Source: a virus
Reading direction: 5' to 3' (one strand)
DNA length: 64,000 bases
IMG/VR virus record: IMGVR_UViG_3300017749_000007
Span: 1-64,000 of that record
Shown here: one piece after another, positions 1-64,000 of the stretch
Layout: each line of letters opens with the position of its first letter
Numbering within the stretch: position 1 is the first letter of the stretch
The notes under the pieces: generated by a model
The model's input: only the letters and a program-made list of their open reading frames with translations
Database searches by the model: none
Told to the model about the DNA's origin: nothing
Translations under genes and position numbers: made by a program

Positions 1-2
1 AC

Positions 3-590
3 TTACCGACCGGGCCTGATGATGGAAATTCTCAATACACTGACGGACGAGTTGGAACAGCATACATACAAGAACTAAGATTTAATACATACTGTGAACG
101 TTTACAGAATTTAGTAGTTGAAGAATTCAACCAAGAATTTAAACGTTATGTTTTAGAAAAAGGTGTAAACATTGATACAGCAATGTTTGATCTTAAATTT
201 CAACCTCCACAAAACTTTGCAAGTTATAGACAAAGTGAGATTGATAATGCAAGAGTACCTACGTATTCACAAATGAGTGCAATACCTTATATTTCAAATA
301 GATTTGCAATGACACGTTTCTTAGGAATGAGCGACGAAGAGATTGCAGAAAACGAAAGACTATGGCGTGAAGAAAATGATGAAAATCTAGAAGCGTCAAA
401 TACCGATGCCGCAGGAGAAATGCGTGGTGCAGGGATAAGCGGCGCAGGTATAAGTTCAGACTTAGGGAACATTGAAGACGATGCAACAGAAGAACCAGAT
501 CCAACAATAGGTGGAGATGAAATGGCTGGAGCAACCCCTGAAGCAGGAGCAGAACAATCCGCACCTCCGGCAACGGATCAAACGATATAA
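3..590 (+). CDS. 20: Portal vertex protein gp20, C-terminal part
   Basis: This is the C-terminal end of the T4-type portal protein, the dodecameric ring at the head vertex through which DNA is packaged and to which the neck attaches. The reading frame is already open at base 3, so the true start lies outside the window. The recognisable portion (residues RFNTYCERLQNLVVEEFNQE, then a stretch containing IPYISNRF and DEEIAENERLW) matches the late helical part of gp20. The last 60 residues are acidic and rich in Gly, Ala and Pro, a disordered tail. It heads the head-gene operon gp20-gp21-gp22-gp23. Its stop codon lies inside a perfect late-promoter box (586-593). Family identity is confident; the extent is partial. 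Confidence 0.88.
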   Translation, partial: LPTGPDDGNSQYTDGRVGTAYIQELRFNTYCERLQNLVVEEFNQEFKRYVLEKGVNIDTAMFDLKFQPPQNFASYRQSEIDNARVPTYSQMSAIPYISNRFAMTRFLGMSDEEIAENERLWREENDENLEASNTDAAGEMRGAGISGAGISSDLGNIEDDATEEPDPTIGGDEMAGATPEAGAEQSAPPATDQTI

Positions 591-593
591 ATA
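586..593 (+). promoter_or_regulatory. T4-type late promoter box
   Basis: Perfect TATAAATA, overlapping the gp20 stop codon. Only five bases separate it from the ATG at 599, and no Shine-Dalgarno site lies between, so a transcript from this box would start at or next to the start codon. Confidence 0.7.
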
Positions 594-598
594 CTAAC

Positions 599-844
599 AT
601 GATACTACGTGAACTATTTTACTACGACAAAGAAACATTCGACACAATCGAAGACGATCGCTATGAAGAGCGAGATGATGACTCACCAGTTGAGTATAAT
701 GATACACGTAAGACACGGTTAACACTTCGTCAAATCAATAAAGTCCGCAAGGCATCTGAACTACATAACAGTGAACAAGCAGAAGAATTAGATTTTGTGC
801 GTCAAATGTATGGAGTGGCAGCCAATGCCGAAGCGGGGGTCTAG
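599..844 (+). CDS. Small conserved phage protein downstream of portal
   Basis: An 81-residue charged protein I do not assign to a named family. It begins with MILRELFYYD and continues with an acidic stretch, then a basic helical segment (TRKTRLTLRQINKVRKASEL) and an acidic helix ending in FVRQMYG. It sits exactly where T4 and relatives carry small prohead-core genes between gp20 and gp21, so a role in prohead assembly is possible but only inferred from position. The ATG lies five bases after a late-promoter box, with no ribosome-binding site visible. The stop codon TAG directly abuts the TTG start of the next gene, which suggests coupled translation. Confidence 0.7.
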   Translation: MILRELFYYDKETFDTIEDDRYEERDDDSPVEYNDTRKTRLTLRQINKVRKASELHNSEQAEELDFVRQMYGVAANAEAGV

Positions 845-1573
845 TTGCCAAAGATAGACAAGAGTCAATACACTAAGCAACAATGGAAAATAGTTAGAGA
901 AGAAAGACGCAACAAAAAGCGTGAACGTCTTATTCGTGAAAACACTGTTCCATTAAACACGTTATTGCAAACAGCAAATAAAGGTAAAATTGGCTTTGTG
1001 CTAGGTAATGGCACAAGTAGAAGTAGTATTGACGTTCAAGAACTACAACAGCAAGGTAAAACATATGCATGTAATGCTGTATACAGAAACGGTATTACTC
1101 CAGACTATCTAGTTGCTGTTGATACAAAAATGATACTAGAGATTACAAGTACTGGTTATCAAAACAATAATATAGTTTACACAAATCCTAATAAATCATA
1201 TTCAGGTATAAAAAACTTAAATTTTTTCAATCCTAGCAAAGGTTGGAGTAGCGGACCCACAGCATTATGGCTTGCCGCACAACACGGATATGAAAAAATA
1301 TATATACTAGGCTTTGACTACAAAGGTTTAGACGACGGTAAAAGATTAAACAATATCTTTGCAAATACACGCAATTACAAAAAATCAACAGATGGTGCAA
1401 CTTTTTTTGGTAATTGGATGAGACAAACCATTGCTGTACTACGTGAAAACCCACATATTGAATTTAATAGAATAATATTACCTGATAACTATATACCTGA
1501 CGAACTAAATACTTTTGACAATATGAAGCACATTTTAGTAGATGATTTTAAGGAAATATTCAATCTTTCCTAG
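845..1573 (+). CDS. DUF115/MptE-like Rossmann-fold protein
   Basis: A 242-residue protein with a TTG start directly after the previous stop codon; a G-rich stretch (about 834-839) may act as ribosome-binding site, and no in-frame ATG is near. After a basic N-terminus it reads GKIGFVLGNGTSRSSID, then YACNAVYRNGITPDYLVAVD, and later YEKIYILGFDYKG. A glycine-rich loop after a beta strand, an Asn-containing second strand and a 'PDY...D' strand are the layout of DUF115 proteins (MptE, motility accessory factor) and of related GT42 sialyltransferases. A nucleotide- or nucleotide-sugar-dependent activity is plausible but not shown. It is encoded inside the head operon, which is odd for an enzyme. 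No membrane segment or signal peptide. Confidence 0.6.
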   Translation: MPKIDKSQYTKQQWKIVREERRNKKRERLIRENTVPLNTLLQTANKGKIGFVLGNGTSRSSIDVQELQQQGKTYACNAVYRNGITPDYLVAVDTKMILEITSTGYQNNNIVYTNPNKSYSGIKNLNFFNPSKGWSSGPTALWLAAQHGYEKIYILGFDYKGLDDGKRLNNIFANTRNYKKSTDGATFFGNWMRQTIAVLRENPHIEFNRIILPDNYIPDELNTFDNMKHILVDDFKEIFNLS

Positions 1574-1586
1574 CATCTAGTCAAAA

Positions 1587-1603
1587 AGGCGCAAAAAACG
1601 CCT
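1587..1603 (+). terminator. Small hairpin after DUF115-like gene
   Basis: Stem AGGCG/CGCCT around a CAAAAAA loop. No clear T-run follows, so it may be a weak terminator, a processing site or mRNA-stabilising hairpin. Confidence 0.3.
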
Positions 1604-1622
1604 ATATCTACGTAGTTTTCCT

Positions 1623-1630
1623 TATAAATA
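1623..1630 (+). promoter_or_regulatory. T4-type late promoter box
   Basis: Perfect TATAAATA followed by an untranslated leader of about 45 bases and a clear Shine-Dalgarno site (TAGGAGA) before the prohead-core gene at 1683. A second partial box (TAAATAC) lies three bases further on. Confidence 0.75.
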
Positions 1631-1682
1631 GTAAATACAAATGACAGCCTTACCATAGGTAACAATTTTATAGGAGAAAACA

Positions 1683-2660
1683 ATGGCAGATCGCAACAAG
1701 TTTGAAGAAATGCTTGAGCGCCTAATTGCAGAAGACAAAGCAGGTGCTGAAGAATTATTTCACGAAATCGTAGTTGAGAAATCAAGAGACATCTACGAAA
1801 ATATTTTAGAAAATGATTTAGAAGAAGTAGCCGACGAAGAAGTCGACGAAACTACTGATGAAGAAGTTGATGAAACTACTGACGAAGAAGTAGACGAAGC
1901 AACTGACGAAGAAGTTGATGAAGCTTCTGAAGAAGACAAAGTTGATGAAAACTTTGATCTTGACGAATTTGAAGTTGAAGGCGACGACGACATGGGCGGC
2001 GACCCAGCAGACGATATGATGGGTGACATCGAGGATGCAGTTGACGGCGACGAAGGCGAAGAAGATGAAGGTGAAGAAGGCGATGTTGAAGATCGTGTTG
2101 AAGACCTAGAAGATGCACTAGATGACCTAAAAGCTGAATTTGAAAAAATGATGGCTGGCGATGAAGGCGAAGAAGCTGGAGACGATATGGACGCTGGTGA
2201 TGAAGAAGCCCCTGAAGAAGAGGCTTATAACTTTGGCGAAGCTGAAGAAGATACTGACGAAGCAGTTGAAGAAGCAACAGACGAAGAAGTAGATGAAACT
2301 ACTGACGAAGAAGTTGATGAATCAAAAGAGCCTAAGTCAGACATTGATGTAATGAAAGAGTATGTTGAAAAAGTAACTGCTTCTATGGGCGACAACGGCG
2401 CAAACGCTAAGTCAACTGTAGCAGGTTCTAACGATATGGGCGGAAGTGCAAGTAACATAGTTGCTGGCGGAGAGTCTGATACTAAAGGAACTACTGGCGG
2501 ATTAGCGGCAAACACTACTAAAGATGAAACAGCAGGGAACGTTAACGTACCAGGCGGAAAAGCATCTAAGTCAATGAAAGCTGAACCAAAAGGCCACGGC
2601 GCAGAGAAAAAAGGCGCAGGCGAAACAGCTGACAATAAAAAATCTATAGTCGGCAAATAA
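1683..2660 (+). CDS. 67: Acidic prohead core protein (gp67-like)
   Basis: A 325-residue, very acidic protein. The first 50 residues (EEMLERLIAEDKAGAEELF, then EKSRDIYENILEN) resemble the N-terminus of T4 gp67, a small internal prohead-core protein that also ends in an acidic run. Residues about 50-85 and 195-215 consist of tandem TTDEEVDE-type octapeptides, followed by long Asp/Glu/Gly tracts, a short coiled coil (VEDRVEDLEDALDDLKAEFEKM, around 135-155) and a basic Gly/Lys-rich tail. The protein should be mostly disordered and is much longer than T4 gp67 (80 aa). Like T4 core proteins it is probably degraded or cleaved by gp21 during maturation. Strong ribosome site TAGGAGA; gp21 follows after 15 bases. 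Confidence 0.65.
   Translation: MADRNKFEEMLERLIAEDKAGAEELFHEIVVEKSRDIYENILENDLEEVADEEVDETTDEEVDETTDEEVDEATDEEVDEASEEDKVDENFDLDEFEVEGDDDMGGDPADDMMGDIEDAVDGDEGEEDEGEEGDVEDRVEDLEDALDDLKAEFEKMMAGDEGEEAGDDMDAGDEEAPEEEAYNFGEAEEDTDEAVEEATDEEVDETTDEEVDESKEPKSDIDVMKEYVEKVTASMGDNGANAKSTVAGSNDMGGSASNIVAGGESDTKGTTGGLAANTTKDETAGNVNVPGGKASKSMKAEPKGHGAEKKGAGETADNKKSIVGK
1830..1940 (+). repeat. Tandem 24-bp repeats encoding TTDEEVDE
   Basis: Four to five imperfect 24-bp units in the core-protein gene, each coding (T/A)TDEEVDE. A second shorter block of two units lies at about 2273-2322. Third-base differences between units show they are not a very recent expansion. Confidence 0.8.
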
Positions 2661-2675
2661 TAAGGTTGAACTAGT

Positions 2676-3311
2676 ATGAACAACTTTTTAAGAGAGCACT
2701 TGACATTCGACCAGGCTAACATAGTCGTTGAGTCTACCGATAACTCCAAAGGAGGCAAAGACCTTTACATGAAAGGTATTTGTATACAAGGCGGTGTGCG
2801 TAACGCAAACCAACGTGTGTATCCTGTAGAAGAAATTGGTAGGGCTGTCAAAACTCTCAATGATCAAATATCCGGAGGATATAGTGTACTCGGGGAAGTT
2901 GATCATCCAGAAGGCCTTAATATTAACTTAGACCGTGTAAGTCACATGATAACAGATTGTTGGATGGATGGCCCAAACGGTTATGGCAAGTTAAAAATTT
3001 TACCAACTCCTATGGGAAAACTAGTTGAAACAATGCTGGAAAGCGGCGTTAAATTAGGTGTTTCCAGTAGGGGCTCTGGTAACGTTTCAGAAGACGGAGG
3101 CAATCAAGTCTCCGACTTTGAAATTATAACAGTTGATGTCGTGGCGCAACCAAGTGCGCCAGGCGCTTACCCAACACCAATCTACGAGCATTTAATGAAT
3201 GCACGTGGCGGAATGAAGGCATACGAAATGGCACAGGCAACAAAACAAGACCCAAAGGCACAAAAGTATCTAAAGGAATCGCTAGTGAATATCATTAGCA
3301 AACTCCAATAA
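2676..3311 (+). CDS. 21: Prohead maturation protease gp21
   Basis: T4-type serine protease (family S77) that sits in the prohead core, cleaves scaffold and capsid proteins after expansion signals, and then digests itself. At 211 residues it matches T4 gp21 in size. Visible landmarks: NANQRVYPVEEI (substrate-groove region), GEVDHPEG with probable catalytic His77, and LGVSSRG with probable catalytic Ser130 or Ser131, followed by DFEIITVDVVAQPSAPGA, typical of herpesvirus-type assembly proteases. It lies between core protein and scaffold, as in T4. The start is preceded by a modest AAGG site. High confidence. Confidence 0.93.
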   Translation: MNNFLREHLTFDQANIVVESTDNSKGGKDLYMKGICIQGGVRNANQRVYPVEEIGRAVKTLNDQISGGYSVLGEVDHPEGLNINLDRVSHMITDCWMDGPNGYGKLKILPTPMGKLVETMLESGVKLGVSSRGSGNVSEDGGNQVSDFEIITVDVVAQPSAPGAYPTPIYEHLMNARGGMKAYEMAQATKQDPKAQKYLKESLVNIISKLQ

Positions 3312-3326
3312 CGAGGAGAAAATAAT

Positions 3327-4436
3327 ATGTTGGATGCACTAAAAACACTTTTCGAAAACGATGTAGTTACGGAAGAAGTGCGCAACGAAATTCAAGAAGC
3401 TTGGGACGCGAAGATCAAAGAGAATCGCCAGCAAGTAACATCAGAGCTACGTGAAGAATTTGCCAAGAAATATGAGCATGACAAAGGTACAATGGTTGAA
3501 GCCATTGATACTCTTGTATCAGAACGTTTAGCAGAAGAAATTGCTGAGTTTGCGGATGACCGTAAACAATTAGCAGAAGCCCGTGCAAAATATGCAGTTG
3601 CTCAGCGTGAAAACGCAGAGAAACTAAAAGGATTTGTTATGGAGCAACTAACTAAAGAAGTTGGTGAGCTACATGAAGATCAAAAAGCAATGGCGGTTAA
3701 CTTCGGCAAGCTAGAAGAATTTGTTGTAGAAGCACTTGCAAAAGAACTTGCAGAGTTTAACGAAGACAAAAAAGATTTAGCAGAAACTAAAGTACGTTTA
3801 GTACGTGAAGCTAAAGAACACTTCAAGAAAGTTAAAACTAACTTTGTTGAAAGAAGTGCTAAAGCAGTATCAGAAACAGTTGACAAAGCTCTTAAAGGAG
3901 AAATTGGACAACTTAAAGAAGATATTGAAGAAGCACGAAGAAACGATTTTGGGCGTAAACTGTTTGAAGCATTTGCTTCAGAATACGCAGGAAGCTACCT
4001 AAATGAAGCGTCAGAAACCGCAAAACTAATTAATGTTATCGCTATGAAAGATAAGCAAATTAGTGAAGCAAAAACATTTGCAACTAAAGCTAAAGCATTA
4101 GCAGAATCTCAGGCAACTGAGAAGAAGCGTTTAGTAGAAGCGGCAGAAAGAAAAGACGTACTTAATGAACTTACTGGACCTTTATCAAAAGACCAGAAAG
4201 AGATTATGACAGACTTACTGGAATCTGTACAAACAGCAAAACTACGTTCTGCGTTTGACAAGTACCTACCGGCAGTAATAGACGGGAATACTCCAGCCAA
4301 AAAGGCAATTTTATCAGAAGGCAAAGAAGTTACAGGCAACCGTGAACAAAGTTCACAAACTAACGTTAGTAGACAAGCAGACGCAGAACAATTCAACAGA
4401 AATGTTGTAGACATTGTGCGTTTAGCTGGAATATAA
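3327..4436 (+). CDS. 22: Prohead scaffolding core protein gp22
   Basis: Main scaffold of the T4-type prohead, around which gp23 assembles and which is later cleaved by gp21. The 369-residue protein is almost entirely charged alpha helix rich in Lys, Glu and Ala, with coiled-coil potential from about residue 20 to 260, no cysteine and few aromatics. It opens with MLDALKTLFENDVVTEEV and ends with NRNVVDIVRLAGI, both typical of gp22 in marine T4-like phages. It contains several (L/I)-x-E sites that fit the gp21 cleavage rule. A good ribosome site (GAGGAG) precedes the ATG, and gp23 starts 16 bases after its stop. Identity rests on composition, ends and position. Confidence 0.88.
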   Translation: MLDALKTLFENDVVTEEVRNEIQEAWDAKIKENRQQVTSELREEFAKKYEHDKGTMVEAIDTLVSERLAEEIAEFADDRKQLAEARAKYAVAQRENAEKLKGFVMEQLTKEVGELHEDQKAMAVNFGKLEEFVVEALAKELAEFNEDKKDLAETKVRLVREAKEHFKKVKTNFVERSAKAVSETVDKALKGEIGQLKEDIEEARRNDFGRKLFEAFASEYAGSYLNEASETAKLINVIAMKDKQISEAKTFATKAKALAESQATEKKRLVEAAERKDVLNELTGPLSKDQKEIMTDLLESVQTAKLRSAFDKYLPAVIDGNTPAKKAILSEGKEVTGNREQSSQTNVSRQADAEQFNRNVVDIVRLAGI

Positions 4437-4452
4437 TTTAAGGAGATATGAA

Positions 4453-5625
4453 ATGTCAGAACTACTAGAAAGTCGCTGGCAGGAGACCAAAGGTGCACTA
4501 GTTGAAGGATTAACAGGAAATAAGAAATCTGTTATGGAAGCAACACTTGAGAATACTAGAAAGTATTTGTCAGAGAGTGCAACAGCAGGTGCAACTTCTG
4601 CAGGCAACGTAGCAACTCTAAATAGAGTTATTTTACCAGTTATTAGACGTGTAATGCCAACTGTGATCGCGAACGAGATCGTTGGTGTTCAGCCTATGAC
4701 AGGACCAGTGGGTCAAATCCACACATTACGAGTACGTTACGCTGATGCCTTTACAGGTACAGCAGGCGGATCAGCGGCAGCAGGCGAAGAGGCTTTAAGC
4801 CCATTCAAAATTGCTGAAGGCTATTCAGGTAATGCAAATGGTAAAGCAGATCCAACAGCATCAAAAGAAGGTGTTGCTGGTAACAGACTAAGCATTCAGA
4901 TTCTAAAACAAACAGTAGAAGCTAAGACACGTAAATTGTCAGCTCGCTGGACGTTTGAATCTGCACAAGATGCGCAGTCACAACACGGTATTGATGTTGA
5001 AGCAGAAATCATGGCAGCTCTTGCACAAGAGATTACAGCTGAGATTGATCAAGAAGTATTAACTTCATTAGCATCATTAGCAGGTACAGGTACTGATACT
5101 TACAACCAAGCTGGTGTAAGTGGTACTGCAACATTCGTCGGTGACGAACATGCGGCATTAGCTGTATTAATTAATAGAGCGGCAAACAGAATTGCACAAA
5201 GAACACGTAGAGGCGCAGGTAACTGGGCTGTTGTTTCTCCAGCAATTTTAACTGTCCTTCAATCAGCAACAACTTCAGCGTTTGCAAGAACAACTGAAGG
5301 TACGTTTGAAGCACCAACTAATACTAAAATGGTTGGTACATTAAACAATGCTATGAAGATCTATGTTAATACATATGCGGCAGACGACGATGTACTAGTT
5401 GGCTACAAAGGCTCAAGTGAATCAGATGCGGCAGCATTCTATTGCCCATACATTCCGCTAATGAGCTCAGGTGTTGTACTAGACCCAACTTCATTCGAAC
5501 CAGTTGTATCATTTATGACTAGATACGGATATGTTGAGTTAAACAACACAGCGTCATCTTTAGGTAACGCGGCTGATTACGTTGAAAAAGTTGAAGTGAA
5601 TAGCAACAACTTATCATTCTCGTAA
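4453..5625 (+). CDS. 23: Major capsid protein gp23
   Basis: T4-type major head protein with an HK97 fold. Recognisable segments are NVATLNRVILPVIRRVMP, ANEIVGVQPMTGPVGQIHTL and, near the end, VSFMTRYGYVELN. It has 390 residues, clearly shorter than T4 gp23 (521) and than most cyanophage versions, so insertion-domain loops are reduced. A site matching the gp21 rule (L-S-E, residues 39-41) precedes the conserved body; cleavage there would remove a 41-residue N-terminal peptide, analogous to the 65-residue T4 delta piece. The ribosome site AAGGAG is strong. A rho-independent terminator follows, closing the head operon. No separate gp24 vertex gene is seen in the window. Confidence 0.95.
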   Translation: MSELLESRWQETKGALVEGLTGNKKSVMEATLENTRKYLSESATAGATSAGNVATLNRVILPVIRRVMPTVIANEIVGVQPMTGPVGQIHTLRVRYADAFTGTAGGSAAAGEEALSPFKIAEGYSGNANGKADPTASKEGVAGNRLSIQILKQTVEAKTRKLSARWTFESAQDAQSQHGIDVEAEIMAALAQEITAEIDQEVLTSLASLAGTGTDTYNQAGVSGTATFVGDEHAALAVLINRAANRIAQRTRRGAGNWAVVSPAILTVLQSATTSAFARTTEGTFEAPTNTKMVGTLNNAMKIYVNTYAADDDVLVGYKGSSESDAAAFYCPYIPLMSSGVVLDPTSFEPVVSFMTRYGYVELNNTASSLGNAADYVEKVEVNSNNLSFS

Positions 5626-5650
5626 GCAGAATATAGTTTTTAACTATACT

Positions 5651-5678
5651 AAAGGGCGGCTTAGGTCGCCCTTTTTTT
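5651..5678 (+). terminator. Rho-independent terminator after gp23
   Basis: Perfect 8-bp stem AAAGGGCG/CGCCCTTT with an 8-base loop, followed by a T-run. It ends the head operon just 25 bases after the capsid stop codon. Confidence 0.9.
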
Positions 5679-5691
5679 ATGGCTAACCATT

Positions 5692-5711
5692 CGGTATATG
5701 GTTAAATACCG
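5692..5711 (+). promoter_or_regulatory. Late-type box inside a hairpin upstream of porin gene
   Basis: A TTAAATA box (5702-5708) lies in a perfect 6-bp inverted repeat CGGTAT/ATACCG (5692-5697 and 5706-5711). About 40 bases later a ribosome site (AAAGGAAA) precedes the porin ATG. The hairpin could be an operator or an mRNA 5' structure; only the sequence symmetry is seen. Confidence 0.45.
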
Positions 5712-5750
5712 CAGAAGAAACCCCTAACTATTTTCGAAAGGAAAATAAAA

Positions 5751-6767
5751 ATGAAACGGACTATAGTTATTCTGTCTGCTCTTTTCGCTTTGATATCATT
5801 TCAAGCATTTGCAGACACAAAGACTCTTGAAGAAAGAGTTACTGATTTAGAAAAGTCAGCACCAACGTTACCAACAGGAATGTTTGTTAACGGAAACATT
5901 GAAGTATTTTACGACCCAGATACTTACGATTCAGATTTTGATACACGAGCAGAAGTGTTTGTAGGACTACAATCTGAACTAGACGGTCCTATTGATTGGG
6001 CAGGAGCAAGTACTAGATTTGATTCTCAATATTCATTAGACACAACATTAAACAATACTATTGTTGAAAAACAAATTGGTGTTGGTTTAGGAAATACTAG
6101 ACTTTATGTAGGCGAAACAGATGCACAAAGATTAGGATTTGCTAAGACAGCTAAAATTGGTTTACCACTTATTATTACAGAAGCTAATAGTAGAATTGAT
6201 CATAACGAAAAGATCGTACTTACTTTTGGCGGATGGAACAACAATAATGAATTTGACTTTGATGAACATAGACTAAAAAGAGATCTACCATTTGGTTTTG
6301 CTGTAGGTTATGATGCAGAAGCAAGTACAATATACTTAGGTGGTACTGTAAGTTTAGCAGGTTATGCAGAACTATCATACATGCAAATTGGTAATAAAAA
6401 TAACATCACTAACAATGAATTAAATCAACAAGGTGTTGCTGTAGGTTCGCAAGTATTGCGTAGATATGGCATTCCGGTAGGATTTGGTGTTGAAGTATGG
6501 GACGACAAAAATACAGGATTAGCAAAAGATGATCGTGTTGACTTTGGTGTTATGTACAACTATTCTAAAGAAGTAATGTTTACAGCACATAAAGTATTAA
6601 ATGATGACCTTGGAACTGATGGTACATATCTTGGTGTAGTACATACAGCAGGACCTGTAGAAACAGGATTCTACTATCATACAGATGTTACTAATACAAG
6701 TGTATGGACAGGTGTAACAACTGAACGCGATGACAGTATTAAAGCTACTCTTAAGTATAAGTTTTAA
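5751..6767 (+). CDS. Porin-like outer-membrane beta-barrel protein
   Basis: A 338-residue protein with a classic Sec signal peptide (MKRTIVILSALFALISFQAFA, cut after AFA), then a short coiled coil (TLEERVTDLEKS), a linker, and alternating hydrophobic/polar beta strands with glycine- and aromatic-rich turns, ending in IKATLKYKF. The terminal Phe is the outer-membrane targeting signal of Gram-negative porins. It should be exported, inserted into the host outer membrane and form a channel, possibly aiding nutrient entry or blocking superinfection; these roles are inference. It sits alone between the capsid terminator and the ncRNA, with its own late-type box and ribosome site. It has no features of a virion protein. 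A general barrel protein other than a porin is the main alternative. Confidence 0.7.
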   Translation: MKRTIVILSALFALISFQAFADTKTLEERVTDLEKSAPTLPTGMFVNGNIEVFYDPDTYDSDFDTRAEVFVGLQSELDGPIDWAGASTRFDSQYSLDTTLNNTIVEKQIGVGLGNTRLYVGETDAQRLGFAKTAKIGLPLIITEANSRIDHNEKIVLTFGGWNNNNEFDFDEHRLKRDLPFGFAVGYDAEASTIYLGGTVSLAGYAELSYMQIGNKNNITNNELNQQGVAVGSQVLRRYGIPVGFGVEVWDDKNTGLAKDDRVDFGVMYNYSKEVMFTAHKVLNDDLGTDGTYLGVVHTAGPVETGFYYHTDVTNTSVWTGVTTERDDSIKATLKYKF

Positions 6768-6773
6768 TAAATA
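6766..6773 (+). promoter_or_regulatory. Late promoter box after porin gene
   Basis: AATAAATA overlapping the porin stop codon; it would transcribe the leader at 6780-6848 and the 32-codon ORF. Confidence 0.5.
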
Positions 6774-6779
6774 ATATTA

Positions 6780-6848
6780 CGTTCAGCCAATAGGCCGGGA
6801 GTAGCATAAGCGAAGGAACGCACTTAACCCTTTAACGAGGAGAGTGTT
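6780..6848 (+). promoter_or_regulatory. Structured 5' leader
   Basis: Leader between the late box and the 32-codon ORF. It can form a hairpin at about 6807-6826 (TAAGCG pairing with CG and CTTA, two bases bulged), then runs into a good ribosome-binding site (ACGAGGAGAG). Function unknown. Confidence 0.35.
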
Positions 6849-6947
6849 ATGGATAATTACACGCTTTGGTGCTTTCAACAAATCATTAAACAGCACCACA
6901 TAAAAAAAGTTAACTTTTTATTAAAAAAGAGGTTGACTTCTGCTTAA
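6849..6947 (+). CDS. Small 32-residue ORF
   Basis: Short ORF starting MDNYTLWCFQQIIKQHHIKK and ending LLKKRLTSA. It is supported by a strong ribosome-binding site (GAGGAG, about 6 bases before the ATG) and an upstream late box. The product is basic with one amphipathic or weakly hydrophobic segment. I do not recognise it. Its 3' half overlaps a 16-bp palindrome and the -35 element of the ncRNA promoter, so it might be a leader peptide or merely transcript passing through. Whether it is translated is uncertain. Confidence 0.4.
   Translation: MDNYTLWCFQQIIKQHHIKKVNFLLKKRLTSA
6904..6919. repeat. 16-bp perfect palindrome upstream of ncRNA promoter
   Basis: AAAAAGTTAACTTTTT, centred on GTTAAC, ends 13 bases before the -35 element of the ncRNA promoter. 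It could be an operator or an AT-rich UP-type element. Confidence 0.55.
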
Positions 6948-6961
6948 TAGTTTGTTATATT
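6933..6961 (+). promoter_or_regulatory. Sigma-70-type (early) promoter of ncRNA
   Basis: TTGACT (6933-6938), 17-bp spacer, TATATT (6956-6961). This is close to the host sigma-70 consensus and quite unlike the late boxes used by neighbouring genes. Predicted start near 6968. No ORF with a ribosome site follows. Confidence 0.75.
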
Positions 6962-6967
6962 AAGTAC

Positions 6968-7212
6968 ATAAGTTAGACGACGGTGTAACTTAGATAGTGC
7001 AAGGAAGAGGTGTTACAGGCACCGAACTTGACGAGTAGCTGTAGTGGCATTGCATGACTGTGGAGACATGGAGATGTATTTTCGAACGTAACTGTTTGAT
7101 GCGAGGTTTGCGGGAAAAACAGACAGACTGTTAACCGCATTGTTGGTATTCTGAAGTCCAACCTATCACTTTTATTTAAAGCTCGATACTTAATTGTGTC
7201 GAGCTTTTTTCT
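6968..7212 (+). ncRNA. Stand-alone structured non-coding RNA
   Basis: A transcription unit of about 245 nt bounded by a sigma-70-type promoter and a strong rho-independent terminator, with no convincing ORF inside (the longest is 26 codons without a ribosome site). Predicted helices: 6970-6975 with 6986-6991 (perfect AAGTTA/TAACTT); 7000-7003 with 7027-7030 enclosing 7009-7012 with 7020-7023 (CAAG/CTTG and GGTG/CACC); 7109-7113 with 7135-7139 enclosing 7118-7122 with 7128-7132 (TGCGG/CCGCA and AACAG/CTGTT). The start and end may also pair (GTTAGAC near 6972 with GTCCAAC near 7156, one mismatch). It does not match tmRNA, tRNA, RNase P or a recognised 6S layout. It could be a host-regulating small RNA made early in infection; function unknown. 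Confidence 0.65.
7178..7212 (+). terminator. Rho-independent terminator of ncRNA
   Basis: Perfect 9-bp stem AAAGCTCGA/TCGAGCTTT (7178-7186 and 7199-7207), extendable by three pairs, followed by a T-run. Confidence 0.9.
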
Positions 7213-7218
7213 TTTATG

Positions 7219-7225
7219 ATAAATA
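7219..7225 (+). promoter_or_regulatory. Late promoter box
   Basis: ATAAATA within GATAAATAC, directly after the ncRNA terminator; drives the 7324 gene through a long leader. Confidence 0.7.
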
Positions 7226-7235
7226 CATATGTCAA

Positions 7236-7312
7236 ATAGTGTGCCGCAAGGCGGACTTATGCTGTTTAACCCACAGCGTAGCTCATAGAACGGGCATAGG
7301 ACTACTTAAATA
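7236..7312 (+). promoter_or_regulatory. Structured 5' leader of small structural genes
   Basis: About 100-base leader between the late box and the ATG at 7324. Two hairpins are visible: CCGC-AAG-GCGG (7244-7254) and ATGCTG...CAGCGT (7259-7279, one G-T pair). A second TTAAATA box lies at 7306-7312, just before the ribosome site TAGGAG. Likely an mRNA-stability or translation element. Confidence 0.45.
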
Positions 7313-7323
7313 GGAGAAAAAAA

Positions 7324-7773
7324 ATGGGAAGACCACTTAATAAAAGATTATTCAGCGAACCTACAGCAGGCGGATCTGAAATCAAAGTAAACTTTCATAA
7401 CGGCACAGCAGTTAAAGAAGGTTATATTGTAAAGCAAAAAGCTTCAAAGAAATTTGTATGTGAAGAAATTGGCACAGGCGGCGAATTTACTTGTGTACTA
7501 ACAACTGATAAATTACCAGCGGCATTAGCGGCAGGTGAAATGTCAATATCATTCAAAATGGATGATGAAGAAACATACACAGTAAGTAAAATTTCTGGAC
7601 GTAAAGCAACATTGTCAGCACCAAGTGCAACAGGCGCAAACGCTTATGATGGAAAAAGTGTTCCATGGAACTTTGCGGCATCTACAGCAGATGGAGCGGC
7701 ACAAGTTGAAGAAGCTGGTGACGATAACACACTAATTGGTACTGATGACGACGACTTCACAGAAGACGCATAA
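7324..7773 (+). CDS. Small virion-type protein, beta-rich
   Basis: A 149-residue protein beginning MGRPLNKRLFSEP. The body (EIKVNFHNGTAVKEGYIVKQ, then KKFVCEEIGTGGEFTCVL) reads as a compact beta barrel, followed by an acidic disordered tail ending in DDDFTEDA. I recall similar proteins as conserved structural-module genes in marine T4-like phages, without a defined role; head decoration or tail-fibre accessory are both possible. The next gene is a divergent copy of the same pattern. Strong ribosome site (TAGGAG). Confidence 0.65.
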   Translation: MGRPLNKRLFSEPTAGGSEIKVNFHNGTAVKEGYIVKQKASKKFVCEEIGTGGEFTCVLTTDKLPAALAAGEMSISFKMDDEETYTVSKISGRKATLSAPSATGANAYDGKSVPWNFAASTADGAAQVEEAGDDNTLIGTDDDDFTEDA

Positions 7774-7784
7774 GGACTAGTGTA

Positions 7785-8150
7785 ATGGGACATCCAGTAA
7801 ATGTTTTTTGGGAACTTTTAAAGAATCTAAAAGACCTGGTTGTTTCAGTAAAAATTGGAAGCTCTGAAGCAGTTCCTCATGGTGCTGTTTTAGAGCAACT
7901 TAGCAATACAAAGTTTAAAGTTGAAGACGGAGAAGGAAATCAAGGCGTGTGTGAATTAGTTAACAAACATACAGAACAATTACTAGACAATGAAATGTCT
8001 ATTCTTGGATTTGTATTAAACAGTTCAGCGTTTGTGTATATTGCTTCAATAGTCAACAACATTATGAATGACTTTACAAACAAAGAATATACTTGGCATT
8101 TAGATAATGATTCTACAACCAATGTATTAATATTAACAGGAAAGCTATAG
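7785..8150 (+). CDS. Small virion-type protein, relative of preceding gene
   Basis: A 121-residue protein starting MGHPVNVFWELLKN. Its core (VVSVKIGSSEAVPHGAVLEQ, then NTKFKVEDGEGNQGVCELV) follows the same strand order as the preceding protein (KVNF...GYIVKQ...KKFVCEE...FTCVL), so the two look like diverged paralogues, this one lacking the acidic tail. No known catalytic motif. It starts 12 bases after the previous stop and its own stop abuts the ATG of the next gene, so the three are probably co-translated. Confidence 0.6.
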   Translation: MGHPVNVFWELLKNLKDLVVSVKIGSSEAVPHGAVLEQLSNTKFKVEDGEGNQGVCELVNKHTEQLLDNEMSILGFVLNSSAFVYIASIVNNIMNDFTNKEYTWHLDNDSTTNVLILTGKL

Positions 8151-9203
8151 ATGTCAAAGTTTTTAAATATAGATGGCGACTATAAAATTTCAGTCACTGA
8201 CGGTGGAGAGATTAGACTCGATCCAGGCACTGATGGTAAAGTAAAAATCATTGGCGACTTAGAAGTTGATGGTGATCAAACTATTATCAATAGTTCTACT
8301 CTTGTAGTAGATGATCCGTTTGTTACAGTAAACCAAGGCGGCGTGTCAGGAGGAGTAGTAAACAACTCCGAAGGTGATGTTGCAGGTATACAAATTGACA
8401 GAGGTGGAAGTGATGCATTTTGGGTATACGATGAGCAAGGACTTGCTGATCCAGTATTCATAGGTAGAACAGGTAGTCCGTCAACAGGAACTATAGTTGA
8501 TCTTAGAACATCAAGAATACAAACAGGCGGTGCTGATCTTAAATTAATTAATGACGGTACTGGTATTGTTACTGTAGAAGGTTGTACAGATTATGAAAAA
8601 CAAATATTTGAGTATGACGGTTCATTAGTTGACTTTACTGTTAACCCAGTATTAAAAGCAAATCAACATGATACATTAGTAAATGCAAAAGGTGTTGTTG
8701 ATTATGTAGATGGCTTCTTTGTTGGTAAATTCCAAAACAAAATTGAATCATTAGACACGTTTGTTGTTGTACATGATAGTGATGCATTTGCAATAGACGA
8801 AAGTGCTATTGAATTTACTATTGATAATACACCAGCGGCAAAGTTCTTTAATAACAGAGCAGAGCTACAGCATTTAAGAATTCAAGACACAACAATCGAA
8901 ACTACATCAAGTAATGCAGATTTAGTTTTAAGCGCACCTGGAACGGGTAATGTACAAATCAATGACGTTTTGTATATTCCACAAGGTCCATATCAAGATG
9001 ATGATGGAACAGGCGGCGGAGGTATACCAAACTTTGGTGTAGATGCGGATACAGCCAATCCGGATGCTCCAGGAGATGGTATTAAATTATACAGTAAAGC
9101 AGAAGGTGCGGCAGGCTCTAGCTTATATTTCATCAATGGCGGATCAGTGCAAGATGAATTGGTAAGTAAAAAGAAGGCACTACTGTTTTCGATGATATTA
9201 TAA
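8151..9203 (+). CDS. Fibre-like structural protein
   Basis: A 350-residue protein with short beta repeats. It opens with SKFLNIDGDYKISVTDGGEI, then GTDGKVKIIGDLEVDGDQTI, the repeat style used throughout the large fibres downstream. A mid segment (DTTIETTSSNADLVLSAPGTG) is the same repeat found dozens of times in the 1706- and 1836-residue proteins. The C-terminus (IKLYSKAEGAAGSSLYFING, then DELVSKKKALLFSMIL) is a conserved trimerisation-like end seen in marine T4-like phages. It probably forms a short fibre or an adaptor to which larger fibres attach. Start abuts the preceding stop codon. Confidence 0.7.
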   Translation: MSKFLNIDGDYKISVTDGGEIRLDPGTDGKVKIIGDLEVDGDQTIINSSTLVVDDPFVTVNQGGVSGGVVNNSEGDVAGIQIDRGGSDAFWVYDEQGLADPVFIGRTGSPSTGTIVDLRTSRIQTGGADLKLINDGTGIVTVEGCTDYEKQIFEYDGSLVDFTVNPVLKANQHDTLVNAKGVVDYVDGFFVGKFQNKIESLDTFVVVHDSDAFAIDESAIEFTIDNTPAAKFFNNRAELQHLRIQDTTIETTSSNADLVLSAPGTGNVQINDVLYIPQGPYQDDDGTGGGGIPNFGVDADTANPDAPGDGIKLYSKAEGAAGSSLYFINGGSVQDELVSKKKALLFSMIL

Positions 9204-9213
9204 AGGAACAAAA

Positions 9214-9582
9214 ATGGCAATAGTTAATACACAAATTGGCGGTAGCTTTACAGACATACTAACAGTTCCTAGCTCATCTAGCGACCCTAACTACAATCTA
9301 GGTGGATTCGCTGTTACGACTATTATGTTCTGTAATACAGCGCAAAACCCAGAGTTAGAACTCTACACAGACGGCGGCGACACATACTTAGATGTACATG
9401 TGTGTCCAGGCGGTATTGCCGCAGGAGACGGAAATATGATTTTAAATAATATTCCTATTCCAGCAGGCGAAACATTTTCAATGGACAGTGAGAAGTTGAT
9501 TTTAGCACCAGGTGATATTGTAAGATGTTCAACTACATCTCCAACTAATATTACTGCAACAGTAAGTTACATACCGGTATAA
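9214..9582 (+). CDS. Small beta-sandwich fibre-module protein (copy 1)
   Basis: A 122-residue protein: strands with a 'PIPAGETFSMDSEKLILAPG' motif and ending in TNITATVSYIPV. The same pattern (polar strand, 'L-P-a-n-t', 'L-i-L', then a final 'v-S-y' strand) occurs at 20932-21261 and 36562-36888, each also next to a fibre gene. The three are probably paralogous adaptors or decoration proteins. Its stop overlaps the ATG of the next gene (TAATG). Confidence 0.6.
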   Translation: MAIVNTQIGGSFTDILTVPSSSSDPNYNLGGFAVTTIMFCNTAQNPELELYTDGGDTYLDVHVCPGGIAAGDGNMILNNIPIPAGETFSMDSEKLILAPGDIVRCSTTSPTNITATVSYIPV

Positions 9583-10097
9583 TGAGATACGTTAGAAGAC
9601 AAACAACCGCTAACAGGTTTATTAGAAACAACAGAGGCATACATATGACCGCTGTTGATAAAGAAATTATTCTTGACAGTGAAAACGTAGTTATGGTTCC
9701 AAAAGGCCGTACAGAAGATCGTCCGCAAAATCCAAAAAACGGACATATGCGTTATAACACTGATGATAACAGATTTGAAGTGTATGAAGCAAACGAATGG
9801 AACGGTATAAGAAACGCGGCTCCATCAGCTTATGCACCTATTACTATACAAAACTTAGGTAACGGTGATGCAAGTGAAACAGTATTTGGTCCACTTAATA
9901 GCGGAGACCCTTTTTATCCTGTACCAGCCGCGGCACAAAACGTTTTAGTATTTGCTGAAAACGTCTTTCAATTACCTATTACAAACTACACACTTGTACA
10001 AAATCCAGCAGGAAAAACAGCAGGTTATTATTTACAATTTGCATCACCAGTTGATGCAGGCAAACCTGTAACAGTAATACATAACTTCGATAAGTAA
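9582..10097 (+). CDS. Fibre-module protein
   Basis: A 171-residue protein translationally coupled to the previous gene by TAATG; an internal ATG at 9645 (TAVDKEI) is a possible alternative start. It contains MVPKGRTEDRPQNPKNG and then HMRYNTDDNRFEVYEANEW. This 'G-x-i-R-y-N-t-x(4)-f-E-x(3-5)-W' motif recurs near the C-termini of the two following giant fibres, suggesting a shared assembly domain. The remaining 100 residues look like a beta sandwich ending in VTVIHNFDK. Probable virion component; role unknown. Confidence 0.6.
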   Translation: MRYVRRQTTANRFIRNNRGIHMTAVDKEIILDSENVVMVPKGRTEDRPQNPKNGHMRYNTDDNRFEVYEANEWNGIRNAAPSAYAPITIQNLGNGDASETVFGPLNSGDPFYPVPAAAQNVLVFAENVFQLPITNYTLVQNPAGKTAGYYLQFASPVDAGKPVTVIHNFDK

Positions 10098-10102
10098 ATT
10101 CA

Positions 10103-10109
10103 ATAAATA
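10103..10109 (+). promoter_or_regulatory. Late promoter box
   Basis: ATAAATA within CAATAAATAC, upstream of the 1706-residue fibre gene, followed by an AGGGAG ribosome site. Confidence 0.7.
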
Positions 10110-10130
10110 CTGTGTCAGGGAGATTATTGA

Positions 10131-13100
10131 GTGGCACAAGTAGGTAGAATATCCGGTCCGTTATTAGAGGAAAACCTTTTAAGGCAAGGCATTGCCAACG
10201 GAACCCAAGCCAATTTAAGTTTTAAAAACACCAACAGTGATACTACACTTCTAAAAGTTGATGTAGCAAACGGTCGTATTGGTGTAGACTTAGAAGCAGT
10301 TGCTAACGAACTACAAGTATCTCAAACTATACAAACAACTGATTTACTATCAACTACAAGTAATGCAGGTGTTGCTAACTTTACAATTATCGGCAACAAT
10401 ATTGATGCTATTAATAACCAAGCAATTTATTTAGATGCTGGTGAACATATACAACTGTCTAATTTAGAAACAGAACAGTTTTATATTAGTGATAATTACA
10501 TACTTACTAAAGACACAAATACTGACATTGATTTAAAATTTAATGGTACAGGTGAATTAGATATTAAATCTAATTTAGAAGTATTTGGTGATATACATGC
10601 ACAAGGTAATGTTACATTTGACGGCAATATTACATTTGGTGATGCAAATACAGATAGTATAGATCTTAACGCAGATACTGCTGATGACATTATTCCTGAT
10701 ACAACAGATACTTACACACTAGGTAGTACAGGATATAACTGGAACACTTTACATACTGAATTAGTTAACGGACAGTTAATTACTACAGGATTAGTTAATG
10801 TAGGAAATGTATTTCTTGATTCAAGACAAGGAAATATATTTTATGTTGCCAAAGGTGGTAACGATACATACACAGGAGATCATCCACAAGCACCGTTACT
10901 GACTCTTAAAGAAGCACTTGATCGTTGTGATGCAAGTACAACAGGTCCTGTAACTGTGTTTATGTATCCAGGCGAATATGAAGAAATATGTCCGTTAGAA
11001 GTTCCTGACAATGTTAGTATTTTAGGTAATGATATAAGAAATGTTATTATTAAACCTACAGCAGGTACTAATGATAAAGATATCTTCTTACTAAATGATA
11101 GTTCTACAATTACAGAAGTTACTATCAAAGACTTTTACTACAACAGTACAAATAATACAGGACATGCATTTAGATTTGCTCCTGATGCTGTAATTACAAA
11201 TAGAAGTCCTTACATAAAAGATGTAGCAGTAATTACAAAAGGTAGCGTAACAAGCGCAAGTGATCCAAGAGGTTTTGCACAAGGTGATGCTGGTAAAGGC
11301 GCACTAGTAGATGGTGCTGATCTAAATAGTGCTAGTATCGAAGGCAGTATGCTATTTCATAGTGCAACATTTATAACACCAAATGCAGATGCACTAACAA
11401 TGACAAATGGTGTTAGAGTAGAATGGCTTAACTCGTTTACATACTTTGCAAAAAGAGGTATGTATGCAGTTAGAGGATCTACAGGAAGAACAGCATATGG
11501 AACTACAAACTATGGTGCAGAATTACGTTCTATAGGTTCAGCAAACGTATACGGTACTAAAGGTGCTGAATGTGATGGCGCTGATACATTAATGTATCTT
11601 ATACAGCACAACATGGCATACATTGGTGCAGGTAAGTTTGTTGACAACGACCCTAGTAGGGTTATACAAACAAATGAAATTACTGAATTGAACTCAGGTA
11701 AAATTCATTTTGTTACAACTGATCAAGGTGGCTCTTTTAGAATTGGCGACAACTTCTTTGTTGACTTTGAAACAGGTAATACAACAATTAGTATTGATGA
11801 TTTATCAGTCAATCAATTTAATGCGTTAAGAATTAACACAGGTACAAGCACAACAGTAATTGACGGTGCTTTTATAGATACCGGAAACTTAAGAATACAA
11901 AATAATATTATTCAAACTGATGTGGGCGATTTAATTATTGAATCGGCAGGTAAAATAAATCTTAATGATAATACAAATGTTACAGGCGATGTTGATATTA
12001 CAGGTAACTTTAGTTATGGTGGTGCATTAAATGTTAAAGGTAACGAACTAGGTGACGCACTAGTATTCAATGCAGAACTACAACAAAATTTCAATCCACA
12101 TCAAAACTTAACTTTTAGTTTAGGATCATTTAATAACAAGTGGCTTATAGCACACTTATCAAGAATGGAAGTTGGTGACATAAGCATTTATGATAATGTT
12201 ATTGAAACAAATGTATCGAACGCAGACCTAGAGCTACGTGCTAATGGCACAGGTAAAGTTCTTGTTCCTAGTAACGATGTAAATGTTACAAATAATTTAA
12301 ATGTTAATGGCCTTGCTACCCTTGCTAATACAAATATCACAGGTACTGTAACACATGTAGGTACTACGAACCAAACTGGCAATACTAATATATCAGAAGA
12401 TTTAAACGTAACAAGTACACTTGATGTAGACGGTAACGTTCAGCTTGAAGAAATATTAATTGATAATAATTTTATCACAACAACTACAAGTGATGCAGAT
12501 TTAGAATTACGTGCGGCAGGAACAGGTATTGTTAACTTACAAGATAATGTTAATGTAACAGACAATGTTAGTGCTGATAATATACAGACTACAAATGCTA
12601 ATATAACACTTAACGTTACTACAGATAATGCTAATATTGGTAATGTTGAAATAAATGATAATAATATTAGTGCAACATCAACAGATTCTAATTTAATACT
12701 AAACGCCGACGACGAAGTTAGAGTTACCGGAACTGATGTTGTGTTTGGACAAGACCTTACAGTAGCAGGACTTAGCGTAATAGCCAGCACTAATATTACT
12801 GGAACTTTAAATCATACAGGTGATAGAACAACGTTTGTAGGCAATAGTCTTACACTGAACGGCGAACTTACAGTTGATAATGTTTATATTGAAGATAACT
12901 TTATTACAACTACCACAGGCAATTTATTATTAGGAGCAACTGGCAATGTTGTTGCTGATACAAATAATGTTTCTATTACTAACGATCTAACAGTTAGTGG
13001 AGTAACAACACTAGACGATACTACAATTAATTCAACCCTAACACATGTAGGTGATAATGTACAAACAGGAAATTTGGCTATTGGTGGCAGTTTGGATATC

Positions 13101-15251
13101 GACAGTATCAATATTGATACTAATGTTATTACTACTTCCGCAGTAGATACTGACCTTGATTTAAGATCAACAAACAGAATATATGTACCAACTGCAAACG
13201 TAGAAGTAACTAATAATACCACTGTTAGTGGTGTCACAGACCTACGTACAACGTCTCTAAGCGGTGGTTTAACACATGTAGGTACTAGAACAATAACCAA
13301 CGAAGAAACACGCTTAAAGGGCTTTATATACGAACGAAATGTAAATCACTGGAGGAATTTTGGTGCTATTGACGGAAATAGTTCTGCTGTATATGACGGT
13401 ATAACATATAATGCAGGAGGCAATGTTCCTGAGATTAATATTGGCGGAGCCACATATGTTCAAGGCACTCTAGTCGATGTTGACGGGCCTAATTTTTATT
13501 TTACAATTCGAAAAGTAGGTGATACTGAAGTTGTAAGTATTCCTTCACAATATACACAGGTTGGTAATTTAGATGTTACCGGACAAGTTGACTTCCAAGG
13601 AGATGTACAACTTACCGATGTTAATATTAGTGACAATGTTATTACAACAACTATAGGTAATAATGATTTAGATTTACGTGCTTCAGGCACAGGTGAAGTT
13701 CTTATTGACGGCACCAATATGCGAGTTACACAAGACTTATTTGCCGCTAGTATAGCAACTAATGATATTTCAATTAACCAATCATTAGTACTTGATGAGC
13801 TTGTTATAACTGATAGTAATATTGAAATTAATGAAAACTATATTAGTACTAAAGTATCTAATAGTGATTTACAATTACGTGCTACAGGTGATGTTACAGT
13901 AGCATCAAATAATGTTATACTTTCACAGAACTTAACAGTTAACGGTACAACTGCTCTTGCTAATACAAATATTACAGGAACACTTACACACGTTGGTGAT
14001 AGAATACAAACAGGAGATTACAATCTTACTGGTAATTTAAATATTAGTTCTCTTGCTACAGATAGAGCTTTCCAATTTGATGATGTAAAGATAGAAGGCA
14101 ATGTATTACAAACTACTTTATCTAACAGTAATTTAGATTTACGAGCCGCTGGCACAGGCGAAATATTATTTAATGAAGACCTACATATTGATAAAAATTT
14201 AAATATAGGTTCATTTAATGTTGATGCTGTTGCAGTAGACGATAATGTTTCATTAGAAGTTATTGAATTAAGTACAGACGTACAATTCTTTGATAATGTT
14301 ATTACAACTACTAATTCAAATAGTGATTTAGAATTACGTACAAATGGTACAGGTAGTGTATACCTTCAAGAACTAGATATTTTAGATAACAATATATCAA
14401 CTGTTAATTCAGCAATTACTTTTGCACCAACAGAAAACTTAAACATTACATCTACTACTGCTCTACTAATACCAAGAGGAACATCAGCTCAACGTATACT
14501 AGATACAGGAAGCATATTAGATGGTGGTTCAGCTGATAACAATTCATCTATACTAAGTGGCGGCACAGCGTCAACTGTATTTGATTCTGAATCAACTATA
14601 TACGATTCAGGCGCATCAATAATAGCAGACCAAGGAACTCCTGGAGCAATACGTTTTAATACTGACGATAATTTGTTTGAAGGAACTACACAAAATACAG
14701 TAACATTTAATGGTGTTTATTCTTCCGATAGATTAACTAGTGTACTTGCACATCCTACAAATGATACTATATTGTTTACTGCAAATAGTGTAAGCTCTGG
14801 TGTTATAGATAGCACAGGAATTACATTAAACGGCTTACAAGTAGACGATGTGTTTATTAACGATTCAACAATTACTACAAACGTTTCTAATAGTGATTTA
14901 GAATTAGCACGTAACGGAAGCGGAGAAGTAATACTAAACAATATATCAATTGTTGGAAATACTATTAAAAATAATACTAACAAAGGTGTTGTTAATTTAG
15001 TAAGTTCAGGATTTGGTTATACTAAATTTACTGGTACAAGTGGTGTAGTTATTCCGTTTGGTGGCACAGCAACACAGCCTGATCCAGCAACAAATCCAAT
15101 ACCAGTAGGTGACACAAGATACAACACTGACACTCAAATACTTGAAACTTGGGACGGCAACACGTACCTTACTTCAATGGGTCCTAACCCACCAATTACT
15201 CCAACAGAGTTTAACGACTTGCTTTTGGAATATACCATTATCTTTGGGTAA
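10131..15251 (+). CDS. Giant fibre protein 1 (1706 aa), pectin-lyase-like core
   Basis: Start is GTG (10131) after AGGGAG. The N-terminus (AQVGRISGPLLEENLLRQGI) matches the next fibre's N-terminus and is likely the virion-attachment segment. Residues about 240-500 begin GNIFYVAKGGNDTYTGDHPQ and continue as a right-handed parallel beta helix (pectin-lyase/DUF1565-like), with a FRFAPDAVITNRSPYIK segment. The remaining 1200 residues are short beta repeats of about 50 residues built around 'dnfItT..SnsDLeLRAnGTG' and 'aNTNITGTvtHvG..nQTGn'. Near the end are RGTSAQRILDTGS and two 'R-y/f-N-T-D' motifs. Probable host-binding or polysaccharide-contacting fibre. No catalytic residues assigned. Confidence 0.75.
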   Translation: MAQVGRISGPLLEENLLRQGIANGTQANLSFKNTNSDTTLLKVDVANGRIGVDLEAVANELQVSQTIQTTDLLSTTSNAGVANFTIIGNNIDAINNQAIYLDAGEHIQLSNLETEQFYISDNYILTKDTNTDIDLKFNGTGELDIKSNLEVFGDIHAQGNVTFDGNITFGDANTDSIDLNADTADDIIPDTTDTYTLGSTGYNWNTLHTELVNGQLITTGLVNVGNVFLDSRQGNIFYVAKGGNDTYTGDHPQAPLLTLKEALDRCDASTTGPVTVFMYPGEYEEICPLEVPDNVSILGNDIRNVIIKPTAGTNDKDIFLLNDSSTITEVTIKDFYYNSTNNTGHAFRFAPDAVITNRSPYIKDVAVITKGSVTSASDPRGFAQGDAGKGALVDGADLNSASIEGSMLFHSATFITPNADALTMTNGVRVEWLNSFTYFAKRGMYAVRGSTGRTAYGTTNYGAELRSIGSANVYGTKGAECDGADTLMYLIQHNMAYIGAGKFVDNDPSRVIQTNEITELNSGKIHFVTTDQGGSFRIGDNFFVDFETGNTTISIDDLSVNQFNALRINTGTSTTVIDGAFIDTGNLRIQNNIIQTDVGDLIIESAGKINLNDNTNVTGDVDITGNFSYGGALNVKGNELGDALVFNAELQQNFNPHQNLTFSLGSFNNKWLIAHLSRMEVGDISIYDNVIETNVSNADLELRANGTGKVLVPSNDVNVTNNLNVNGLATLANTNITGTVTHVGTTNQTGNTNISEDLNVTSTLDVDGNVQLEEILIDNNFITTTTSDADLELRAAGTGIVNLQDNVNVTDNVSADNIQTTNANITLNVTTDNANIGNVEINDNNISATSTDSNLILNADDEVRVTGTDVVFGQDLTVAGLSVIASTNITGTLNHTGDRTTFVGNSLTLNGELTVDNVYIEDNFITTTTGNLLLGATGNVVADTNNVSITNDLTVSGVTTLDDTTINSTLTHVGDNVQTGNLAIGGSLDIDSINIDTNVITTSAVDTDLDLRSTNRIYVPTANVEVTNNTTVSGVTDLRTTSLSGGLTHVGTRTITNEETRLKGFIYERNVNHWRNFGAIDGNSSAVYDGITYNAGGNVPEINIGGATYVQGTLVDVDGPNFYFTIRKVGDTEVVSIPSQYTQVGNLDVTGQVDFQGDVQLTDVNISDNVITTTIGNNDLDLRASGTGEVLIDGTNMRVTQDLFAASIATNDISINQSLVLDELVITDSNIEINENYISTKVSNSDLQLRATGDVTVASNNVILSQNLTVNGTTALANTNITGTLTHVGDRIQTGDYNLTGNLNISSLATDRAFQFDDVKIEGNVLQTTLSNSNLDLRAAGTGEILFNEDLHIDKNLNIGSFNVDAVAVDDNVSLEVIELSTDVQFFDNVITTTNSNSDLELRTNGTGSVYLQELDILDNNISTVNSAITFAPTENLNITSTTALLIPRGTSAQRILDTGSILDGGSADNNSSILSGGTASTVFDSESTIYDSGASIIADQGTPGAIRFNTDDNLFEGTTQNTVTFNGVYSSDRLTSVLAHPTNDTILFTANSVSSGVIDSTGITLNGLQVDDVFINDSTITTNVSNSDLELARNGSGEVILNNISIVGNTIKNNTNKGVVNLVSSGFGYTKFTGTSGVVIPFGGTATQPDPATNPIPVGDTRYNTDTQILETWDGNTYLTSMGPNPPITPTEFNDLLLEYTIIFG
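12300..12375 (+). repeat. Dispersed about 60-bp repeat of fibre genes
   Basis: The stretch coding LANTNITGTVTHVGTTNQTG recurs with few changes near 18325-18385 and 19745-19805 in the next gene, and more diverged at 13950-14015. The near identity across two genes suggests recombination between fibre genes. Confidence 0.7.
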
Positions 15252-15273
15252 CAAAGCCCTTTTATCTTAAACG

Positions 15274-15281
15274 TATAAATA
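15274..15281 (+). promoter_or_regulatory. Late promoter box
   Basis: Perfect TATAAATA after the first giant fibre gene; followed by a leader of about 125 bases. Confidence 0.75.
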
Positions 15282-15284
15282 CTA

Positions 15285-15405
15285 TTAATGCAAAGCAAGA
15301 CCATTGTGGACCAACATATCTGCAAGCTGAGCAGGACTAACTGTGGTTATCCGGCAAAGAGCGCGAGCTGAAAATTAGGGTAGAGGGACAGGATCCCCGT
15401 ATTGA
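15285..15405 (+). promoter_or_regulatory. Long 5' leader of fibre 2
   Basis: About 130 untranslated bases that are less AT-rich than the flanks. Small hairpins: CTGC/GCAG (15320-15334) and GGGA/TCCC (15385-15397). A TTGAGGAG ribosome site follows. No ORF of its own. Confidence 0.35.
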
Positions 15406-15414
15406 GGAGAAAAG

Positions 15415-18400
15415 ATGAGCGCCATCGGTCGTATTAGCGGTCCGCTCTTAAAGTCGAATTTATTGCGTAACGGCATAGATTTAGCATTTGAGACGGATTT
15501 ATTATATCTTGATGTAAACAATCAACGCATCGGTATCAAAAACGCAACACCTCAATACGAGCTAGACATCACAGGTACAACACGTACAACAGATATAAGA
15601 GTTACAAATAGAGCAGACATTGGTGATATCAATGTACTAGGTAATACTATTTGGAGCGACAACCAATACCTATACTTAGGTACAGTAGACAACATTGTTT
15701 ACAACAACAAATTACGTGTAGATGATATTGACGTTGAAGGCAACGTTATTAGCACAAACACATCAAATTCAAACTTAGAATTACGTCCAAACGGAACAGG
15801 TGAAGTACATGTTTATTCAAACATGGAAGTGGACGGAAACATACATGCTACTGGAAATATTACAGCAGATGGAAACATTGTACTTGGTGACGCAGACACT
15901 GACAGCATTACTTTCAATGCAGATGTAGCATCAAATATTATACCAGATTTAGATAATACTTACAATTTAGGTTACAAGGGTACAGAGTATACACAAACTG
16001 CTGGCAACTTTGCATTAGGTGATATTACAATTACTATTAGTGGAGGTACTGGAACACTTAACGTACCTGCAAGTGGCACTGCTTGGGCAGATGACGTTGT
16101 TAACACTACAGCAAATATTTCAGATAGTTTACTATTAGCATTACAATCTACATCAGGAACATTACACAAAGTTACAACTACTAGTGTTTGGACTGGTTCA
16201 AGACAAGCATCAGTATCAGCACCTAGCATTTTAGACGGAACTTACAACGTAGTTCAAGTTAACCTTGGTGCAAAACGTTGGGCTGATGTTTGGGTAGACA
16301 ATATTGTAACTAATGGTATTAATACTGGAACTATTGTTGTTGACGGAGTTGACTTAACACTACGTCAGGGTAACATTTTTTATGTTGCAGAAAATGGCGA
16401 TGATACACATACAGGAACGCATCAACAAGATCCTTTTGCAAGTATCAGTAAAGCACTTAGTGTTTCAAGTTCAGGAGATACAATTCATGTATATCCAGGT
16501 ATATACACAGAACTATTTCCATTAACTGTTCCAGCAGGAGTTACAGTTAAAGGTCAAGGCATACGTGGTGTAACAGTAAAACCAACAACAGCAACACGTT
16601 ACAATGATGCATTTTTACTTAATGGCCAAACAACTATTGAAGATTTAACAGTTAGTGATTTTTATAGTGGCGGAGCATTCCATGACACAACAGCGGCAAG
16701 CGCAGGATCTGCAACTTTAAATGTTGGAACCGCACCATTTGCACACGCATACGTAAGCGGTGGAACAATAACATTTGGCGGCAACGACTATGCAATTAGT
16801 AATGCTGTATATACGCACGGAACTGGACAATTAGTAATTACACACGCAGGACCAGATGCAGGTGTAGGAACAACTACATTTATTAAAGATATTGTGTTTA
16901 GTTGCAATGGCGGTAATAGAACATTCCCAGACAACGGATATGCTTTCCGCTTTGCTACAGACTTTGAAGTAACTAGTCGTTCACCATACATTAAAAATGT
17001 ATCAGTAATTACAAAAGGTAGTGTAACTAGTTCAAGTGACCCAAGAGGCTTTGATGCAGGAGATGCAGGTAAGGGTGTATATGTAGACGGTGCATATGCA
17101 ACTATAAATTCTAAAGAAGCGGCAATGTTATTTCATTCTGCAACGTTTATTACTCCGGGTGTTGATGCACTTACAGCAACAAACGGTGCTAGAATAGAAT
17201 GGCTAAACTCATTTACATATTTTGCAAATAGATCATTATACGCATTTGATAGTAACGATGGTTTAAAAGGCGAAGGTAAAACACGTATTAGATTAAGTGG
17301 TATTTCAGGAACATTTGCTGGCGGCGAAACAATTACATTTACATCTACAGATAATTCAACAGTAGTTACTAAAGTAATTAACAGTGTCGAAAATAGCGAC
17401 ACGCTTGTTATTAATGGAAAAGATACAGGCTTATTAGGATTTGACTTTACTCCGTTAAGCATATCATCAAGTGGTGGCGCATCTGCTACTGCTATTGAAA
17501 GTTTAGATTTAAGAGACTTTGGTGCTGAAATACGCATGATTGGTAGTGCTAGTGTTTATGGTAACAATGGTTTAGTAGGTGATGGCCCAGGTGTATTAGT
17601 TTATGCTATTGGACACAACCTTGCATATATTGGCAATGGTAAAGCAGTTACTAATGATCCTTCAACTGTAGTACAAGCACAAGAAGTAATTGAAACTAAC
17701 GATGCACAAATACGTTACAACTCAGTTGACCACAAAGGCGACTTTAGAGTTGGTGATTTATTTTATGTAAACCAAGAAACAGGTAGTGCTTCATTTAGTG
17801 TTAGTGATTTTGTAATTAACACAACTAACGGAGTTACATTTAATACAGGTAGTGATACTACTTTTGTTGATGGTTCAAAAATTGAAACTGGCGATTGGCG
17901 CATAAGTGGAAATACAATACAGACACTAACACAAGATGCAAACTTTAATGCGGCTAGTGGAACAATTAAATTAAATGACAATGTAGATATTACAGGTAAC
18001 TTAGATGTAACAGGCAATGTTACAATCGGCGGTAATATTACAATTGGTGACGAAGCAACAGATACAATAGAAATTATTGCAGGAATTGATAGTGATATTA
18101 TTCCTAAAGTTAATGGTGTATATAGCCTAGGTGAAGCAACTAAACAGTGGAGTAATATTTGGGTCAATCAAGTTAATATTGACAGTATAAAAATACGTGA
18201 TAACTTTATTGAAACTACAGAGTCAAACGCAGATTTAGAAATAAGAGCAAACGGTACTGGTAACATTTATATACCAAACAATAATGTACAAATTGATAAT
18301 GCTCTTACAGTTGACGGATTAGTAACACTTGCTAATACAAACATCACAGGTACAGTAACACATGTAGGTACTACTAACCAAACTGGTACTACTAATGTTA

Positions 18401-20925
18401 CAGGTAATGTTACTGTAACACAAAACTTAGATGTAGGAGCCGCGGCACAGTTTGAAGAAATATTAATTGATGATAATTTTATTACTACAACTACAGGAAA
18501 TACAGATTTAGAATTCCGTACAAGTGGTTCAGGTAATATTATTGTTCCAGATAATAATGTTAACATAACAAATGATTTAACAGTTGCAGGCGATATTAGC
18601 GCAAATAACTTAACTGCTAGTGCAAATATAACAAGTGCAACAGCAAACATTGGCGATGTACAAATTAGTGGAACAACTGTAGAAGCAACAGCTTCAAACG
18701 CAGATTTAGAACTACGTGCAAATGGTACAGGAGATGTAACTGTTCCTACTAGTGATGTTATAATTTCACAAGCACTTCAAGTTTCGGGTACTACTGACTT
18801 ACAAAATGTAAACCTAGGTGGTGTTCTTACACACATTGGTAATACTGTACAAACAGGTAACTATACTCTTACTAGTGGTTATTTTACAAACAGCGATATT
18901 AGAATTGATGGTAATACAATTGAAACAACTGCTTCAAGTTCAAACTTAGAACTACGTGCAAATGGCAGTGGTATTATTAGTATACCAACTAATAATGTTG
19001 AAATTACATTAAATTTAGATGTTGATGGTGATACAGATTTACAAGCAACAAATATTACAGGAACACTTACACACTTAGGTGACACTAACCAAACTGGAAG
19101 TTATACTTTAACTGGCCAAGCAGACATTGATAGTGTGCAAATTGATAGTAACTTTATTACTACTAATGTTTCTAATACAGATTTAGAATTACGTGCTAAT
19201 GGCACAGGTAAAGTATTAATACCAAATAACAATGTACAGATTGATAACAATCTTACAGTAAGTGGCGACACAGATCTACAAGCAACAAATGTTACAGGTA
19301 CAATAACTCATGTAGGTAATACTACGCAAACAGGTAACATTGACTTATCAGGTAACTTTGATATTACTGGTGCTGTTACTGTATCAAGTGTAGCACAGTT
19401 TGAAAATGTAAACATTACAAACAACGTTGTAACTACTACAGAATCAAACAGTGATTTAGAATTACGTGCGGCAGGAACAGGCGAAGTAATTGTTCCACAA
19501 AATGATGTACACATAACAAATGATTTAATTGTAGACGGAACTATTACAGTAGGTGATATTAATAGTGCAGGCACTATTACAGCAAATCAATTTAGTACAG
19601 GCGATATATTAATTGATGATAATTTTATTACTACAACAGCAAGTAATTCAGACTTAGAATTACGAGCAAGTGGTACAGGTGAAGTTGTAGTTCCTAGTAA
19701 TGATGTTGTACTTTCACAAAACTTAACAGTTGACGGATTAGCAACACTTGCTAATACAAATATTACAGGTACAGTAACACACGTAGGTACTACTAACCAA
19801 ACTGGTGATTTAAACTTAACAGGTGCATTAGACGTTGACGGTGATATTACTATTGCTGGCGCAGTACAATTTGAAAACATACAAATTGCAGGCAATGTAG
19901 TTGAAACAACACATACAAATAGTGATTTAGAATTACGTGCTAATGGAACAGGTAAAGTTGTTATTCCAACTAATGATGTTGAAGTTCTTGGTAACTTAAC
20001 AGTTGATGGAACACTAACAGTTGGCGACATTGTTAGTACAGGACAAATACAAGCAAACACATTTTATACAGGTGATATACGTGTAGACGATAACTTTATT
20101 ACTACAACTACAAGTAATTCAGATTTAGAATTAAGAGCAAGTGGTACAGGAAGCATTGTAATTGATACACTTAGTATTAACGATAGCACAATATCAACTA
20201 CAGGCGATCTTACTTTAACACCAAGTACAGAACAAGTTATTATAGATGCAACAGGATCTGTAAAACTACCAAGTGGTACAACAGCACAACGTCCAACAGG
20301 TGTAGCAGGACAGATTAGATTTAACAGTCAATTATCACGCTTTGAAGGATATGACGGAACTAACTGGATTGTATTACACGGTGTAGAAGATTTAGACGGT
20401 GATACTAAAGTAACTGCTGAACAAACAACTGGCGCAAATGACGACACTATTAGGTTTGATGTAGCAGGTAACACTATAGTTGATATAACAAATATTAGAA
20501 TGTCAGCTCCAAAAGTAACCGTTGATGACATCACTATTGACGGTAATGTGATAAGTACTACTACAACTAACACAGATATGATTCTGGGTGCAAATGGCAC
20601 AGGTAGCGTTAAGATAGATAATATTGCTTTTAGTGATAATACTATTACTAACACTTCGTCAAATGCTGTAACGCTGTTATCAAATACTGATAACGGTTAT
20701 TTTAAGTTTGGTACAACTTATGGTATGGTTTTACCAGGCGGAACGGCAGCAGAGAGACCACCTGTAACATATACCGAACAAGGTATGATGCGTTATAACT
20801 CAGCTGATGGTCGTGTTGAAATATGGGATGGATCAAACTGGGTATCTGTAGCAGGTGCGCAGTCAGGTGTAACAAGAGCTGAAGCGGAAGATATAGCACT
20901 CGAAATTGTATTGAGTTTAGGATAA
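15415..20925 (+). CDS. Giant fibre protein 2 (1836 aa), pectin-lyase-like core
   Basis: Paralogue of the preceding fibre. N-terminus SAIGRISGPLLKSNLLRNGI is the shared attachment motif. A beta-helix region opens at about residue 320 with GNIFYVAENGDDTHTGTHQQ and continues past FRFATDFEVTSRSPYIK; it carries two extra insertions relative to fibre 1 (about residues 190-290 and 420-500). The rest is the same 'SNSDLELRANGTG' and 'NITGTVTHVGTTNQTG' repeat array, about ten units, ending in GQIRFNSQLSRFEGYDGTNW and GMMRYNSADGRVEIWDGSNW. Probably a trimeric long fibre or side-fibre shaft. Ribosome site TTGAGGAG. No enzyme motif seen. Confidence 0.75.
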   Translation: MSAIGRISGPLLKSNLLRNGIDLAFETDLLYLDVNNQRIGIKNATPQYELDITGTTRTTDIRVTNRADIGDINVLGNTIWSDNQYLYLGTVDNIVYNNKLRVDDIDVEGNVISTNTSNSNLELRPNGTGEVHVYSNMEVDGNIHATGNITADGNIVLGDADTDSITFNADVASNIIPDLDNTYNLGYKGTEYTQTAGNFALGDITITISGGTGTLNVPASGTAWADDVVNTTANISDSLLLALQSTSGTLHKVTTTSVWTGSRQASVSAPSILDGTYNVVQVNLGAKRWADVWVDNIVTNGINTGTIVVDGVDLTLRQGNIFYVAENGDDTHTGTHQQDPFASISKALSVSSSGDTIHVYPGIYTELFPLTVPAGVTVKGQGIRGVTVKPTTATRYNDAFLLNGQTTIEDLTVSDFYSGGAFHDTTAASAGSATLNVGTAPFAHAYVSGGTITFGGNDYAISNAVYTHGTGQLVITHAGPDAGVGTTTFIKDIVFSCNGGNRTFPDNGYAFRFATDFEVTSRSPYIKNVSVITKGSVTSSSDPRGFDAGDAGKGVYVDGAYATINSKEAAMLFHSATFITPGVDALTATNGARIEWLNSFTYFANRSLYAFDSNDGLKGEGKTRIRLSGISGTFAGGETITFTSTDNSTVVTKVINSVENSDTLVINGKDTGLLGFDFTPLSISSSGGASATAIESLDLRDFGAEIRMIGSASVYGNNGLVGDGPGVLVYAIGHNLAYIGNGKAVTNDPSTVVQAQEVIETNDAQIRYNSVDHKGDFRVGDLFYVNQETGSASFSVSDFVINTTNGVTFNTGSDTTFVDGSKIETGDWRISGNTIQTLTQDANFNAASGTIKLNDNVDITGNLDVTGNVTIGGNITIGDEATDTIEIIAGIDSDIIPKVNGVYSLGEATKQWSNIWVNQVNIDSIKIRDNFIETTESNADLEIRANGTGNIYIPNNNVQIDNALTVDGLVTLANTNITGTVTHVGTTNQTGTTNVTGNVTVTQNLDVGAAAQFEEILIDDNFITTTTGNTDLEFRTSGSGNIIVPDNNVNITNDLTVAGDISANNLTASANITSATANIGDVQISGTTVEATASNADLELRANGTGDVTVPTSDVIISQALQVSGTTDLQNVNLGGVLTHIGNTVQTGNYTLTSGYFTNSDIRIDGNTIETTASSSNLELRANGSGIISIPTNNVEITLNLDVDGDTDLQATNITGTLTHLGDTNQTGSYTLTGQADIDSVQIDSNFITTNVSNTDLELRANGTGKVLIPNNNVQIDNNLTVSGDTDLQATNVTGTITHVGNTTQTGNIDLSGNFDITGAVTVSSVAQFENVNITNNVVTTTESNSDLELRAAGTGEVIVPQNDVHITNDLIVDGTITVGDINSAGTITANQFSTGDILIDDNFITTTASNSDLELRASGTGEVVVPSNDVVLSQNLTVDGLATLANTNITGTVTHVGTTNQTGDLNLTGALDVDGDITIAGAVQFENIQIAGNVVETTHTNSDLELRANGTGKVVIPTNDVEVLGNLTVDGTLTVGDIVSTGQIQANTFYTGDIRVDDNFITTTTSNSDLELRASGTGSIVIDTLSINDSTISTTGDLTLTPSTEQVIIDATGSVKLPSGTTAQRPTGVAGQIRFNSQLSRFEGYDGTNWIVLHGVEDLDGDTKVTAEQTTGANDDTIRFDVAGNTIVDITNIRMSAPKVTVDDITIDGNVISTTTTNTDMILGANGTGSVKIDNIAFSDNTITNTSSNAVTLLSNTDNGYFKFGTTYGMVLPGGTAAERPPVTYTEQGMMRYNSADGRVEIWDGSNWVSVAGAQSGVTRAEAEDIALEIVLSLG

Positions 20926-20931
20926 GAAAAA

Positions 20932-21261
20932 ATGGCAACATTATTTAAAAATAAAGTAGTAAAAGAAATAGGTACGTTACCGGTTGACATATATGAAACT
21001 GATGCAAGTACACGAGCAACCGTTATTGGTTTAAGTATTACAAATTTAACAACATCATTTGTTTATGTTGATGTTATTATATTTGATGATACTAGTGTTG
21101 CAGGATATTATTTAAAAGATACAGTATTGCCTGCTAATACGGCAATAAGAGTTGTTAACCAAGGTGAGAAACTTATATTAGCGGCTAATAACAAATTACA
21201 AGTTCGAGCTAGTGTCGCAGACAGTGTTGACGTAGTATTGAGCTTTGTGGAGATTGTGTAA
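20932..21261 (+). CDS. Small beta-sandwich fibre-module protein (copy 2)
   Basis: A 109-residue protein: VIGLSITNLTTSFVYVDVII, then DTVLPANTAIRVVNQGEKLI, ending in VDVVLSFVEIV. Same strand plan as 9214-9582 and especially 36562-36888 (IL-P-N...L...KVFARSS...VVVYGIE). Lies six bases after fibre 2; an AGGA inside the end of fibre 2 can serve as ribosome site. Its stop overlaps the next ATG (TAATG). Role unknown; adaptor or decoration protein is an inference. Confidence 0.6.
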   Translation: MATLFKNKVVKEIGTLPVDIYETDASTRATVIGLSITNLTTSFVYVDVIIFDDTSVAGYYLKDTVLPANTAIRVVNQGEKLILAANNKLQVRASVADSVDVVLSFVEIV

Positions 21262-21638
21262 TGACATATTATGTAGGTAATAACCCACAAGACGTTTTAG
21301 ACGGGTTTATTAAAAGATATTTTTACGGTATGCGTAGAAACGAAGATGGCGAATTATTTTTAATTCGTATTGACCAACTTCAAGGACAAGAAAATGTTGC
21401 AGTAATTAACGACATTGGTGTATCAGCAAATAACTTTTTAGACTTTGAAGAAGGCATTGATTATTTAGATGGAGTAGATCAAGATCATAATATAGTTTAT
21501 GCAAACTTGCGATATCCACAGATTAGGTGGGATGGACGTTCGCTAGTCTACTATATTGATCCCACAGACGGACAATTTATAATGAGAATATCAGAAGGAT
21601 ATGACTACCCTGAGAATATTTCAGGACCAGGGTATTAA
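21261..21638 (+). CDS. Conserved fibre-module protein
   Basis: A 125-residue acidic protein, MTYYVGNNPQDVLDGFIKRY, with a middle DFEEGIDYLDGVDQDHNIVY and ending IMRISEGYDYPENISGPGY. I do not assign a family; it looks like a compact mixed fold without catalytic motif. It is coupled to the preceding small protein by TAATG and is followed after 11 bases by the third giant fibre, so it is likely an adaptor or assembly factor for that fibre. Confidence 0.55.
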   Translation: MTYYVGNNPQDVLDGFIKRYFYGMRRNEDGELFLIRIDQLQGQENVAVINDIGVSANNFLDFEEGIDYLDGVDQDHNIVYANLRYPQIRWDGRSLVYYIDPTDGQFIMRISEGYDYPENISGPGY

Positions 21639-21649
21639 GGAGCAACTAA

Positions 21650-24600
21650 ATGGCAGAGTTTAAGTTAGATAGGTTTAAGTACGTTTGGAAAGGTGACTGG
21701 GTCACTGGTACTGACTATCGAAGAGACGACATTGTAAGAGTCGGCGGTAAAAGTTATGTGTGTATTGTTACACATACTTCAAGCGGAACGTTCCTTACAG
21801 ACTTAGAAGCAACGTTACCAAATTCAAATCCACCACAACCATATCCACAGTGGACAGTGATGACAAGTGGTAAAACTTTTATTGGCACTTGGTCACAAGG
21901 CGTTGCATATAACTTAGGTGATATAGTACTTTATAACGGCTCCTTATATAAATGTATTGACTCACACAACAGTGGAAACTTTGCTTCAGAATATGCTAAC
22001 TGGGAAATGTTTGCATACGCACAAGAATTTTTAACAGACTGGGCTCCAACAACAACATACGGTAAAGGTGGCATTGTAAAATATAACGGTATAGTTTATA
22101 TTTGTCATATACCACATACATCAAGTTCATTATTAGAAAATAATATTAATGACTGGTTAGAATTTGGCAACGGCATTGAATACAAAAGTTCATGGAGTGC
22201 TGGTGTTGAATATAGAAAAAATGATTTAATACGCTACGGTGCTAACATATTCCGTTGCACAGATAGTCATACAAGTGCAGGTTTAGTATTTGATCAAACT
22301 AAATTCCAAATTGAATTTCCAGGTACACAAGCAAACTTAACTGTTTGGCAAGATGATACATATTACCAAGAAGGTGATGTTGTACGTTATGGTGGATTTA
22401 TTTACTTTGCAACAGCAAATAGTATTGATGTTGATCCTAGTAGAAGTCAAGACGATAGTACAGTAGCATGGATAGTACTTGCTAAAAACTCAAGTTTTGC
22501 AGGTGAATTTGTTTCAGGCACAGCATATAAAACAGGTGAACTAGTTTTACGTGGTGGTTATTTGTACAGAGCATTAACTGATGTTAACATTGTTGATGGT
22601 GAAGATAGTACTGTAGATTATTTAGATAATAGTATTTGGGAAAAAGTTGCTGAAGGTAACAAGTGGTCAGAAGTATGGAAAGAAAATACTAATTACGCAG
22701 TTGGTGAAGTTGTTTACTTTAAAGGTAGTGCATATGTTTGTACATTTGAACATGATGCTACACAAAGAGACAATCCAGAAAACGGTAGCGGATATAGTTA
22801 TTGGGATCTACTTATTCAAGCAGGTCGTCCAGCAGGTATGGATACCAAAGGTGACTTACTTACATACAACACACTAGATGACGGCAGTTCACAAGGTGAT
22901 ATTGGATTATCAATTGGCCAGGATCAACAAGCTCTATCAGTTGCTGACGATTATGAAGCATTTTGGAGAGACTTTGCTAATGATGCAGAAGCAGTATATG
23001 TTGCACCAAGAGGATTTGACTTACCTGGATATGGTAAAAATTGGAAACAACCTTTTGCAACTATTAGACATGCTTGTGAATATATCGAAGACACATTTCC
23101 AGCACTAACTCCTACAAAAATATTTGTTGCGGCAGGTAGATATGAGGAAGTTGGACCAATAGCAGTTCCAGCAGGTTGTGTTGTTATGGGCGACGAATTA
23201 CGTGCAACAAACATAATTGCAACTCCTGCAATTCCAGAGTATGAAGACAATTATCAATATGTAAAAGAAACTGATACTTATATCAGTGGATTTATTTTAG
23301 ATCTTATACAAAACAAATTGTTAACACCTACTACTGGAAATGAAGAACCACAAGTATTAGTAGGACCAGTATCAGATCAACCTACAGCACAAAGAATTTT
23401 AGAATTAATTGCTGAATACGAACAGTTTATTGAATTCCGTTTACCTACAGAATCAGGAGATGTTGATCCAGCTCAAACAACTGTAGCAAACGATCTAACA
23501 TCTAACTCAGCATTTAGAGCGGCATCACAACAGTTGATGGCTAACAGAGAATTTATTGGTAACGAAGTGTATACAAGACTAACACTAAACTTTCCAAGTA
23601 TTACATTTACTAAAAAATATATTTTAGCAGATGTAAGAGCAATGCTTAGAGGTATTGCACAAGACTTATTATACGAAGGCAATCATAGAACATTATATGC
23701 GGCAAGACGTTATACAAACAGTGCATTAGGTGGACAGTTTGATGACTTGTTCTATATGAGAGATACTACAGGATTAAGAAACTGCTCAACTGAAGGACTT
23801 ACTGGAACACTAAATCCTCCAGGCGTGTTTGACTTATATCAACGTCCAACAGGTGGCGCACTTGTATCATTAGATCCAGGTTGGGGACCAGCAGACGAAC
23901 GTACATGGATTAAAAATAGATCACCTTACATACAAGGTGTAACAAACTTTGGCTTTGCTTGTGCGGGTATGAAAGTTGACGGTAACCTACACAATGGCGG
24001 TAATAAGTCAATGGTTGCAAACGACTTTACACAAGTATTAAGTGACGGAGTTGGTGCATGGATTACTAATAATGCTAGAGCAGAACTTGTGTCAGTGTTT
24101 ACATATTATTGTTCAGTTGGTTACTTGTCAGAAAATGGCGGCATTATACGTGCAACAAATGGTAACAACTCATATGGTAGATTTGGTAGTATTGCATCAG
24201 GTGGCGACACAACAGAAGTTCCACAATCAACTACACTGATGAATAGAAATAACGAAGCACAAGTTAGTAAAGTATTTTCAGGCTTATCAGATGATAGAAT
24301 CTTAGCATACGAATTTAGTCATACTGGTGAAAAATATTCCAGTGCAACTTCAACAGTAACAGGTGCTGGTTCAAGTGTTGTAACAGAATTTAGAGATTTT
24401 AGAGCAGGCGCTTTATATCAAGCAAGGCTAGTTAACACTCAAGGATCAGGTAGCGAAGGCGGTAGTAACTATCTAGTAAGACAGGGTTATGCACAGGAAA
24501 CAGTAAATGCCGCAAGTACATTAAAATTATCAACTACAGATGCAACACAATTTTATTCAGAAATTGAAGGCATGAGAGTTGTAATTTTATCAGGACTAGG

Positions 24601-27145
24601 TGCAGGACAGTATGCATATATTACTGCATATAATAGTGCAACTAGAGAAGCTACATTATCAAAAGATTCAGATGGTACATTAGGATGGGATCATATTATT
24701 CCAGGAACTCCTTTAGTATCAACATTTGATGCAACAACATATTATAGAATAGAACCAAGAGTAATTGCAAGTTCTCCAGGTTGGACATCAGCAAATAAAA
24801 CTATTGAACGTTTAGATTATGTTAGTGCAGACTTTGGCGGAACAAGTCAGTTATATCCAAGTTTAGATGGTCAAGTAGGAACAGGTGAAACTTTTGGATT
24901 AGATCCAATTGGAAGTACTTGGCGTGTACAACGTTCTGGTAACACTTATACACTAACACTAGTAACTGGCGGTGCTGGCTATGCAGTTAACGATACAATT
25001 ACACTAAGTGGTACAGATTTAGGAGGTGCAAGCCCTGCTAATGATATTACAATTAGAGTAGCATCAGTTACAGATGACAGTTCAAATAGTGTTGCAACAT
25101 TTACATATTCAGGTGAACCAGTAGGTGGATTATTTGTTGCTATTGATGATAAATCACAAGCGGCATACAGTGCAGATGGCGACACTTGGGTACAAGTTAA
25201 TTTAAGTTTTGATGCTGGAACTGATGAATACATAAAAATATTGGCAGAAGAAAATAAATTCTTAGCATTTGCTACAGGAATGAATACTTACAGTTATTCA
25301 GAAACAGCAACAAGTTGGACTACTAGAGCATTACCAATAACTAGAAATTGGAATGATGCGGCCTTTGGTGGCGGTACGTTTGTATTAGTTGCTTCAGGAA
25401 CGGCAGATGCGCTTTATAGTACAGACGGACTAACATTTTCACAATCAGTATTACCACAAACAGATGACTGGGCGGCAGTACAATACGGTCAAGGAACATT
25501 TGTTGCAGTAACAAGCGGAGCAACACAAGACGTTGCTACATCACCAGATGGTATTACATGGACATTGAGAAATGCAGTATTACCAGCAGGAAGTAAAACT
25601 TGGACTAATGTATTATTTGGTAAAAATAAATTTGTTGCTATAGCATCAGATGGAACAACAGCATTTTCATTAGACAAAGGTGTAACTTGGACAGCAGGTG
25701 GAAGTTGTAACCAAAGTGGATCATTTGTTGTTAAGAACGGCATATATGCAGAAGGTGTGTTTATGGCAGTTGGTTGGGCAACTACAGTTGGCTCTGGCTT
25801 TACACTAGAAGGTTATGAAAATGCATTGGTATCAGAAGACGGTATTACATGGACACCACAATCATTAAATTTAAGTTATAAGTGGGCGGCGATTGCTGAA
25901 TCACCAATTAACGGAACTCCAAAGTTCATGGTAATTGCACAAGATGCAGACGGTGGCTTACAACATGTAACAACAGGGTGTAAAGCTCTTGTTAGAGCAG
26001 ATGTTAACCAAGGTAAATTCCAAGACTTATTAATATGGGATCCGGGCAGTGGTTATAGTGATGCAAGTCCTTTAACATTAACTGTTACAGATACTCAATT
26101 TGTATCAGAAGTTGAATTTGAAAATAGAATTGGCACAGGAGTGTTATCACAACCAGACTTTGTTAATAGAGGCGGTGGTTATCGTATAACAAGTACAAAC
26201 GTAACTATTGCAGGTGACGGTTATGCAGATATTGTGCCTGAAGCGGCATTTATGACACTAGCAGGAGTTACATCAATTCCTGGACCAGGAGTACAAATTA
26301 AGTTTGAAGGCTTATTAGAAGAATCTACAGATGATCCAGATGATTTAAAATTATTCTCAGGTATTGAAATTACAGACTTAGGCGATGACGGTAGTGGCGC
26401 AGGAACAAGACTAGTTTTATTTAAAGTTTCTCCGAGACTAAGAAACGAATATAATTTAGCACACGGTACAGTTGTAACACTACGTGAACGTTATAGTCAA
26501 TGTAGAATTAGTGGACACGACTTCCTAGACATTGGTACAGGTAACTTTGTAGCTACAAACTATCCTGACATATATGCAGGCGGAGCGTACTACACAGCGG
26601 CACCAGAAAACGAAGTGTTAGAGCAAACAGGCGGAAGAGTATTTTATGTAAGTACTGACCAAGATGGTAACTTTAGAACAGGTGAATTATTCAGCGTACA
26701 ACAGGCAACAGGTATTGTTACTATTAGTGCTGAATTCTTTGACTTAGATGGTCTGTCAGAACTAGCACTAGGTGGTGTTAGATTAGGTGGTTCAGGTACA
26801 GTTGTTAACGAATTTAGTACAGATCCAACTTTTGCGGCAGATTCCAATCAGGTTATTCCAACACAGAGAGCTATTGCTTCATTCTTAGCAGATAGACTAA
26901 GTGTTGGTGGTGAGAACTTAGAAACAAACGCAGTACAGGCAGGACAAGTAAGAGTTGGTACAGTTAATAACGTTATAGAACACGCATCAGACGGCGCTAT
27001 TGACATACCGATTGATGTTTCAATTGATGGAACATATACATCAACAGATGAGTTTGGTGTAGAAACAACACAACAGGTTGCAATAAGTGGTACAATATAC
27101 ACTATGCAACAATTAATGAAAGGCCATGACGACTCTGTTCAATAA
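21650..27145 (+). CDS. Giant fibre protein 3 (1831 aa): binding repeats, beta helix, Asp-box propeller
   Basis: Residues about 10-390 hold seven repeats of about 50 residues with the pattern W-x(4-6)-Y-x(2)-G/D-D-i-V-x-y-g-G-x-x-Y-x-c-x(4)-H-t-s, like carbohydrate-binding CBM5/12 modules. Residues about 440-600 start a pectin-lyase-like beta helix (YVAPRGFDLPGYGKNWKQPF), interrupted by a helical insertion, resuming with IKNRSPYIQGVTNFGF. Residues about 1150-1450 carry BNR/Asp-box motifs (SADGDTW, STDGLTF, SPDGITW, SEDGITW) typical of sialidase-like propellers. The C-terminal part (GGRVFYVSTDQDGNFRTGEL) is shared with fibre 4. Likely a glycan-binding fibre; no sialidase catalytic residues are assigned. 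Confidence 0.75.
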   Translation: MAEFKLDRFKYVWKGDWVTGTDYRRDDIVRVGGKSYVCIVTHTSSGTFLTDLEATLPNSNPPQPYPQWTVMTSGKTFIGTWSQGVAYNLGDIVLYNGSLYKCIDSHNSGNFASEYANWEMFAYAQEFLTDWAPTTTYGKGGIVKYNGIVYICHIPHTSSSLLENNINDWLEFGNGIEYKSSWSAGVEYRKNDLIRYGANIFRCTDSHTSAGLVFDQTKFQIEFPGTQANLTVWQDDTYYQEGDVVRYGGFIYFATANSIDVDPSRSQDDSTVAWIVLAKNSSFAGEFVSGTAYKTGELVLRGGYLYRALTDVNIVDGEDSTVDYLDNSIWEKVAEGNKWSEVWKENTNYAVGEVVYFKGSAYVCTFEHDATQRDNPENGSGYSYWDLLIQAGRPAGMDTKGDLLTYNTLDDGSSQGDIGLSIGQDQQALSVADDYEAFWRDFANDAEAVYVAPRGFDLPGYGKNWKQPFATIRHACEYIEDTFPALTPTKIFVAAGRYEEVGPIAVPAGCVVMGDELRATNIIATPAIPEYEDNYQYVKETDTYISGFILDLIQNKLLTPTTGNEEPQVLVGPVSDQPTAQRILELIAEYEQFIEFRLPTESGDVDPAQTTVANDLTSNSAFRAASQQLMANREFIGNEVYTRLTLNFPSITFTKKYILADVRAMLRGIAQDLLYEGNHRTLYAARRYTNSALGGQFDDLFYMRDTTGLRNCSTEGLTGTLNPPGVFDLYQRPTGGALVSLDPGWGPADERTWIKNRSPYIQGVTNFGFACAGMKVDGNLHNGGNKSMVANDFTQVLSDGVGAWITNNARAELVSVFTYYCSVGYLSENGGIIRATNGNNSYGRFGSIASGGDTTEVPQSTTLMNRNNEAQVSKVFSGLSDDRILAYEFSHTGEKYSSATSTVTGAGSSVVTEFRDFRAGALYQARLVNTQGSGSEGGSNYLVRQGYAQETVNAASTLKLSTTDATQFYSEIEGMRVVILSGLGAGQYAYITAYNSATREATLSKDSDGTLGWDHIIPGTPLVSTFDATTYYRIEPRVIASSPGWTSANKTIERLDYVSADFGGTSQLYPSLDGQVGTGETFGLDPIGSTWRVQRSGNTYTLTLVTGGAGYAVNDTITLSGTDLGGASPANDITIRVASVTDDSSNSVATFTYSGEPVGGLFVAIDDKSQAAYSADGDTWVQVNLSFDAGTDEYIKILAEENKFLAFATGMNTYSYSETATSWTTRALPITRNWNDAAFGGGTFVLVASGTADALYSTDGLTFSQSVLPQTDDWAAVQYGQGTFVAVTSGATQDVATSPDGITWTLRNAVLPAGSKTWTNVLFGKNKFVAIASDGTTAFSLDKGVTWTAGGSCNQSGSFVVKNGIYAEGVFMAVGWATTVGSGFTLEGYENALVSEDGITWTPQSLNLSYKWAAIAESPINGTPKFMVIAQDADGGLQHVTTGCKALVRADVNQGKFQDLLIWDPGSGYSDASPLTLTVTDTQFVSEVEFENRIGTGVLSQPDFVNRGGGYRITSTNVTIAGDGYADIVPEAAFMTLAGVTSIPGPGVQIKFEGLLEESTDDPDDLKLFSGIEITDLGDDGSGAGTRLVLFKVSPRLRNEYNLAHGTVVTLRERYSQCRISGHDFLDIGTGNFVATNYPDIYAGGAYYTAAPENEVLEQTGGRVFYVSTDQDGNFRTGELFSVQQATGIVTISAEFFDLDGLSELALGGVRLGGSGTVVNEFSTDPTFAADSNQVIPTQRAIASFLADRLSVGGENLETNAVQAGQVRVGTVNNVIEHASDGAIDIPIDVSIDGTYTSTDEFGVETTQQVAISGTIYTMQQLMKGHDDSVQ

Positions 27146-27167
27146 AATGCGCAGATATCATAGATGG

Positions 27168-27174
27168 ATAAATA
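27168..27174 (+). promoter_or_regulatory. Late promoter box
   Basis: ATAAATA within GGATAAATACAG, upstream of the 3098-residue fibre; a TTGGAG ribosome site follows. Confidence 0.7.
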
Positions 27175-27197
27175 CAGTAACTTGGAGTTAAGAACAA

Positions 27198-30100
27198 ATG
27201 GCAGAGTTTAAATTAGGTAGAATTAGATTCGTTTGGAAAGGTACATGGAGTACCGGGAGAACGTATTATCAAGACGATGTCGTCACAGTGGGCGGCAGAA
27301 TGTACATATGTACGATTGGACATGAAAGTGATGCAGACTTTTATAACGATTTCGACATAGTACCCCCAAAATGGAATCTTGTTTCAGATGGGCAAGCATG
27401 GAAGGGTAATTGGTCCCCAAATACAGCATACATTTACAATGATATTGTAAAATATGGCTCAGGACTTTATATTGCAAACACCAATCATACTTCTGCAAAC
27501 ACATCGGGCACAGGCTCATTTGCAGTAACAATAGAAACTAATGCTTCTGCTCCAGGCAACAATGTTTTTGTTATTGATGGCGTACAATATCCAAATTTAC
27601 AACTTACTGCTGGTTACACTTATACATTTACATCAGATGATGCAACAAATGATACTCATCCGTTATTATTCAGTGAAACAAAACACGGTACACACAATGG
27701 CGGAACTACATACGAAACAGGCGTTACTTACTACCTAGATGGCGCTGTAGTTGCTGATAAAGCAACGTATGTTGGAGGCTTTGATGCGGCAACAACACGT
27801 AAAATAGTTATAGCAGTTACAGGTGCAACTCCAGATCCTTTATACTACTATTGTCATAACCATAATAATATGGCAGTTGATGCAGAAGTTGATATTCAAC
27901 TTGTTGGATTAGAAAATGACCTATCAAAATGGGATACCTTTACAAACGGTATTACTTGGAAGGGCAACTGGCAAACAGGCTTTGGTTATAAAGTAAATGA
28001 CATTGTTAAATACGGCGGTAGTTCATATGTTTGTAATACAGCACATACTTCAGGATCAGAAGCAAACGGCTTAGAAGTAGACCAAGCAAAATGGGATTAC
28101 CTTAACCAAGGTATTGAATATAAATCACAGTGGATTACTGGAACACGTTATAAAGTAAATGACGTAGTACGTTACGGTGCTAGTTTGTGGATTGCAACAG
28201 CACAGCACACTGGCTCAGCGGCATTTGGTACTGACAGTGCTAACTGGGAAAAGTTTGTAGAAGGCTTCCAATACGAAGGCGAATGGGATGCCTATAAAGA
28301 TTATCAACCAGGTGATATTGTACAATATGGTGGTTACCAATATATTGCAAAAACAGATCACACTGGAGAGTTTCCTTCAACAAGTACAGTAAACTGGGAC
28401 TTGTTCAGTGAAGGATTTAAATTCCAAGACGAATGGGGTGCTGATAGTACAGCACAAGAATATAGAGTAGGTGACGTTGTACGTTACGGTGGTTTTACAT
28501 ATCTATGTATTTTAGACCACACTAACCAAGAACCACCAAATGCTACTTACTGGAAAAAGTTTACTTCAGGATTGAACTGGAGAGCAGTATGGGCAGATGA
28601 TGTAGAATATAAAGTTGGTGATGTTGCACGTTACGGTGATAACTCATACATATGTATTAACGGACATTTATCAGATGGTGATGGCGCAGGTAGCGCAGGC
28701 TTTGCTGTTAACTCAAGACCAGACCAAGACACTGGTGGCGTATACTGGCAAGTTATTGCTGTTGGTACAGAACAATCTGTGCTTACTACAAAAGGTGACT
28801 TAGTTTACTATAGTGGATCTGCTCCAACAAGATTACCAATTGGTGAAGATGGTCAAATTTTAACTGTTAACTCTGAAGGACTTCCTAACTGGGAATTCAT
28901 AGGCGAAACAGATGATGTTTATTATGTTGCTGGTCACGGTAAAGATAGCCCAGCACCAATATATGGTAAAACAATTGATAGACCTTTTAAAACTATTAGA
29001 TATGCGGCACATCAAATTGAACGTGGTGCAAAGAATCCTAATGCGGCAAAACTACTTGAACTAAACAGAAGATTTATTCAAAGAGAAATTGTTGAATTTA
29101 CAGACAATCAAATTACAAATAACGTTGCTCCATTTACAAGCAGTTTTGCATACGTTGCAGAAAAATGTGAAAGAGATATGGGTCTTATTGTAGACGCAGT
29201 TATTTGGGATATTAAACATGGCGGTAACGAACTTACATGGGACGCAATGTACGAGTATGTTAAAAATGCAACTAATTTTTACACACTAGGACAAGAAGCA
29301 GAAACAGTAGCAAGTATTAACTACGGTGTAACTGTAATGACTGCTGTTTTAAATCAAACAGCGCCAGCAGTAAATTATCAAACATTAAATGGTGATAACT
29401 CAACAGCGGTTGTAGTACAACATACAGATGCAAGTTTAACTGCTGAAACTGTAATTGACCATATTACAAAAAATGTTAAAATGATAACAGATGCAATTAC
29501 AGCATCTAACCCAAATCAAGTGTTGCCTAAGAAAATTGTTCCAACAACATTAATTAAAGTTTCTACAGGATACTACTACGAAGTACTTCCAATCATTGTA
29601 CCAGCTGAATGTTGTATTATGGGAGACGAACTACGTGCAACAAACGTACAACCTCGTAAAGCAACAAATGCTACACTAACACCAAAACAAGATATACCAT
29701 TTAGTTTTGAAGGACTTTCTCGTGTAGAAGAAGTTGTTGCAGACATTGTTGAAGGTGTTGCAGTTTCCAAAACAACAGCAAACGCATTGACACAAGACCA
29801 AACATGGCCTTATGCAGAAACTGATGTAGTTGGTCCACAAGTACAAAAATTAGCACGTACTATACGTAGACAAATTGATAGTTCAACAGGTACTAAAGTT
29901 GAAGCAATTTATACACCTACATACGAATTAGCTGATCCAGACTTTGGACGTTCAAGAGATTTATTCTTACAAAACAAAGCATTTATACAAGCAGAAATAA
30001 TTGCTTACATTGAAGAAAATTATCCAGGTCTAAGTTACAGTAAAACAAAATGTAAAAATGATGTTGGCTTAATTATGGACAACGTTGCGTATGACTTAAC

Positions 30101-33100
30101 ATACGGCGGTAACTGGATGAGTGTTGAAGCAGGTAAAGCATACTTCAACGGTAATACAAATACATTACAAATTAACAGTAGTGAAAAAACAGCAACGTTA
30201 GCGGCATATGCACAACTTAAATCATTAATGCAAACAGTTGGACGTAACATTGTAGTTAACCCAACTAGCCAAACACCAGATGATGCGGCAGACGTATCAA
30301 CTGTTGCAGTTCCTCAAATTGCAGGTACAGGCGGCAGTGTTACAGTTTCAACAGAAATAGGTAACTTACTAGACGATGTAATTTATACAATCGATAACGG
30401 ATATGATAATGCTCCGGCAATTACATACCCAACAATAGACGCAACAGCAGATGCGAAGTTAGTACAAACTCAAACTACTACTGACTTAGCAGGAATACAA
30501 ACTGGAACTATTGACTTTATTAGTAAAAACTTTGGTTCGTTCAAATACAACAGTGCAACTTGCCGTAGAGACTTAACAAATATTATTACAGATGTTGCAT
30601 ATGATGTAGCATTGGGTACAAACTATAACGGTGTGTTTAGTGGTATTGCTTATCAGCGTCCAACTAATTCATATAACTTAACATCACAGCGTATTGAAAC
30701 AATTGGTGCATTACGTTTTGCTAGAGATGAACTAAAAGCAGACATTACTGATGCAACAGCAGAAGCAAGAATGGTTGCGGCATTCAATGAAATAGTTGAT
30801 ATTATTGATAATGGATTAGCGGCGGCAGATGCAAATGTGTATCCAACACCAAGCTCATTACCAACAACAAATGCTGACGATGCGTTTGCTGACTTAAACG
30901 CAAACATTGCATTTATAAAAGAAGAAATTAATGCTTGGATTGATGATCAAGTTTTATTAAACACAACTACAACACCAGATCCAAACAGTATTTGGTTTAA
31001 CTTTACTTACGATGCAACTAAGTGTGCAAGAGACGTAGGCTACATTATTGAAGCAATGAAGTATGATATACTTTACGGCGGCACAATGGGAGCATCAAGA
31101 ATTGCTGAATCCTACTTTGGAATTAACGGCGATTCTTATCCAGCAAACCAAACAGCACAAACTGCGGCAGCCTATGATAGACTTGCTACAGTATTAGATC
31201 AAGTTGCAAGAGAAGCATCAGTAACTAAATCTTCAGGTAACGCTCTAAACCAAACACAATTAGGTTCAGCGGCAACATCAACTGAAGGTAACGCATTACT
31301 TGCAAACATGCAAATTATTGAAGATGTATTAACAGCAGGAAATACTAACAGCATGCCAGCAGTAGTATATCCAAACTTAGCATCATTAGGAGTGTCAGCT
31401 ACATTACAAACTGAAAAGGGCGCAATGGACACTGCTAGAGCACAAACAATATTAGATGTTATCCAATACATTTCAGATACTTATAATGACTTTAATTACA
31501 ATCATGCTAAGTGTTCAAGAGACGTTGGATTAATTATAACTGCTTTTGTATACGACTATGCATTAGGTACAAACTATGCAGGTATGTTTGCGGCGCAATC
31601 ATACTTAAGAGCACCGAGTAAAAATGTTGTTAACGATCAAAAAACTGCAAGTATTGCGGCATTTGAATTTGCAAGAACTAAAGTATTAGACTCAGTAGTT
31701 ACAGCAGGTGGCTTTGCTCCAGCAGTACAAGCAGTAAACGATACTTGGGAATGGATCGATGATACAATCTTTAATGCTACAGCAGAAGGTGGTAAATCAA
31801 ACAGCGATCAAGAAGTATGGAACGCAGTAAGACACTTAGAACTTAATAAAGAATTTATTGTAGAAGAAGTTGTTGCACACGTTGATGACTGGTTTAAAAT
31901 AGCAGTTACTAGTACTGATCAAGCATCAGGCGTATTAACAGTAGCAGATACAAGTTGGTTAAAAGCAAATCAAAAAGTACTTGCACAAAACATGGACGAC
32001 TCTGCAGACGCAGTAACAGATGCAAACCTTGCAGTAAGCACAACTTACTATGTTAAAGATATTCTAAGCGATACAACACTTACATTATCTGCAACACCAG
32101 GTGGCTCAGCTGTTTCATTATACGACACTGATTCAATTGTAGTACAATTAGATGAAGGCAAGTTCCGAAACGATATGTCTGATATAGTTGAAGGTATTGC
32201 ATTTGATGCAGTTCTTAATACTAACTACAACCAAGTAGCATTAGGCTTAGATTTTGTAACAGGCGACAATGCATCAATAACTGCATTAGGCAAAACACAA
32301 ATTGCGGCAGGTATATCATATGCTAAAGGATTAGTTGCAGGAATAAAAGAGTTTAGAACAAATGCAACTTACTTGTCAAGATCAAATGCAGGATTTGACG
32401 AAGTTACTGATATTGTAAACAACGGTGCAGGCAATGCAAACGCATTAACTTACACAGGCACAAACAATGCAGTTGAACAAGTAGAAAACAATGAAGCATT
32501 TATAGCAACAGAAGTATTAGAATGGATTAACCAAAACTATAATTCAATTTACACAGCAATGGACACTGCACAGTTTACAACTGAAATAGGGTACATAGTT
32601 GATGCTTTAAGATATGACTTATTAAATGGCGGTAACAGTGCAACACATAGACTTGCTACAAGATACTTTACAGGCACAGTATTTAAAGCCAACCTTGGTA
32701 ATAATGCTACAGCGGCTGGACTTGCATTTAACTACTTACAATCGTTTATTGATAACGTAGTATTAGATAATACAGCAGGTTGGTCAAAACTAAGCGGTGG
32801 AACACAAGATGTAACTGCTTCAGCTGGTACAGCAGATCAAGCAACAGCGGCACAGGCTTTAGTAGGAATAATAGAATCAGTTGCAGGCGGTAACGCGGCA
32901 GGTGTTAAAAATTATCCAACAATGTCACTAGCAAATGCTACATCAGTAAGTAAAGTTATAGCACATGCTTCTAAAATTGGAGTTAAAGCAGTACGTAGTG
33001 TAAGTAATACTTACAGAGCAATGTTTGAATTAAAAGCAGATTATGCTTACAATAAAACATTATGTAAACGTGATGTGCGTGAATACATTGAAGCAATGAA

Positions 33101-36100
33101 ATGGGATATGACTAACACTCAAGAGTGGGCAAGAACATATACTGATAGTATTAGCTTTAATAGACCAGGTGCTTATAAAACAAGACTAGCGGCACGTTAC
33201 TATGTTAATAACGTAATAGGATCACAAGAAGAAGATTTCTACTACTTACGTAACGGTACAGGTTTAAGATTACAAACAATGGAAGGTCTACAAGGCGACC
33301 TAAGTCCAGTAAACTCATACGGAACAAGACGTCCGACAGCGGGTGCGTATGCATCACTAGATCCAGGCTACGGTCCGGATGATACAAGAGTTTGGATTAG
33401 CGCAAGATCACCATACATACAAAACTGTACAACATTTGGTTTTGGTGCAATAGGACAAAAAATTGACGGTGCCCTACACAACGGTGGTAACGACTCAATG
33501 GTATCAAATGACTTTACACAGGTTATTAGTGATGGTATTGGTGCATGGATTACAAACAACGGTAGAGCAGAACTTGTGTCAGTGTTTACATACTACTCAC
33601 ACGTAGGTTATCTTGCAGAGAACGGCGGACGTATACGTGCAACAAACGGTAACAACTCTTACGGTGCATTTGGATCAGTAGCAGAAGGTACTGACCCAGA
33701 AGAAGTAGCAGTAACAGGTATCATTGATAATAAATTCCAGTATAACGCTACTGTAGCAACTGTTAATACAGATGCAGATCAGTTACTAGCATTAGAATAT
33801 TCACATGCTGGTAATGACTATACTGAAGCAAAACTAGACTTCTTTGGACCAGGTTCAAACGAAGTTACAGTATCAGATGAATTTAGAGATGGTGCAGTAT
33901 ATCAAGTTGGTATTGGTAATACAGTAGATGTTACTGACGGTGGTAAAGGTTACTTAGTTGTTACTAATACTGCACAAGCAGGTAGTACTACAAGTCTTAC
34001 AATATCAGCAACAGACGGTAACATTAGTTCAGCATACATTGGTATGAGAATACAAATTGTTGGCGGTGCTGGTGCAGGTTTATTTGGTATAGTTGACACA
34101 TACAATGCAGGTTCTAAAGTAGCAACTGTCGAAAGAGAAAGCGACGGAGTTGCAGGTTGGGATCATGTACTTCCAGGATTTACTTGGGAAGAACCTAACT
34201 CAACTTCAACATATTTGATTGAACCAGCGGTTTCGTTTACTGCTCCAACTAAAACTTCAGGTGATAGTACGCTACCAACATCAACAACTTGGTATGCAAA
34301 CGAGTTTATCGAAACAGCGGCACAATATACAGGAGTTGCTTCTGAAACTGAATCAGACGGTAACGGTGCAACATTTGATGTTACACGTAACGGTAGCAAA
34401 TATTATGTTACAGTTAATGCCGCAGGTACTGGTTATGTTAGAAATGCAACTGTAACAGTTAAAGGTTCTAACTTAGGTGGCGTAGATGTAACACACGATA
34501 TAACAATAACATTAACATCACTTAATGCTAATGGCTCAGTTGTAGACTTTGACTTTATTGGTCAAGGACGCAAAGGATTCTTCCTTGGCGCAGGTAGCGG
34601 TAGTAACGGTGCAATCAGTTATGACGGTATTACATGGCAGTCACAAAATATTACAGCACCAGGTGCAGGTAATTGGTCAGACATTGCTCAAGGTTTACTT
34701 GATGATGGATCAACTACATTCCACCCAAGCTCAATAATTATTGTTGGTGACGGAACTAACGACATAGTACGTTCCGAAGACGGCGATACTTGGACAGCTG
34801 GTACTTTACCAGGTGCGATGAGTAGTGCAGGTGAAAAGAGTATTGCATTTGGTAACGTTAGTGTTGCAGTTAATAGATACGTTGTTATTTCAGATGATGA
34901 CAGAGATGTTGCTTATACAGAAGACGCAGGTCAAAACTGGACATTGACATCAAGTGCATTATCAGCAGTAGGCTTTGATGATATTACATACGGAGCAGGA
35001 TTATATGTTGCTGTACGTTCAGGAACAACAAGCATAAGTTACTCAACAAATGGTGTTGTTTGGACTGATGTTACTGCACCAGGAACAATAACAGGACCAG
35101 TAGTTTTTGGTAACGGACGTTTTGTTGTAGCAGGCGGAACAGTTGGTGTAATGTACAGTTTAGATGGTATTACATGGGCAAATCCAGCATATCCAGGTGG
35201 TGCAAACGTAAGTACACTAGCTGGAACAGAGCGCAACTTAGCATACGGACACGGCATGTTTGTTTTAACATCAGATGATACTGACGGAGTTCTTTATTCA
35301 GAAGATGCAATAGTTTGGACACTACAGTCATTAGGTTCTGCTGTAACAGGCGGATTTAATGCAGTTGCATTTGGTAACCCTGAGAAGATGGGAGTGTTTA
35401 GTATACTTCCTAATGCTACAGGTACAGGTGCAAAATACGCTAAGATTGGTGCTACAACAAAAGCAAGAGCAGGTTTAGCAAATGAACAAATATTTGAGTT
35501 TAGAATTTATGAACCAGGTTCAGGCTACACAAGCGCACCAACTATTACTGTAACAGATCCAAATAATATTGAAGATGTTACACCAGTAGTAAGATTAGGA
35601 ACAGGCGCACTTGGACAACCAACATTTGTAAACAGAGGTAGTGGCTTTACAACTGCAACTGCATCAATTGATGCACTAAACAGTAACGGTAACGCAGACT
35701 TCTTACAAAGTGGATCGTATATTGCTGTAAGAAGACTTACTTCAAGACCAGTTAACGGATCCAATGTTGAGTTTGCAGGACTTCCAGGACAGTTCTTTAA
35801 ATTGGTTAGTACAGTATCGTTTATTGGTAGCAACGATGGATCGTATACAACGTTCTTACAAGTTTCACCAGCAATAACTACAGCAAATATTCCAACAGAT
35901 GGCGATGCTGTAAACATGCGTATCAGATTTAGTCAAGTACGTCTAACAGGACATGACTTCCTAGATATTGGTACAGGTAACTTTAAAGATACAAACTATC
36001 CAGGTGTACCAGTTAACGTACCTGACCAGAATAAAGAAACACAAGATGCTAACGGTGGTAGAGTGTTCTACACAGCAACTGACCAAGATGGTAACTTTAG

Positions 36101-36494
36101 AGTTGGCGACTTGTTTAGTGTTGAACAGGCAACTGGTGTTGCAACATTGAACGCTGAAGCGTTTAACATTGCAGGTCTACAAGAACTGTCGTTAGGTGAA
36201 GTTACACTAGGTGGTAACTCAGCAAGTATTACTGAATTTAGTACAGATCCATTCTTTACTGCAAACAGTGATACGATTGTTCCAACACAGAGAGCAATTA
36301 AAGCATACATTGAATCACAAATTGGTGGCGGTGGTGCTACACTAGTTGTTAACAGTGTTACAGCAGGTGATATATTCATAGGCGGAACACAAATTACAAC
36401 AGTGTCAGGTAGCCCAATAACAATTAAAGCGAACATTGTGTTTAGTGGTACGGTGCTAGGATATCCTCTAGCATGGAATTATTACCAGAGATAA
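27198..36494 (+). CDS. Giant fibre protein 4 (3098 aa): binding repeats, cupredoxin, RD repeats, beta helix, Asp-box propeller
   Basis: The largest gene here. Residues about 10-510: seven CBM5/12-like repeats (for example YKVNDIVKYGGSSYVCNTAH), interrupted after repeat two by a cupredoxin-like domain with candidate copper ligands His154, Cys219, His222, Met225. Residue about 575 opens a beta-helix (YYVAGHGKDSPAPIYGKTID). Residues about 650-1970 insert at least eight helical repeats of type 'Y.atkC.RDvg.Ii.A..YD...G.N' (Cys/RD near 656, 950, 1122, 1275, 1438, 1655, 1792, 1956). The beta helix resumes at ISARSPYIQNCTTFGFG, nearly matching fibre 3. Asp boxes (SYDGITW, SEDGDTW, SLDGITW) lie around 2470-2720, then the shared C-terminal domain. 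Probable receptor- or glycan-binding fibre. Confidence 0.75.
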   Translation: MAEFKLGRIRFVWKGTWSTGRTYYQDDVVTVGGRMYICTIGHESDADFYNDFDIVPPKWNLVSDGQAWKGNWSPNTAYIYNDIVKYGSGLYIANTNHTSANTSGTGSFAVTIETNASAPGNNVFVIDGVQYPNLQLTAGYTYTFTSDDATNDTHPLLFSETKHGTHNGGTTYETGVTYYLDGAVVADKATYVGGFDAATTRKIVIAVTGATPDPLYYYCHNHNNMAVDAEVDIQLVGLENDLSKWDTFTNGITWKGNWQTGFGYKVNDIVKYGGSSYVCNTAHTSGSEANGLEVDQAKWDYLNQGIEYKSQWITGTRYKVNDVVRYGASLWIATAQHTGSAAFGTDSANWEKFVEGFQYEGEWDAYKDYQPGDIVQYGGYQYIAKTDHTGEFPSTSTVNWDLFSEGFKFQDEWGADSTAQEYRVGDVVRYGGFTYLCILDHTNQEPPNATYWKKFTSGLNWRAVWADDVEYKVGDVARYGDNSYICINGHLSDGDGAGSAGFAVNSRPDQDTGGVYWQVIAVGTEQSVLTTKGDLVYYSGSAPTRLPIGEDGQILTVNSEGLPNWEFIGETDDVYYVAGHGKDSPAPIYGKTIDRPFKTIRYAAHQIERGAKNPNAAKLLELNRRFIQREIVEFTDNQITNNVAPFTSSFAYVAEKCERDMGLIVDAVIWDIKHGGNELTWDAMYEYVKNATNFYTLGQEAETVASINYGVTVMTAVLNQTAPAVNYQTLNGDNSTAVVVQHTDASLTAETVIDHITKNVKMITDAITASNPNQVLPKKIVPTTLIKVSTGYYYEVLPIIVPAECCIMGDELRATNVQPRKATNATLTPKQDIPFSFEGLSRVEEVVADIVEGVAVSKTTANALTQDQTWPYAETDVVGPQVQKLARTIRRQIDSSTGTKVEAIYTPTYELADPDFGRSRDLFLQNKAFIQAEIIAYIEENYPGLSYSKTKCKNDVGLIMDNVAYDLTYGGNWMSVEAGKAYFNGNTNTLQINSSEKTATLAAYAQLKSLMQTVGRNIVVNPTSQTPDDAADVSTVAVPQIAGTGGSVTVSTEIGNLLDDVIYTIDNGYDNAPAITYPTIDATADAKLVQTQTTTDLAGIQTGTIDFISKNFGSFKYNSATCRRDLTNIITDVAYDVALGTNYNGVFSGIAYQRPTNSYNLTSQRIETIGALRFARDELKADITDATAEARMVAAFNEIVDIIDNGLAAADANVYPTPSSLPTTNADDAFADLNANIAFIKEEINAWIDDQVLLNTTTTPDPNSIWFNFTYDATKCARDVGYIIEAMKYDILYGGTMGASRIAESYFGINGDSYPANQTAQTAAAYDRLATVLDQVAREASVTKSSGNALNQTQLGSAATSTEGNALLANMQIIEDVLTAGNTNSMPAVVYPNLASLGVSATLQTEKGAMDTARAQTILDVIQYISDTYNDFNYNHAKCSRDVGLIITAFVYDYALGTNYAGMFAAQSYLRAPSKNVVNDQKTASIAAFEFARTKVLDSVVTAGGFAPAVQAVNDTWEWIDDTIFNATAEGGKSNSDQEVWNAVRHLELNKEFIVEEVVAHVDDWFKIAVTSTDQASGVLTVADTSWLKANQKVLAQNMDDSADAVTDANLAVSTTYYVKDILSDTTLTLSATPGGSAVSLYDTDSIVVQLDEGKFRNDMSDIVEGIAFDAVLNTNYNQVALGLDFVTGDNASITALGKTQIAAGISYAKGLVAGIKEFRTNATYLSRSNAGFDEVTDIVNNGAGNANALTYTGTNNAVEQVENNEAFIATEVLEWINQNYNSIYTAMDTAQFTTEIGYIVDALRYDLLNGGNSATHRLATRYFTGTVFKANLGNNATAAGLAFNYLQSFIDNVVLDNTAGWSKLSGGTQDVTASAGTADQATAAQALVGIIESVAGGNAAGVKNYPTMSLANATSVSKVIAHASKIGVKAVRSVSNTYRAMFELKADYAYNKTLCKRDVREYIEAMKWDMTNTQEWARTYTDSISFNRPGAYKTRLAARYYVNNVIGSQEEDFYYLRNGTGLRLQTMEGLQGDLSPVNSYGTRRPTAGAYASLDPGYGPDDTRVWISARSPYIQNCTTFGFGAIGQKIDGALHNGGNDSMVSNDFTQVISDGIGAWITNNGRAELVSVFTYYSHVGYLAENGGRIRATNGNNSYGAFGSVAEGTDPEEVAVTGIIDNKFQYNATVATVNTDADQLLALEYSHAGNDYTEAKLDFFGPGSNEVTVSDEFRDGAVYQVGIGNTVDVTDGGKGYLVVTNTAQAGSTTSLTISATDGNISSAYIGMRIQIVGGAGAGLFGIVDTYNAGSKVATVERESDGVAGWDHVLPGFTWEEPNSTSTYLIEPAVSFTAPTKTSGDSTLPTSTTWYANEFIETAAQYTGVASETESDGNGATFDVTRNGSKYYVTVNAAGTGYVRNATVTVKGSNLGGVDVTHDITITLTSLNANGSVVDFDFIGQGRKGFFLGAGSGSNGAISYDGITWQSQNITAPGAGNWSDIAQGLLDDGSTTFHPSSIIIVGDGTNDIVRSEDGDTWTAGTLPGAMSSAGEKSIAFGNVSVAVNRYVVISDDDRDVAYTEDAGQNWTLTSSALSAVGFDDITYGAGLYVAVRSGTTSISYSTNGVVWTDVTAPGTITGPVVFGNGRFVVAGGTVGVMYSLDGITWANPAYPGGANVSTLAGTERNLAYGHGMFVLTSDDTDGVLYSEDAIVWTLQSLGSAVTGGFNAVAFGNPEKMGVFSILPNATGTGAKYAKIGATTKARAGLANEQIFEFRIYEPGSGYTSAPTITVTDPNNIEDVTPVVRLGTGALGQPTFVNRGSGFTTATASIDALNSNGNADFLQSGSYIAVRRLTSRPVNGSNVEFAGLPGQFFKLVSTVSFIGSNDGSYTTFLQVSPAITTANIPTDGDAVNMRIRFSQVRLTGHDFLDIGTGNFKDTNYPGVPVNVPDQNKETQDANGGRVFYTATDQDGNFRVGDLFSVEQATGVATLNAEAFNIAGLQELSLGEVTLGGNSASITEFSTDPFFTANSDTIVPTQRAIKAYIESQIGGGGATLVVNSVTAGDIFIGGTQITTVSGSPITIKANIVFSGTVLGYPLAWNYYQR

Positions 36495-36503
36495 CAGTAA
36501 CGG

Positions 36504-36510
36504 ATAAATA
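36504..36510 (+). promoter_or_regulatory. Late promoter box
   Basis: ATAAATA within GGATAAATATTAG, upstream of the small protein at 36562, which has an AGGAG ribosome site. Confidence 0.65.
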
Positions 36511-36561
36511 TTAGTAAGATAAAATGTTGAAATATCTAGCATATAACAGGAGATTAAGATA

Positions 36562-36888
36562 ATGGCAAACGGAGTACTAGGATCAGCGGATTTAGCCGCG
36601 ACAACGTATACTAACATATACGATGTACCCGATGGAAACTTTTCTGTAGTATCGGTGAGCATTTGTAATAAAAATGCAACATCGGTAACAGTAAGGCTTG
36701 CATTGGCAAAACCAGGGCAGTCACTACCACAGGCAGATGACTATATAGAATACGAAACAGAGATATTACCAAATGGTGTACTTGAAAGAACAGGTGTTGT
36801 TCTTGAAGCAGACCGTAAAGTTTTTGCTCGTTCGTCAGCAACACAAACAACTGTAGTAGTTTACGGTATAGAAACAGCAACAGTATAA
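36562..36888 (+). CDS. Small beta-sandwich fibre-module protein (copy 3)
   Basis: A 108-residue protein: MANGVLGSADLAATTYTNIY, then VVSVSICNKNATSVTVRLAL, TEILPNGVLERTGVVLEADR, ending TTVVVYGIETATV. It aligns by eye with the 109-residue protein at 20932 along its whole length. Followed after 11 bases by the S74 fibre. Probably the same kind of adaptor or decoration protein; the consistent pairing with a fibre gene is the only functional clue. Confidence 0.6.
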   Translation: MANGVLGSADLAATTYTNIYDVPDGNFSVVSVSICNKNATSVTVRLALAKPGQSLPQADDYIEYETEILPNGVLERTGVVLEADRKVFARSSATQTTVVVYGIETATV

Positions 36889-36899
36889 GGAAATAGATT

Positions 36900-37808
36900 A
36901 TGGCTAGAAGAATTTCAACAGGAAAACTAGGAAGACCAATACTAGGAAACATTAGTGTTGAAGATAGCACTTTTGGTTCAGTGATAGCCAATGCAGATGT
37001 TGTTTTAGAACCTAATGGTACAGGCGTAGCACGTTCAACTACAGATTTTCAAGTAGACGGTGCAAATGCTTTACGTTTAGCGGATAGTGATAATACTAAT
37101 TACGTTGCTTTTAAATCTCCAGCGGCGGTAAGTAGTAATGTTACATGGACGTTACCAGGCGCAGATGGAACAGCAAACTATCTATTAGCAACAGACGGAT
37201 CAGGAACACTAGCTTGGGCTTCACCTTCATTAGCACTAGCAGACGATACAGCAAGTGGTAACATTAATGTTGTACTTACAGCTGATGCAGGATCAAGTTT
37301 TTCAAACGCAAAACGTTCATCAAGATTACAGTTTGCACCCAACTCAGGTAATTTAACAATTACTGGTGAAGTAGGCGCGGCAACTGGTAATTTTAGTGGA
37401 ACAGTTACAGCAGGCGGATTTGCAACTACAGGTGGTGCAAGTTTTGGCAGTGACTTAACAATTACAGGAACATTAACAGCAGGTACAGTTGCATCAACAG
37501 GTAACATTACAGCGGCTGGCGATATTACTTCTAACTCAGATGTTAGATTGAAATCCAATATTATTGGTATTAAAGATGCTTTAGCAAAAGTATTAAAATT
37601 AAATGGTAAAGAATACACAATGAACGGCAAGGACAATCAAATTGGTTTGCTTGCACAAGAAGTTGAAGAAGTATTACCACAAATGGTTCATACAGCAAAC
37701 GATGATATGGGTACTAAAGCAATTAACTACCAAAACATGGTAGCACTATTAGTTGAAGCTGTAAAAGAATTACAGCAGGAAATAAAAGGTTTAAAGGGGA
37801 CAGCGTAA
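36900..37808 (+). CDS. Fibre protein with C-terminal S74 intramolecular chaperone
   Basis: A 302-residue fibre. The N-terminal 210 residues are beta repeats (VVLEPNGTGVARSTTDFQVD, ANYLLATDGSGTLAWAS, FSGTVTAGGFATTGGASF). Residues 213-302 form a Peptidase_S74 chaperone: S213-D-V-R-L-K218, then NIIGIKDALAKVLKLNGKEY, QIGLLAQEVEEVLPQ and NYQNMVALLVEAVKELQQEI. In this family the chaperone trimerises the fibre, then the Ser/Lys dyad cuts just before the Ser, so cleavage is expected before Ser213, leaving a mature fibre of about 212 residues. The stop abuts the ATG of the next gene (TAAATG). Confidence 0.88.
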   Translation: MARRISTGKLGRPILGNISVEDSTFGSVIANADVVLEPNGTGVARSTTDFQVDGANALRLADSDNTNYVAFKSPAAVSSNVTWTLPGADGTANYLLATDGSGTLAWASPSLALADDTASGNINVVLTADAGSSFSNAKRSSRLQFAPNSGNLTITGEVGAATGNFSGTVTAGGFATTGGASFGSDLTITGTLTAGTVASTGNITAAGDITSNSDVRLKSNIIGIKDALAKVLKLNGKEYTMNGKDNQIGLLAQEVEEVLPQMVHTANDDMGTKAINYQNMVALLVEAVKELQQEIKGLKGTA

Positions 37809-38951
37809 ATGGCTTTCTTTGTAGGAGCAACTGAAGTAGTTCCAGTACCGCCCGGAAACGATGCTACTCGCGGAGCAGAATTGATGTCCGACGGTCAAGG
37901 AGCGGCGTTCTGGGGATACATGGGTGCGGCAAGTGGCGACCCGGCGGCAGTTGATACCGGTGGATGGAGATATAGATCTATATTTACACACGGATACTTA
38001 GCGGCAGGCTACAAAGGATCTAACCCTTGGAGAAGTGTTAATAAGACTTGGCACCAAACAGATACAACATTATACTGCGGTGAGCAGTTAGCAAGTACAC
38101 AAGCATATACAAACGGTGTATGGAGTGATCATCACGCATACGTAATGACTGGTGGCGGCTTTAGTGGTACTAGTTCAGCAATATCAAGTTATAGTTTAGC
38201 AAACGGTTCAATTAGAATGTTTACAGCAGATGGTTTTTCATCTAGTGGTGTTAGTTACGGCTATGTAGGAAATGATCCAAAGAACGAAGGACTAGGTTAT
38301 GGTACAACAGGATATGGTAACCACGTAGGTGGTATGAGAATGCACGTTAACCGTTATGACTTTCCTGCGGCAAATGATATTAAAGGACAAAGTGGTTGGA
38401 TTAACGGCGGCGGTAGTTCAGATACATCACGTATGCACTTTCCAACAGAAGTTATGTACAGTGGATGGAATTCAGGTACAGATGGATACGGCTGTGGCGG
38501 ACACGGAGAAAATAGAGGATACTTTGCTTGGACATCTACATATAGATATGTAACATGGGCAAACTCAACATGGTCAGGAACAGGATCATGGGGCGGATAT
38601 TCAAAAGATAGACATTGTAAAATACAATCAACAAAATGGGGACACCATTATATTGGTACAGGTAACAACGTAACAGCTGGTAAGGCAAGATTTAGTGATG
38701 CAACAGGTTCAACTGTAGCAAACTTTAACAAAGTAAGAAGTTACGGAGAAGATAATTCAGAAGACGGTCAAGATCACGGATATATTATGGGACACTTTGA
38801 CGGTCAACAAAACAATCACACTATTAAACAAACACACTCCAGTGATTCAGAAATAACACTTGGTGCTAACGCAATGCCTAAAGGGCATTATGGACAGAGT
38901 TCGGGTGCATGTGCAACAGGCGCGGCAGGTGTTTTAGGGGGTATAGGATAA
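37809..38951 (+). CDS. Tandem fibre-tip-like paralogue 1
   Basis: A 380-residue protein, MAFFVGATEVVPVPPGNDAT, first of three adjacent paralogues. Shared blocks: WRYRSIFTHGYLAAGYKGSN, PWRSVNKTWH, SIRMFTADGFSSS, GYVGNDPKNEGLGYG, HFPTEVMYSGW, GENRGYF, IQSTKWGHHYIGTGNNVT, and the end MPKGHYGQSSGAC. It is very rich in Gly, Ser, Tyr, Trp and Asn, as in receptor-binding fibre tips, and has no catalytic motif. The SxxKWGHHY and FDGQQNNHTIKQ blocks are almost invariant while the loops between them differ. Stop and next start overlap by one base (TAATG). Confidence 0.65.
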   Translation: MAFFVGATEVVPVPPGNDATRGAELMSDGQGAAFWGYMGAASGDPAAVDTGGWRYRSIFTHGYLAAGYKGSNPWRSVNKTWHQTDTTLYCGEQLASTQAYTNGVWSDHHAYVMTGGGFSGTSSAISSYSLANGSIRMFTADGFSSSGVSYGYVGNDPKNEGLGYGTTGYGNHVGGMRMHVNRYDFPAANDIKGQSGWINGGGSSDTSRMHFPTEVMYSGWNSGTDGYGCGGHGENRGYFAWTSTYRYVTWANSTWSGTGSWGGYSKDRHCKIQSTKWGHHYIGTGNNVTAGKARFSDATGSTVANFNKVRSYGEDNSEDGQDHGYIMGHFDGQQNNHTIKQTHSSDSEITLGANAMPKGHYGQSSGACATGAAGVLGGIG

Positions 38952-40105
38952 TGGCATTTTTTGCAGGGACAACAGAATTAGAATTTGTACCTCAAGGTAC
39001 TGATAGTTCACGTGGTGCAAAACTTATTTCAAATGGTTCAGATGGATCGTTTTGGGGATATATGGGCTACACAGGAACTGGTTCTGTACAAGGTGGTGGA
39101 GCATGGAGATATAGATCCATATACACACATGGTTATTTGGCCGCAGGATACAAAGGTTCTAACCCATGGCGTTCAGTAAACAAAACATGGCATGCAACAG
39201 ATAGTACTTTATATTGCGGAGAACAAATTTCAGGACCTCAATCATACTGTGACGGTTTTTATTCAGACTATAATGGTTACATTCAAGCAGGTCCTACAGG
39301 TAGAGCATTTAACGCTGGCGGCGATTGGATGGCAAGTTACGGATTAGCAAATGGTACTATACGTATGTTTACAGCAGATGGTTTTTCATCAGCTGGTCTA
39401 AGTTACGGTTACCAGGGTAACGATCCAAAGAATGAAGGCTTAACATACGGTAGTGGTGGTTTTACAAATCACGTAGGTGGTATGAGATTAAGTACATCAA
39501 TAGTTGATGCGGCAGGAACACAAGACATTAAAGGTCAAGGTGGTTGGATGAATGGTGGCGGTACTAGTACAACACACCGTATGCATTTTCCAACAGAGGT
39601 TATGTATACTGGTTGGGATAGTGGTAACTCAGGAAGAGGTACAGCGGCCGCAGGCGAAAATCGCGGTTATTTCCAATGGAGTGGTACTAACTACAAATAT
39701 GTAACTTGGAGTAACAGCACTTGGACAACTAACTGGCCACAAGGCGGCGGTTGGGGTAAAGATAACCACTGTAAAATACAATCAACAAAATGGGGTCATC
39801 ATTACATTGGTACAGGAAATAATGTTACATCAGGTAAAGCACGTTTTAGCGATGCAACTGGTGCTACGTTAGCAAACTTTAGTAAAGTTAGATCCTATGG
39901 CGAAGACAATCCAATGGACGGACAAGATTGGGGTTACATCATGGGACATTATGATGGACAACAAAACAATCATACTATTAAACAAACACACTCAAGTGAT
40001 TCAGAAGTAACACTTGGCGCTAACGCTATGCCTAAAGGACACTATGGACAAAGTTCCGGAGCGTGTTCAACAGCGTCGGCAACGGTTATTGGAGGAGGAA
40101 TGTAA
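38951..40105 (+). CDS. Tandem fibre-tip-like paralogue 2
   Basis: A 384-residue paralogue starting MAFFAGTTELEFVPQGTDSS. The ATG at 38951 overlaps the previous stop; an in-frame upstream ATG exists but would extend into the previous gene, and the shared N-terminal MAFF motif decides the start. It keeps all family blocks (YRSIYTHGYLAAGYKGSNPW, TADGFSSAG, HVGGMRLS, WGHHYIGTGNNVTSGKARFS, MPKGHYGQSSGAC). The variable stretches (after GEQ, and around FPTEVMYTGW) differ from copy 1. Probably a virion surface protein, perhaps forming mixed trimers with its neighbours. Confidence 0.65.
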   Translation: MAFFAGTTELEFVPQGTDSSRGAKLISNGSDGSFWGYMGYTGTGSVQGGGAWRYRSIYTHGYLAAGYKGSNPWRSVNKTWHATDSTLYCGEQISGPQSYCDGFYSDYNGYIQAGPTGRAFNAGGDWMASYGLANGTIRMFTADGFSSAGLSYGYQGNDPKNEGLTYGSGGFTNHVGGMRLSTSIVDAAGTQDIKGQGGWMNGGGTSTTHRMHFPTEVMYTGWDSGNSGRGTAAAGENRGYFQWSGTNYKYVTWSNSTWTTNWPQGGGWGKDNHCKIQSTKWGHHYIGTGNNVTSGKARFSDATGATLANFSKVRSYGEDNPMDGQDWGYIMGHYDGQQNNHTIKQTHSSDSEVTLGANAMPKGHYGQSSGACSTASATVIGGGM

Positions 40106-41250
40106 TGGCGTTTTTCTTAGGAGCAAATCAAGTAAATCCAGTACCAGCAACTACTACAGAAAATACAGGTGCTAAACTTATTTCAGACGGTTCAACAGGA
40201 GCTGGCTGGGGATATATGGGCAGTGGCTTTACAGGGTTAGATAATGCTCAGTGGAGATATAGATCTATATTTACACATGGATACTTAGCAGGTGGTTATA
40301 AAGGTTCAACTCCGTGGCGTTCAGTAAACAAAACATGGCATAATACAGATACTACTGTATATTGTGGAGAACAACTTTCTAACTATTGTGCATATACAAA
40401 TGGCTTTTGGAGCGATTATCATGCATATATTTGTTCAACTAACGGATACAATAATGCACATGATCAAATTTGTTCATACAGTCTAGCAAATGGATCAATT
40501 AGAATGTTTACATCGGATGGTTTTTCATCATCTGGTATTGGTTATGGATACGTAGGTAACGATCCTAAAAACCAAGGACTAGGTTATGGTACAGCAGGTT
40601 TTGGTAACCACGTAGGTGGTATGAAAATGAATGTAAACAGAGTTGATGCACTAGCATGTGAAGACCAGAAAGGCCAAAGCGGATGGATATCAGGCGGTGG
40701 CGATACAAGTACTAACCGTATGCACTTTCCAACAGAAGTTATGTATACTGGTTGGGATTCAGGCATGTCAGGACGTGGTGATGCAGTTAGTGGTGAAAAC
40801 CGCGGTTACTTTAACGGTAACGGTAACCAATACAAATATGTAACTTGGTCAACTACAACATGGGTAAACGGATGGGACCAAGGTGGTAACTACGGTAAGT
40901 CAAGTTATCAAACTAAGAACTTAGGTTCTAAATGGGGACATCATTACGCATTTACAGGTAACAATGTAACATCAGGTATTGCAAGATTTAGTGACGCAAA
41001 CGGCGCCACATTAGCAAACTTCAGTAAGGTTAGATCTTATGGAGAAGAAAACTCCATGGAAGGTCAGGACTGGGGATACGTAATGGGTCATTATGATGGC
41101 CAACAAAACAATCATACAGTAAAACAATCATATAGCAGTGATAGTCAGACTACGCTTGGAGCGGCGGCAATGCCTAAAGGGCATTACGGTCAAAGTTCAG
41201 GAGCATGTAGCACTGGAGCTGCCACAGTTATAGCGGGAGCAGGATTCTAA
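40105..41250 (+). CDS. Tandem fibre-tip-like paralogue 3
   Basis: A 381-residue paralogue starting MAFFLGANQVNPVPATTTEN; ATG at 40105 overlaps the previous stop (TAATG), and GGAGGAGG just upstream is a very strong ribosome site. Conserved blocks are retained, but where copies 1 and 2 read CKIQSTKWGHHYIG this one has TKNLGSKWGHHYAF, so it is the most diverged of the set. Same Gly/Asn/aromatic-rich composition and same MPKGHYGQSSGAC ending. Role as in the other two: probable fibre tip or receptor-binding component. Confidence 0.65.
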   Translation: MAFFLGANQVNPVPATTTENTGAKLISDGSTGAGWGYMGSGFTGLDNAQWRYRSIFTHGYLAGGYKGSTPWRSVNKTWHNTDTTVYCGEQLSNYCAYTNGFWSDYHAYICSTNGYNNAHDQICSYSLANGSIRMFTSDGFSSSGIGYGYVGNDPKNQGLGYGTAGFGNHVGGMKMNVNRVDALACEDQKGQSGWISGGGDTSTNRMHFPTEVMYTGWDSGMSGRGDAVSGENRGYFNGNGNQYKYVTWSTTTWVNGWDQGGNYGKSSYQTKNLGSKWGHHYAFTGNNVTSGIARFSDANGATLANFSKVRSYGEENSMEGQDWGYVMGHYDGQQNNHTVKQSYSSDSQTTLGAAAMPKGHYGQSSGACSTGAATVIAGAGF

Positions 41251-41251
41251 A

Positions 41252-42079
41252 ATGAAATATATAATTACAAAGACAGAAGCGATGAGACCATATTTTGGTA
41301 TGTCTGAAAACGATCCAAACATGTATTGCAAAGACTTATACACCTTATTTGATTTAAGTTGTGTAGAAATTGCAGAACCATTATTTGATACAATATATCC
41401 AACTATACCAGTAGGATATGAAGAAGTAACAGCAACTGAAGCCAAGTACGGGACTTTGTTTTTCTCAGAAGTAAGAGACACTGTTAAGATTTGGAATAAC
41501 GAATATGGTTGGGCAGAAACTGCTGATATTCCAGAAGATCAAAAAGTTCCTTTTACACTTACTCCCGAGATTAAGGAAATGATACGTACATTTATGTATC
41601 GCTTTGCAAAAGAAATTATTGAAACAGAATACAACTATAGATTCCGCCACTTGCACAATACTACTGAACTAGAACAAGCAAGTTGGGAAATACAGAAACA
41701 CGAAGCTCGTGAGTGGTTAACTTATGCTGATGATCCTGCACACATAACACCATTCCTTGACTATCTTGCTGTACAAAGATCAATGGATAAAACTACTCTT
41801 GCAAATAAAATTTTAGAAAAATCTGAATCGTACAACGATAAATTATCTACTATGCTAGTTGAATACCAAACACTTATTAAGCAGTTTAAAAACTCAGGTA
41901 GTATTTGGAATATAAACATATTATACGAAAAATACCTTGGTATTATGATGCCAGCGGCACAGGCTATGTCAATGGGACTTATGGATGTAGGCGGTGTACG
42001 TATATTTGAAGATCCAGATACTGGCGCAACAATGGTAGATCAGAACAATCCGAAATTTGGTAACAAGCTCAATTTCTAA
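41252..42079 (+). CDS. Helical protein, possible fibre-assembly factor
   Basis: A 275-residue protein. The N-terminal third is mixed alpha/beta (MKYIITKTEAMRPYFGMSEN); residues about 100-215 are long amphipathic helices (MIRTFMYRFAKEIIETEYNY, EIQKHEAREWLTYADD, TTLANKILEKSESYNDKLST), a pattern seen in phage tail-fibre assembly chaperones and DUF4376-type domains. The end (GGVRIFEDPDTGATMVDQNN) is a short beta segment. It begins two bases after the last fibre-tip paralogue, the usual place for a fibre chaperone. Function is inferred from position and fold impression only. Confidence 0.5.
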   Translation: MKYIITKTEAMRPYFGMSENDPNMYCKDLYTLFDLSCVEIAEPLFDTIYPTIPVGYEEVTATEAKYGTLFFSEVRDTVKIWNNEYGWAETADIPEDQKVPFTLTPEIKEMIRTFMYRFAKEIIETEYNYRFRHLHNTTELEQASWEIQKHEAREWLTYADDPAHITPFLDYLAVQRSMDKTTLANKILEKSESYNDKLSTMLVEYQTLIKQFKNSGSIWNINILYEKYLGIMMPAAQAMSMGLMDVGGVRIFEDPDTGATMVDQNNPKFGNKLNF

Positions 42080-42099
42080 CTCTTAGAAGTAAGTTCTTA

Positions 42100-42106
42100 G
42101 TAAATA
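42100..42106 (+). promoter_or_regulatory. Late promoter box
   Basis: GTAAATA, followed by a tiny hairpin AGTC-AAAA-GACT (42112-42123) and an AGGAG ribosome site before the ATG at 42146. Confidence 0.55.
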
Positions 42107-42145
42107 AGTATAGTCAAAAGACTAACTATTTCTTAGGAGAAAAAA

Positions 42146-43018
42146 ATGAGTGAACAAGCAAATAATGCTGAGAAGAATAATGCCAATGCGCATATGGCAT
42201 TAGAAACAAGAGTAAATCCATACGATGGATTTGAAGAATTCTTTGAGTTATCAGCCCAAGACAGTAAAATACTGGACGGTGCGTTAAACTTAAACAGTGG
42301 ACAGTCAGCATATCAGTCAGAGCATTTTGTTGCTGACTCGCAACTTACCCCATATAGAAAATTAAAACAGTGTTTGTTAGAATTAGAAACAAGACACCAC
42401 TCTTGGCATAATATCAACAACAGTTTAAAACGTAAACTAGTTGAAGTTAAGATTGCAAAAAGAGATTACGAAGCATGTCCAGATGATCTACAAAAAGAAC
42501 TAATTGCAGTTGATATTGAAGACATGGAGCATGACGTTAAAGTATGGAACCGTAAAATTAAACAAGCGGCAGAAGAAGTAAACACATACTTAAACTTGAC
42601 AAAGAAAATTGCAGGTGATGATGACGAGTTGTTAGACAAAGCAATGACATACGACCATGAAGAAGAAAGAAAATATTGGGTAACACGTATGGCTAAACAA
42701 GCGGCTATGGACATGGTATCCTACGGACGCATTGGCTCAGGTAACATGGATTCAATTGCTATGATGCCAGAGGAAGATCAAATCGAAGCATTAGCAACTA
42801 CTATACAGTATAATGAAAGATTACAGAATGGACTTGCACAAATTGCAGGTGCAGTTAATGAAGGCCTTTTAGAAAATAAAAATGCTATTCCAAACTATGA
42901 TGTACCAAGTGTAACAGATAAGTTAATGGCAAAAGAAATTTTAAGCGGCAAAGGCAAAGACAAGGAATCAAATGTTCAGCATACCCCTGAATCCAAAACT
43001 GGACCGGAAACAGTTTGA
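42146..43018 (+). CDS. Coiled-coil protein of unknown function
   Basis: A 290-residue, charged, mainly alpha-helical protein. Residues about 70-155 form a long coiled coil (YRKLKQCLLELETRHHSWHN, then LKRKLVEVKIAKRDYEACPD, VKVWNRKIKQAAEEVNTYLN). A Met-rich helix (RMAKQAAMDMVSYGRIGSGN) and an unstructured tail follow. I do not recognise the family. It heads an operon with the U32-like protein and methyltransferase, overlapping the former by 47 bases. It might be a structural or scaffold-like protein; no evidence for catalysis. Confidence 0.6.
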   Translation: MSEQANNAEKNNANAHMALETRVNPYDGFEEFFELSAQDSKILDGALNLNSGQSAYQSEHFVADSQLTPYRKLKQCLLELETRHHSWHNINNSLKRKLVEVKIAKRDYEACPDDLQKELIAVDIEDMEHDVKVWNRKIKQAAEEVNTYLNLTKKIAGDDDELLDKAMTYDHEEERKYWVTRMAKQAAMDMVSYGRIGSGNMDSIAMMPEEDQIEALATTIQYNERLQNGLAQIAGAVNEGLLENKNAIPNYDVPSVTDKLMAKEILSGKGKDKESNVQHTPESKTGPETV

Positions 43019-44030
43019 AGAATTCTATCAGTTTCTGATTGATCATAAAAGTTTAATATACGATGTATACATAACTACTCGTATACCTCCTTTTGATCAG
43101 GATGCGATGGGAGATATTTTTGTAAATGACCCGAATGACTTGATTGAAAACTCACTCATTATTCAAGACAAGTTAGGCATTCCAGTGTCTGCTACATTTA
43201 ACAATACTCTTGTGCGTCCTGATCAAAAGAACTTAGATTTATGGATTGAAAACTTTAAAAGTTTATATCACCATAAAGGTATTAGATCTGCTACTATCCC
43301 ACATACACATTGGGTTATGACAGGGCAAATACAAAAAGAGTTCCCGCAATTAATGATTAAGAATACTATATTACGTGAAGTAAACACTGCCGCCGATGTT
43401 GCAAAACAAGCAGAAGCAGGGTTTAATTACATTAATATTGATAGAGATCTAGTACGTGATAGAGATACTTTAAGAAAAATAAAACAAGTTAAAGAAAAGT
43501 ATAATGTTAAGATAGCAATACTAGGCAACGAAGGTTGTGTAGGTAGTTGTCCTGTAATGCCAGAACATTTTGAATTTAATAATTCAAGAACGTCAACAGG
43601 TCCACAATATTTTAATGATGCTATTAGTCGTATAAGTTGTCCTAAGTGGGATATTACAGAACCAGTAACAGCATTAAAAACAGCAAACATTCCGCCTTGG
43701 AGACAAGACTGGAAAGAGATGTTATACTATGTTGATGTTATTAAAATGCATGGCAGAGAAAGTGTAGCACAATTATTTTCTACAATGGATATTGTTAAGA
43801 AGTTTGCAAAAGAAGAAGAAATATTATTTTCTGATTTTGATGAATACATTTACGATAAAAATTTAGAAGGTAAGCCCATCCAAGCATGGAGAGAATTTAT
43901 TAAGAATTGTAAGTTTGATTGTTGGGATTGCAATAAATGCGATAACTTATATGAAGCAAAAAATGGCAAGCCTCAAATAACAATTAAAAATATAATAGTG
44001 GAGTCGATATGTGGCGCATACACGGACTAA
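42972..44030 (+). CDS. U32-like Fe-S TIM-barrel protein
   Basis: A 352-residue protein with beta/alpha barrel periodicity. The diagnostic segment is FNYINIDRDLVRDRDTLRKI followed by KIAILGNEGCVGSCPVMPEH (Cys at about 189 and 193), the arrangement seen in peptidase-U32-type proteins (UbiU/UbiV, TrhP), where such cysteines bind a 4Fe-4S cluster. Further cysteines are SCPKW (about 225) and a C-x3-C-x2-C-x2-C group (CKFDCWDCNKC, about 316-325). It could modify RNA, a cofactor or a protein by oxygen-independent hydroxylation, as relatives do; this is inference. Ribosome site AAGGA lies inside the previous gene; the next gene starts before this one ends. A radical-SAM-like origin is less likely, because no CxxxCxxC triad opens the barrel. 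Confidence 0.55.
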   Translation: MFSIPLNPKLDRKQFEEFYQFLIDHKSLIYDVYITTRIPPFDQDAMGDIFVNDPNDLIENSLIIQDKLGIPVSATFNNTLVRPDQKNLDLWIENFKSLYHHKGIRSATIPHTHWVMTGQIQKEFPQLMIKNTILREVNTAADVAKQAEAGFNYINIDRDLVRDRDTLRKIKQVKEKYNVKIAILGNEGCVGSCPVMPEHFEFNNSRTSTGPQYFNDAISRISCPKWDITEPVTALKTANIPPWRQDWKEMLYYVDVIKMHGRESVAQLFSTMDIVKKFAKEEEILFSDFDEYIYDKNLEGKPIQAWREFIKNCKFDCWDCNKCDNLYEAKNGKPQITIKNIIVESICGAYTD

Positions 44031-44599
44031 CAAGTCATAAAGTACAAATGCTACTAAATCAGTTATGTCGTTGCGGCCAATCTTATTTAGAAGTAGGATG
44101 CTATTTAGGTGCAACAGCGGCTGCCGCACTAGACGGTAATAAATTAAAAGCATACTTTGTAGATCATTGGGAAGAACAAGTACAACCCTTAAGAGATGAT
44201 TTACCGCCTTTGCCAGAGAATAGTAAAGAAGACTTTGTTAAAAATATCAAATACTATAGAGGTGAAAACAAAATTAAAGTATTTGATTCAGACTTGTTTG
44301 ATGTAGATCTTGACCAAATTGATCCTATTGATATTTTCTTTTATGATGGTCCTCATGGCCCGGAAATGACGTTTAATGCTATAAAGTACTATGCAACAGT
44401 ACTAGCTGATCAAGCTATAATAGTAGTAGATGATGCTAATTTTGAAGGTAGCGTTCAAGGAGCTAAATCTGCAATTAAAGAGCAGGGTTTTAACATATCA
44501 TTTGAACGCCTTATACTTGAAGAAGAGCCTGAAAATGCTGAGGGCTGGTGGAACGGAGTTTTGATATTAGGTGTCTCTCGTACTTCACTTTCTAAATAA
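44009..44599 (+). CDS. Class I SAM-dependent methyltransferase
   Basis: A 196-residue protein of the Methyltransferase_24 type. Motif I is SYLEVGCYLGATAAAAL (about residues 25-41), the acidic end of strand two is KAYFVDHWEE, and the motif IV region is IDIFFYDGPHGPEMTFNAIK with the DG-x-H signature common to this family, followed by AIIVVDDANFEGSVQGAKSA. Length is normal. The substrate is unknown; family members methylate sugars, lipids or small molecules. It overlaps the U32-like gene by 22 bases, so the two probably act in one pathway, perhaps modifying a virion or host surface component (inference). Confidence 0.75.
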   Translation: MWRIHGLTSHKVQMLLNQLCRCGQSYLEVGCYLGATAAAALDGNKLKAYFVDHWEEQVQPLRDDLPPLPENSKEDFVKNIKYYRGENKIKVFDSDLFDVDLDQIDPIDIFFYDGPHGPEMTFNAIKYYATVLADQAIIVVDDANFEGSVQGAKSAIKEQGFNISFERLILEEEPENAEGWWNGVLILGVSRTSLSK

Positions 44600-44602
44600 A
44601 TA
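44596..44602 (+). promoter_or_regulatory. Late promoter box
   Basis: ATAAATA overlapping the methyltransferase stop codon region, upstream of the fibre gene at 44626 (ribosome site TAGGAG). Confidence 0.7.
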
Positions 44603-44625
44603 CAATATAAGTTTAGGAGATTACA

Positions 44626-45765
44626 GTGGCAGGATCAAGTTCAGCACCAATTGTTGATAGATTAAGAATCATACCAAGAGCAGACGACTTTCTTGATAGA
44701 AACGTTGGCTCTAGTGGAGAAGTATTCTTTTCAAGAGACACAAACACATTAAGAGTTTACAGTGGTAAAGACGTATCAGGCTTTGAAATAGCAAGAGCTG
44801 ATTTAAACAATGTAGACTTAACTTCATTTTTACAAACATCTACTTTAGCAACTACAAGTGTATCAGCACTAAGTGATGTAAATTACGTATCTACACCTAC
44901 AGTAGGACAAATACTATCTTGGGACGATACTTATCAAGCATTTATACCAACAGATGCTGACTTGTCAGGTGGTAATTCATCTATTGATGTATCAGAAACT
45001 GCACCAACAACACCAGCATCAGGTAACTTATGGTTAAACACTGCTACAGGTAAATTATACATTTACATTGATGATGGTACAAGTACACAGTGGATTGAAC
45101 CAGCAACAACCGGGGGCGGTGGCAGTAGTAATGCTATTACACTTGCAGGACAATCAGCAAGTTATTATTTAGACTATAACAACGTTACTAACACACCAAC
45201 TATTCCAACTAATATTAATAGTTTAAGTGATGTAACATCAACAGGCCCGTCAGATGGACAAATATTAAAATGGAGTACATCAAATAGTGCATGGGAATTA
45301 GCAAGTGATCTTGTAGGTGGCGCAGGCGGCGTACAACTTTCAGACTTTAGTATTACTGCAAATGCAGTAGGAACAGCCGCACTATCATATGATAATACAA
45401 CAGGTGTGTTTACATATACACCACCAGACTTAACTTCTTATCTAACAAGTTATTCAGAAACATCAGGCTTAAATGATGTTGTTTCTAGAGGATCAACTAC
45501 AGCACAAGCAGTAACTATTAACAATACATTAACAGTAGGAAACGTAGTTACAAACGGTTCAGGTACACCAGAGATAGTAAGTACAAGTACTATTACACTA
45601 GACGCTCCAGACGGAACTATAGTGCAGAGCGGTCCATTTAGATTGCCAAGTTTTACTACAGCACAAAAGAATGCTCAATCATCAGTTAACGGTGATATGG
45701 TATACGATAGTACACTTAACAAAGCTCAAGTGTATGAAAACGGTGCGTGGGCTAACTTAGCATAA
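44626..45765 (+). CDS. Fibre-like structural protein
   Basis: A 379-residue protein with a GTG start after TAGGAG. N-terminal IPRADDFLDRNVGSSGEVFF then DTNTLRVYSGKDVSGFEIAR is a conserved fibre N-domain of marine T4-like phages. Next come 'LSDVNY..TPTVGQILSWDD' and 'YYLDYNNVTNTPTI' repeats, also present in the 548-residue fibre downstream. The C-terminus (LPSFTTAQKNAQSSVNGDMV, DSTLNKAQVYENGAWANLA) is the short 'vYdst.nk.qvYenGaW' ending typical of tail-fibre adhesion domains. The stop overlaps the subtilase ATG (TAATG), so the two are made together. Confidence 0.72.
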   Translation: MAGSSSAPIVDRLRIIPRADDFLDRNVGSSGEVFFSRDTNTLRVYSGKDVSGFEIARADLNNVDLTSFLQTSTLATTSVSALSDVNYVSTPTVGQILSWDDTYQAFIPTDADLSGGNSSIDVSETAPTTPASGNLWLNTATGKLYIYIDDGTSTQWIEPATTGGGGSSNAITLAGQSASYYLDYNNVTNTPTIPTNINSLSDVTSTGPSDGQILKWSTSNSAWELASDLVGGAGGVQLSDFSITANAVGTAALSYDNTTGVFTYTPPDLTSYLTSYSETSGLNDVVSRGSTTAQAVTINNTLTVGNVVTNGSGTPEIVSTSTITLDAPDGTIVQSGPFRLPSFTTAQKNAQSSVNGDMVYDSTLNKAQVYENGAWANLA

Positions 45766-47594
45766 TGGAAAAAGAATACGCAGTCATAGTTAGACGTGAT
45801 CAAAATATTAGCGAAGTAGAAGCTGATATTATTGCTTCTACAGGAAGTGGTCCAATACCTAACAGAAGCGTAGAAGTTGCTAACCCTAGAATTGGTTCAA
45901 CTCGTATAACACACTTTATGCTTACTGATGAAGAAGCAAACGAATTATCAACAGATCCAAGAATACTAGCAGTAGAGATACCACCTGATCAAAGAGACGA
46001 TATTGAAATAGGTCTTAATTCTAGACAAGCAGGTAATTATTGGAGAGGAACATTTAACAGTGCTAATGATCATAATTGGGGACTTAGGCGTTGTATAGAT
46101 GCAACAAATCAATATGGTACAAGTACAACAATATCCGGAGACTACCTTTATACATTAACAGGTGCTGGCGTTGATATTGTAATACAAGATAGCGGTATAC
46201 AGCCAGGACACCCTGAATGGGAAGATGAAAACGGTGTTACTAGACTAGTACAACATGATTGGTATGGAGTAAGTGGAATAGCAGGAACACAAAATGCAAA
46301 CCACTATAGAGATAGAGATGGACACGGTACACACTGTGCAGGTATTGCCGCAGGTAAAACATATGGTTGGGCAAAACATGCAACTATATATTCACAAAAA
46401 TTAGCAGGATTAGAGTTAATAGGTGCTACTGATGGTACTGGTATTCCTGTTGCAGATGCATTTGATAGTATTAGATTATGGCACAATAATAAAGTAAGCG
46501 GCAAACCAACTGTAGTAAACATGAGTTGGGGATATAGAAATACTTCAACTGTTGATCCTTCAAGCGGAACATACAGAGGAACTCCGTGGACATTTACAAC
46601 ACAAACTGATGCAGAGTTATTTACAGACTACGGTATAGTTACACCTAACGGAGATGGTAACAGAACATTCCCTGCACAAAATGCTTTTGCTGATGCAGAA
46701 GTTGAAGATATGATCGATGCTGGAATTCATGTTGTTATTGCCGCAGGCAATGATAGTTACAAAGCAGATGTTTCAACAGGTACTGATTGGAATAACTTTG
46801 TTTCTGTAAGCGGAATATCAAGACTATATCATAGACCCAGTTCACCGTATTCTGACAGAGCATTTAATGTTGGTAATATTAGTTATGTTACTAATGGCGG
46901 TACTGATCAATCAGCAAATTCTAGTAAAAAAGGACCTGGTGTAAACATATGGGCACCTGGTACTGAAATAATGAGTGCATCAAGCAACGAAGCTGATTCT
47001 GGATATACAACTTATGATTATCCAGATAACAGTAGTTACAAAATTATGAAAATAAGCGGTACGTCAATGGCGGCACCTCAGATAGCAGGACTAGCGGCAT
47101 TACACTTACAAGCAAATTCATTACAAACACCAGAACAATTAGTTACATTAATGACTAGTGTTAGTAAAAGTGTAGTTTATGAAACAGCAAATAATGATTC
47201 AGATTATGATAATACTAGAAGTATTTTAGGTTCACCTAATAGAATGATGCTTAGTAGATACGGCGTAGAACGTCCGTACAGAACAAATGGATCTATGACT
47301 TTTACCAATTCACTAGCAGTGTTAAATGAAGACGGACCTCAATTAGAAACTAATGCTTGGCTAGATGACAATGGTACAAATGTAGCAGTATCTAGTATTG
47401 TATCAGGAATTGCTATTCAAGTTAACGCTGTACTTGCAAGCAACCCAGCAACACCATTTAATATACAAGGACGTCTAAGCGGCGCTACAACAACTGTATC
47501 TGCTGTAAGTGCTAACACAGGAACTGTATTAGAACTAGACGTTAACAACTCATTCGGATTTCAAGTAGGAGAAGGGCTGAACATTATTGCATAA
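45765..47594 (+). CDS. Subtilisin-like serine protease (S8)
   Basis: A 609-residue protein. Residues 1-80 (EYAVIVRRDQNISEVEADII...THFMLTDEEANELSTDPRIL) resemble an I9-type propeptide. The catalytic domain spans about 125-480 with all key residues visible: Asp142 in VIQDSGIQPGHPEW, His187 in GHGTHCAG, oxyanion Asn329 in VIAAGNDSY and Ser434 in GTSMAAPQIAGLAALH. The last 120 residues are fibre-like beta (LETNAWLDDNGTNVAVSSIV). No signal peptide, so it is made in the cytoplasm and probably joins the virion, where it could process structural proteins or degrade host surface proteins. It lies between two fibre genes and is coupled to the first by TAATG. Active-site conservation suggests a working enzyme. 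Confidence 0.9.
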   Translation: MEKEYAVIVRRDQNISEVEADIIASTGSGPIPNRSVEVANPRIGSTRITHFMLTDEEANELSTDPRILAVEIPPDQRDDIEIGLNSRQAGNYWRGTFNSANDHNWGLRRCIDATNQYGTSTTISGDYLYTLTGAGVDIVIQDSGIQPGHPEWEDENGVTRLVQHDWYGVSGIAGTQNANHYRDRDGHGTHCAGIAAGKTYGWAKHATIYSQKLAGLELIGATDGTGIPVADAFDSIRLWHNNKVSGKPTVVNMSWGYRNTSTVDPSSGTYRGTPWTFTTQTDAELFTDYGIVTPNGDGNRTFPAQNAFADAEVEDMIDAGIHVVIAAGNDSYKADVSTGTDWNNFVSVSGISRLYHRPSSPYSDRAFNVGNISYVTNGGTDQSANSSKKGPGVNIWAPGTEIMSASSNEADSGYTTYDYPDNSSYKIMKISGTSMAAPQIAGLAALHLQANSLQTPEQLVTLMTSVSKSVVYETANNDSDYDNTRSILGSPNRMMLSRYGVERPYRTNGSMTFTNSLAVLNEDGPQLETNAWLDDNGTNVAVSSIVSGIAIQVNAVLASNPATPFNIQGRLSGATTTVSAVSANTGTVLELDVNNSFGFQVGEGLNIIA

Positions 47595-47597
47595 ATA
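47591..47597 (+). promoter_or_regulatory. Late promoter box
   Basis: ATAAATA overlapping the subtilase stop codon; upstream of the cupredoxin-tipped fibre gene (ribosome site AAGGA). Confidence 0.65.
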
Positions 47598-47619
47598 TTG
47601 TAACAGCAAGGATTAATAT

Positions 47620-49266
47620 ATGGCTTTAAATTTTCCAGACGCACCTAATGCAGACGATACTTATACTGAAGGTAGTGTAACCTGGGTATATGACGGCACT
47701 GTATGGAACATACAAGCAGGCGCGGCATCATCAGATCAAAACTTGTTTGCAACAGTTAATGCAGATACAGGAACAGTAACAGCATCTAATACAACTGATG
47801 CATTAACGGTTGCTGGCGGAACAAACGTAACTACTGCTATTGTTGGAAAGACACTTACTATTAATTCTAGTGCAGTAGGCGGCTCGTCAGATGTTATTAA
47901 AACAGTTACTACTGATGACGGATCATTTACAGCAAGTGGAGAAGCTACTTTACAAATTTTAGGTAGAACAAATATTTCTACAGAGCTTACTACTAATACA
48001 AACGAATTACATATTGATTTAGATGCACACAGTATTGACTTTTTAAGTGATGTTGATACAACAACTTCTGCACCAGCAGTTGGACAAGTATTAAAGTGGG
48101 ATGGCACACAATGGGCACCAGGCTTTGACTCTACAACAGGCGGTGGCGGTACTGATGCAGATACTTTTGACGGATTTGACAGTACTTACTTTTTAAACTA
48201 TAATAACTTAACCAATACACCAACTGTTGCTACACTATCAGACTTTAGTGTAGGCAATGAAAGAACAGCAGACGGTAACGGTGCTATTGAATATGATAAT
48301 ACAACAGGTGTGTTTAGATATACACCACCAACGCCCGGCGGCATTGGAGCATTAAGTGCAGAAGTAAATGATTTATCAGCGGCAGTTGTTTGGGACGATG
48401 TACCAGATGCAAATATTACACAATCAAGTGTTACACAACACCAAGCCGCACTAAGTGTAACAGAATCACAAATTACTGACTTGGGCAGTTATATTACAGA
48501 CTACACTGTAGTTGCTAGTGACTTAAATGCTATTAGCGTAGGCGCACTTAGTGATGTTGATCTTACTGGAGTCGGTAACGGAGAAGTGTTAGCATGGAAC
48601 AATACTAACAGTAGATTTGAACCAACATCTCCTGCAGGATCAGGCGGTATTGCATTAACAGATTTAAGTGTAACAGCAAATGCGGCAAGCGGTACAGGCG
48701 CACTTGTGTATGATAATACTACTGGAGCATTTACTTATACACCACCTGCGGCAGGCGCAACTGAGATTAACGATTTAAGTGATGTTACTATTGCTTGGGT
48801 TGGTAACTTACCATTAGATAATAAAGGACAGTTATTAAGTTGGACTGGTAGTACATTTATTAACTACACAGGTACTACTATTGATAAGATTACAGAAAAC
48901 ACATTAGTAGAATTTCAAGTTGGTAATGTAGGTACACAGTCTTATAATTTCTTTCCACACTATTCAGGACAAAATCCAACGATATATGTAATGTCAGGTA
49001 CAACAGTTTCGTTTAAATTAGACGGAGCCCAAGGACATCCATTTGCTATACAAGATCCTACAGGAACTACAATTACAGATGCTACACAAATTTTCCATGT
49101 ACAAACTAATGGTAATAAAACTACTGGCTCATTAGCACAAGGTAGATCAGAAGGTGTATTGTATTGGAGAATACCTGAAACTTATTCAGGTGGTTATAGA
49201 TATCAGTGTACTGCTCACCCTGCTATGGTTGGATCAATTCAAATAAAAAGATTTAGTCAAATTTAA
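47620..49266 (+). CDS. Fibre protein with C-terminal cupredoxin-like domain
   Basis: A 548-residue fibre. The N-terminus (LNFPDAPNADDTYTEGSVTW) is a common marine phage fibre start; the middle has repeats such as HSIDFLSDVDTTTSAPAVGQ, YFLNYNNLTNTPTVATLSDF and GALVYDNTTGAFTYTPP, shared with the protein at 44626. Residues about 445-545 read as a cupredoxin: GQNPTIYVMSGTTVSFKLDG, QGHPFAI, and YQCTAHPAMVGSIQIK. Candidate type-1 copper ligands are His473, Cys530, His533 and Met536, with the same C-x2-H-x2-M spacing as amicyanin. Whether copper is bound is untested; the fold may serve only as a stable tip. Its last 14 bases overlap the convergent minus-strand gene. Confidence 0.72.
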   Translation: MALNFPDAPNADDTYTEGSVTWVYDGTVWNIQAGAASSDQNLFATVNADTGTVTASNTTDALTVAGGTNVTTAIVGKTLTINSSAVGGSSDVIKTVTTDDGSFTASGEATLQILGRTNISTELTTNTNELHIDLDAHSIDFLSDVDTTTSAPAVGQVLKWDGTQWAPGFDSTTGGGGTDADTFDGFDSTYFLNYNNLTNTPTVATLSDFSVGNERTADGNGAIEYDNTTGVFRYTPPTPGGIGALSAEVNDLSAAVVWDDVPDANITQSSVTQHQAALSVTESQITDLGSYITDYTVVASDLNAISVGALSDVDLTGVGNGEVLAWNNTNSRFEPTSPAGSGGIALTDLSVTANAASGTGALVYDNTTGAFTYTPPAAGATEINDLSDVTIAWVGNLPLDNKGQLLSWTGSTFINYTGTTIDKITENTLVEFQVGNVGTQSYNFFPHYSGQNPTIYVMSGTTVSFKLDGAQGHPFAIQDPTGTTITDATQIFHVQTNGNKTTGSLAQGRSEGVLYWRIPETYSGGYRYQCTAHPAMVGSIQIKRFSQI

Positions 49267-49507
49267 GTAGACTATTTAACTCACGTCTTAGATCAACAGT
49301 TTCTTTAATAAGAGAATTAATATTAGCTAGTTTAGCATGTCCTCTACTAGACGAATGTACTGTATCTATATTTTTTATTTTATCTTTAAGAGTTGCAAGT
49401 AACTGTTCGCAATGTAGTTTTCCTTTTGAATTAGTTACTTGTGTAATTGCTTGTTCCCAACGCAGAATATCTTCTACATAGTCGTTATGCTGTGCTAGTG
49501 TGCGCAA
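49253..49507 (-). CDS. Small coiled-coil protein
   Basis: An 84-residue helical protein: MRTLAQHNDYVEDILRWEQA, then CEQLLATLKDKIKNIDTVHS and INSLIKETVDLRRELNSLLK. Heptad-like spacing suggests a coiled coil. Not recognised. It is the last gene of the minus-strand cluster, starts 23 bases inside the preceding cupin gene, and its end overlaps the convergent fibre gene by 14 bases. No terminator is seen between the two converging transcripts. Confidence 0.55.
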   Translation of the reverse strand: MRTLAQHNDYVEDILRWEQAITQVTNSKGKLHCEQLLATLKDKIKNIDTVHSSSRGHAKLANINSLIKETVDLRRELNSLLKFD

Positions 49508-49859
49508 GTTCTTCTCCTGTTGGAGTTAAGTTATATATGTCAGCATCATCGTCAATGTCGCCAACTTCAGTAAAACTACCACTAGGACTTAGACATTCAA
49601 TACTTGCAGGCATAAGTGCCGGTATATTAAATACTTGTCCTTCTTTTAAATTTGATTCAAATAATGCGCCTGTTGCAGTATCAATGTAATTAAGTTTAAA
49701 ATTACCATCATTAATAAACCAACTTTTATTTTTAACTTTATGAAAGTGCATACTAGTTTTATTAGGTTTGTTAAAGCCTACAATTTTACTATAGTATGAA
49801 TCTGTTTTAGCCCATGTTGCTTCGTAACCATAGGATGTTTGTTTTACATTTTCTGTCAT
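49485..49859 (-). CDS. Cupin-fold protein
   Basis: A 124-residue protein with a cupin motif: KIVGFNKPNKTSMHFHKVKN (HxH metal-binding pair), then KSWFINDGNFKLNYID and GQVFNIPALMPASIECLS (second cupin motif, where the usual His is Ala/Ser). This resembles phosphomannose-isomerase-type cupins often found beside sugar-metabolism genes. The missing second-motif His makes enzymatic activity doubtful. It begins directly after the Nudix stop (TAAATG) and overlaps the next gene. An anti-repressor or sugar-binding role is possible but unproven. Confidence 0.6.
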   Translation of the reverse strand: MTENVKQTSYGYEATWAKTDSYYSKIVGFNKPNKTSMHFHKVKNKSWFINDGNFKLNYIDTATGALFESNLKEGQVFNIPALMPASIECLSPSGSFTEVGDIDDDADIYNLTPTGEELAHTSTA

Positions 49860-50297
49860 TTATTCCTCTAGTAAATCTATAACTTGAAATACTGTTTCTA
49901 ATTTAGAAAGGTTAGTTTTATTTTGTAGTGTATTACGTAGCCCTTGATGTAACGTCTTTGGCCAACACCCAAAATCAACCCATGCATACCCACTGTGTTC
50001 TTGATTAAGAATAGGAATAAACTCTCCTGTACAGCATACAAGGTATGTATGAAAATTAAACTTTGCATCATTAGATACAAAAGTTTCTAAAGGAATAGTT
50101 TTTACAATAGGAGTTGTTTCAGTTACTTCTTCGGCAATCTCTCTTTTGAGGGCTTCAAATGGTGTTTCACCGTTTTCGCTACCACCGCCAACAAGTCCCC
50201 AAGTACCGGCAGTCTTACCACCAGCTCTATGTAAAAATAAAAAACGTTTAGTGTCAAGAGCATAGAATAGTGCTCCACTACAAATTATCTTGTTCAT
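49860..50297 (-). CDS. Nudix hydrolase
   Basis: A 145-residue enzyme with a nearly complete Nudix box: G38-x5-E44-x7-R52-E53-I-A-E56-E57-V, the final Gly being Thr59. Nudix enzymes hydrolyse nucleoside diphosphates linked to another group (dNTPs, NDP-sugars, ADP-ribose, capped RNA) using Mg bound by the Glu residues. The upstream RAGGKTAGTWGLVGGGSENG is typical. It lies eight bases downstream of gp15 and directly before the cupin gene, on the minus strand. No clear ribosome site; translation is likely coupled. The exact substrate cannot be deduced. T4 has a Nudix enzyme (NudE) but this need not be its orthologue. Confidence 0.85.
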   Translation of the reverse strand: MNKIICSGALFYALDTKRFLFLHRAGGKTAGTWGLVGGGSENGETPFEALKREIAEEVTETTPIVKTIPLETFVSNDAKFNFHTYLVCCTGEFIPILNQEHSGYAWVDFGCWPKTLHQGLRNTLQNKTNLSKLETVFQVIDLLEE

Positions 50298-50305
50298 ACT
50301 AGTAA

Positions 50306-51823
50306 TTAGCCGTCTAGTTTAATTGACCAGTCACCTTTGGCATATTCACCGTCTACACTTAGTAGCCATTGATCGCCGTCCCAGTAGTATTGTACACCTG
50401 TATTAAGATTTGTAGTATATAAAGTAGTAATTACTTCATCGTTGTATATAAGTTTATCAGCACTTGCATCAAATACTATTTGCCATGCAGTGCCATCCCA
50501 TTCAATAATATCATTGGAGTTTGCAACAAAGTCTGTTCCGTTTGCATTTTTCCAAGCATCAGCACCATCTGTATTTGTTGTGCTACCAATGCTACCTAAT
50601 ATTAATAGTCTTAGTCCTGCTACTTTAGCAGTAGTTGGGTCATAACGTAACGGATCAATAATAAAGTCTATACTTGAATGTTGATTTGCATTACGTGCAG
50701 GGCCTTGTACAGTGCTGTTACTAGGCAATGTATCTTTATCAAAGTCAATTGTAAGTTTAGTTTCGTCTAATGGATTAACAGTAATACGTCCTGCAAGCAT
50801 TCCGTTTATATCGGGCTTTCTAAAGTATGCAATACTTAACCCTGCTCTATAAGATCCTAATAATGCATCAAAATGGTCTCCCCATTTTATATTACTAGGC
50901 AATCCGTTTTTAAGAATTTGTGCTTGTCCATTTAAAATTAATATTCTATGTTGTGTATAACTTTTTACTACTTCTTTAGCATGTCTAGTTTTTTGTTTTC
51001 TTGGATTCATTATACCGTCACCGTCACTAGGTGCCGCACCTGTATCAACAACATTAGTAGTGTTATCTAATGTATCTTGTACAACAGTTTCAGTCATTCC
51101 GCCCATACTAAACAAATTAGTACCTTGTAACATCTGTTCAAAATCAACATATCCGTCACCGTCAAAGATACTAGTAACAATATTTGTAATAACGCCTAAA
51201 CGTTTTACTTTTGCTGGAGGACTAATATAAATTGGAGTACTAAATGTCATTGATCCAACATCTATTTCGCTGTCAACACCTGTTGGTATTGAACGACTAC
51301 TAAAGTTAACACTATCAAGCATAATAGTTGTTAAACTAGTCCAGTCTAAATAGTTGTCAGTTGTTTGTATATCTAAACTTGGATTAAAGAGCATTAATAT
51401 TTGCTCCATAATTTGTAATTTCATATCTGTGTTTGTTGACCATAGATCAACATTTACAGTTAGCCTATATGGTGTTGGCATTAAACGTTCTACAGTATAT
51501 TGTTTACCTGCTTGATCAGTATAGTCGCCTGCACCATCTTTTGCACGTTCTCTAATATGTCTTTTGTTTACATAACTAGAATCACTAGTACGATCTCTAT
51601 CTAGTTCTAGTCCTGTAATATAAACAGCCATACGTGGCGCACTAGGTATTTTATTTTCTGAATTGTCTCTTAATATTGAGCCTACTTGTCTAGTAAGATC
51701 TCCGTACAATACAGGTACTTGCTTTTCAGTACCATCACCTGTTTGGTAGCTAAAGTTACTGAACAGACGCATCATCTGTACAAGATACTTTCTTATTTGT
51801 CCGTCATAAAAATGTTCAGCCAT
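50306..51823 (-). CDS. 15: Tail sheath stabilizer/terminator gp15
   Basis: Homologue of T4 gp15, the hexamer at the tail end that locks the sheath and joins the neck. Recognisable: MAEHFYDGQIRKYLVQMMRL FSNF at the start (cf. YFY...R in T4), VPVLYGD, YTVERLMPTPYRLTVNVDLW, LQIMEQILMLFNPSLDIQTT and PIYISPPAKVKRLGVI. At 505 residues it is almost twice T4 gp15 (272); the extra C-terminal half (after about 240) includes beta domains with a 'W-(D)-G-x-x-W' style ending (WDGDQWLLSVDGEYAKGDWS). The ATG overlaps the gp14 stop by one base (TAATG). Encoded on the minus strand, unlike gp13 and gp18. Confidence 0.78.
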   Translation of the reverse strand: MAEHFYDGQIRKYLVQMMRLFSNFSYQTGDGTEKQVPVLYGDLTRQVGSILRDNSENKIPSAPRMAVYITGLELDRDRTSDSSYVNKRHIRERAKDGAGDYTDQAGKQYTVERLMPTPYRLTVNVDLWSTNTDMKLQIMEQILMLFNPSLDIQTTDNYLDWTSLTTIMLDSVNFSSRSIPTGVDSEIDVGSMTFSTPIYISPPAKVKRLGVITNIVTSIFDGDGYVDFEQMLQGTNLFSMGGMTETVVQDTLDNTTNVVDTGAAPSDGDGIMNPRKQKTRHAKEVVKSYTQHRILILNGQAQILKNGLPSNIKWGDHFDALLGSYRAGLSIAYFRKPDINGMLAGRITVNPLDETKLTIDFDKDTLPSNSTVQGPARNANQHSSIDFIIDPLRYDPTTAKVAGLRLLILGSIGSTTNTDGADAWKNANGTDFVANSNDIIEWDGTAWQIVFDASADKLIYNDEVITTLYTTNLNTGVQYYWDGDQWLLSVDGEYAKGDWSIKLDG

Positions 51824-53223
51824 TAGTTATCTGCCTTAGGTTTTAATACTTGTGAAAGAGCTTGACGTTGTTGTGTTCTTTCATTGTAAAGTGTTATTGT
51901 GTGCAGTCCTGCATTTTTAATAGCAGTAGCACTTGGTAAAGTTAATTTTACAAGTTGTGTACTGCCGTCTTGACTTGTATATGGCTTTAGTATTCCAGGA
52001 TAGTTAGTAGCACTATTCATTGGATAGTCTACAACTGCATAACTAACCATTTCGTTGCCATCTCTATTGTCGCTAGTATATTCTATTTTTATATATTTTG
52101 CTGACATATCAGCAATGTCTGTTAGCAACTCAGTTTGTCCAACTGTTAATTGCATAAAGTCTGTTGCTATTGGAGTATCGTATAGATAAGTGTCTACATC
52201 ATTAATAAACGATCCTCTTAGTGTATCTTTAGTTCCGTTATTCATTGGAGCTCTCTTAACATCGTGTACTTTTATCCAACGATTTTTTTCGTATCTAAAT
52301 AACCTTTGAGGTAAAAAGTCTGTTCGCATAAAATAGTCACCGTCTACAGAGTTAACTGGAAAACTTATACCACTACCAAATTGACTTCCGTTAGGTGCAA
52401 ATTCGTCACCTATTAATAGTCCATCATATCCGTGTCCTCTAGGTGTTGCTTTGTCAGTTATTGTACTGCCATCATCAGCAACCTGTTCTACTGCGGCTCT
52501 ACCTGTATCTTCATCTACTGCAAGTGTATATAATGCTGTATCTGTATCATACCCGCTTTTAGGAGTATTAGTATTTGCTTCTGCAACTACAGCATTGTTA
52601 ACATTCATTTCTGCTTCGAATGTTGATAATACATCACGTAATGTACCATCTTCTGGATAGTCTTCACTTGCTGGTAAGTCAAGTATATCTTTGTACTCTT
52701 GACTGTCTACTATTTGTTTTAATTTAAGTCTATATAAGTGTGGATACCAAGTTGGTGAAAAGCCTTCTGCGGCTCTATTAATATCTTCAATAACATAAAA
52801 ACGCTTTAGTGCTACACTAAAATCATTCATTGCATATTCATCTTTTAAATGAGGAAGTTCTATAACATCGCCGGGCATAAGTTTACGCCCAACTGTTTGT
52901 ACTGACGTATTAATATGTACAGTCATAAACAATGTATCATTACTTAAGAACAAACCAAATTGGCTTAGATCAAAGTCAATGTCCTGTACATTGTAAATAC
53001 CTCTGATAGTGTAGATGTCTTTATCATACTTTCTATCTCTATTTTCTAAAAACAACATATCTTGGATCTGTGTATGATCCTTTTCTGTTGTTCCGTCATT
53101 CGTACCGATATACTTATGGACAAACAGGTCTGTCCCTCCAATATCGAACATTTCATTTATCTGGCGGTCTAAGAATTGAAAGTCTTTTCCGCGTTCTGGT
53201 TTATATAAACTTAACTTTGGCAT
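51823..53223 (-). CDS. 14: Neck protein gp14
   Basis: Neck protein of the marine T4-like type, part of the head-to-tail connector. The start was set at 53223 (MPKLSLYKPERGKDFQFLD) rather than the longest frame, because further upstream the frame runs through the divergent promoter and into the gp13 gene. ATG at 53229 (MYMPK) is the alternative. Conserved blocks: INEMFDIGGTDLFVHKYIGT, DMLFLENRDRKYDKDIYTIR, QFGLFLSNDTLFMTVHIN, LMPGDVIELPHLKDEYAMND and GFSPTWYPHLYRLKLKQIVD. At about 466 residues it is far longer than T4 gp14 (256). It is coupled to gp15 by TAATG. No Shine-Dalgarno is visible. Confidence 0.75.
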   Translation of the reverse strand: MPKLSLYKPERGKDFQFLDRQINEMFDIGGTDLFVHKYIGTNDGTTEKDHTQIQDMLFLENRDRKYDKDIYTIRGIYNVQDIDFDLSQFGLFLSNDTLFMTVHINTSVQTVGRKLMPGDVIELPHLKDEYAMNDFSVALKRFYVIEDINRAAEGFSPTWYPHLYRLKLKQIVDSQEYKDILDLPASEDYPEDGTLRDVLSTFEAEMNVNNAVVAEANTNTPKSGYDTDTALYTLAVDEDTGRAAVEQVADDGSTITDKATPRGHGYDGLLIGDEFAPNGSQFGSGISFPVNSVDGDYFMRTDFLPQRLFRYEKNRWIKVHDVKRAPMNNGTKDTLRGSFINDVDTYLYDTPIATDFMQLTVGQTELLTDIADMSAKYIKIEYTSDNRDGNEMVSYAVVDYPMNSATNYPGILKPYTSQDGSTQLVKLTLPSATAIKNAGLHTITLYNERTQQRQALSQVLKPKADN

Positions 53224-53228
53224 ATACA

Positions 53229-53261
53229 TATTTATCGTAACGATAGTAACTACGATAAATA
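53229..53261. promoter_or_regulatory. Symmetric divergent late promoters (inverted repeat)
   Basis: TATTTATCGTA (53229-53239), an 11-base spacer, then TACGATAAATA (53251-53261): a perfect 11-bp inverted repeat. Each arm is a late box (ATAAATA) facing outward, one for gp14-gp15 on the minus strand and one for gp13 on the plus strand. The minus box overlaps the alternative start at 53229 and lies only five bases before the ATG at 53223. Confidence 0.75.
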
Positions 53262-53280
53262 CTATGACGGAGAAACTATA

Positions 53281-54267
53281 ATGGCAGTTAACCAAACACA
53301 AAAACAAGCAATATTTGACTATGTAAACGCCTTTCTGGGCGGCGGTATGGTTGATGTAGAACTGGATCCAATCCACTACGAAACTGCTTTATCTAAAGCA
53401 CTTAGTAAATTTAGACAAAGGTCTGATAATTCAGTTGAAGAATCTTACTTGTTTATGCCCACCGTAGTTGATCAAAACGAATATGTACTACCAAATGAAG
53501 TAGTTGAAGTACGTAAACTGTTTCGCAGAAGCATTGGTTCAAGACCTGCTACATCTGCATCAGGTGGTCCTATCTTTACTACATCACATGTTGCTACAGT
53601 TTCAAAAAATCAAACATTTGCTACAAACTATAATTTAAATTCTATTGCAACTGTTGTTGTAAAAGTAAATGGTGAAGCAACTACTGATTATGCAATTGAT
53701 TACGTAACTAGAACAATAACTTTTAACTCTGCACTAGCAGTTGGTGCTGTTGTTGGAATAGAATTATATGAATCAGGAGAAGCAGGCGGCGGATCATTGT
53801 TTGAACCGTTTAACTTAGCATACACAAATGCATACCTATTATCAAGTTCAAACATGGGCGGACTAGCAACATACGATATGTTTAGTCAGTACCAAGAATT
53901 AGTAGGCAGAATGTTTGGTTCGTTTATAGAATTTAAATGGAATACTACAAGTAAAAAATTAACATTACTACAACGTCCAAGAGCCGAAGAAGAAATATTA
54001 ATTTACGCATACAACCATAGACCAGATAGTGAACTACTTAGTGACTATCTTGCCAATCAATGGATCAAAGATTATACACTAGCAAGTTGCAAATACATGC
54101 TAGGCGAAGCACGTAGTAAATTTGCTACAATCGCAGGACCACAAGGCGGTTCAGCACTTAACGGTGATGCATTAAAAGCAGAGGCCGCGGCTGAAATGGA
54201 AAAACTTGAAATGGATGTAATTAACCAAGTTGCTGGTGGCGTAGGTTACGGATTCACAATAGGCTAA
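53281..54267 (+). CDS. 13: Neck protein gp13
   Basis: Homologue of T4 gp13, which with gp14 seals the head vertex and prepares it for tail joining. The 328 residues are close to T4's 309. Recognisable: NQTQKQAIFDYVNAFLGGGM, VDVELDPIHYETALSKALSK, YLFMPTVVDQNEYVLPNEVV, VRKLFRRSIGSR, and a helical end (WIKDYTLASCKYMLGEARSK, then NGDALKAEAAAEMEKLEMDV). A beta insert (residues about 105-165) fits the family. The gene is transcribed away from gp14, driven by one arm of the inverted-repeat promoter; GGAG lies nine bases before the ATG. Confidence 0.78.
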   Translation: MAVNQTQKQAIFDYVNAFLGGGMVDVELDPIHYETALSKALSKFRQRSDNSVEESYLFMPTVVDQNEYVLPNEVVEVRKLFRRSIGSRPATSASGGPIFTTSHVATVSKNQTFATNYNLNSIATVVVKVNGEATTDYAIDYVTRTITFNSALAVGAVVGIELYESGEAGGGSLFEPFNLAYTNAYLLSSSNMGGLATYDMFSQYQELVGRMFGSFIEFKWNTTSKKLTLLQRPRAEEEILIYAYNHRPDSELLSDYLANQWIKDYTLASCKYMLGEARSKFATIAGPQGGSALNGDALKAEAAAEMEKLEMDVINQVAGGVGYGFTIG

Positions 54268-54304
54268 AAACCCCCCAAGTTAACGCTAACGATTTTGGTT
54301 CCTT

Positions 54305-54311
54305 GTAAATA
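54305..54311 (+). promoter_or_regulatory. Late promoter box
   Basis: GTAAATA within GTAAATACAATATG; upstream of the 81-residue ORF at 54334, which has an AAGGAG ribosome site. Confidence 0.6.
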
Positions 54312-54333
54312 CAATATGTAACAAGGAGAAGTC

Positions 54334-54579
54334 ATGTGTTCACCATTTGTACGTAAAGAGGCTAACCGTCTTAACTGGTTAATTAAAGGAAAACTTATTG
54401 ATAGATCCTGGAGCGATCAAGAAGTTGAAAGAACCTACGATTCATATTTTAAAAGACTTTGGGGCAATAACGAAAGAGCACAATACGGCGCTACAGGTTT
54501 TGAAGCCGCATATAAAGCTCGTGAAGCTGAAATATTATCAGAAGAAATGAAGTCAGTTGCCAATTTAGGTTACGATTAA
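54334..54579 (+). CDS. Small conserved phage protein
   Basis: An 81-residue basic/helical protein: MCSPFVRKEANRLNWLIKGK, then SWSDQEVERTYDSYFKRLWG. No recognised motif. It has a late box and a good ribosome site of its own, and lies between gp13 and the kinase-like gene. Two sigma-70-like promoter elements begin just after its stop, so it is likely the last gene of the gp13 unit. Confidence 0.55.
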   Translation: MCSPFVRKEANRLNWLIKGKLIDRSWSDQEVERTYDSYFKRLWGNNERAQYGATGFEAAYKAREAEILSEEMKSVANLGYD

Positions 54580-54581
54580 GG

Positions 54582-54610
54582 TTGACAAGCACTAATATAG
54601 AGTATATACT
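54582..54610 (+). promoter_or_regulatory. Sigma-70-type (early) promoter
   Basis: TTGACA (54582-54587), 17-bp spacer, TATACT (54605-54610); an almost perfect host-type promoter directly before the kinase-like gene. An AAGGAG ribosome site follows. No late box is present here. Confidence 0.82.
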
Positions 54611-54638
54611 TTAAAGATACTTAAAGGAGTTTATATTA

Positions 54639-55199
54639 GTGTTACCTAAATTACTAGTTGTTGGGCATGGTCGTCACGGCAAAGATACTGTATGTGAAAT
54701 GTTAGAAGCATACGGATATACATTTCAATCATCAAGTAAATTTTGTTCAGAACTTTTTATCTATAATGATTTGAAAGATCAGTACGGATACGCTGACGAA
54801 GAAGAGTGCTATGCAGATAGGCATAACCATCGTACTGAATGGTATGATATGATACACAACTATTGTAGCAAAGACTTGGCTCGTTTAGGGCGTAACTTAT
54901 TTGATCAACATGATATCTACTGTGGACTGCGTAACAAGCGTGAATTCTTTGCAATGCAAAATGAACAAATATTTGACCACGCTATTTGGGTAGATAGAAC
55001 AGATCATTTGCCTTTAGAAAATTATAAGTCTATGAGTATTGAACAATGGATGTGTGACTACACTATTGATAATAATGGCACACTAGATAGGCTACAAAAA
55101 AATGTTGATGTGCTTATTAAAACAATATTTAAAAATCGGGGACTAAGTCACCCTGCTTCCACACAACTCCCTCTTTTTGCAGAATTCTCTGACAGTTAG
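54639..55199 (+). CDS. Deoxynucleoside monophosphate kinase-like protein
   Basis: A 186-residue P-loop protein with GTG start after AAGGAG. Walker A is G9-HGRH-G14-K15-D16-T17; the GKDT ending is the same as in T4 gp1 (dNMP kinase), and the following QSSSKFCSELFIY and later RTDHLPLE fit a small nucleotide kinase with a lid. It probably phosphorylates dNMPs for phage DNA synthesis, though length is below T4 gp1 (241) and the substrate is not proven. It is expressed from a sigma-70-type promoter inside a late region, consistent with an early metabolic gene. Its last 71 bases overlap the convergent zinc-protein gene. Confidence 0.65.
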   Translation: MLPKLLVVGHGRHGKDTVCEMLEAYGYTFQSSSKFCSELFIYNDLKDQYGYADEEECYADRHNHRTEWYDMIHNYCSKDLARLGRNLFDQHDIYCGLRNKREFFAMQNEQIFDHAIWVDRTDHLPLENYKSMSIEQWMCDYTIDNNGTLDRLQKNVDVLIKTIFKNRGLSHPASTQLPLFAEFSDS

Positions 55200-55464
55200 C
55201 ACATATTGTTTTTAAGTTTTGTGGACGGCAGTTTTCTAAATTTCCGTCTATATGAAACACATTAAATTGTTCTGAGTGTTTAGATTTATAATTACACTTC
55301 TCACAACTACTCTTTTTTTCATAACCTCTTTGTTTCCACTTAGGTATTCCGTGGCCTGCTCCATTACGTAAGCAACGCTCACACAATGATCTATAGTAAG
55401 TTCTATCATCTTTTTTATAGTTTATAGCCGCAGGACGCTGTCCGCATTTGCATAAAGGTCTCAT
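55129..55464 (-). CDS. Zinc-binding HNH-like protein
   Basis: A 111-residue cysteine-rich protein. Two metal sites are visible: C5-K-C7 with C28-ER-C31, and C54-EK-C57 with C88-AN-C91. Between them F-H71-I-D73-G-N-L-E-N-C-R-P-Q-N83-L resembles the beta-beta-alpha HNH core (His, Asn and the second knuckle). Such proteins are common in marine T4-like phages near gp18, usually as conserved unknowns. It may be an HNH nuclease or a zinc-binding DNA protein. It is on the minus strand, starting four bases after a late box (GTAAATACAGTATGAG), with no ribosome site, and converges on the kinase-like gene. Confidence 0.7.
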   Translation of the reverse strand: MRPLCKCGQRPAAINYKKDDRTYYRSLCERCLRNGAGHGIPKWKQRGYEKKSSCEKCNYKSKHSEQFNVFHIDGNLENCRPQNLKTICANCQRILQKEGVVWKQGDLVPDF

Positions 55465-55468
55465 ACTG

Positions 55469-55475
55469 TATTTAC
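55469..55475 (-). promoter_or_regulatory. Late promoter box abutting a start codon
   Basis: On the minus strand GTAAATACAGTATGAG: the box ends four bases before the ATG at 55464. The same 16-base string precedes gp17 at 63655-63670. Confidence 0.65.
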
Positions 55476-55532
55476 CTCACCTTTTCGGTACCTTTTTTTA
55501 GGGTATATTACAGGTGAATTATTCTTAAACTG

Positions 55533-55539
55533 CTAAATA
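55533..55539 (+). promoter_or_regulatory. Late promoter box of gp18
   Basis: CTAAATA, the cyanophage-style variant, about 40 bases before the gp18 ATG; TAGGAG ribosome site follows. Confidence 0.65.
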
Positions 55540-55580
55540 ACTATAACAAAGACTCATTCATTATTAATAGGAGAAATATA

Positions 55581-58500
55581 ATGGCACTAACATCACCAGG
55601 AGTACAGGTTAGCGTAGTAGACGAAAGTTTTTACACACCCGCTGAACCAGGTACAGTACCAATGATATTCGTTGCCACCGCCGCAAATAAAACAAATGGC
55701 GCTGGTACGGGTATTGCTCCAGGATCACTGAAAGCAAACGCAGGTAAGCCTTACTTACTAACATCACAGCGTGACCTTACAGAGACATTTGGAGACCCAG
55801 TATTTTATACTGATACAAATAACAATCCAATACATGCAGGCGAACTTAACGAATATGGTTTGCAAGCGGCTTACTCATTATTAGGTGTAAGCAACAGAGC
55901 ATTTATTGTAAGAGCAGATGTTGACTTAGGCGCTTTACAAGCAACAGCAGATGCCCCAAGCGGTGCACCAGCAGATGGCGCACTTTGGACAGATACTGCA
56001 TCAACAGCATTTGGTATTTTTGAATGGAATGGTGCGGCAGCATCGACAACAGGCGGACAGAGCTTTGCAGTTAAAACTCCTATTGTAATAACAGACGCAA
56101 CAAAAACAAGCGGCTCAACTCCATATACACCAAAAGGTTCAGTAGGCGCAATAGGCGACTATGCTATAACTGCTGGCTTATCAACAATTTACAGAGTATG
56201 GTACAAAAACACTTCAGGTAACTGGGTACAAGTTGGTTCATCTACATGGACAGGAACTACACCAAGTGCAACTGGATCAGTTGTTGTAACAGGCGGTACA
56301 ACATTATTAGATTCCGATACTTTAGTACTTGATATAGGTGGTTCTAACTATACACTAACAGCGGCGACCAGCGGTGGATCAGCTACTTCATTAGATGATA
56401 TAGTTTCAAACAGTAACACAGTACTTTCAGGTACAGGTGTTAGTGTAGCAAACCTTAACAGTCAATTAGTAATTTACAATGATGGTTCAGTAGACACACA
56501 AATTACTCTTGCAGAAGGTGCTGGTTCTCCAGGACTTGCAGAGAAATTAGGCTTTACAGTTGGAAACTTTGATATTCCAGCATTAGCAATTGATCCACAT
56601 ACAAGTGTTCCACAATGGAAGTCAACAGGCTCAGGTCAAGTTGCTCGTCCAAGTGGAAGTGTATGGCTAAAAACTACAGAACCAAACAGTGGTGCAAGAT
56701 GGAGAGTAAAATCTTACAATGCAGACACAGCACTTTGGGACTTAGTAGACGCACCAATATACGCTTCAAATCAAAGTGCATTATATGCATTAGATAAAGC
56801 AGGCGGCGGCGCTAACTTAGCAAAAGACGCATTGTACGTACAATCTAACTTTACAGAAGCATCAAGCAAATTAGGTGATTTTGTATTATTTAAAAGAGCG
56901 GCGGCAGGTGCAACTACAATTAAAACTGCAGAAATAGCAACTCAACTTTCAGCAGTTGCATATACATTTAAAATAGCAGAAAGTGTTGTAGGTAGTGCGG
57001 CATTAGCAACAGCAAGAGAAGTAGCATTTACTGCAACAGGTGCAAGTACTGACGCCGACGAAATGGCAGACGGTATTAACAGCGCAGGCTTTACTAATAT
57101 TGTTGCTTCAGTAGATTCAACTAACAAAGTTGTAATTGAACACAAATTAGGTGGCGACTTTAGACTTGACAATGGTTCAGGTACAAGCCCACTTACATTA
57201 GTAGGTTTAACTAACGCGGCAACTAACGTATATGACGCTCCAACAGGTGATTCAACTAATGAACTAGTTGCTTCAAACTGGATGCCAGTAACATCAAGTG
57301 CTTCACAAGTGTACGTAGCATCAGCTAACGCACCAACAAGCACAACAGCAGATGGTACATTATGGTACAGCAGTGTTATTGACGAAGTTGACATGATGGT
57401 ACACAATGGTACAACATGGGTTGGTTATAAAACATTATACGGTTCAAGTAACGGTACAACAGTATCAGCAACACAACCAAGTACTCCAGCAGATCAGGAT
57501 CTTTGGGTTGACACATCAGACTTAGAAAACTATCCAACAATTTACCGTTGGAACAATGGTGCTCAAGAATGGCAGTTAGTTGACAAATCAGATCAAACTA
57601 CTGAAGATGGTGTATTGTTTGCAGATGCACGTTATGGTACAACAGGCGGAACAACAACAGTTGCTCCAACAGGTACTATTACAGACTTATTAACAAGTGA
57701 CTACTTAGACCCAGATGCTCCAGATCCAGCACTTTACCCACGTGGTATGCTACTTTGGAACACACGCAGAAGCGGCTTTAACGTTAAGAAATTTGTACGT
57801 AACGCAATTGATGTTACTGCTGATAACGCAAGAGCAGGTGATGCATCAATGGCAAGTTACTATCCACACAGATGGCAAACAGAGTCAGCTAACCAAGAAG
57901 ATGGTTCAGGTAGCTTTGGACGTAAAGCACAGCGTAAAGTTGTTGTACAACAGTTACAGGCTACAATGAATAGTAACGATGACATTAGAGATGACGAATC
58001 AAGAATCTTTAACTTGATGGCAACTCCAGGTTATCCAGAGCTAATTGGCGAAATGGTTTCACTAAACTTTGATAGAGGATTAAGTGCATTCATCGTAGGT
58101 GATTCACCAGCAAGATTAACATCAGACGCTACTTCATTAAATGAATGGGGTCAGAACGTTGCATTAGCAGTTGAAGATAACGATGACGGACTTGTAAGCA
58201 GAGATGAATACTTAGGTGTATTTTATCCATGGGGCTTTACAAGCGACAACGCAGGTAACAATGTAGTTGTTCCACCAAGTCACATGATGCTAAGAACTAT
58301 TGCGCTAAGTGACCAAGTTAGCTATCCATGGTTTGCACCAGCAGGTACAAGACGTGGCGGCATTACAAATGCTACAGCAACAGGGTTTATTGATAACGAA
58401 GGCGAATTTAATTCAATAGCATTAAACGAAGGACAACGTGATACACTTTATGCAGTAAGCGTTAACCCAATTACATTCATTAACGGCGCAGGCTTAGTTG

Positions 58501-58859
58501 CATATGGTCAAAAGACTCGTGCAAGAGGTGCAAGCTCATTAGATAGAATTAACGTAGCACGTTTGGTAATTTACTTACGTGGACAGTTAAACAAATTAGC
58601 TAAACCATATATCTTTGAACCAAATGATAAGATCACACGTGATCAGATCAAACAGGCCGCAGAGAGCTTATGTTTAGAGTTAGTTGGTGCAAGAGCATTA
58701 TATGACTTCTTAGTTGTATGTGACGAAAGCAACAACACTCCAGCTAGAATTGATCGTAACGAGCTTTACTTAGATATAGCGATAGAACCAGTCAAAGCAG
58801 TAGAGTTTGTTTACATTCCACTACGTTTGAAAAATACTGGTGAGATAGCAGGCTTGTAA
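55581..58859 (+). CDS. 18: Tail sheath protein gp18 (enlarged)
   Basis: Contractile tail sheath protein. Start ALTSPGVQVSVVDESFYTPA is the canonical sheath N-terminus, and the C-terminal domain is well conserved (LWNTRRSGFNVKKFVRNAID, ADNARAGDASMASYYPHRWQ, WGFTSDNAGNNVVVPPSHMM, VYIPLRLKN at the end). At 1092 residues it is far longer than T4 gp18 (659). The extra sequence lies between about residues 110 and 700 and contains Gly/Ser/Thr-rich beta repeats such as VVTGGTTLLDSDTLVLDIGG, SVANLNSQLVIYNDGSVDTQ and a similar later block, likely surface domains on the tail. Followed by gp19 after 38 bases. Confidence 0.92.
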   Translation: MALTSPGVQVSVVDESFYTPAEPGTVPMIFVATAANKTNGAGTGIAPGSLKANAGKPYLLTSQRDLTETFGDPVFYTDTNNNPIHAGELNEYGLQAAYSLLGVSNRAFIVRADVDLGALQATADAPSGAPADGALWTDTASTAFGIFEWNGAAASTTGGQSFAVKTPIVITDATKTSGSTPYTPKGSVGAIGDYAITAGLSTIYRVWYKNTSGNWVQVGSSTWTGTTPSATGSVVVTGGTTLLDSDTLVLDIGGSNYTLTAATSGGSATSLDDIVSNSNTVLSGTGVSVANLNSQLVIYNDGSVDTQITLAEGAGSPGLAEKLGFTVGNFDIPALAIDPHTSVPQWKSTGSGQVARPSGSVWLKTTEPNSGARWRVKSYNADTALWDLVDAPIYASNQSALYALDKAGGGANLAKDALYVQSNFTEASSKLGDFVLFKRAAAGATTIKTAEIATQLSAVAYTFKIAESVVGSAALATAREVAFTATGASTDADEMADGINSAGFTNIVASVDSTNKVVIEHKLGGDFRLDNGSGTSPLTLVGLTNAATNVYDAPTGDSTNELVASNWMPVTSSASQVYVASANAPTSTTADGTLWYSSVIDEVDMMVHNGTTWVGYKTLYGSSNGTTVSATQPSTPADQDLWVDTSDLENYPTIYRWNNGAQEWQLVDKSDQTTEDGVLFADARYGTTGGTTTVAPTGTITDLLTSDYLDPDAPDPALYPRGMLLWNTRRSGFNVKKFVRNAIDVTADNARAGDASMASYYPHRWQTESANQEDGSGSFGRKAQRKVVVQQLQATMNSNDDIRDDESRIFNLMATPGYPELIGEMVSLNFDRGLSAFIVGDSPARLTSDATSLNEWGQNVALAVEDNDDGLVSRDEYLGVFYPWGFTSDNAGNNVVVPPSHMMLRTIALSDQVSYPWFAPAGTRRGGITNATATGFIDNEGEFNSIALNEGQRDTLYAVSVNPITFINGAGLVAYGQKTRARGASSLDRINVARLVIYLRGQLNKLAKPYIFEPNDKITRDQIKQAAESLCLELVGARALYDFLVVCDESNNTPARIDRNELYLDIAIEPVKAVEFVYIPLRLKNTGEIAGL

Positions 58860-58864
58860 AGATG

Positions 58865-58871
58865 ATAAATA
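58865..58871 (+). promoter_or_regulatory. Late promoter box of gp19
   Basis: ATAAATA within TGATAAATATAT between gp18 and gp19; TTAGGAG ribosome site precedes the gp19 ATG. Confidence 0.7.
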
Positions 58872-58897
58872 TATATAACAAATTAGGAGCAAAGTAA

Positions 58898-59536
58898 ATG
58901 GCTATTTCATCATTATCAAAAATCACAGTTCCATTAGCTTCGGATGCAAGTAACTCTACCCAAGGGTTACTTATGCCAAAACTCCAGTATCGCTTTAGAG
59001 TGTCACTGGAAAACTTTGGTGTAAGTGCAGGCGAAGTTACTGAACTAACAAAACAGGTTCAGGATGTTACTAGACCAAACGTAAGCTTCGAGACAATGAC
59101 TGTTGACGTATACAACTCAAGAGTTTATCTTGCAGGTAAACATACCTGGGAAGCTATTACACTTACTTTAAGAGACGATGCTACTGGTGCTGTACAAAAA
59201 CTAGTTGGTGAACAACTACAAAGACAGTTCGATTTTATGGAACAGTCAAGTGCGGCAAGCGGAATTGATTATAAGTTTGTAACTAGAATTGAAATTCTAG
59301 ACGGTGGTAACGGTAACTACGCACCAGAAACATTAGAAACTTTTGAACTATACGGTTGTTACTTAGAAAGTGCAAATTACAATTCATTAGCATACAGTGC
59401 TAACGAACCAGTAACAGTTGCATTAACAGTTAAGTACGACAATGCTATCCAAACATCAGGCGCAAGCGGTGGTGGAGTAGGTACTGCTATTGGAAGATCA
59501 GTAGCGGCTATAGCAAGTACAACTGGCGCAAGCTAA
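58898..59536 (+). CDS. 19: Tail tube protein gp19
   Basis: Major subunit of the inner tail tube. The 212 residues include KLQYRFRVSLENFGVSAGEV, TELTKQVQDVTRPNVSFETM, NSRVYLAGKHTWEAITLTLR and SGIDYKFVTRIEILDGGNGN, the strand order of gp19 (T4: 163 residues), plus a longer Gly/Ser-rich C-terminus. It follows gp18, as in T4, but is separated from the terminase genes, which come later here. A rho-independent terminator closes the pair. Confidence 0.9.
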   Translation: MAISSLSKITVPLASDASNSTQGLLMPKLQYRFRVSLENFGVSAGEVTELTKQVQDVTRPNVSFETMTVDVYNSRVYLAGKHTWEAITLTLRDDATGAVQKLVGEQLQRQFDFMEQSSAASGIDYKFVTRIEILDGGNGNYAPETLETFELYGCYLESANYNSLAYSANEPVTVALTVKYDNAIQTSGASGGGVGTAIGRSVAAIASTTGAS

Positions 59537-59565
59537 GTTACTTAATAGTACAACAAATTAGGATT

Positions 59566-59588
59566 AGGGGCTTCATTGCCCCTTTTTC
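59566..59588 (+). terminator. Rho-independent terminator after gp19
   Basis: Perfect 6-bp stem AGGGGC/GCCCCT with TTCATT loop, then a T-run. Confidence 0.88.
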
Positions 59589-59614
59589 ATTTTATACGCA
59601 GTTAATAACATTGG

Positions 59615-59621
59615 ATAAATA
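59615..59621 (+). promoter_or_regulatory. Late promoter box abutting a start codon
   Basis: GGATAAATATTAGTATG: the box ends five bases before the ATG at 59627 and no ribosome site is present. Confidence 0.65.
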
Positions 59622-59626
59622 TTAGT

Positions 59627-61042
59627 ATGGCGAACATATTCAATGGATTCTTAGATAACTTAGTAAACGGCGCACTTAGTCCAAAGGGCGACATGGCCGA
59701 CTATTCACATGCGGCACGTTTATTCACAGACGACAACTTTCGTTTAGCTCCCAAACAAAAGTTTCTATATCATGTAACACTTAATTTAAATGACAACGTA
59801 GTAAACAAAGTATTACCAGGTTGGGTTGGCAGACATACTAATGAAGTTAATATGCTTGTTAAAAGTGTAACTATGCCTAGTTATGATATAACAACTGAAA
59901 CTAAGAACAAATACAATCGTAAAAAGAATGTACAAACACGTATAGATTATTCACCTGTAAATATTGTATTCCACGATGATAACAATAGCATAACAACACA
60001 GTTATGGACAGCATACTATAACTATATGTTTAGAGACGGTACATATGGTAGCAGAGATGGCGCAGGAGCACCAAATCAAAGTGCAAGACCATATGATAGA
60101 TTTAATACGTACAAAGGTAGTACACAGAACGGTGACCGCTTTGGTTTAGATAACAATCAATACGAACCGTTTTTTACAAGTATACAAATATCACAGTTAG
60201 CAAGACATCAATATCTTACGCTAACATTAGTAAACCCAATTATTGAAAAATGGTCACACGATACACTTGATAATTCAGCAAGTGCTGAGCCTGTGCAGAA
60301 TACAATGACAGTAGCATACGAAAGTGTATTTTATGCAGACGGTGCTGTTGTAGAAGGATCAACACCTAAAGGGTTTGCAACAGAACATTATGATTCAACA
60401 CCTAGTCCAATTGCCGCAGGTAGTGGCGGAAGCCTATTTGGTAGCTCGGGTGTACTAGCAGGCGGTGTTAGTGTGCTAGGAGATTTAGCAGGCGGTAAAG
60501 CAGACTTAGGTACATTACTTACAGCGGCACGTACAGTTAAAAACGCTAAGAAACTTACTAAAGAAGGTTTGCGTAACGAAGCATATCAAGTTGCAGGACA
60601 AACTATTAGAACAGCAACAGGAACTAACGTAAGTGGACTTGCTAATACTAGTTTTCCAAAATCTGGTGGCAATGGTACACAAACAACTGAAGCAAAAGCA
60701 ATTACAACTGTTAAGCAAAACAAACAAATAGATACAGCAGAATTACAAACAGCACTAGACAATAATGCAGAACTAAAAGACTTAGTTGCAGAAAGAGCTG
60801 TTGCAATTGGTGCAGTAAGTACACTAGCAGGGTATAATATAGGTAATGCCGCAGGACTTGGAGCGTACGATAACCTTACTGTAAACGAAAAAACAATAGT
60901 TAAAACAGAAGTTGATCAATTACTATCTAATGAAGATCCCAAGATGTTATCCATTACCAACTCCATAGTCACTAAATACAGAGAGTCACAAGCAGGCAGT
61001 AGTACTATTGCCGCACAAAAGAATCCATTAGGAAACGTATAA
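59627..61042 (+). CDS. Tail-tube-like structural protein (gp19/gp54 fold)
   Basis: A 471-residue protein whose first 250 residues resemble a tube-type beta barrel: FRLAPKQKFLYHVTLNLNDN, VNMLVKSVTMPSYDITTETK, RIDYSPVNIVFHDDNNSITT, LWTAYYNYMFRDGTYG and YLTLTLVNPIIEKWSHDTLD. The same plan occurs in gp19 and in the T4 baseplate tube initiators gp48 and gp54. The rest is Gly/Ala-rich with helical parts (LVAERAVAIGAVSTLAGYNI). It is probably a baseplate- or tube-end component. It starts right after a late box with no ribosome site, and is followed two bases later by the next gene. Confidence 0.6.
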   Translation: MANIFNGFLDNLVNGALSPKGDMADYSHAARLFTDDNFRLAPKQKFLYHVTLNLNDNVVNKVLPGWVGRHTNEVNMLVKSVTMPSYDITTETKNKYNRKKNVQTRIDYSPVNIVFHDDNNSITTQLWTAYYNYMFRDGTYGSRDGAGAPNQSARPYDRFNTYKGSTQNGDRFGLDNNQYEPFFTSIQISQLARHQYLTLTLVNPIIEKWSHDTLDNSASAEPVQNTMTVAYESVFYADGAVVEGSTPKGFATEHYDSTPSPIAAGSGGSLFGSSGVLAGGVSVLGDLAGGKADLGTLLTAARTVKNAKKLTKEGLRNEAYQVAGQTIRTATGTNVSGLANTSFPKSGGNGTQTTEAKAITTVKQNKQIDTAELQTALDNNAELKDLVAERAVAIGAVSTLAGYNIGNAAGLGAYDNLTVNEKTIVKTEVDQLLSNEDPKMLSITNSIVTKYRESQAGSSTIAAQKNPLGNV

Positions 61043-61043
61043 T

Positions 61044-61412
61044 ATGGCAAACAATTTACCAGCAGTTCCAGCACAAGATAGCGGTGCAGAAGTTAAAGAA
61101 TTTTTCAATCAATACTTAACAGAAAAAACTTCTTATCCGGCAAATGATGTTGACGCAGTAATAGGCTTTTTTGAAAATAGAGGTTTCGAAAAATCAAGTG
61201 CTATTGCAGTAGGTACAGCAATCTTAAATCAAGCAAAAGTAGATGACATAAATGTGTTTGAACTTATTGATACACTAAAAGGTATTAACTCAACACAGAT
61301 GAGTGATATCATTGCTAACGTACTAAACTACAGTAGAGAAAAAACAAGCACACTTGGATTTAAAGTAACTTCAAATTACGAAAAAATTGAAAAGCGAAAC
61401 ATCATATACTAA
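61044..61412 (+). CDS. Conserved small phage protein
   Basis: A 122-residue acidic, mainly helical protein: MANNLPAVPAQDSGAEVKEF, then VDAVIGFFENRGFEKSSAIA and VFELIDTLKGINSTQMSDII, ending in a basic NYEKIEKRNIIY. Not recognised beyond a general likeness to proteins near gp4 in marine T4-like phages. It starts two bases after the tube-like gene and is followed six bases later by gp4, so it is probably a structural or assembly protein. Confidence 0.6.
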   Translation: MANNLPAVPAQDSGAEVKEFFNQYLTEKTSYPANDVDAVIGFFENRGFEKSSAIAVGTAILNQAKVDDINVFELIDTLKGINSTQMSDIIANVLNYSREKTSTLGFKVTSNYEKIEKRNIIY

Positions 61413-61418
61413 AATGCC

Positions 61419-61856
61419 ATGGGAAGATTTGCACAGGGAAAATATAGTCTCAAAAATCCTGAGAAGTATATAGGTACAAAGACACCAACTTATAGAAGTA
61501 GTTGGGAGTTTACGTTTATGCGATTTTGCGACGAACACCCAAGTGTTGCTAAATGGGCAAGTGAAGCAATTAAAATTCCATATAAGAATCCATTAACCGG
61601 AAAGCATACAATATATGTTCCGGACTTCTTTATTGCATACGCAGACCGTAAAGGAAAGCAACGTGTAGAACTAATAGAAGTAAAGCCAGAGAATCAAGCA
61701 GTAAAAGAAAAACTAGGCCGTAGTAAACATAACCAGGCTTCTTGGGTAGTTAACCAAGCAAAATGGGAAGCCGCAAGGGCATACTGTAAACAAAAAGGTA
61801 TATTCTTTAGAGTCATAACAGAAAAAGATATATTCCACACCGGTAAAAGACGATAA
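61419..61856 (+). CDS. 4: Head completion protein gp4
   Basis: Homologue of T4 gp4 (also called 50/65), which acts after packaging to complete the head before tail joining. The 145 residues fit (T4: 150). Seen: SLKNPEKYIGTKTPTYRSSW, ASEAIKIPYKNPLTGKHTIY, VPDFF with Asp69, and LIEVKPENQ with Glu87 and Lys89; D...E-x-K is a PD-(D/E)XK nuclease signature, so a DNA-end-trimming activity is plausible. Start is ATG at 61419 after a weak site. Its stop overlaps a late box for the next gene. Confidence 0.88.
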   Translation: MGRFAQGKYSLKNPEKYIGTKTPTYRSSWEFTFMRFCDEHPSVAKWASEAIKIPYKNPLTGKHTIYVPDFFIAYADRKGKQRVELIEVKPENQAVKEKLGRSKHNQASWVVNQAKWEAARAYCKQKGIFFRVITEKDIFHTGKRR

Positions 61857-61859
61857 ATA
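61853..61859 (+). promoter_or_regulatory. Late promoter box of gp16
   Basis: ATAAATA within CGATAAATAATAG, overlapping the gp4 stop. Confidence 0.6.
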
Positions 61860-61886
61860 ATAGTAGCATATAATGGTATAGGACAC

Positions 61887-62387
61887 ATGACCAAAAAACT
61901 AGAAGATTTACTCAACATGCCTGATTCAAAAGAAATTATACAACAGGCAGAGAAACAAGAAAAAGCACAAACAAAACACGAAGTAGCTCATGAAGATAGC
62001 TTTCGTGATATAGCAGAGTTTGATAAAATTACAAGCGCATTACCAGCTGTTAAAGGCTTAGGTGATAAAGCAGATAGTGAGTTAAATGAAATAGCAGATA
62101 AAGCACTTGAAGCATATGACGATTTAATGAATCTTGGTATGAATGTAGAAAGCCGTTACAGTGGTAGAGTATTTGAAGTTGCAGGCGGACTGCTTAAAAC
62201 AGGACTAGATGCAAAAGTAGCAAAACTTAATAATAAGTTAAAAATGGTTGAACTACAACTTAGAAAAGAAAAGCAAGATAAAGACGGTGGCATTAGTGAA
62301 GACGGTATGATTACTGGAGAAGGCTATGTTGTAACAGATCGCAATAGCCTCTTAGAAAAGCTCAAAGGACTCGATAAGGATAAATAA
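61887..62387 (+). CDS. 16: Terminase small subunit gp16
   Basis: Small terminase subunit, which binds DNA and regulates gp17 during packaging. The 166 residues match T4 gp16 in size (164). N-terminal LEDLLNMPDSKEIIQQA, then a central helical domain with DLMNLGMNVESRYSGRVFEV, AGGLLKTGLDAKVAKLNNKL and KMVELQLRKEKQDK is the form seen in marine T4-like phages. The coiled-coil region would form the ring oligomer. AGGA precedes the ATG. It lies two genes upstream of gp17 rather than directly adjacent. Confidence 0.8.
   Translation: MTKKLEDLLNMPDSKEIIQQAEKQEKAQTKHEVAHEDSFRDIAEFDKITSALPAVKGLGDKADSELNEIADKALEAYDDLMNLGMNVESRYSGRVFEVAGGLLKTGLDAKVAKLNNKLKMVELQLRKEKQDKDGGISEDGMITGEGYVVTDRNSLLEKLKGLDKDK
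62380..62386 (+). promoter_or_regulatory. Late promoter box
   Basis: ATAAATA within GGATAAATAAC, overlapping the gp16 stop; upstream of the 62407 gene. Confidence 0.6.
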
Positions 62388-62406
62388 CTTATATAGGATG
62401 GATAAT

Positions 62407-62919
62407 ATGGAAACACGATTTCAAGAATTGCTAAACGAGTCTAAAAAGACTTATGCATTTAAAATAGGTATTGCAGGTGTTTTGCCTGAAGGTTGCGAAG
62501 AAAGCATCAAAACATGCTTACAAAAGTATGATGTTGCTAGTATGAGCAAAGGTAAAAAGACACCTATTACAGAGCGTCCATTAGATTTTCCACAGTTGGA
62601 AAACATGGAAGTTACTTACTTTGAAGTCGAACTTAACTATCCTTCCACACAACAAGTTTTACAAGAGTATATTGGACAGTGCTGTAGCATAGACCAAGCA
62701 CATATTATTGTAAGAAATCCATTAGAGATGCAAGAGAAATATCAGGAAATGCCTGAGGACAATGTATATCAAGCAAAGTTAACAACAGAAGACATGGGTG
62801 GCGAAAGCGCACAAGACTCAGTTGGTGAAAACAGAGTAATGGAATTATTGAAAGAACTTGAAAAAGTAAAAACAGAACGTGAGCACGATCCAAGTGCGGC
62901 GGTATCGGAGACAAACTAA
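62407..62919 (+). CDS. Conserved phage protein of unknown function
   Basis: A 170-residue acidic protein, METRFQELLNESKKTYAFKI. The start at 62407 is preferred over an in-frame ATG at 62398 because AGGA (62395-62398) then sits eight bases upstream. The central part (FPQLENMEVTYFEVELNYPS, QQVLQEYIGQCCSIDQAHII) looks like an alpha/beta domain, perhaps ferredoxin-like, and the last 45 residues are acidic and helical. I recall similar genes next to gp16/gp17 in marine T4-like phages, without known function; a packaging or portal-associated role is inferred from position. Stop overlaps the next ATG (TAATG). Confidence 0.65.
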   Translation: METRFQELLNESKKTYAFKIGIAGVLPEGCEESIKTCLQKYDVASMSKGKKTPITERPLDFPQLENMEVTYFEVELNYPSTQQVLQEYIGQCCSIDQAHIIVRNPLEMQEKYQEMPEDNVYQAKLTTEDMGGESAQDSVGENRVMELLKELEKVKTEREHDPSAAVSETN

Positions 62920-63611
62920 TGAATATGAAAAAGTTAATAGAGTCGATTGATGTTGCACAGGAAGGCTTACCAATGCCTATGCCTAGTACAGCACCTGAGA
63001 TGGACAAAGGTAACCCAGTAACAATGAATGTATCAATGAATGCAAGCGGCAAAGAACATGTTGCAGATTTAATTGATATGATGAAAAACGCAGGCATGGA
63101 AGGCGCAAAAGAAGTTGACGCTGACATTATGCCAATGCGTAGAGATATGGAAAGACTACGTGATATAGTTAAAGGTCCAGACATGGAAAAAGACATGGAT
63201 GATCTTAAACCAGGCATGCAAGATGAGCCATGTGATAATTGCGGTAAGCAACATGTTGGTGCAAGTAGTTGTAATGATGACATTGAAATGGATGACGAAG
63301 CAGTTGCAGACGAAGCATATGCTAACGAGCCAGATGAAAAATACAGTGCAATAGACGATGTAATTAATTCAGGCGATGATTTACATAAGTCTAAAGCGGC
63401 ATATCCTGCAACACAGGGTGGCGACAATCCAATGGCGTTACAAGACGAAATTAAAGAAAAATTAGCGGCTAGACTTAAAGAGTTAATGGCTGGCGATGTA
63501 GAAGAAGCAGGCGACCACGATCATGAAGAAGGCGAAGAACATGATTGTCCAGAATGCGGCGCTCCAGGCAAAACAAAGTTAATGGCTTGTAGCTCTTGCG
63601 GCTGTAGTTAA
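62919..63611 (+). CDS. Acidic protein with C-terminal zinc-ribbon-like cysteines
   Basis: A 230-residue, Met- and Asp-rich protein (MNMKKLIESIDVAQEGLPMP; ATG at 62925 is an alternative start). Middle helices (DLIDMMKNAGMEGAKEVDAD) are followed by P-C-D-N-C-G-K-Q and a C-terminal D-C-P-E-C-G-A-P...A-C-S-S-C-G-C-S, a likely zinc ribbon of two CxxC pairs. Acidic runs (HDHEEGEEHD) precede it. It is translationally coupled to the previous gene and ends with a terminator before gp17. Function unknown; the position suggests packaging or prohead assembly. Confidence 0.65.
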   Translation: MNMKKLIESIDVAQEGLPMPMPSTAPEMDKGNPVTMNVSMNASGKEHVADLIDMMKNAGMEGAKEVDADIMPMRRDMERLRDIVKGPDMEKDMDDLKPGMQDEPCDNCGKQHVGASSCNDDIEMDDEAVADEAYANEPDEKYSAIDDVINSGDDLHKSKAAYPATQGGDNPMALQDEIKEKLAARLKELMAGDVEEAGDHDHEEGEEHDCPECGAPGKTKLMACSSCGCS

Positions 63612-63625
63612 AATACACAAAATTC

Positions 63626-63652
63626 AATAGGGCTTCCGGGCCCTATTTTTTT
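63626..63652 (+). terminator. Rho-independent terminator before gp17
   Basis: Perfect 8-bp stem AATAGGGC/GCCCTATT with TTCCGG loop, followed by seven T residues. Confidence 0.92.
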
Positions 63653-63654
63653 GA

Positions 63655-63661
63655 GTAAATA
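63655..63661 (+). promoter_or_regulatory. Late promoter box of gp17
   Basis: GTAAATACAGTATGAG: the box starts three bases after the terminator T-run and ends four bases before the gp17 ATG; no Shine-Dalgarno site. Confidence 0.7.
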
Positions 63662-63665
63662 CAGT

Positions 63666-64000
63666 ATGAGCAAGAGTTTAGACGGTGTCCTTACTAAAAA
63701 GGCCAATCAAAAAGAATCATTTAGCGAAGCACAAATTGCTGACTTGTTAGCATGTACAGATCCTGACACAGGGTATATGTACTTTGCCAAGAAGTTTGCT
63801 TTTATACAACATCCTGTACAAGGTAAGTTGTTGTTTGATCCTTATGAGTATCAAACACGTTTGATGCATTCATATCACAGTTATCGTTTTAATATAAACA
63901 TGATGCCTAGACAAACAGGTAAAACTACTTGTGCGGCAATATACCTTGCATGGTATGCAATGTTTGTACCTGATCAAACTATACTAATTGCGGCACACAA
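63666..64000 (+). CDS. 17: Terminase large subunit gp17, N-terminal part
   Basis: DNA-packaging motor ATPase/nuclease, cut off by the window end after about 111 residues. Start MSKSLDGVLTKKANQKESFS. The region FAKKFAFIQHPVQGKLLFDP then YEYQTRLMHSYHSYRFNINM leads into Walker A, P81-R-Q-T-G85-K86-T87-T88, and YLAWYAMFVPDQTILIAAH follows, the usual gp17 layout. The Walker B and nuclease domain lie beyond the window. The ATG has no ribosome site and stands four bases after a late box. Confidence 0.9.
   Translation, partial: MSKSLDGVLTKKANQKESFSEAQIADLLACTDPDTGYMYFAKKFAFIQHPVQGKLLFDPYEYQTRLMHSYHSYRFNINMMPRQTGKTTCAAIYLAWYAMFVPDQTILIAAH

Follow-up and report, generated by a model that had tools for sequence, protein, structure and literature searches.

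A divergent manA-type RNA with its own predicted promoter and terminator near the capsid gene of a phage

Introduction

The accessible part of the founding paper on the manA RNA rates it as certainly an RNA, as cis-regulatory and as probably a riboswitch (Weinberg 2010, PMC2864571). The accessible text of the S-CREM1 paper holds that the regulatory role is still to be verified, and a 2025 review of phage sRNAs, in its accessible part, enters manA as cis. No ligand of manA is reported in the literature that we searched. That literature, partly accessible and covering few subscription journals, contains no account of manA as an RNA that is transcribed separately, from a promoter to a terminator of its own.

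Phages also carry free-standing non-coding RNAs that are structured and sometimes lie next to tRNAs, such as RNA C and RNA D of T4, ROOL and GOLLD. To our knowledge, none of them has a known role. The RNA analysed here may work like them, as a structured RNA with its own gene, and we claim no kinship with them in sequence or fold. Another relevant system is CfrI of the cyanophage S-PM2, a phage RNA of approximately 225 nt which, like our RNA, comes from a T4-like marine phage (accessible part of PMC12197685). CfrI is described there as antisense and psbA-linked, whereas our unit is intergenic and has no annotated or matched gene opposite.

We analysed a window of 64,000 nt (positions 1 to 64,000 of the virus record IMGVR_UViG_3300017749_000007), where a sequence-only reading had placed an autonomous small RNA gene. 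What is new is the autonomous, terminated form of a known RNA family.

Material and methods

Alignment A2 was made with MAFFT from 19 copies, whose loci were fetched through gp23 or the downstream gene. The reciprocal model R1 was built solely from 19 window-related copies and omits the inner hairpin at 7009-7023, which aligns badly in MAFFT. R1 gave 26 plus 46 matches in the first 160 sources, and 70 plus 38 matches in 74 plus 38 context-blind core-pattern loci (among the matches listed); it had no match in four of these 112 newly fetched pattern loci (among the matches listed). We left out 15 of 180 R1 matches that were cut by contig ends. The remaining 165, at least 113 of them distinct, include L095 and L113, which are cut at the 5' end and were kept in the count. 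The cyanophage-type set comes from a pattern scan plus two genome contigs and has at least 92 distinct copies; among the matches listed, 20 of 122 rows were dropped because the 3'-end pattern failed and eight of the other 102 because of short flanks. L272 was excluded as a misplaced match, and L324 was scored as having nothing downstream although Rfam puts a tRNA at the 3' end of its RNA. It is important to highlight that relatives are not independent, so that counts of copies overstate the number of events.

Results and discussion

The transcription unit

The unit occupies positions 6933-7212, near gp23, and consists of a sigma-70-type promoter, a structured RNA and an intrinsic terminator. 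Its signals, and the box that follows it, are:

6933-6961, plus strand: sigma-70-type promoter TTGACT-17-TATATT with an extended -10 TG (site scan; kept in relatives)
6967-7212, plus strand: predicted transcript of approximately 245 nt, its start placed 6-8 nt after the -10
7178-7212, plus strand: intrinsic terminator AAAGCTCGATAC-TTAATT-GTGTCGAGCTTT with a T-rich tail (simple scan; kept in relatives)
7218-7226, plus strand: T4-type late box GATAAATAC, after the terminator and ahead of the next gene (motif scan)

The promoter boxes, TTGACT at 6933-6938 and TATATT at 6956-6961, are separated by a 17 bp spacer with TG ahead of the -10, and the terminator stem (7178-7207) is followed by TTTCTTTTAT. 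Both the host-type promoter and the rho-independent terminator were thus found where the sequence-only reading had put them, and the late box GATAAATAC after the terminator bears out its view that the unit is separate from the late gene behind. By their number in this single sequence, these signals do not stand out: between 5000 and 9500 there are 11 promoter-like sites (16.1 expected, i.e. not above chance) and four terminators (2.4 expected, i.e. not rarer than chance), and late-type boxes are not enriched window-wide (seven, with 4.98 expected). The RNA folds above chance, with an MFE of -73.2 kcal/mol (z = -3.00) that none of 200 shuffles equals. The case for the unit is made by the conservation of the promoter in relatives and the covariation of the helices (see below), which confirm, as far as sequence comparison goes, a structured transcription unit at 6933-7212.

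The forward frames agree with the earlier claim of some 245 nt lacking a credible ORF: none is open in the window RNA, the longest stop-free runs being 24, 20 and 29 codons. On the minus strand, one frame has a run of 65 codons free of stops, with a 62-aa ORF (6973-7161). Among the matches listed, no more than two of 113 window-type relatives keep any given one of the six frames open throughout, and no more than seven of 92 cyanophage-type copies do so. We rejected a hidden protein over the RNA, as no frame is kept open among relatives. Elsewhere, the annotated hypothetical proteins PHM1_121 (NC_015280, 112705-112881) and PSSM4_169.1 (NC_006884, 164884-165057) lie over manA RNAs and are perhaps not genes.

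Relationship to the manA RNA

The sequence-only reading had recognized no known RNA family, and here it has to be revised. The feature concerned is:

6970-7172, plus strand: manA-type RNA core (match to RF01745; R1 match at 6965-7172)

This core aligns with the manA model RF01745 from end to end (positions 1-192 of 192), with 45.0 bits and an E-value of 2.3e-10 (5.8e-12 when searched in its own record), a kinship in sequence and structure by which we reject an unknown RNA family. The match came from a relaxed threshold and falls short of the gathering score of 55.2 bits; at curated cut-offs, Rfam gives nothing between 6824 and 7240. RF01745 was found at E ≤ 0.01 in 28 of 43 related records, one of them, L024, above the gathering score. 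L024 has the same surroundings as the window and scores 78.6 bits; L182 (61.9 bits) and Mosig, a phage of Pelagibacter (64.0 bits), also exceed the gathering score. The cyanophages P-HM1, P-SSM4 and P-SSM2 reach 186.0, 184.1 and 181.6 bits, and no match was found in four other cyanophages, syn9, S-PM2, S-ShM2 and S-RSM4, of the eight named phages searched. In the reciprocal search, R1 recovered all eight cyanophage-type loci supplied (E ≤ 3.8e-9), with 34.7 bits for P-HM1, 37.4 for P-SSM4 and 32.8 for P-SSM2. The best blastn match of the RNA to phage records is a short piece in Mosig. The full-length match, the intermediate copies above the gathering score and the reciprocal matches indicate that the window RNA is a divergent relative of manA, connected via intermediates, and not a member at the curated threshold.

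The window RNA and the manA model have in common the 5' hairpin, the closing helix and the 3' hairpin, and the copies of P-HM1, P-SSM4 and P-SSM2 also show TATAAT 5-8 nt ahead of the RNA. The closing helix is GATAG/CTATC in the window, whereas the cyanophage copies mostly have GGGAG/CUCCC (alignment A3). The other difference concerns the 3' side. Members of the family are said to lie often in potential 5' UTRs (accessible part of PMC2864571), but the window copy ends in a terminator and has no gene attached. RF01745 is of type Cis-reg, i.e. the 5' UTR of a regulated gene, and in the window the terminator at 7178-7207 closes the unit.

Two other readings were discarded. ARAGORN finds no tRNA or tmRNA in the window and Rfam has no tRNA or tmRNA match there, which excludes both and upholds the earlier remark that the RNA is unlike them. 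A scan of genome contigs, whose exact pattern fits the cyanophage type only, gave two matches, the first in a contig with the title Prochlorococcus and the second in a gammaproteobacterial MAG. In both cases the surrounding genes are phage-like (SbcC/SbcD-like and helicase; tail fibre and phage transaldolase families). There is thus no clear chromosomal copy among them, and we rejected a cellular origin.

Conserved helices

The RNA contains the following helices:

6970-6991, plus strand: P1, 5'-terminal hairpin AAGTTA...TAACTT with GACG at the tip (the weakest helix, 77.5% of cells paired)
6993-7167, plus strand: closing helix GATAG (6993-6997) / CTATC (7163-7167) (covariation in A2)
7000-7030, plus strand: helix CAAG (7000-7003) / CTTG (7027-7030) (fold and covariation in A2)
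7050-7079, plus strand: two-part hairpin, 7050-7055/7074-7079 and 7059-7062/7067-7070 (helices 6 and 7)
7142-7162, plus strand: 3' hairpin GTTGG...CCAAC beside the closing helix (helix 10, 100% of cells paired)

We evaluated a structure of 50 pairs, made of the RNAalifold pairs plus P1 and taken from the A2 sequences themselves. In A2, 92.3% of its pair cells are formed, compared with 78.4% in shuffles, and 31 of the 50 pairs changed on both sides, compared with 18.0 in shuffles (none of 500 as high). Structures slid along A2 pair 34.7-40.4% of cells, a control that favours the 50-pair structure because the latter was derived from the same sequences. From A2, RNAalifold alone predicts 41 pairs, of which 26 show a compensated change. 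All 10 pairs of the two-part hairpin changed on both sides in some sequence, its outermost pair being U-U in the window, and the 3' hairpin is kept into the cyanophage type. The CAAG/CTTG helix is near-invariant in A2: of its four pairs, a single one shows a change on both sides, and only in L024, where by eye GCGC/GCGC is possible one column off. Covariation in the 19 copies is strong and the RNA is conserved across relatives; the sequence-only reading had named the absence of covariation or poor conservation as grounds for giving up its proposal, and the RNA withstands this check. The alignment shows, at the level of sequence, that the helices are under selection. Since 18 of the 19 rows of A2 carry a terminator, this selection appears to act on copies with no gene attached.

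This architecture bears on whether the RNA could be an sRNA that base-pairs with host or phage mRNAs and silences them. In its size, and in having a promoter and a terminator, it resembles a typical bacterial sRNA. On the other side, many of the conserved bases sit in the helices and junctions of a large fold, and by eye we noticed no long conserved single-stranded seed in A2 or A3. We regard a silencing RNA of this kind as very unlikely.

Promoters and 3' ends in relatives

Among the matches listed, a promoter with at least 10 of 12 consensus bases at most 60 nt upstream precedes 105 of 111 evaluable window-type copies and, by the same rule (at least 10 of 12), 86 of 92 cyanophage-type copies; the control gave seven of 1000 random positions in the same loci. 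For 94 of the 105 window-type promoters, the distance from the end of the -10 to the start of the model is 3, 7 or 8 nt (among the matches listed). P-SSM4 has TTGACA-17-TATAAT and P-SSM2 TTGACA-16-TATAAT. In P-HM1, the RNA lies directly after gp23 and TGCTATAAT ends 5 nt upstream of it. TTGACA stands 14 nt before TGCTATAAT, an unusual spacing, and is also part of a hairpin behind gp23; behind the RNA there is a hairpin with a loop of approximately 20 nt and T6.

The 3' ends are more varied. A terminator starts at most 75 nt downstream in 68 of 107 evaluable window-type copies and a tRNA follows in two of the 107; the corresponding numbers for the cyanophage type are 15 and six of 90, with a recurrent hairpin in another 21 of the 90 (all among the matches listed). 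Random positions gave 35 terminators in 1500. None of the three elements is nearby in 37 of 107 window-type and 48 of 90 cyanophage-type copies (among the matches listed). In the context-blind subset, a stricter rule finds a terminator in 45 of 87 copies (among the matches listed), and when an MGRP-type gene lies downstream the figure is 48 of 55 (among the matches listed). In 47 of these 48 MGRP-type loci (among the matches listed), the terminator is followed within 70 nt by a late-type box (control: 18 of 3000).

Sensor, terminator and gene is a usual order of a riboswitch, and the order of this locus fits it. The manA RNA could be the sensor of an attenuator, with the terminator as the expression platform that controls read-through into the MGRP gene at 7324. 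The table of the founding paper, as far as it is accessible, rates manA as cis-regulatory and a probable riboswitch, and many manA copies precede a gene. Such an attenuator predicts that the 5' arm of each terminator pairs best with its own RNA. Distinct 5' arms of the window-type terminators number at least 41, and some of these resemble one another. Tested against the last 110 nt of the RNA only, 41 arms pair hardly better with their own RNA (mean -7.30 versus -7.05 kcal/mol), the mean rank of which is 0.48 where 0.5 means no preference (both among the matches listed). This argues against the attenuator, as do the late box after 47 of 48 terminators (among the matches listed), the freshwater-2 leader that the MGRP gene of the window has of its own and the tRNAs that sometimes take the place of the gene. 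With no sign in this one pairing test that terminator and RNA evolve together, we rejected the attenuator, which we consider quite unlikely.

What follows the RNA is not constant: gp32, transaldolase, rubrerythrin, a tRNA or nothing. The tRNA genes lie directly downstream in L054, L020, L405, L310, L288 and L324. Genes that we take to be gp32-like from their conserved residues follow 22 copies, none with a terminator and 21 with a late-type box directly after the RNA (among the matches listed). In Mosig and L248, a rubrerythrin ORF starts 16 nt past the model end, and in P-SSM2 the RNA ends approximately 16 nt before a gene labelled purL. Among the 48 cyanophage-type copies lacking a terminator, tRNA or hairpin element, 43 have an ORF start at most 120 nt away (among the matches listed), as expected for a 5' leader. 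Copies that lead into an mRNA (gp32, transaldolase, rubrerythrin) may have a role in cis.

Such copies raise the question of whether the RNA is a 5' module that protects or processes the RNA behind it, mRNA or tRNA, and is useful in cis only, the terminated copies being leftovers. In favour of this, the RNA almost always sits at the beginning of the transcript, P1 forms its 5' end and its partners vary. Yet terminated copies are the rule before the MGRP-type gene and still covary, and a pure stabilizer might occur in several copies per genome, whereas we saw one copy per matching record in every set (28 of 28, four of four, 24 of 24 and 38 of 38; the sets overlap and most records are fragments). 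We thus view a purely cis-acting module as unlikely. One set has 13 of 37 records with no match; among these, L114 gave a cut-off copy in another R1 search.

A possible role of the RNA

The reading that we favour, and consider probable, is that of a free-standing early non-coding RNA gene of the manA kind, which probably acts in trans. The unit, its family, the selection on its helices and its autonomous build are shown by comparison of the locus with its relatives. The existence of the transcript and its early timing are suggested by these signals; action in trans is less certain. That the RNA comes with separate start and stop signals, in the window as in many relatives, suggests a job of its own during infection. 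Action in trans is favoured by covariation in the terminated set, by the varied partners, by the tRNAs directly behind the RNA and by the single copy per record. Host RNA polymerase would start at the promoter at 6933-6961 soon after infection and make an RNA of approximately 245 nt, whose first helix, P1, would begin within a few bases of the start. Transcription would stop at the terminator at 7178-7212, and the downstream late gene would use a late box of its own. The RNA would then act as a folded molecule, not as a gene leader, binding a protein or another partner, perhaps via the junction and the 3' hairpin. The sequence-only reading had put forward host RNA or RNA polymerase as a putative target.

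A broader version of this reading covers the whole manA family, which would be one conserved trans-acting non-coding RNA of marine T4-like phages rather than a collection of leaders. It would have a strong host-type promoter, be made at the onset of infection from one copy per genome and have its 3' end set by what follows, and it would owe its 5'-UTR label to early genes that came to lie behind the strong promoter. We hold this version tentatively, as close to an even call. If the RNA is indeed an autonomous early RNA, looking for a ligand and for a gene under the control of the RNA would miss the point. Copies of the family exist in cultured systems, e.g. P-HM1 with Prochlorococcus MED4.

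One related locus is informative on dispensability. L085, in a contig of 101 kb, is 99.8% identical to the window over 5001-6767 and 100% identical from window position 7160 on, the junction lying near position 7837 of L085. It is without the block 6768-7159, which holds a glutamine riboswitch and the promoter together with most of the RNA. A search of its record with R1 detects no copy. The RNA is maybe dispensable, or the contig is misassembled.

Neighbourhood of the unit

The unit is flanked by the following features:

6778-6824: glutamine riboswitch (Rfam at curated cut-offs, 43.3 bits)
6849-6947: 32-codon ORF MDNYTLWCFQQIIKQHHIKKVNFLLKKRLTSA, behind the glutamine riboswitch
7240-7326: freshwater-2 RNA, leader of the MGRP gene (Rfam, 67.7 bits)
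7324-7773: MGRP gene, the late gene behind the unit

The -35 of the manA promoter falls in the 3' end of the 6849-6947 ORF, and several relatives carry a similar ORF, e.g. MSNYTLWCYKQLIKQHQINKINNILAKKMYFW. By a simple pattern, 24 of the 108 copies with enough upstream sequence have a glutamine riboswitch; other copies have upstream ORFs of 50 or 63-65 codons (both among the matches listed). Neither the MGRP gene (7324-7773) nor the predicted outer-membrane protein at 5751-6767 has a PHROGs or Pfam match at E = 0.001. The gp23 capsid protein (4453-5625) is nearest to those of jumbo phages among phage records, with 70.7% identity to Vibrio phage 2.275.O (349 kb), and the phage of the window may therefore have a large genome.

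Some manA-bearing loci show further structured elements. At L306:8950-8988 and at 22 other cyanophage-type loci (among the matches listed), a hairpin AGACCTAAGATGCAACTC-loop-GAGTSGGGCAGATGGTCT with a conserved internal loop occurs shortly behind the RNA, mostly with a T-run. The L306 copy has no Rfam match up to E = 1, and the hairpin is possibly an unnamed terminator-linked RNA motif. L173, L212, L192 and L239 have ORF-poor stretches with long inverted repeats just after the RNA, over which no Rfam family is found at gathering cut-offs. Finally, matches to permuted tmRNAs of alphaproteobacterial type occur in manA-bearing phage contigs at L263:525-802, L173:12888-13275 and L193:7476-7740, with ARAGORN in agreement for L263 and L173, and these hint at alphaproteobacterial hosts of those phages.
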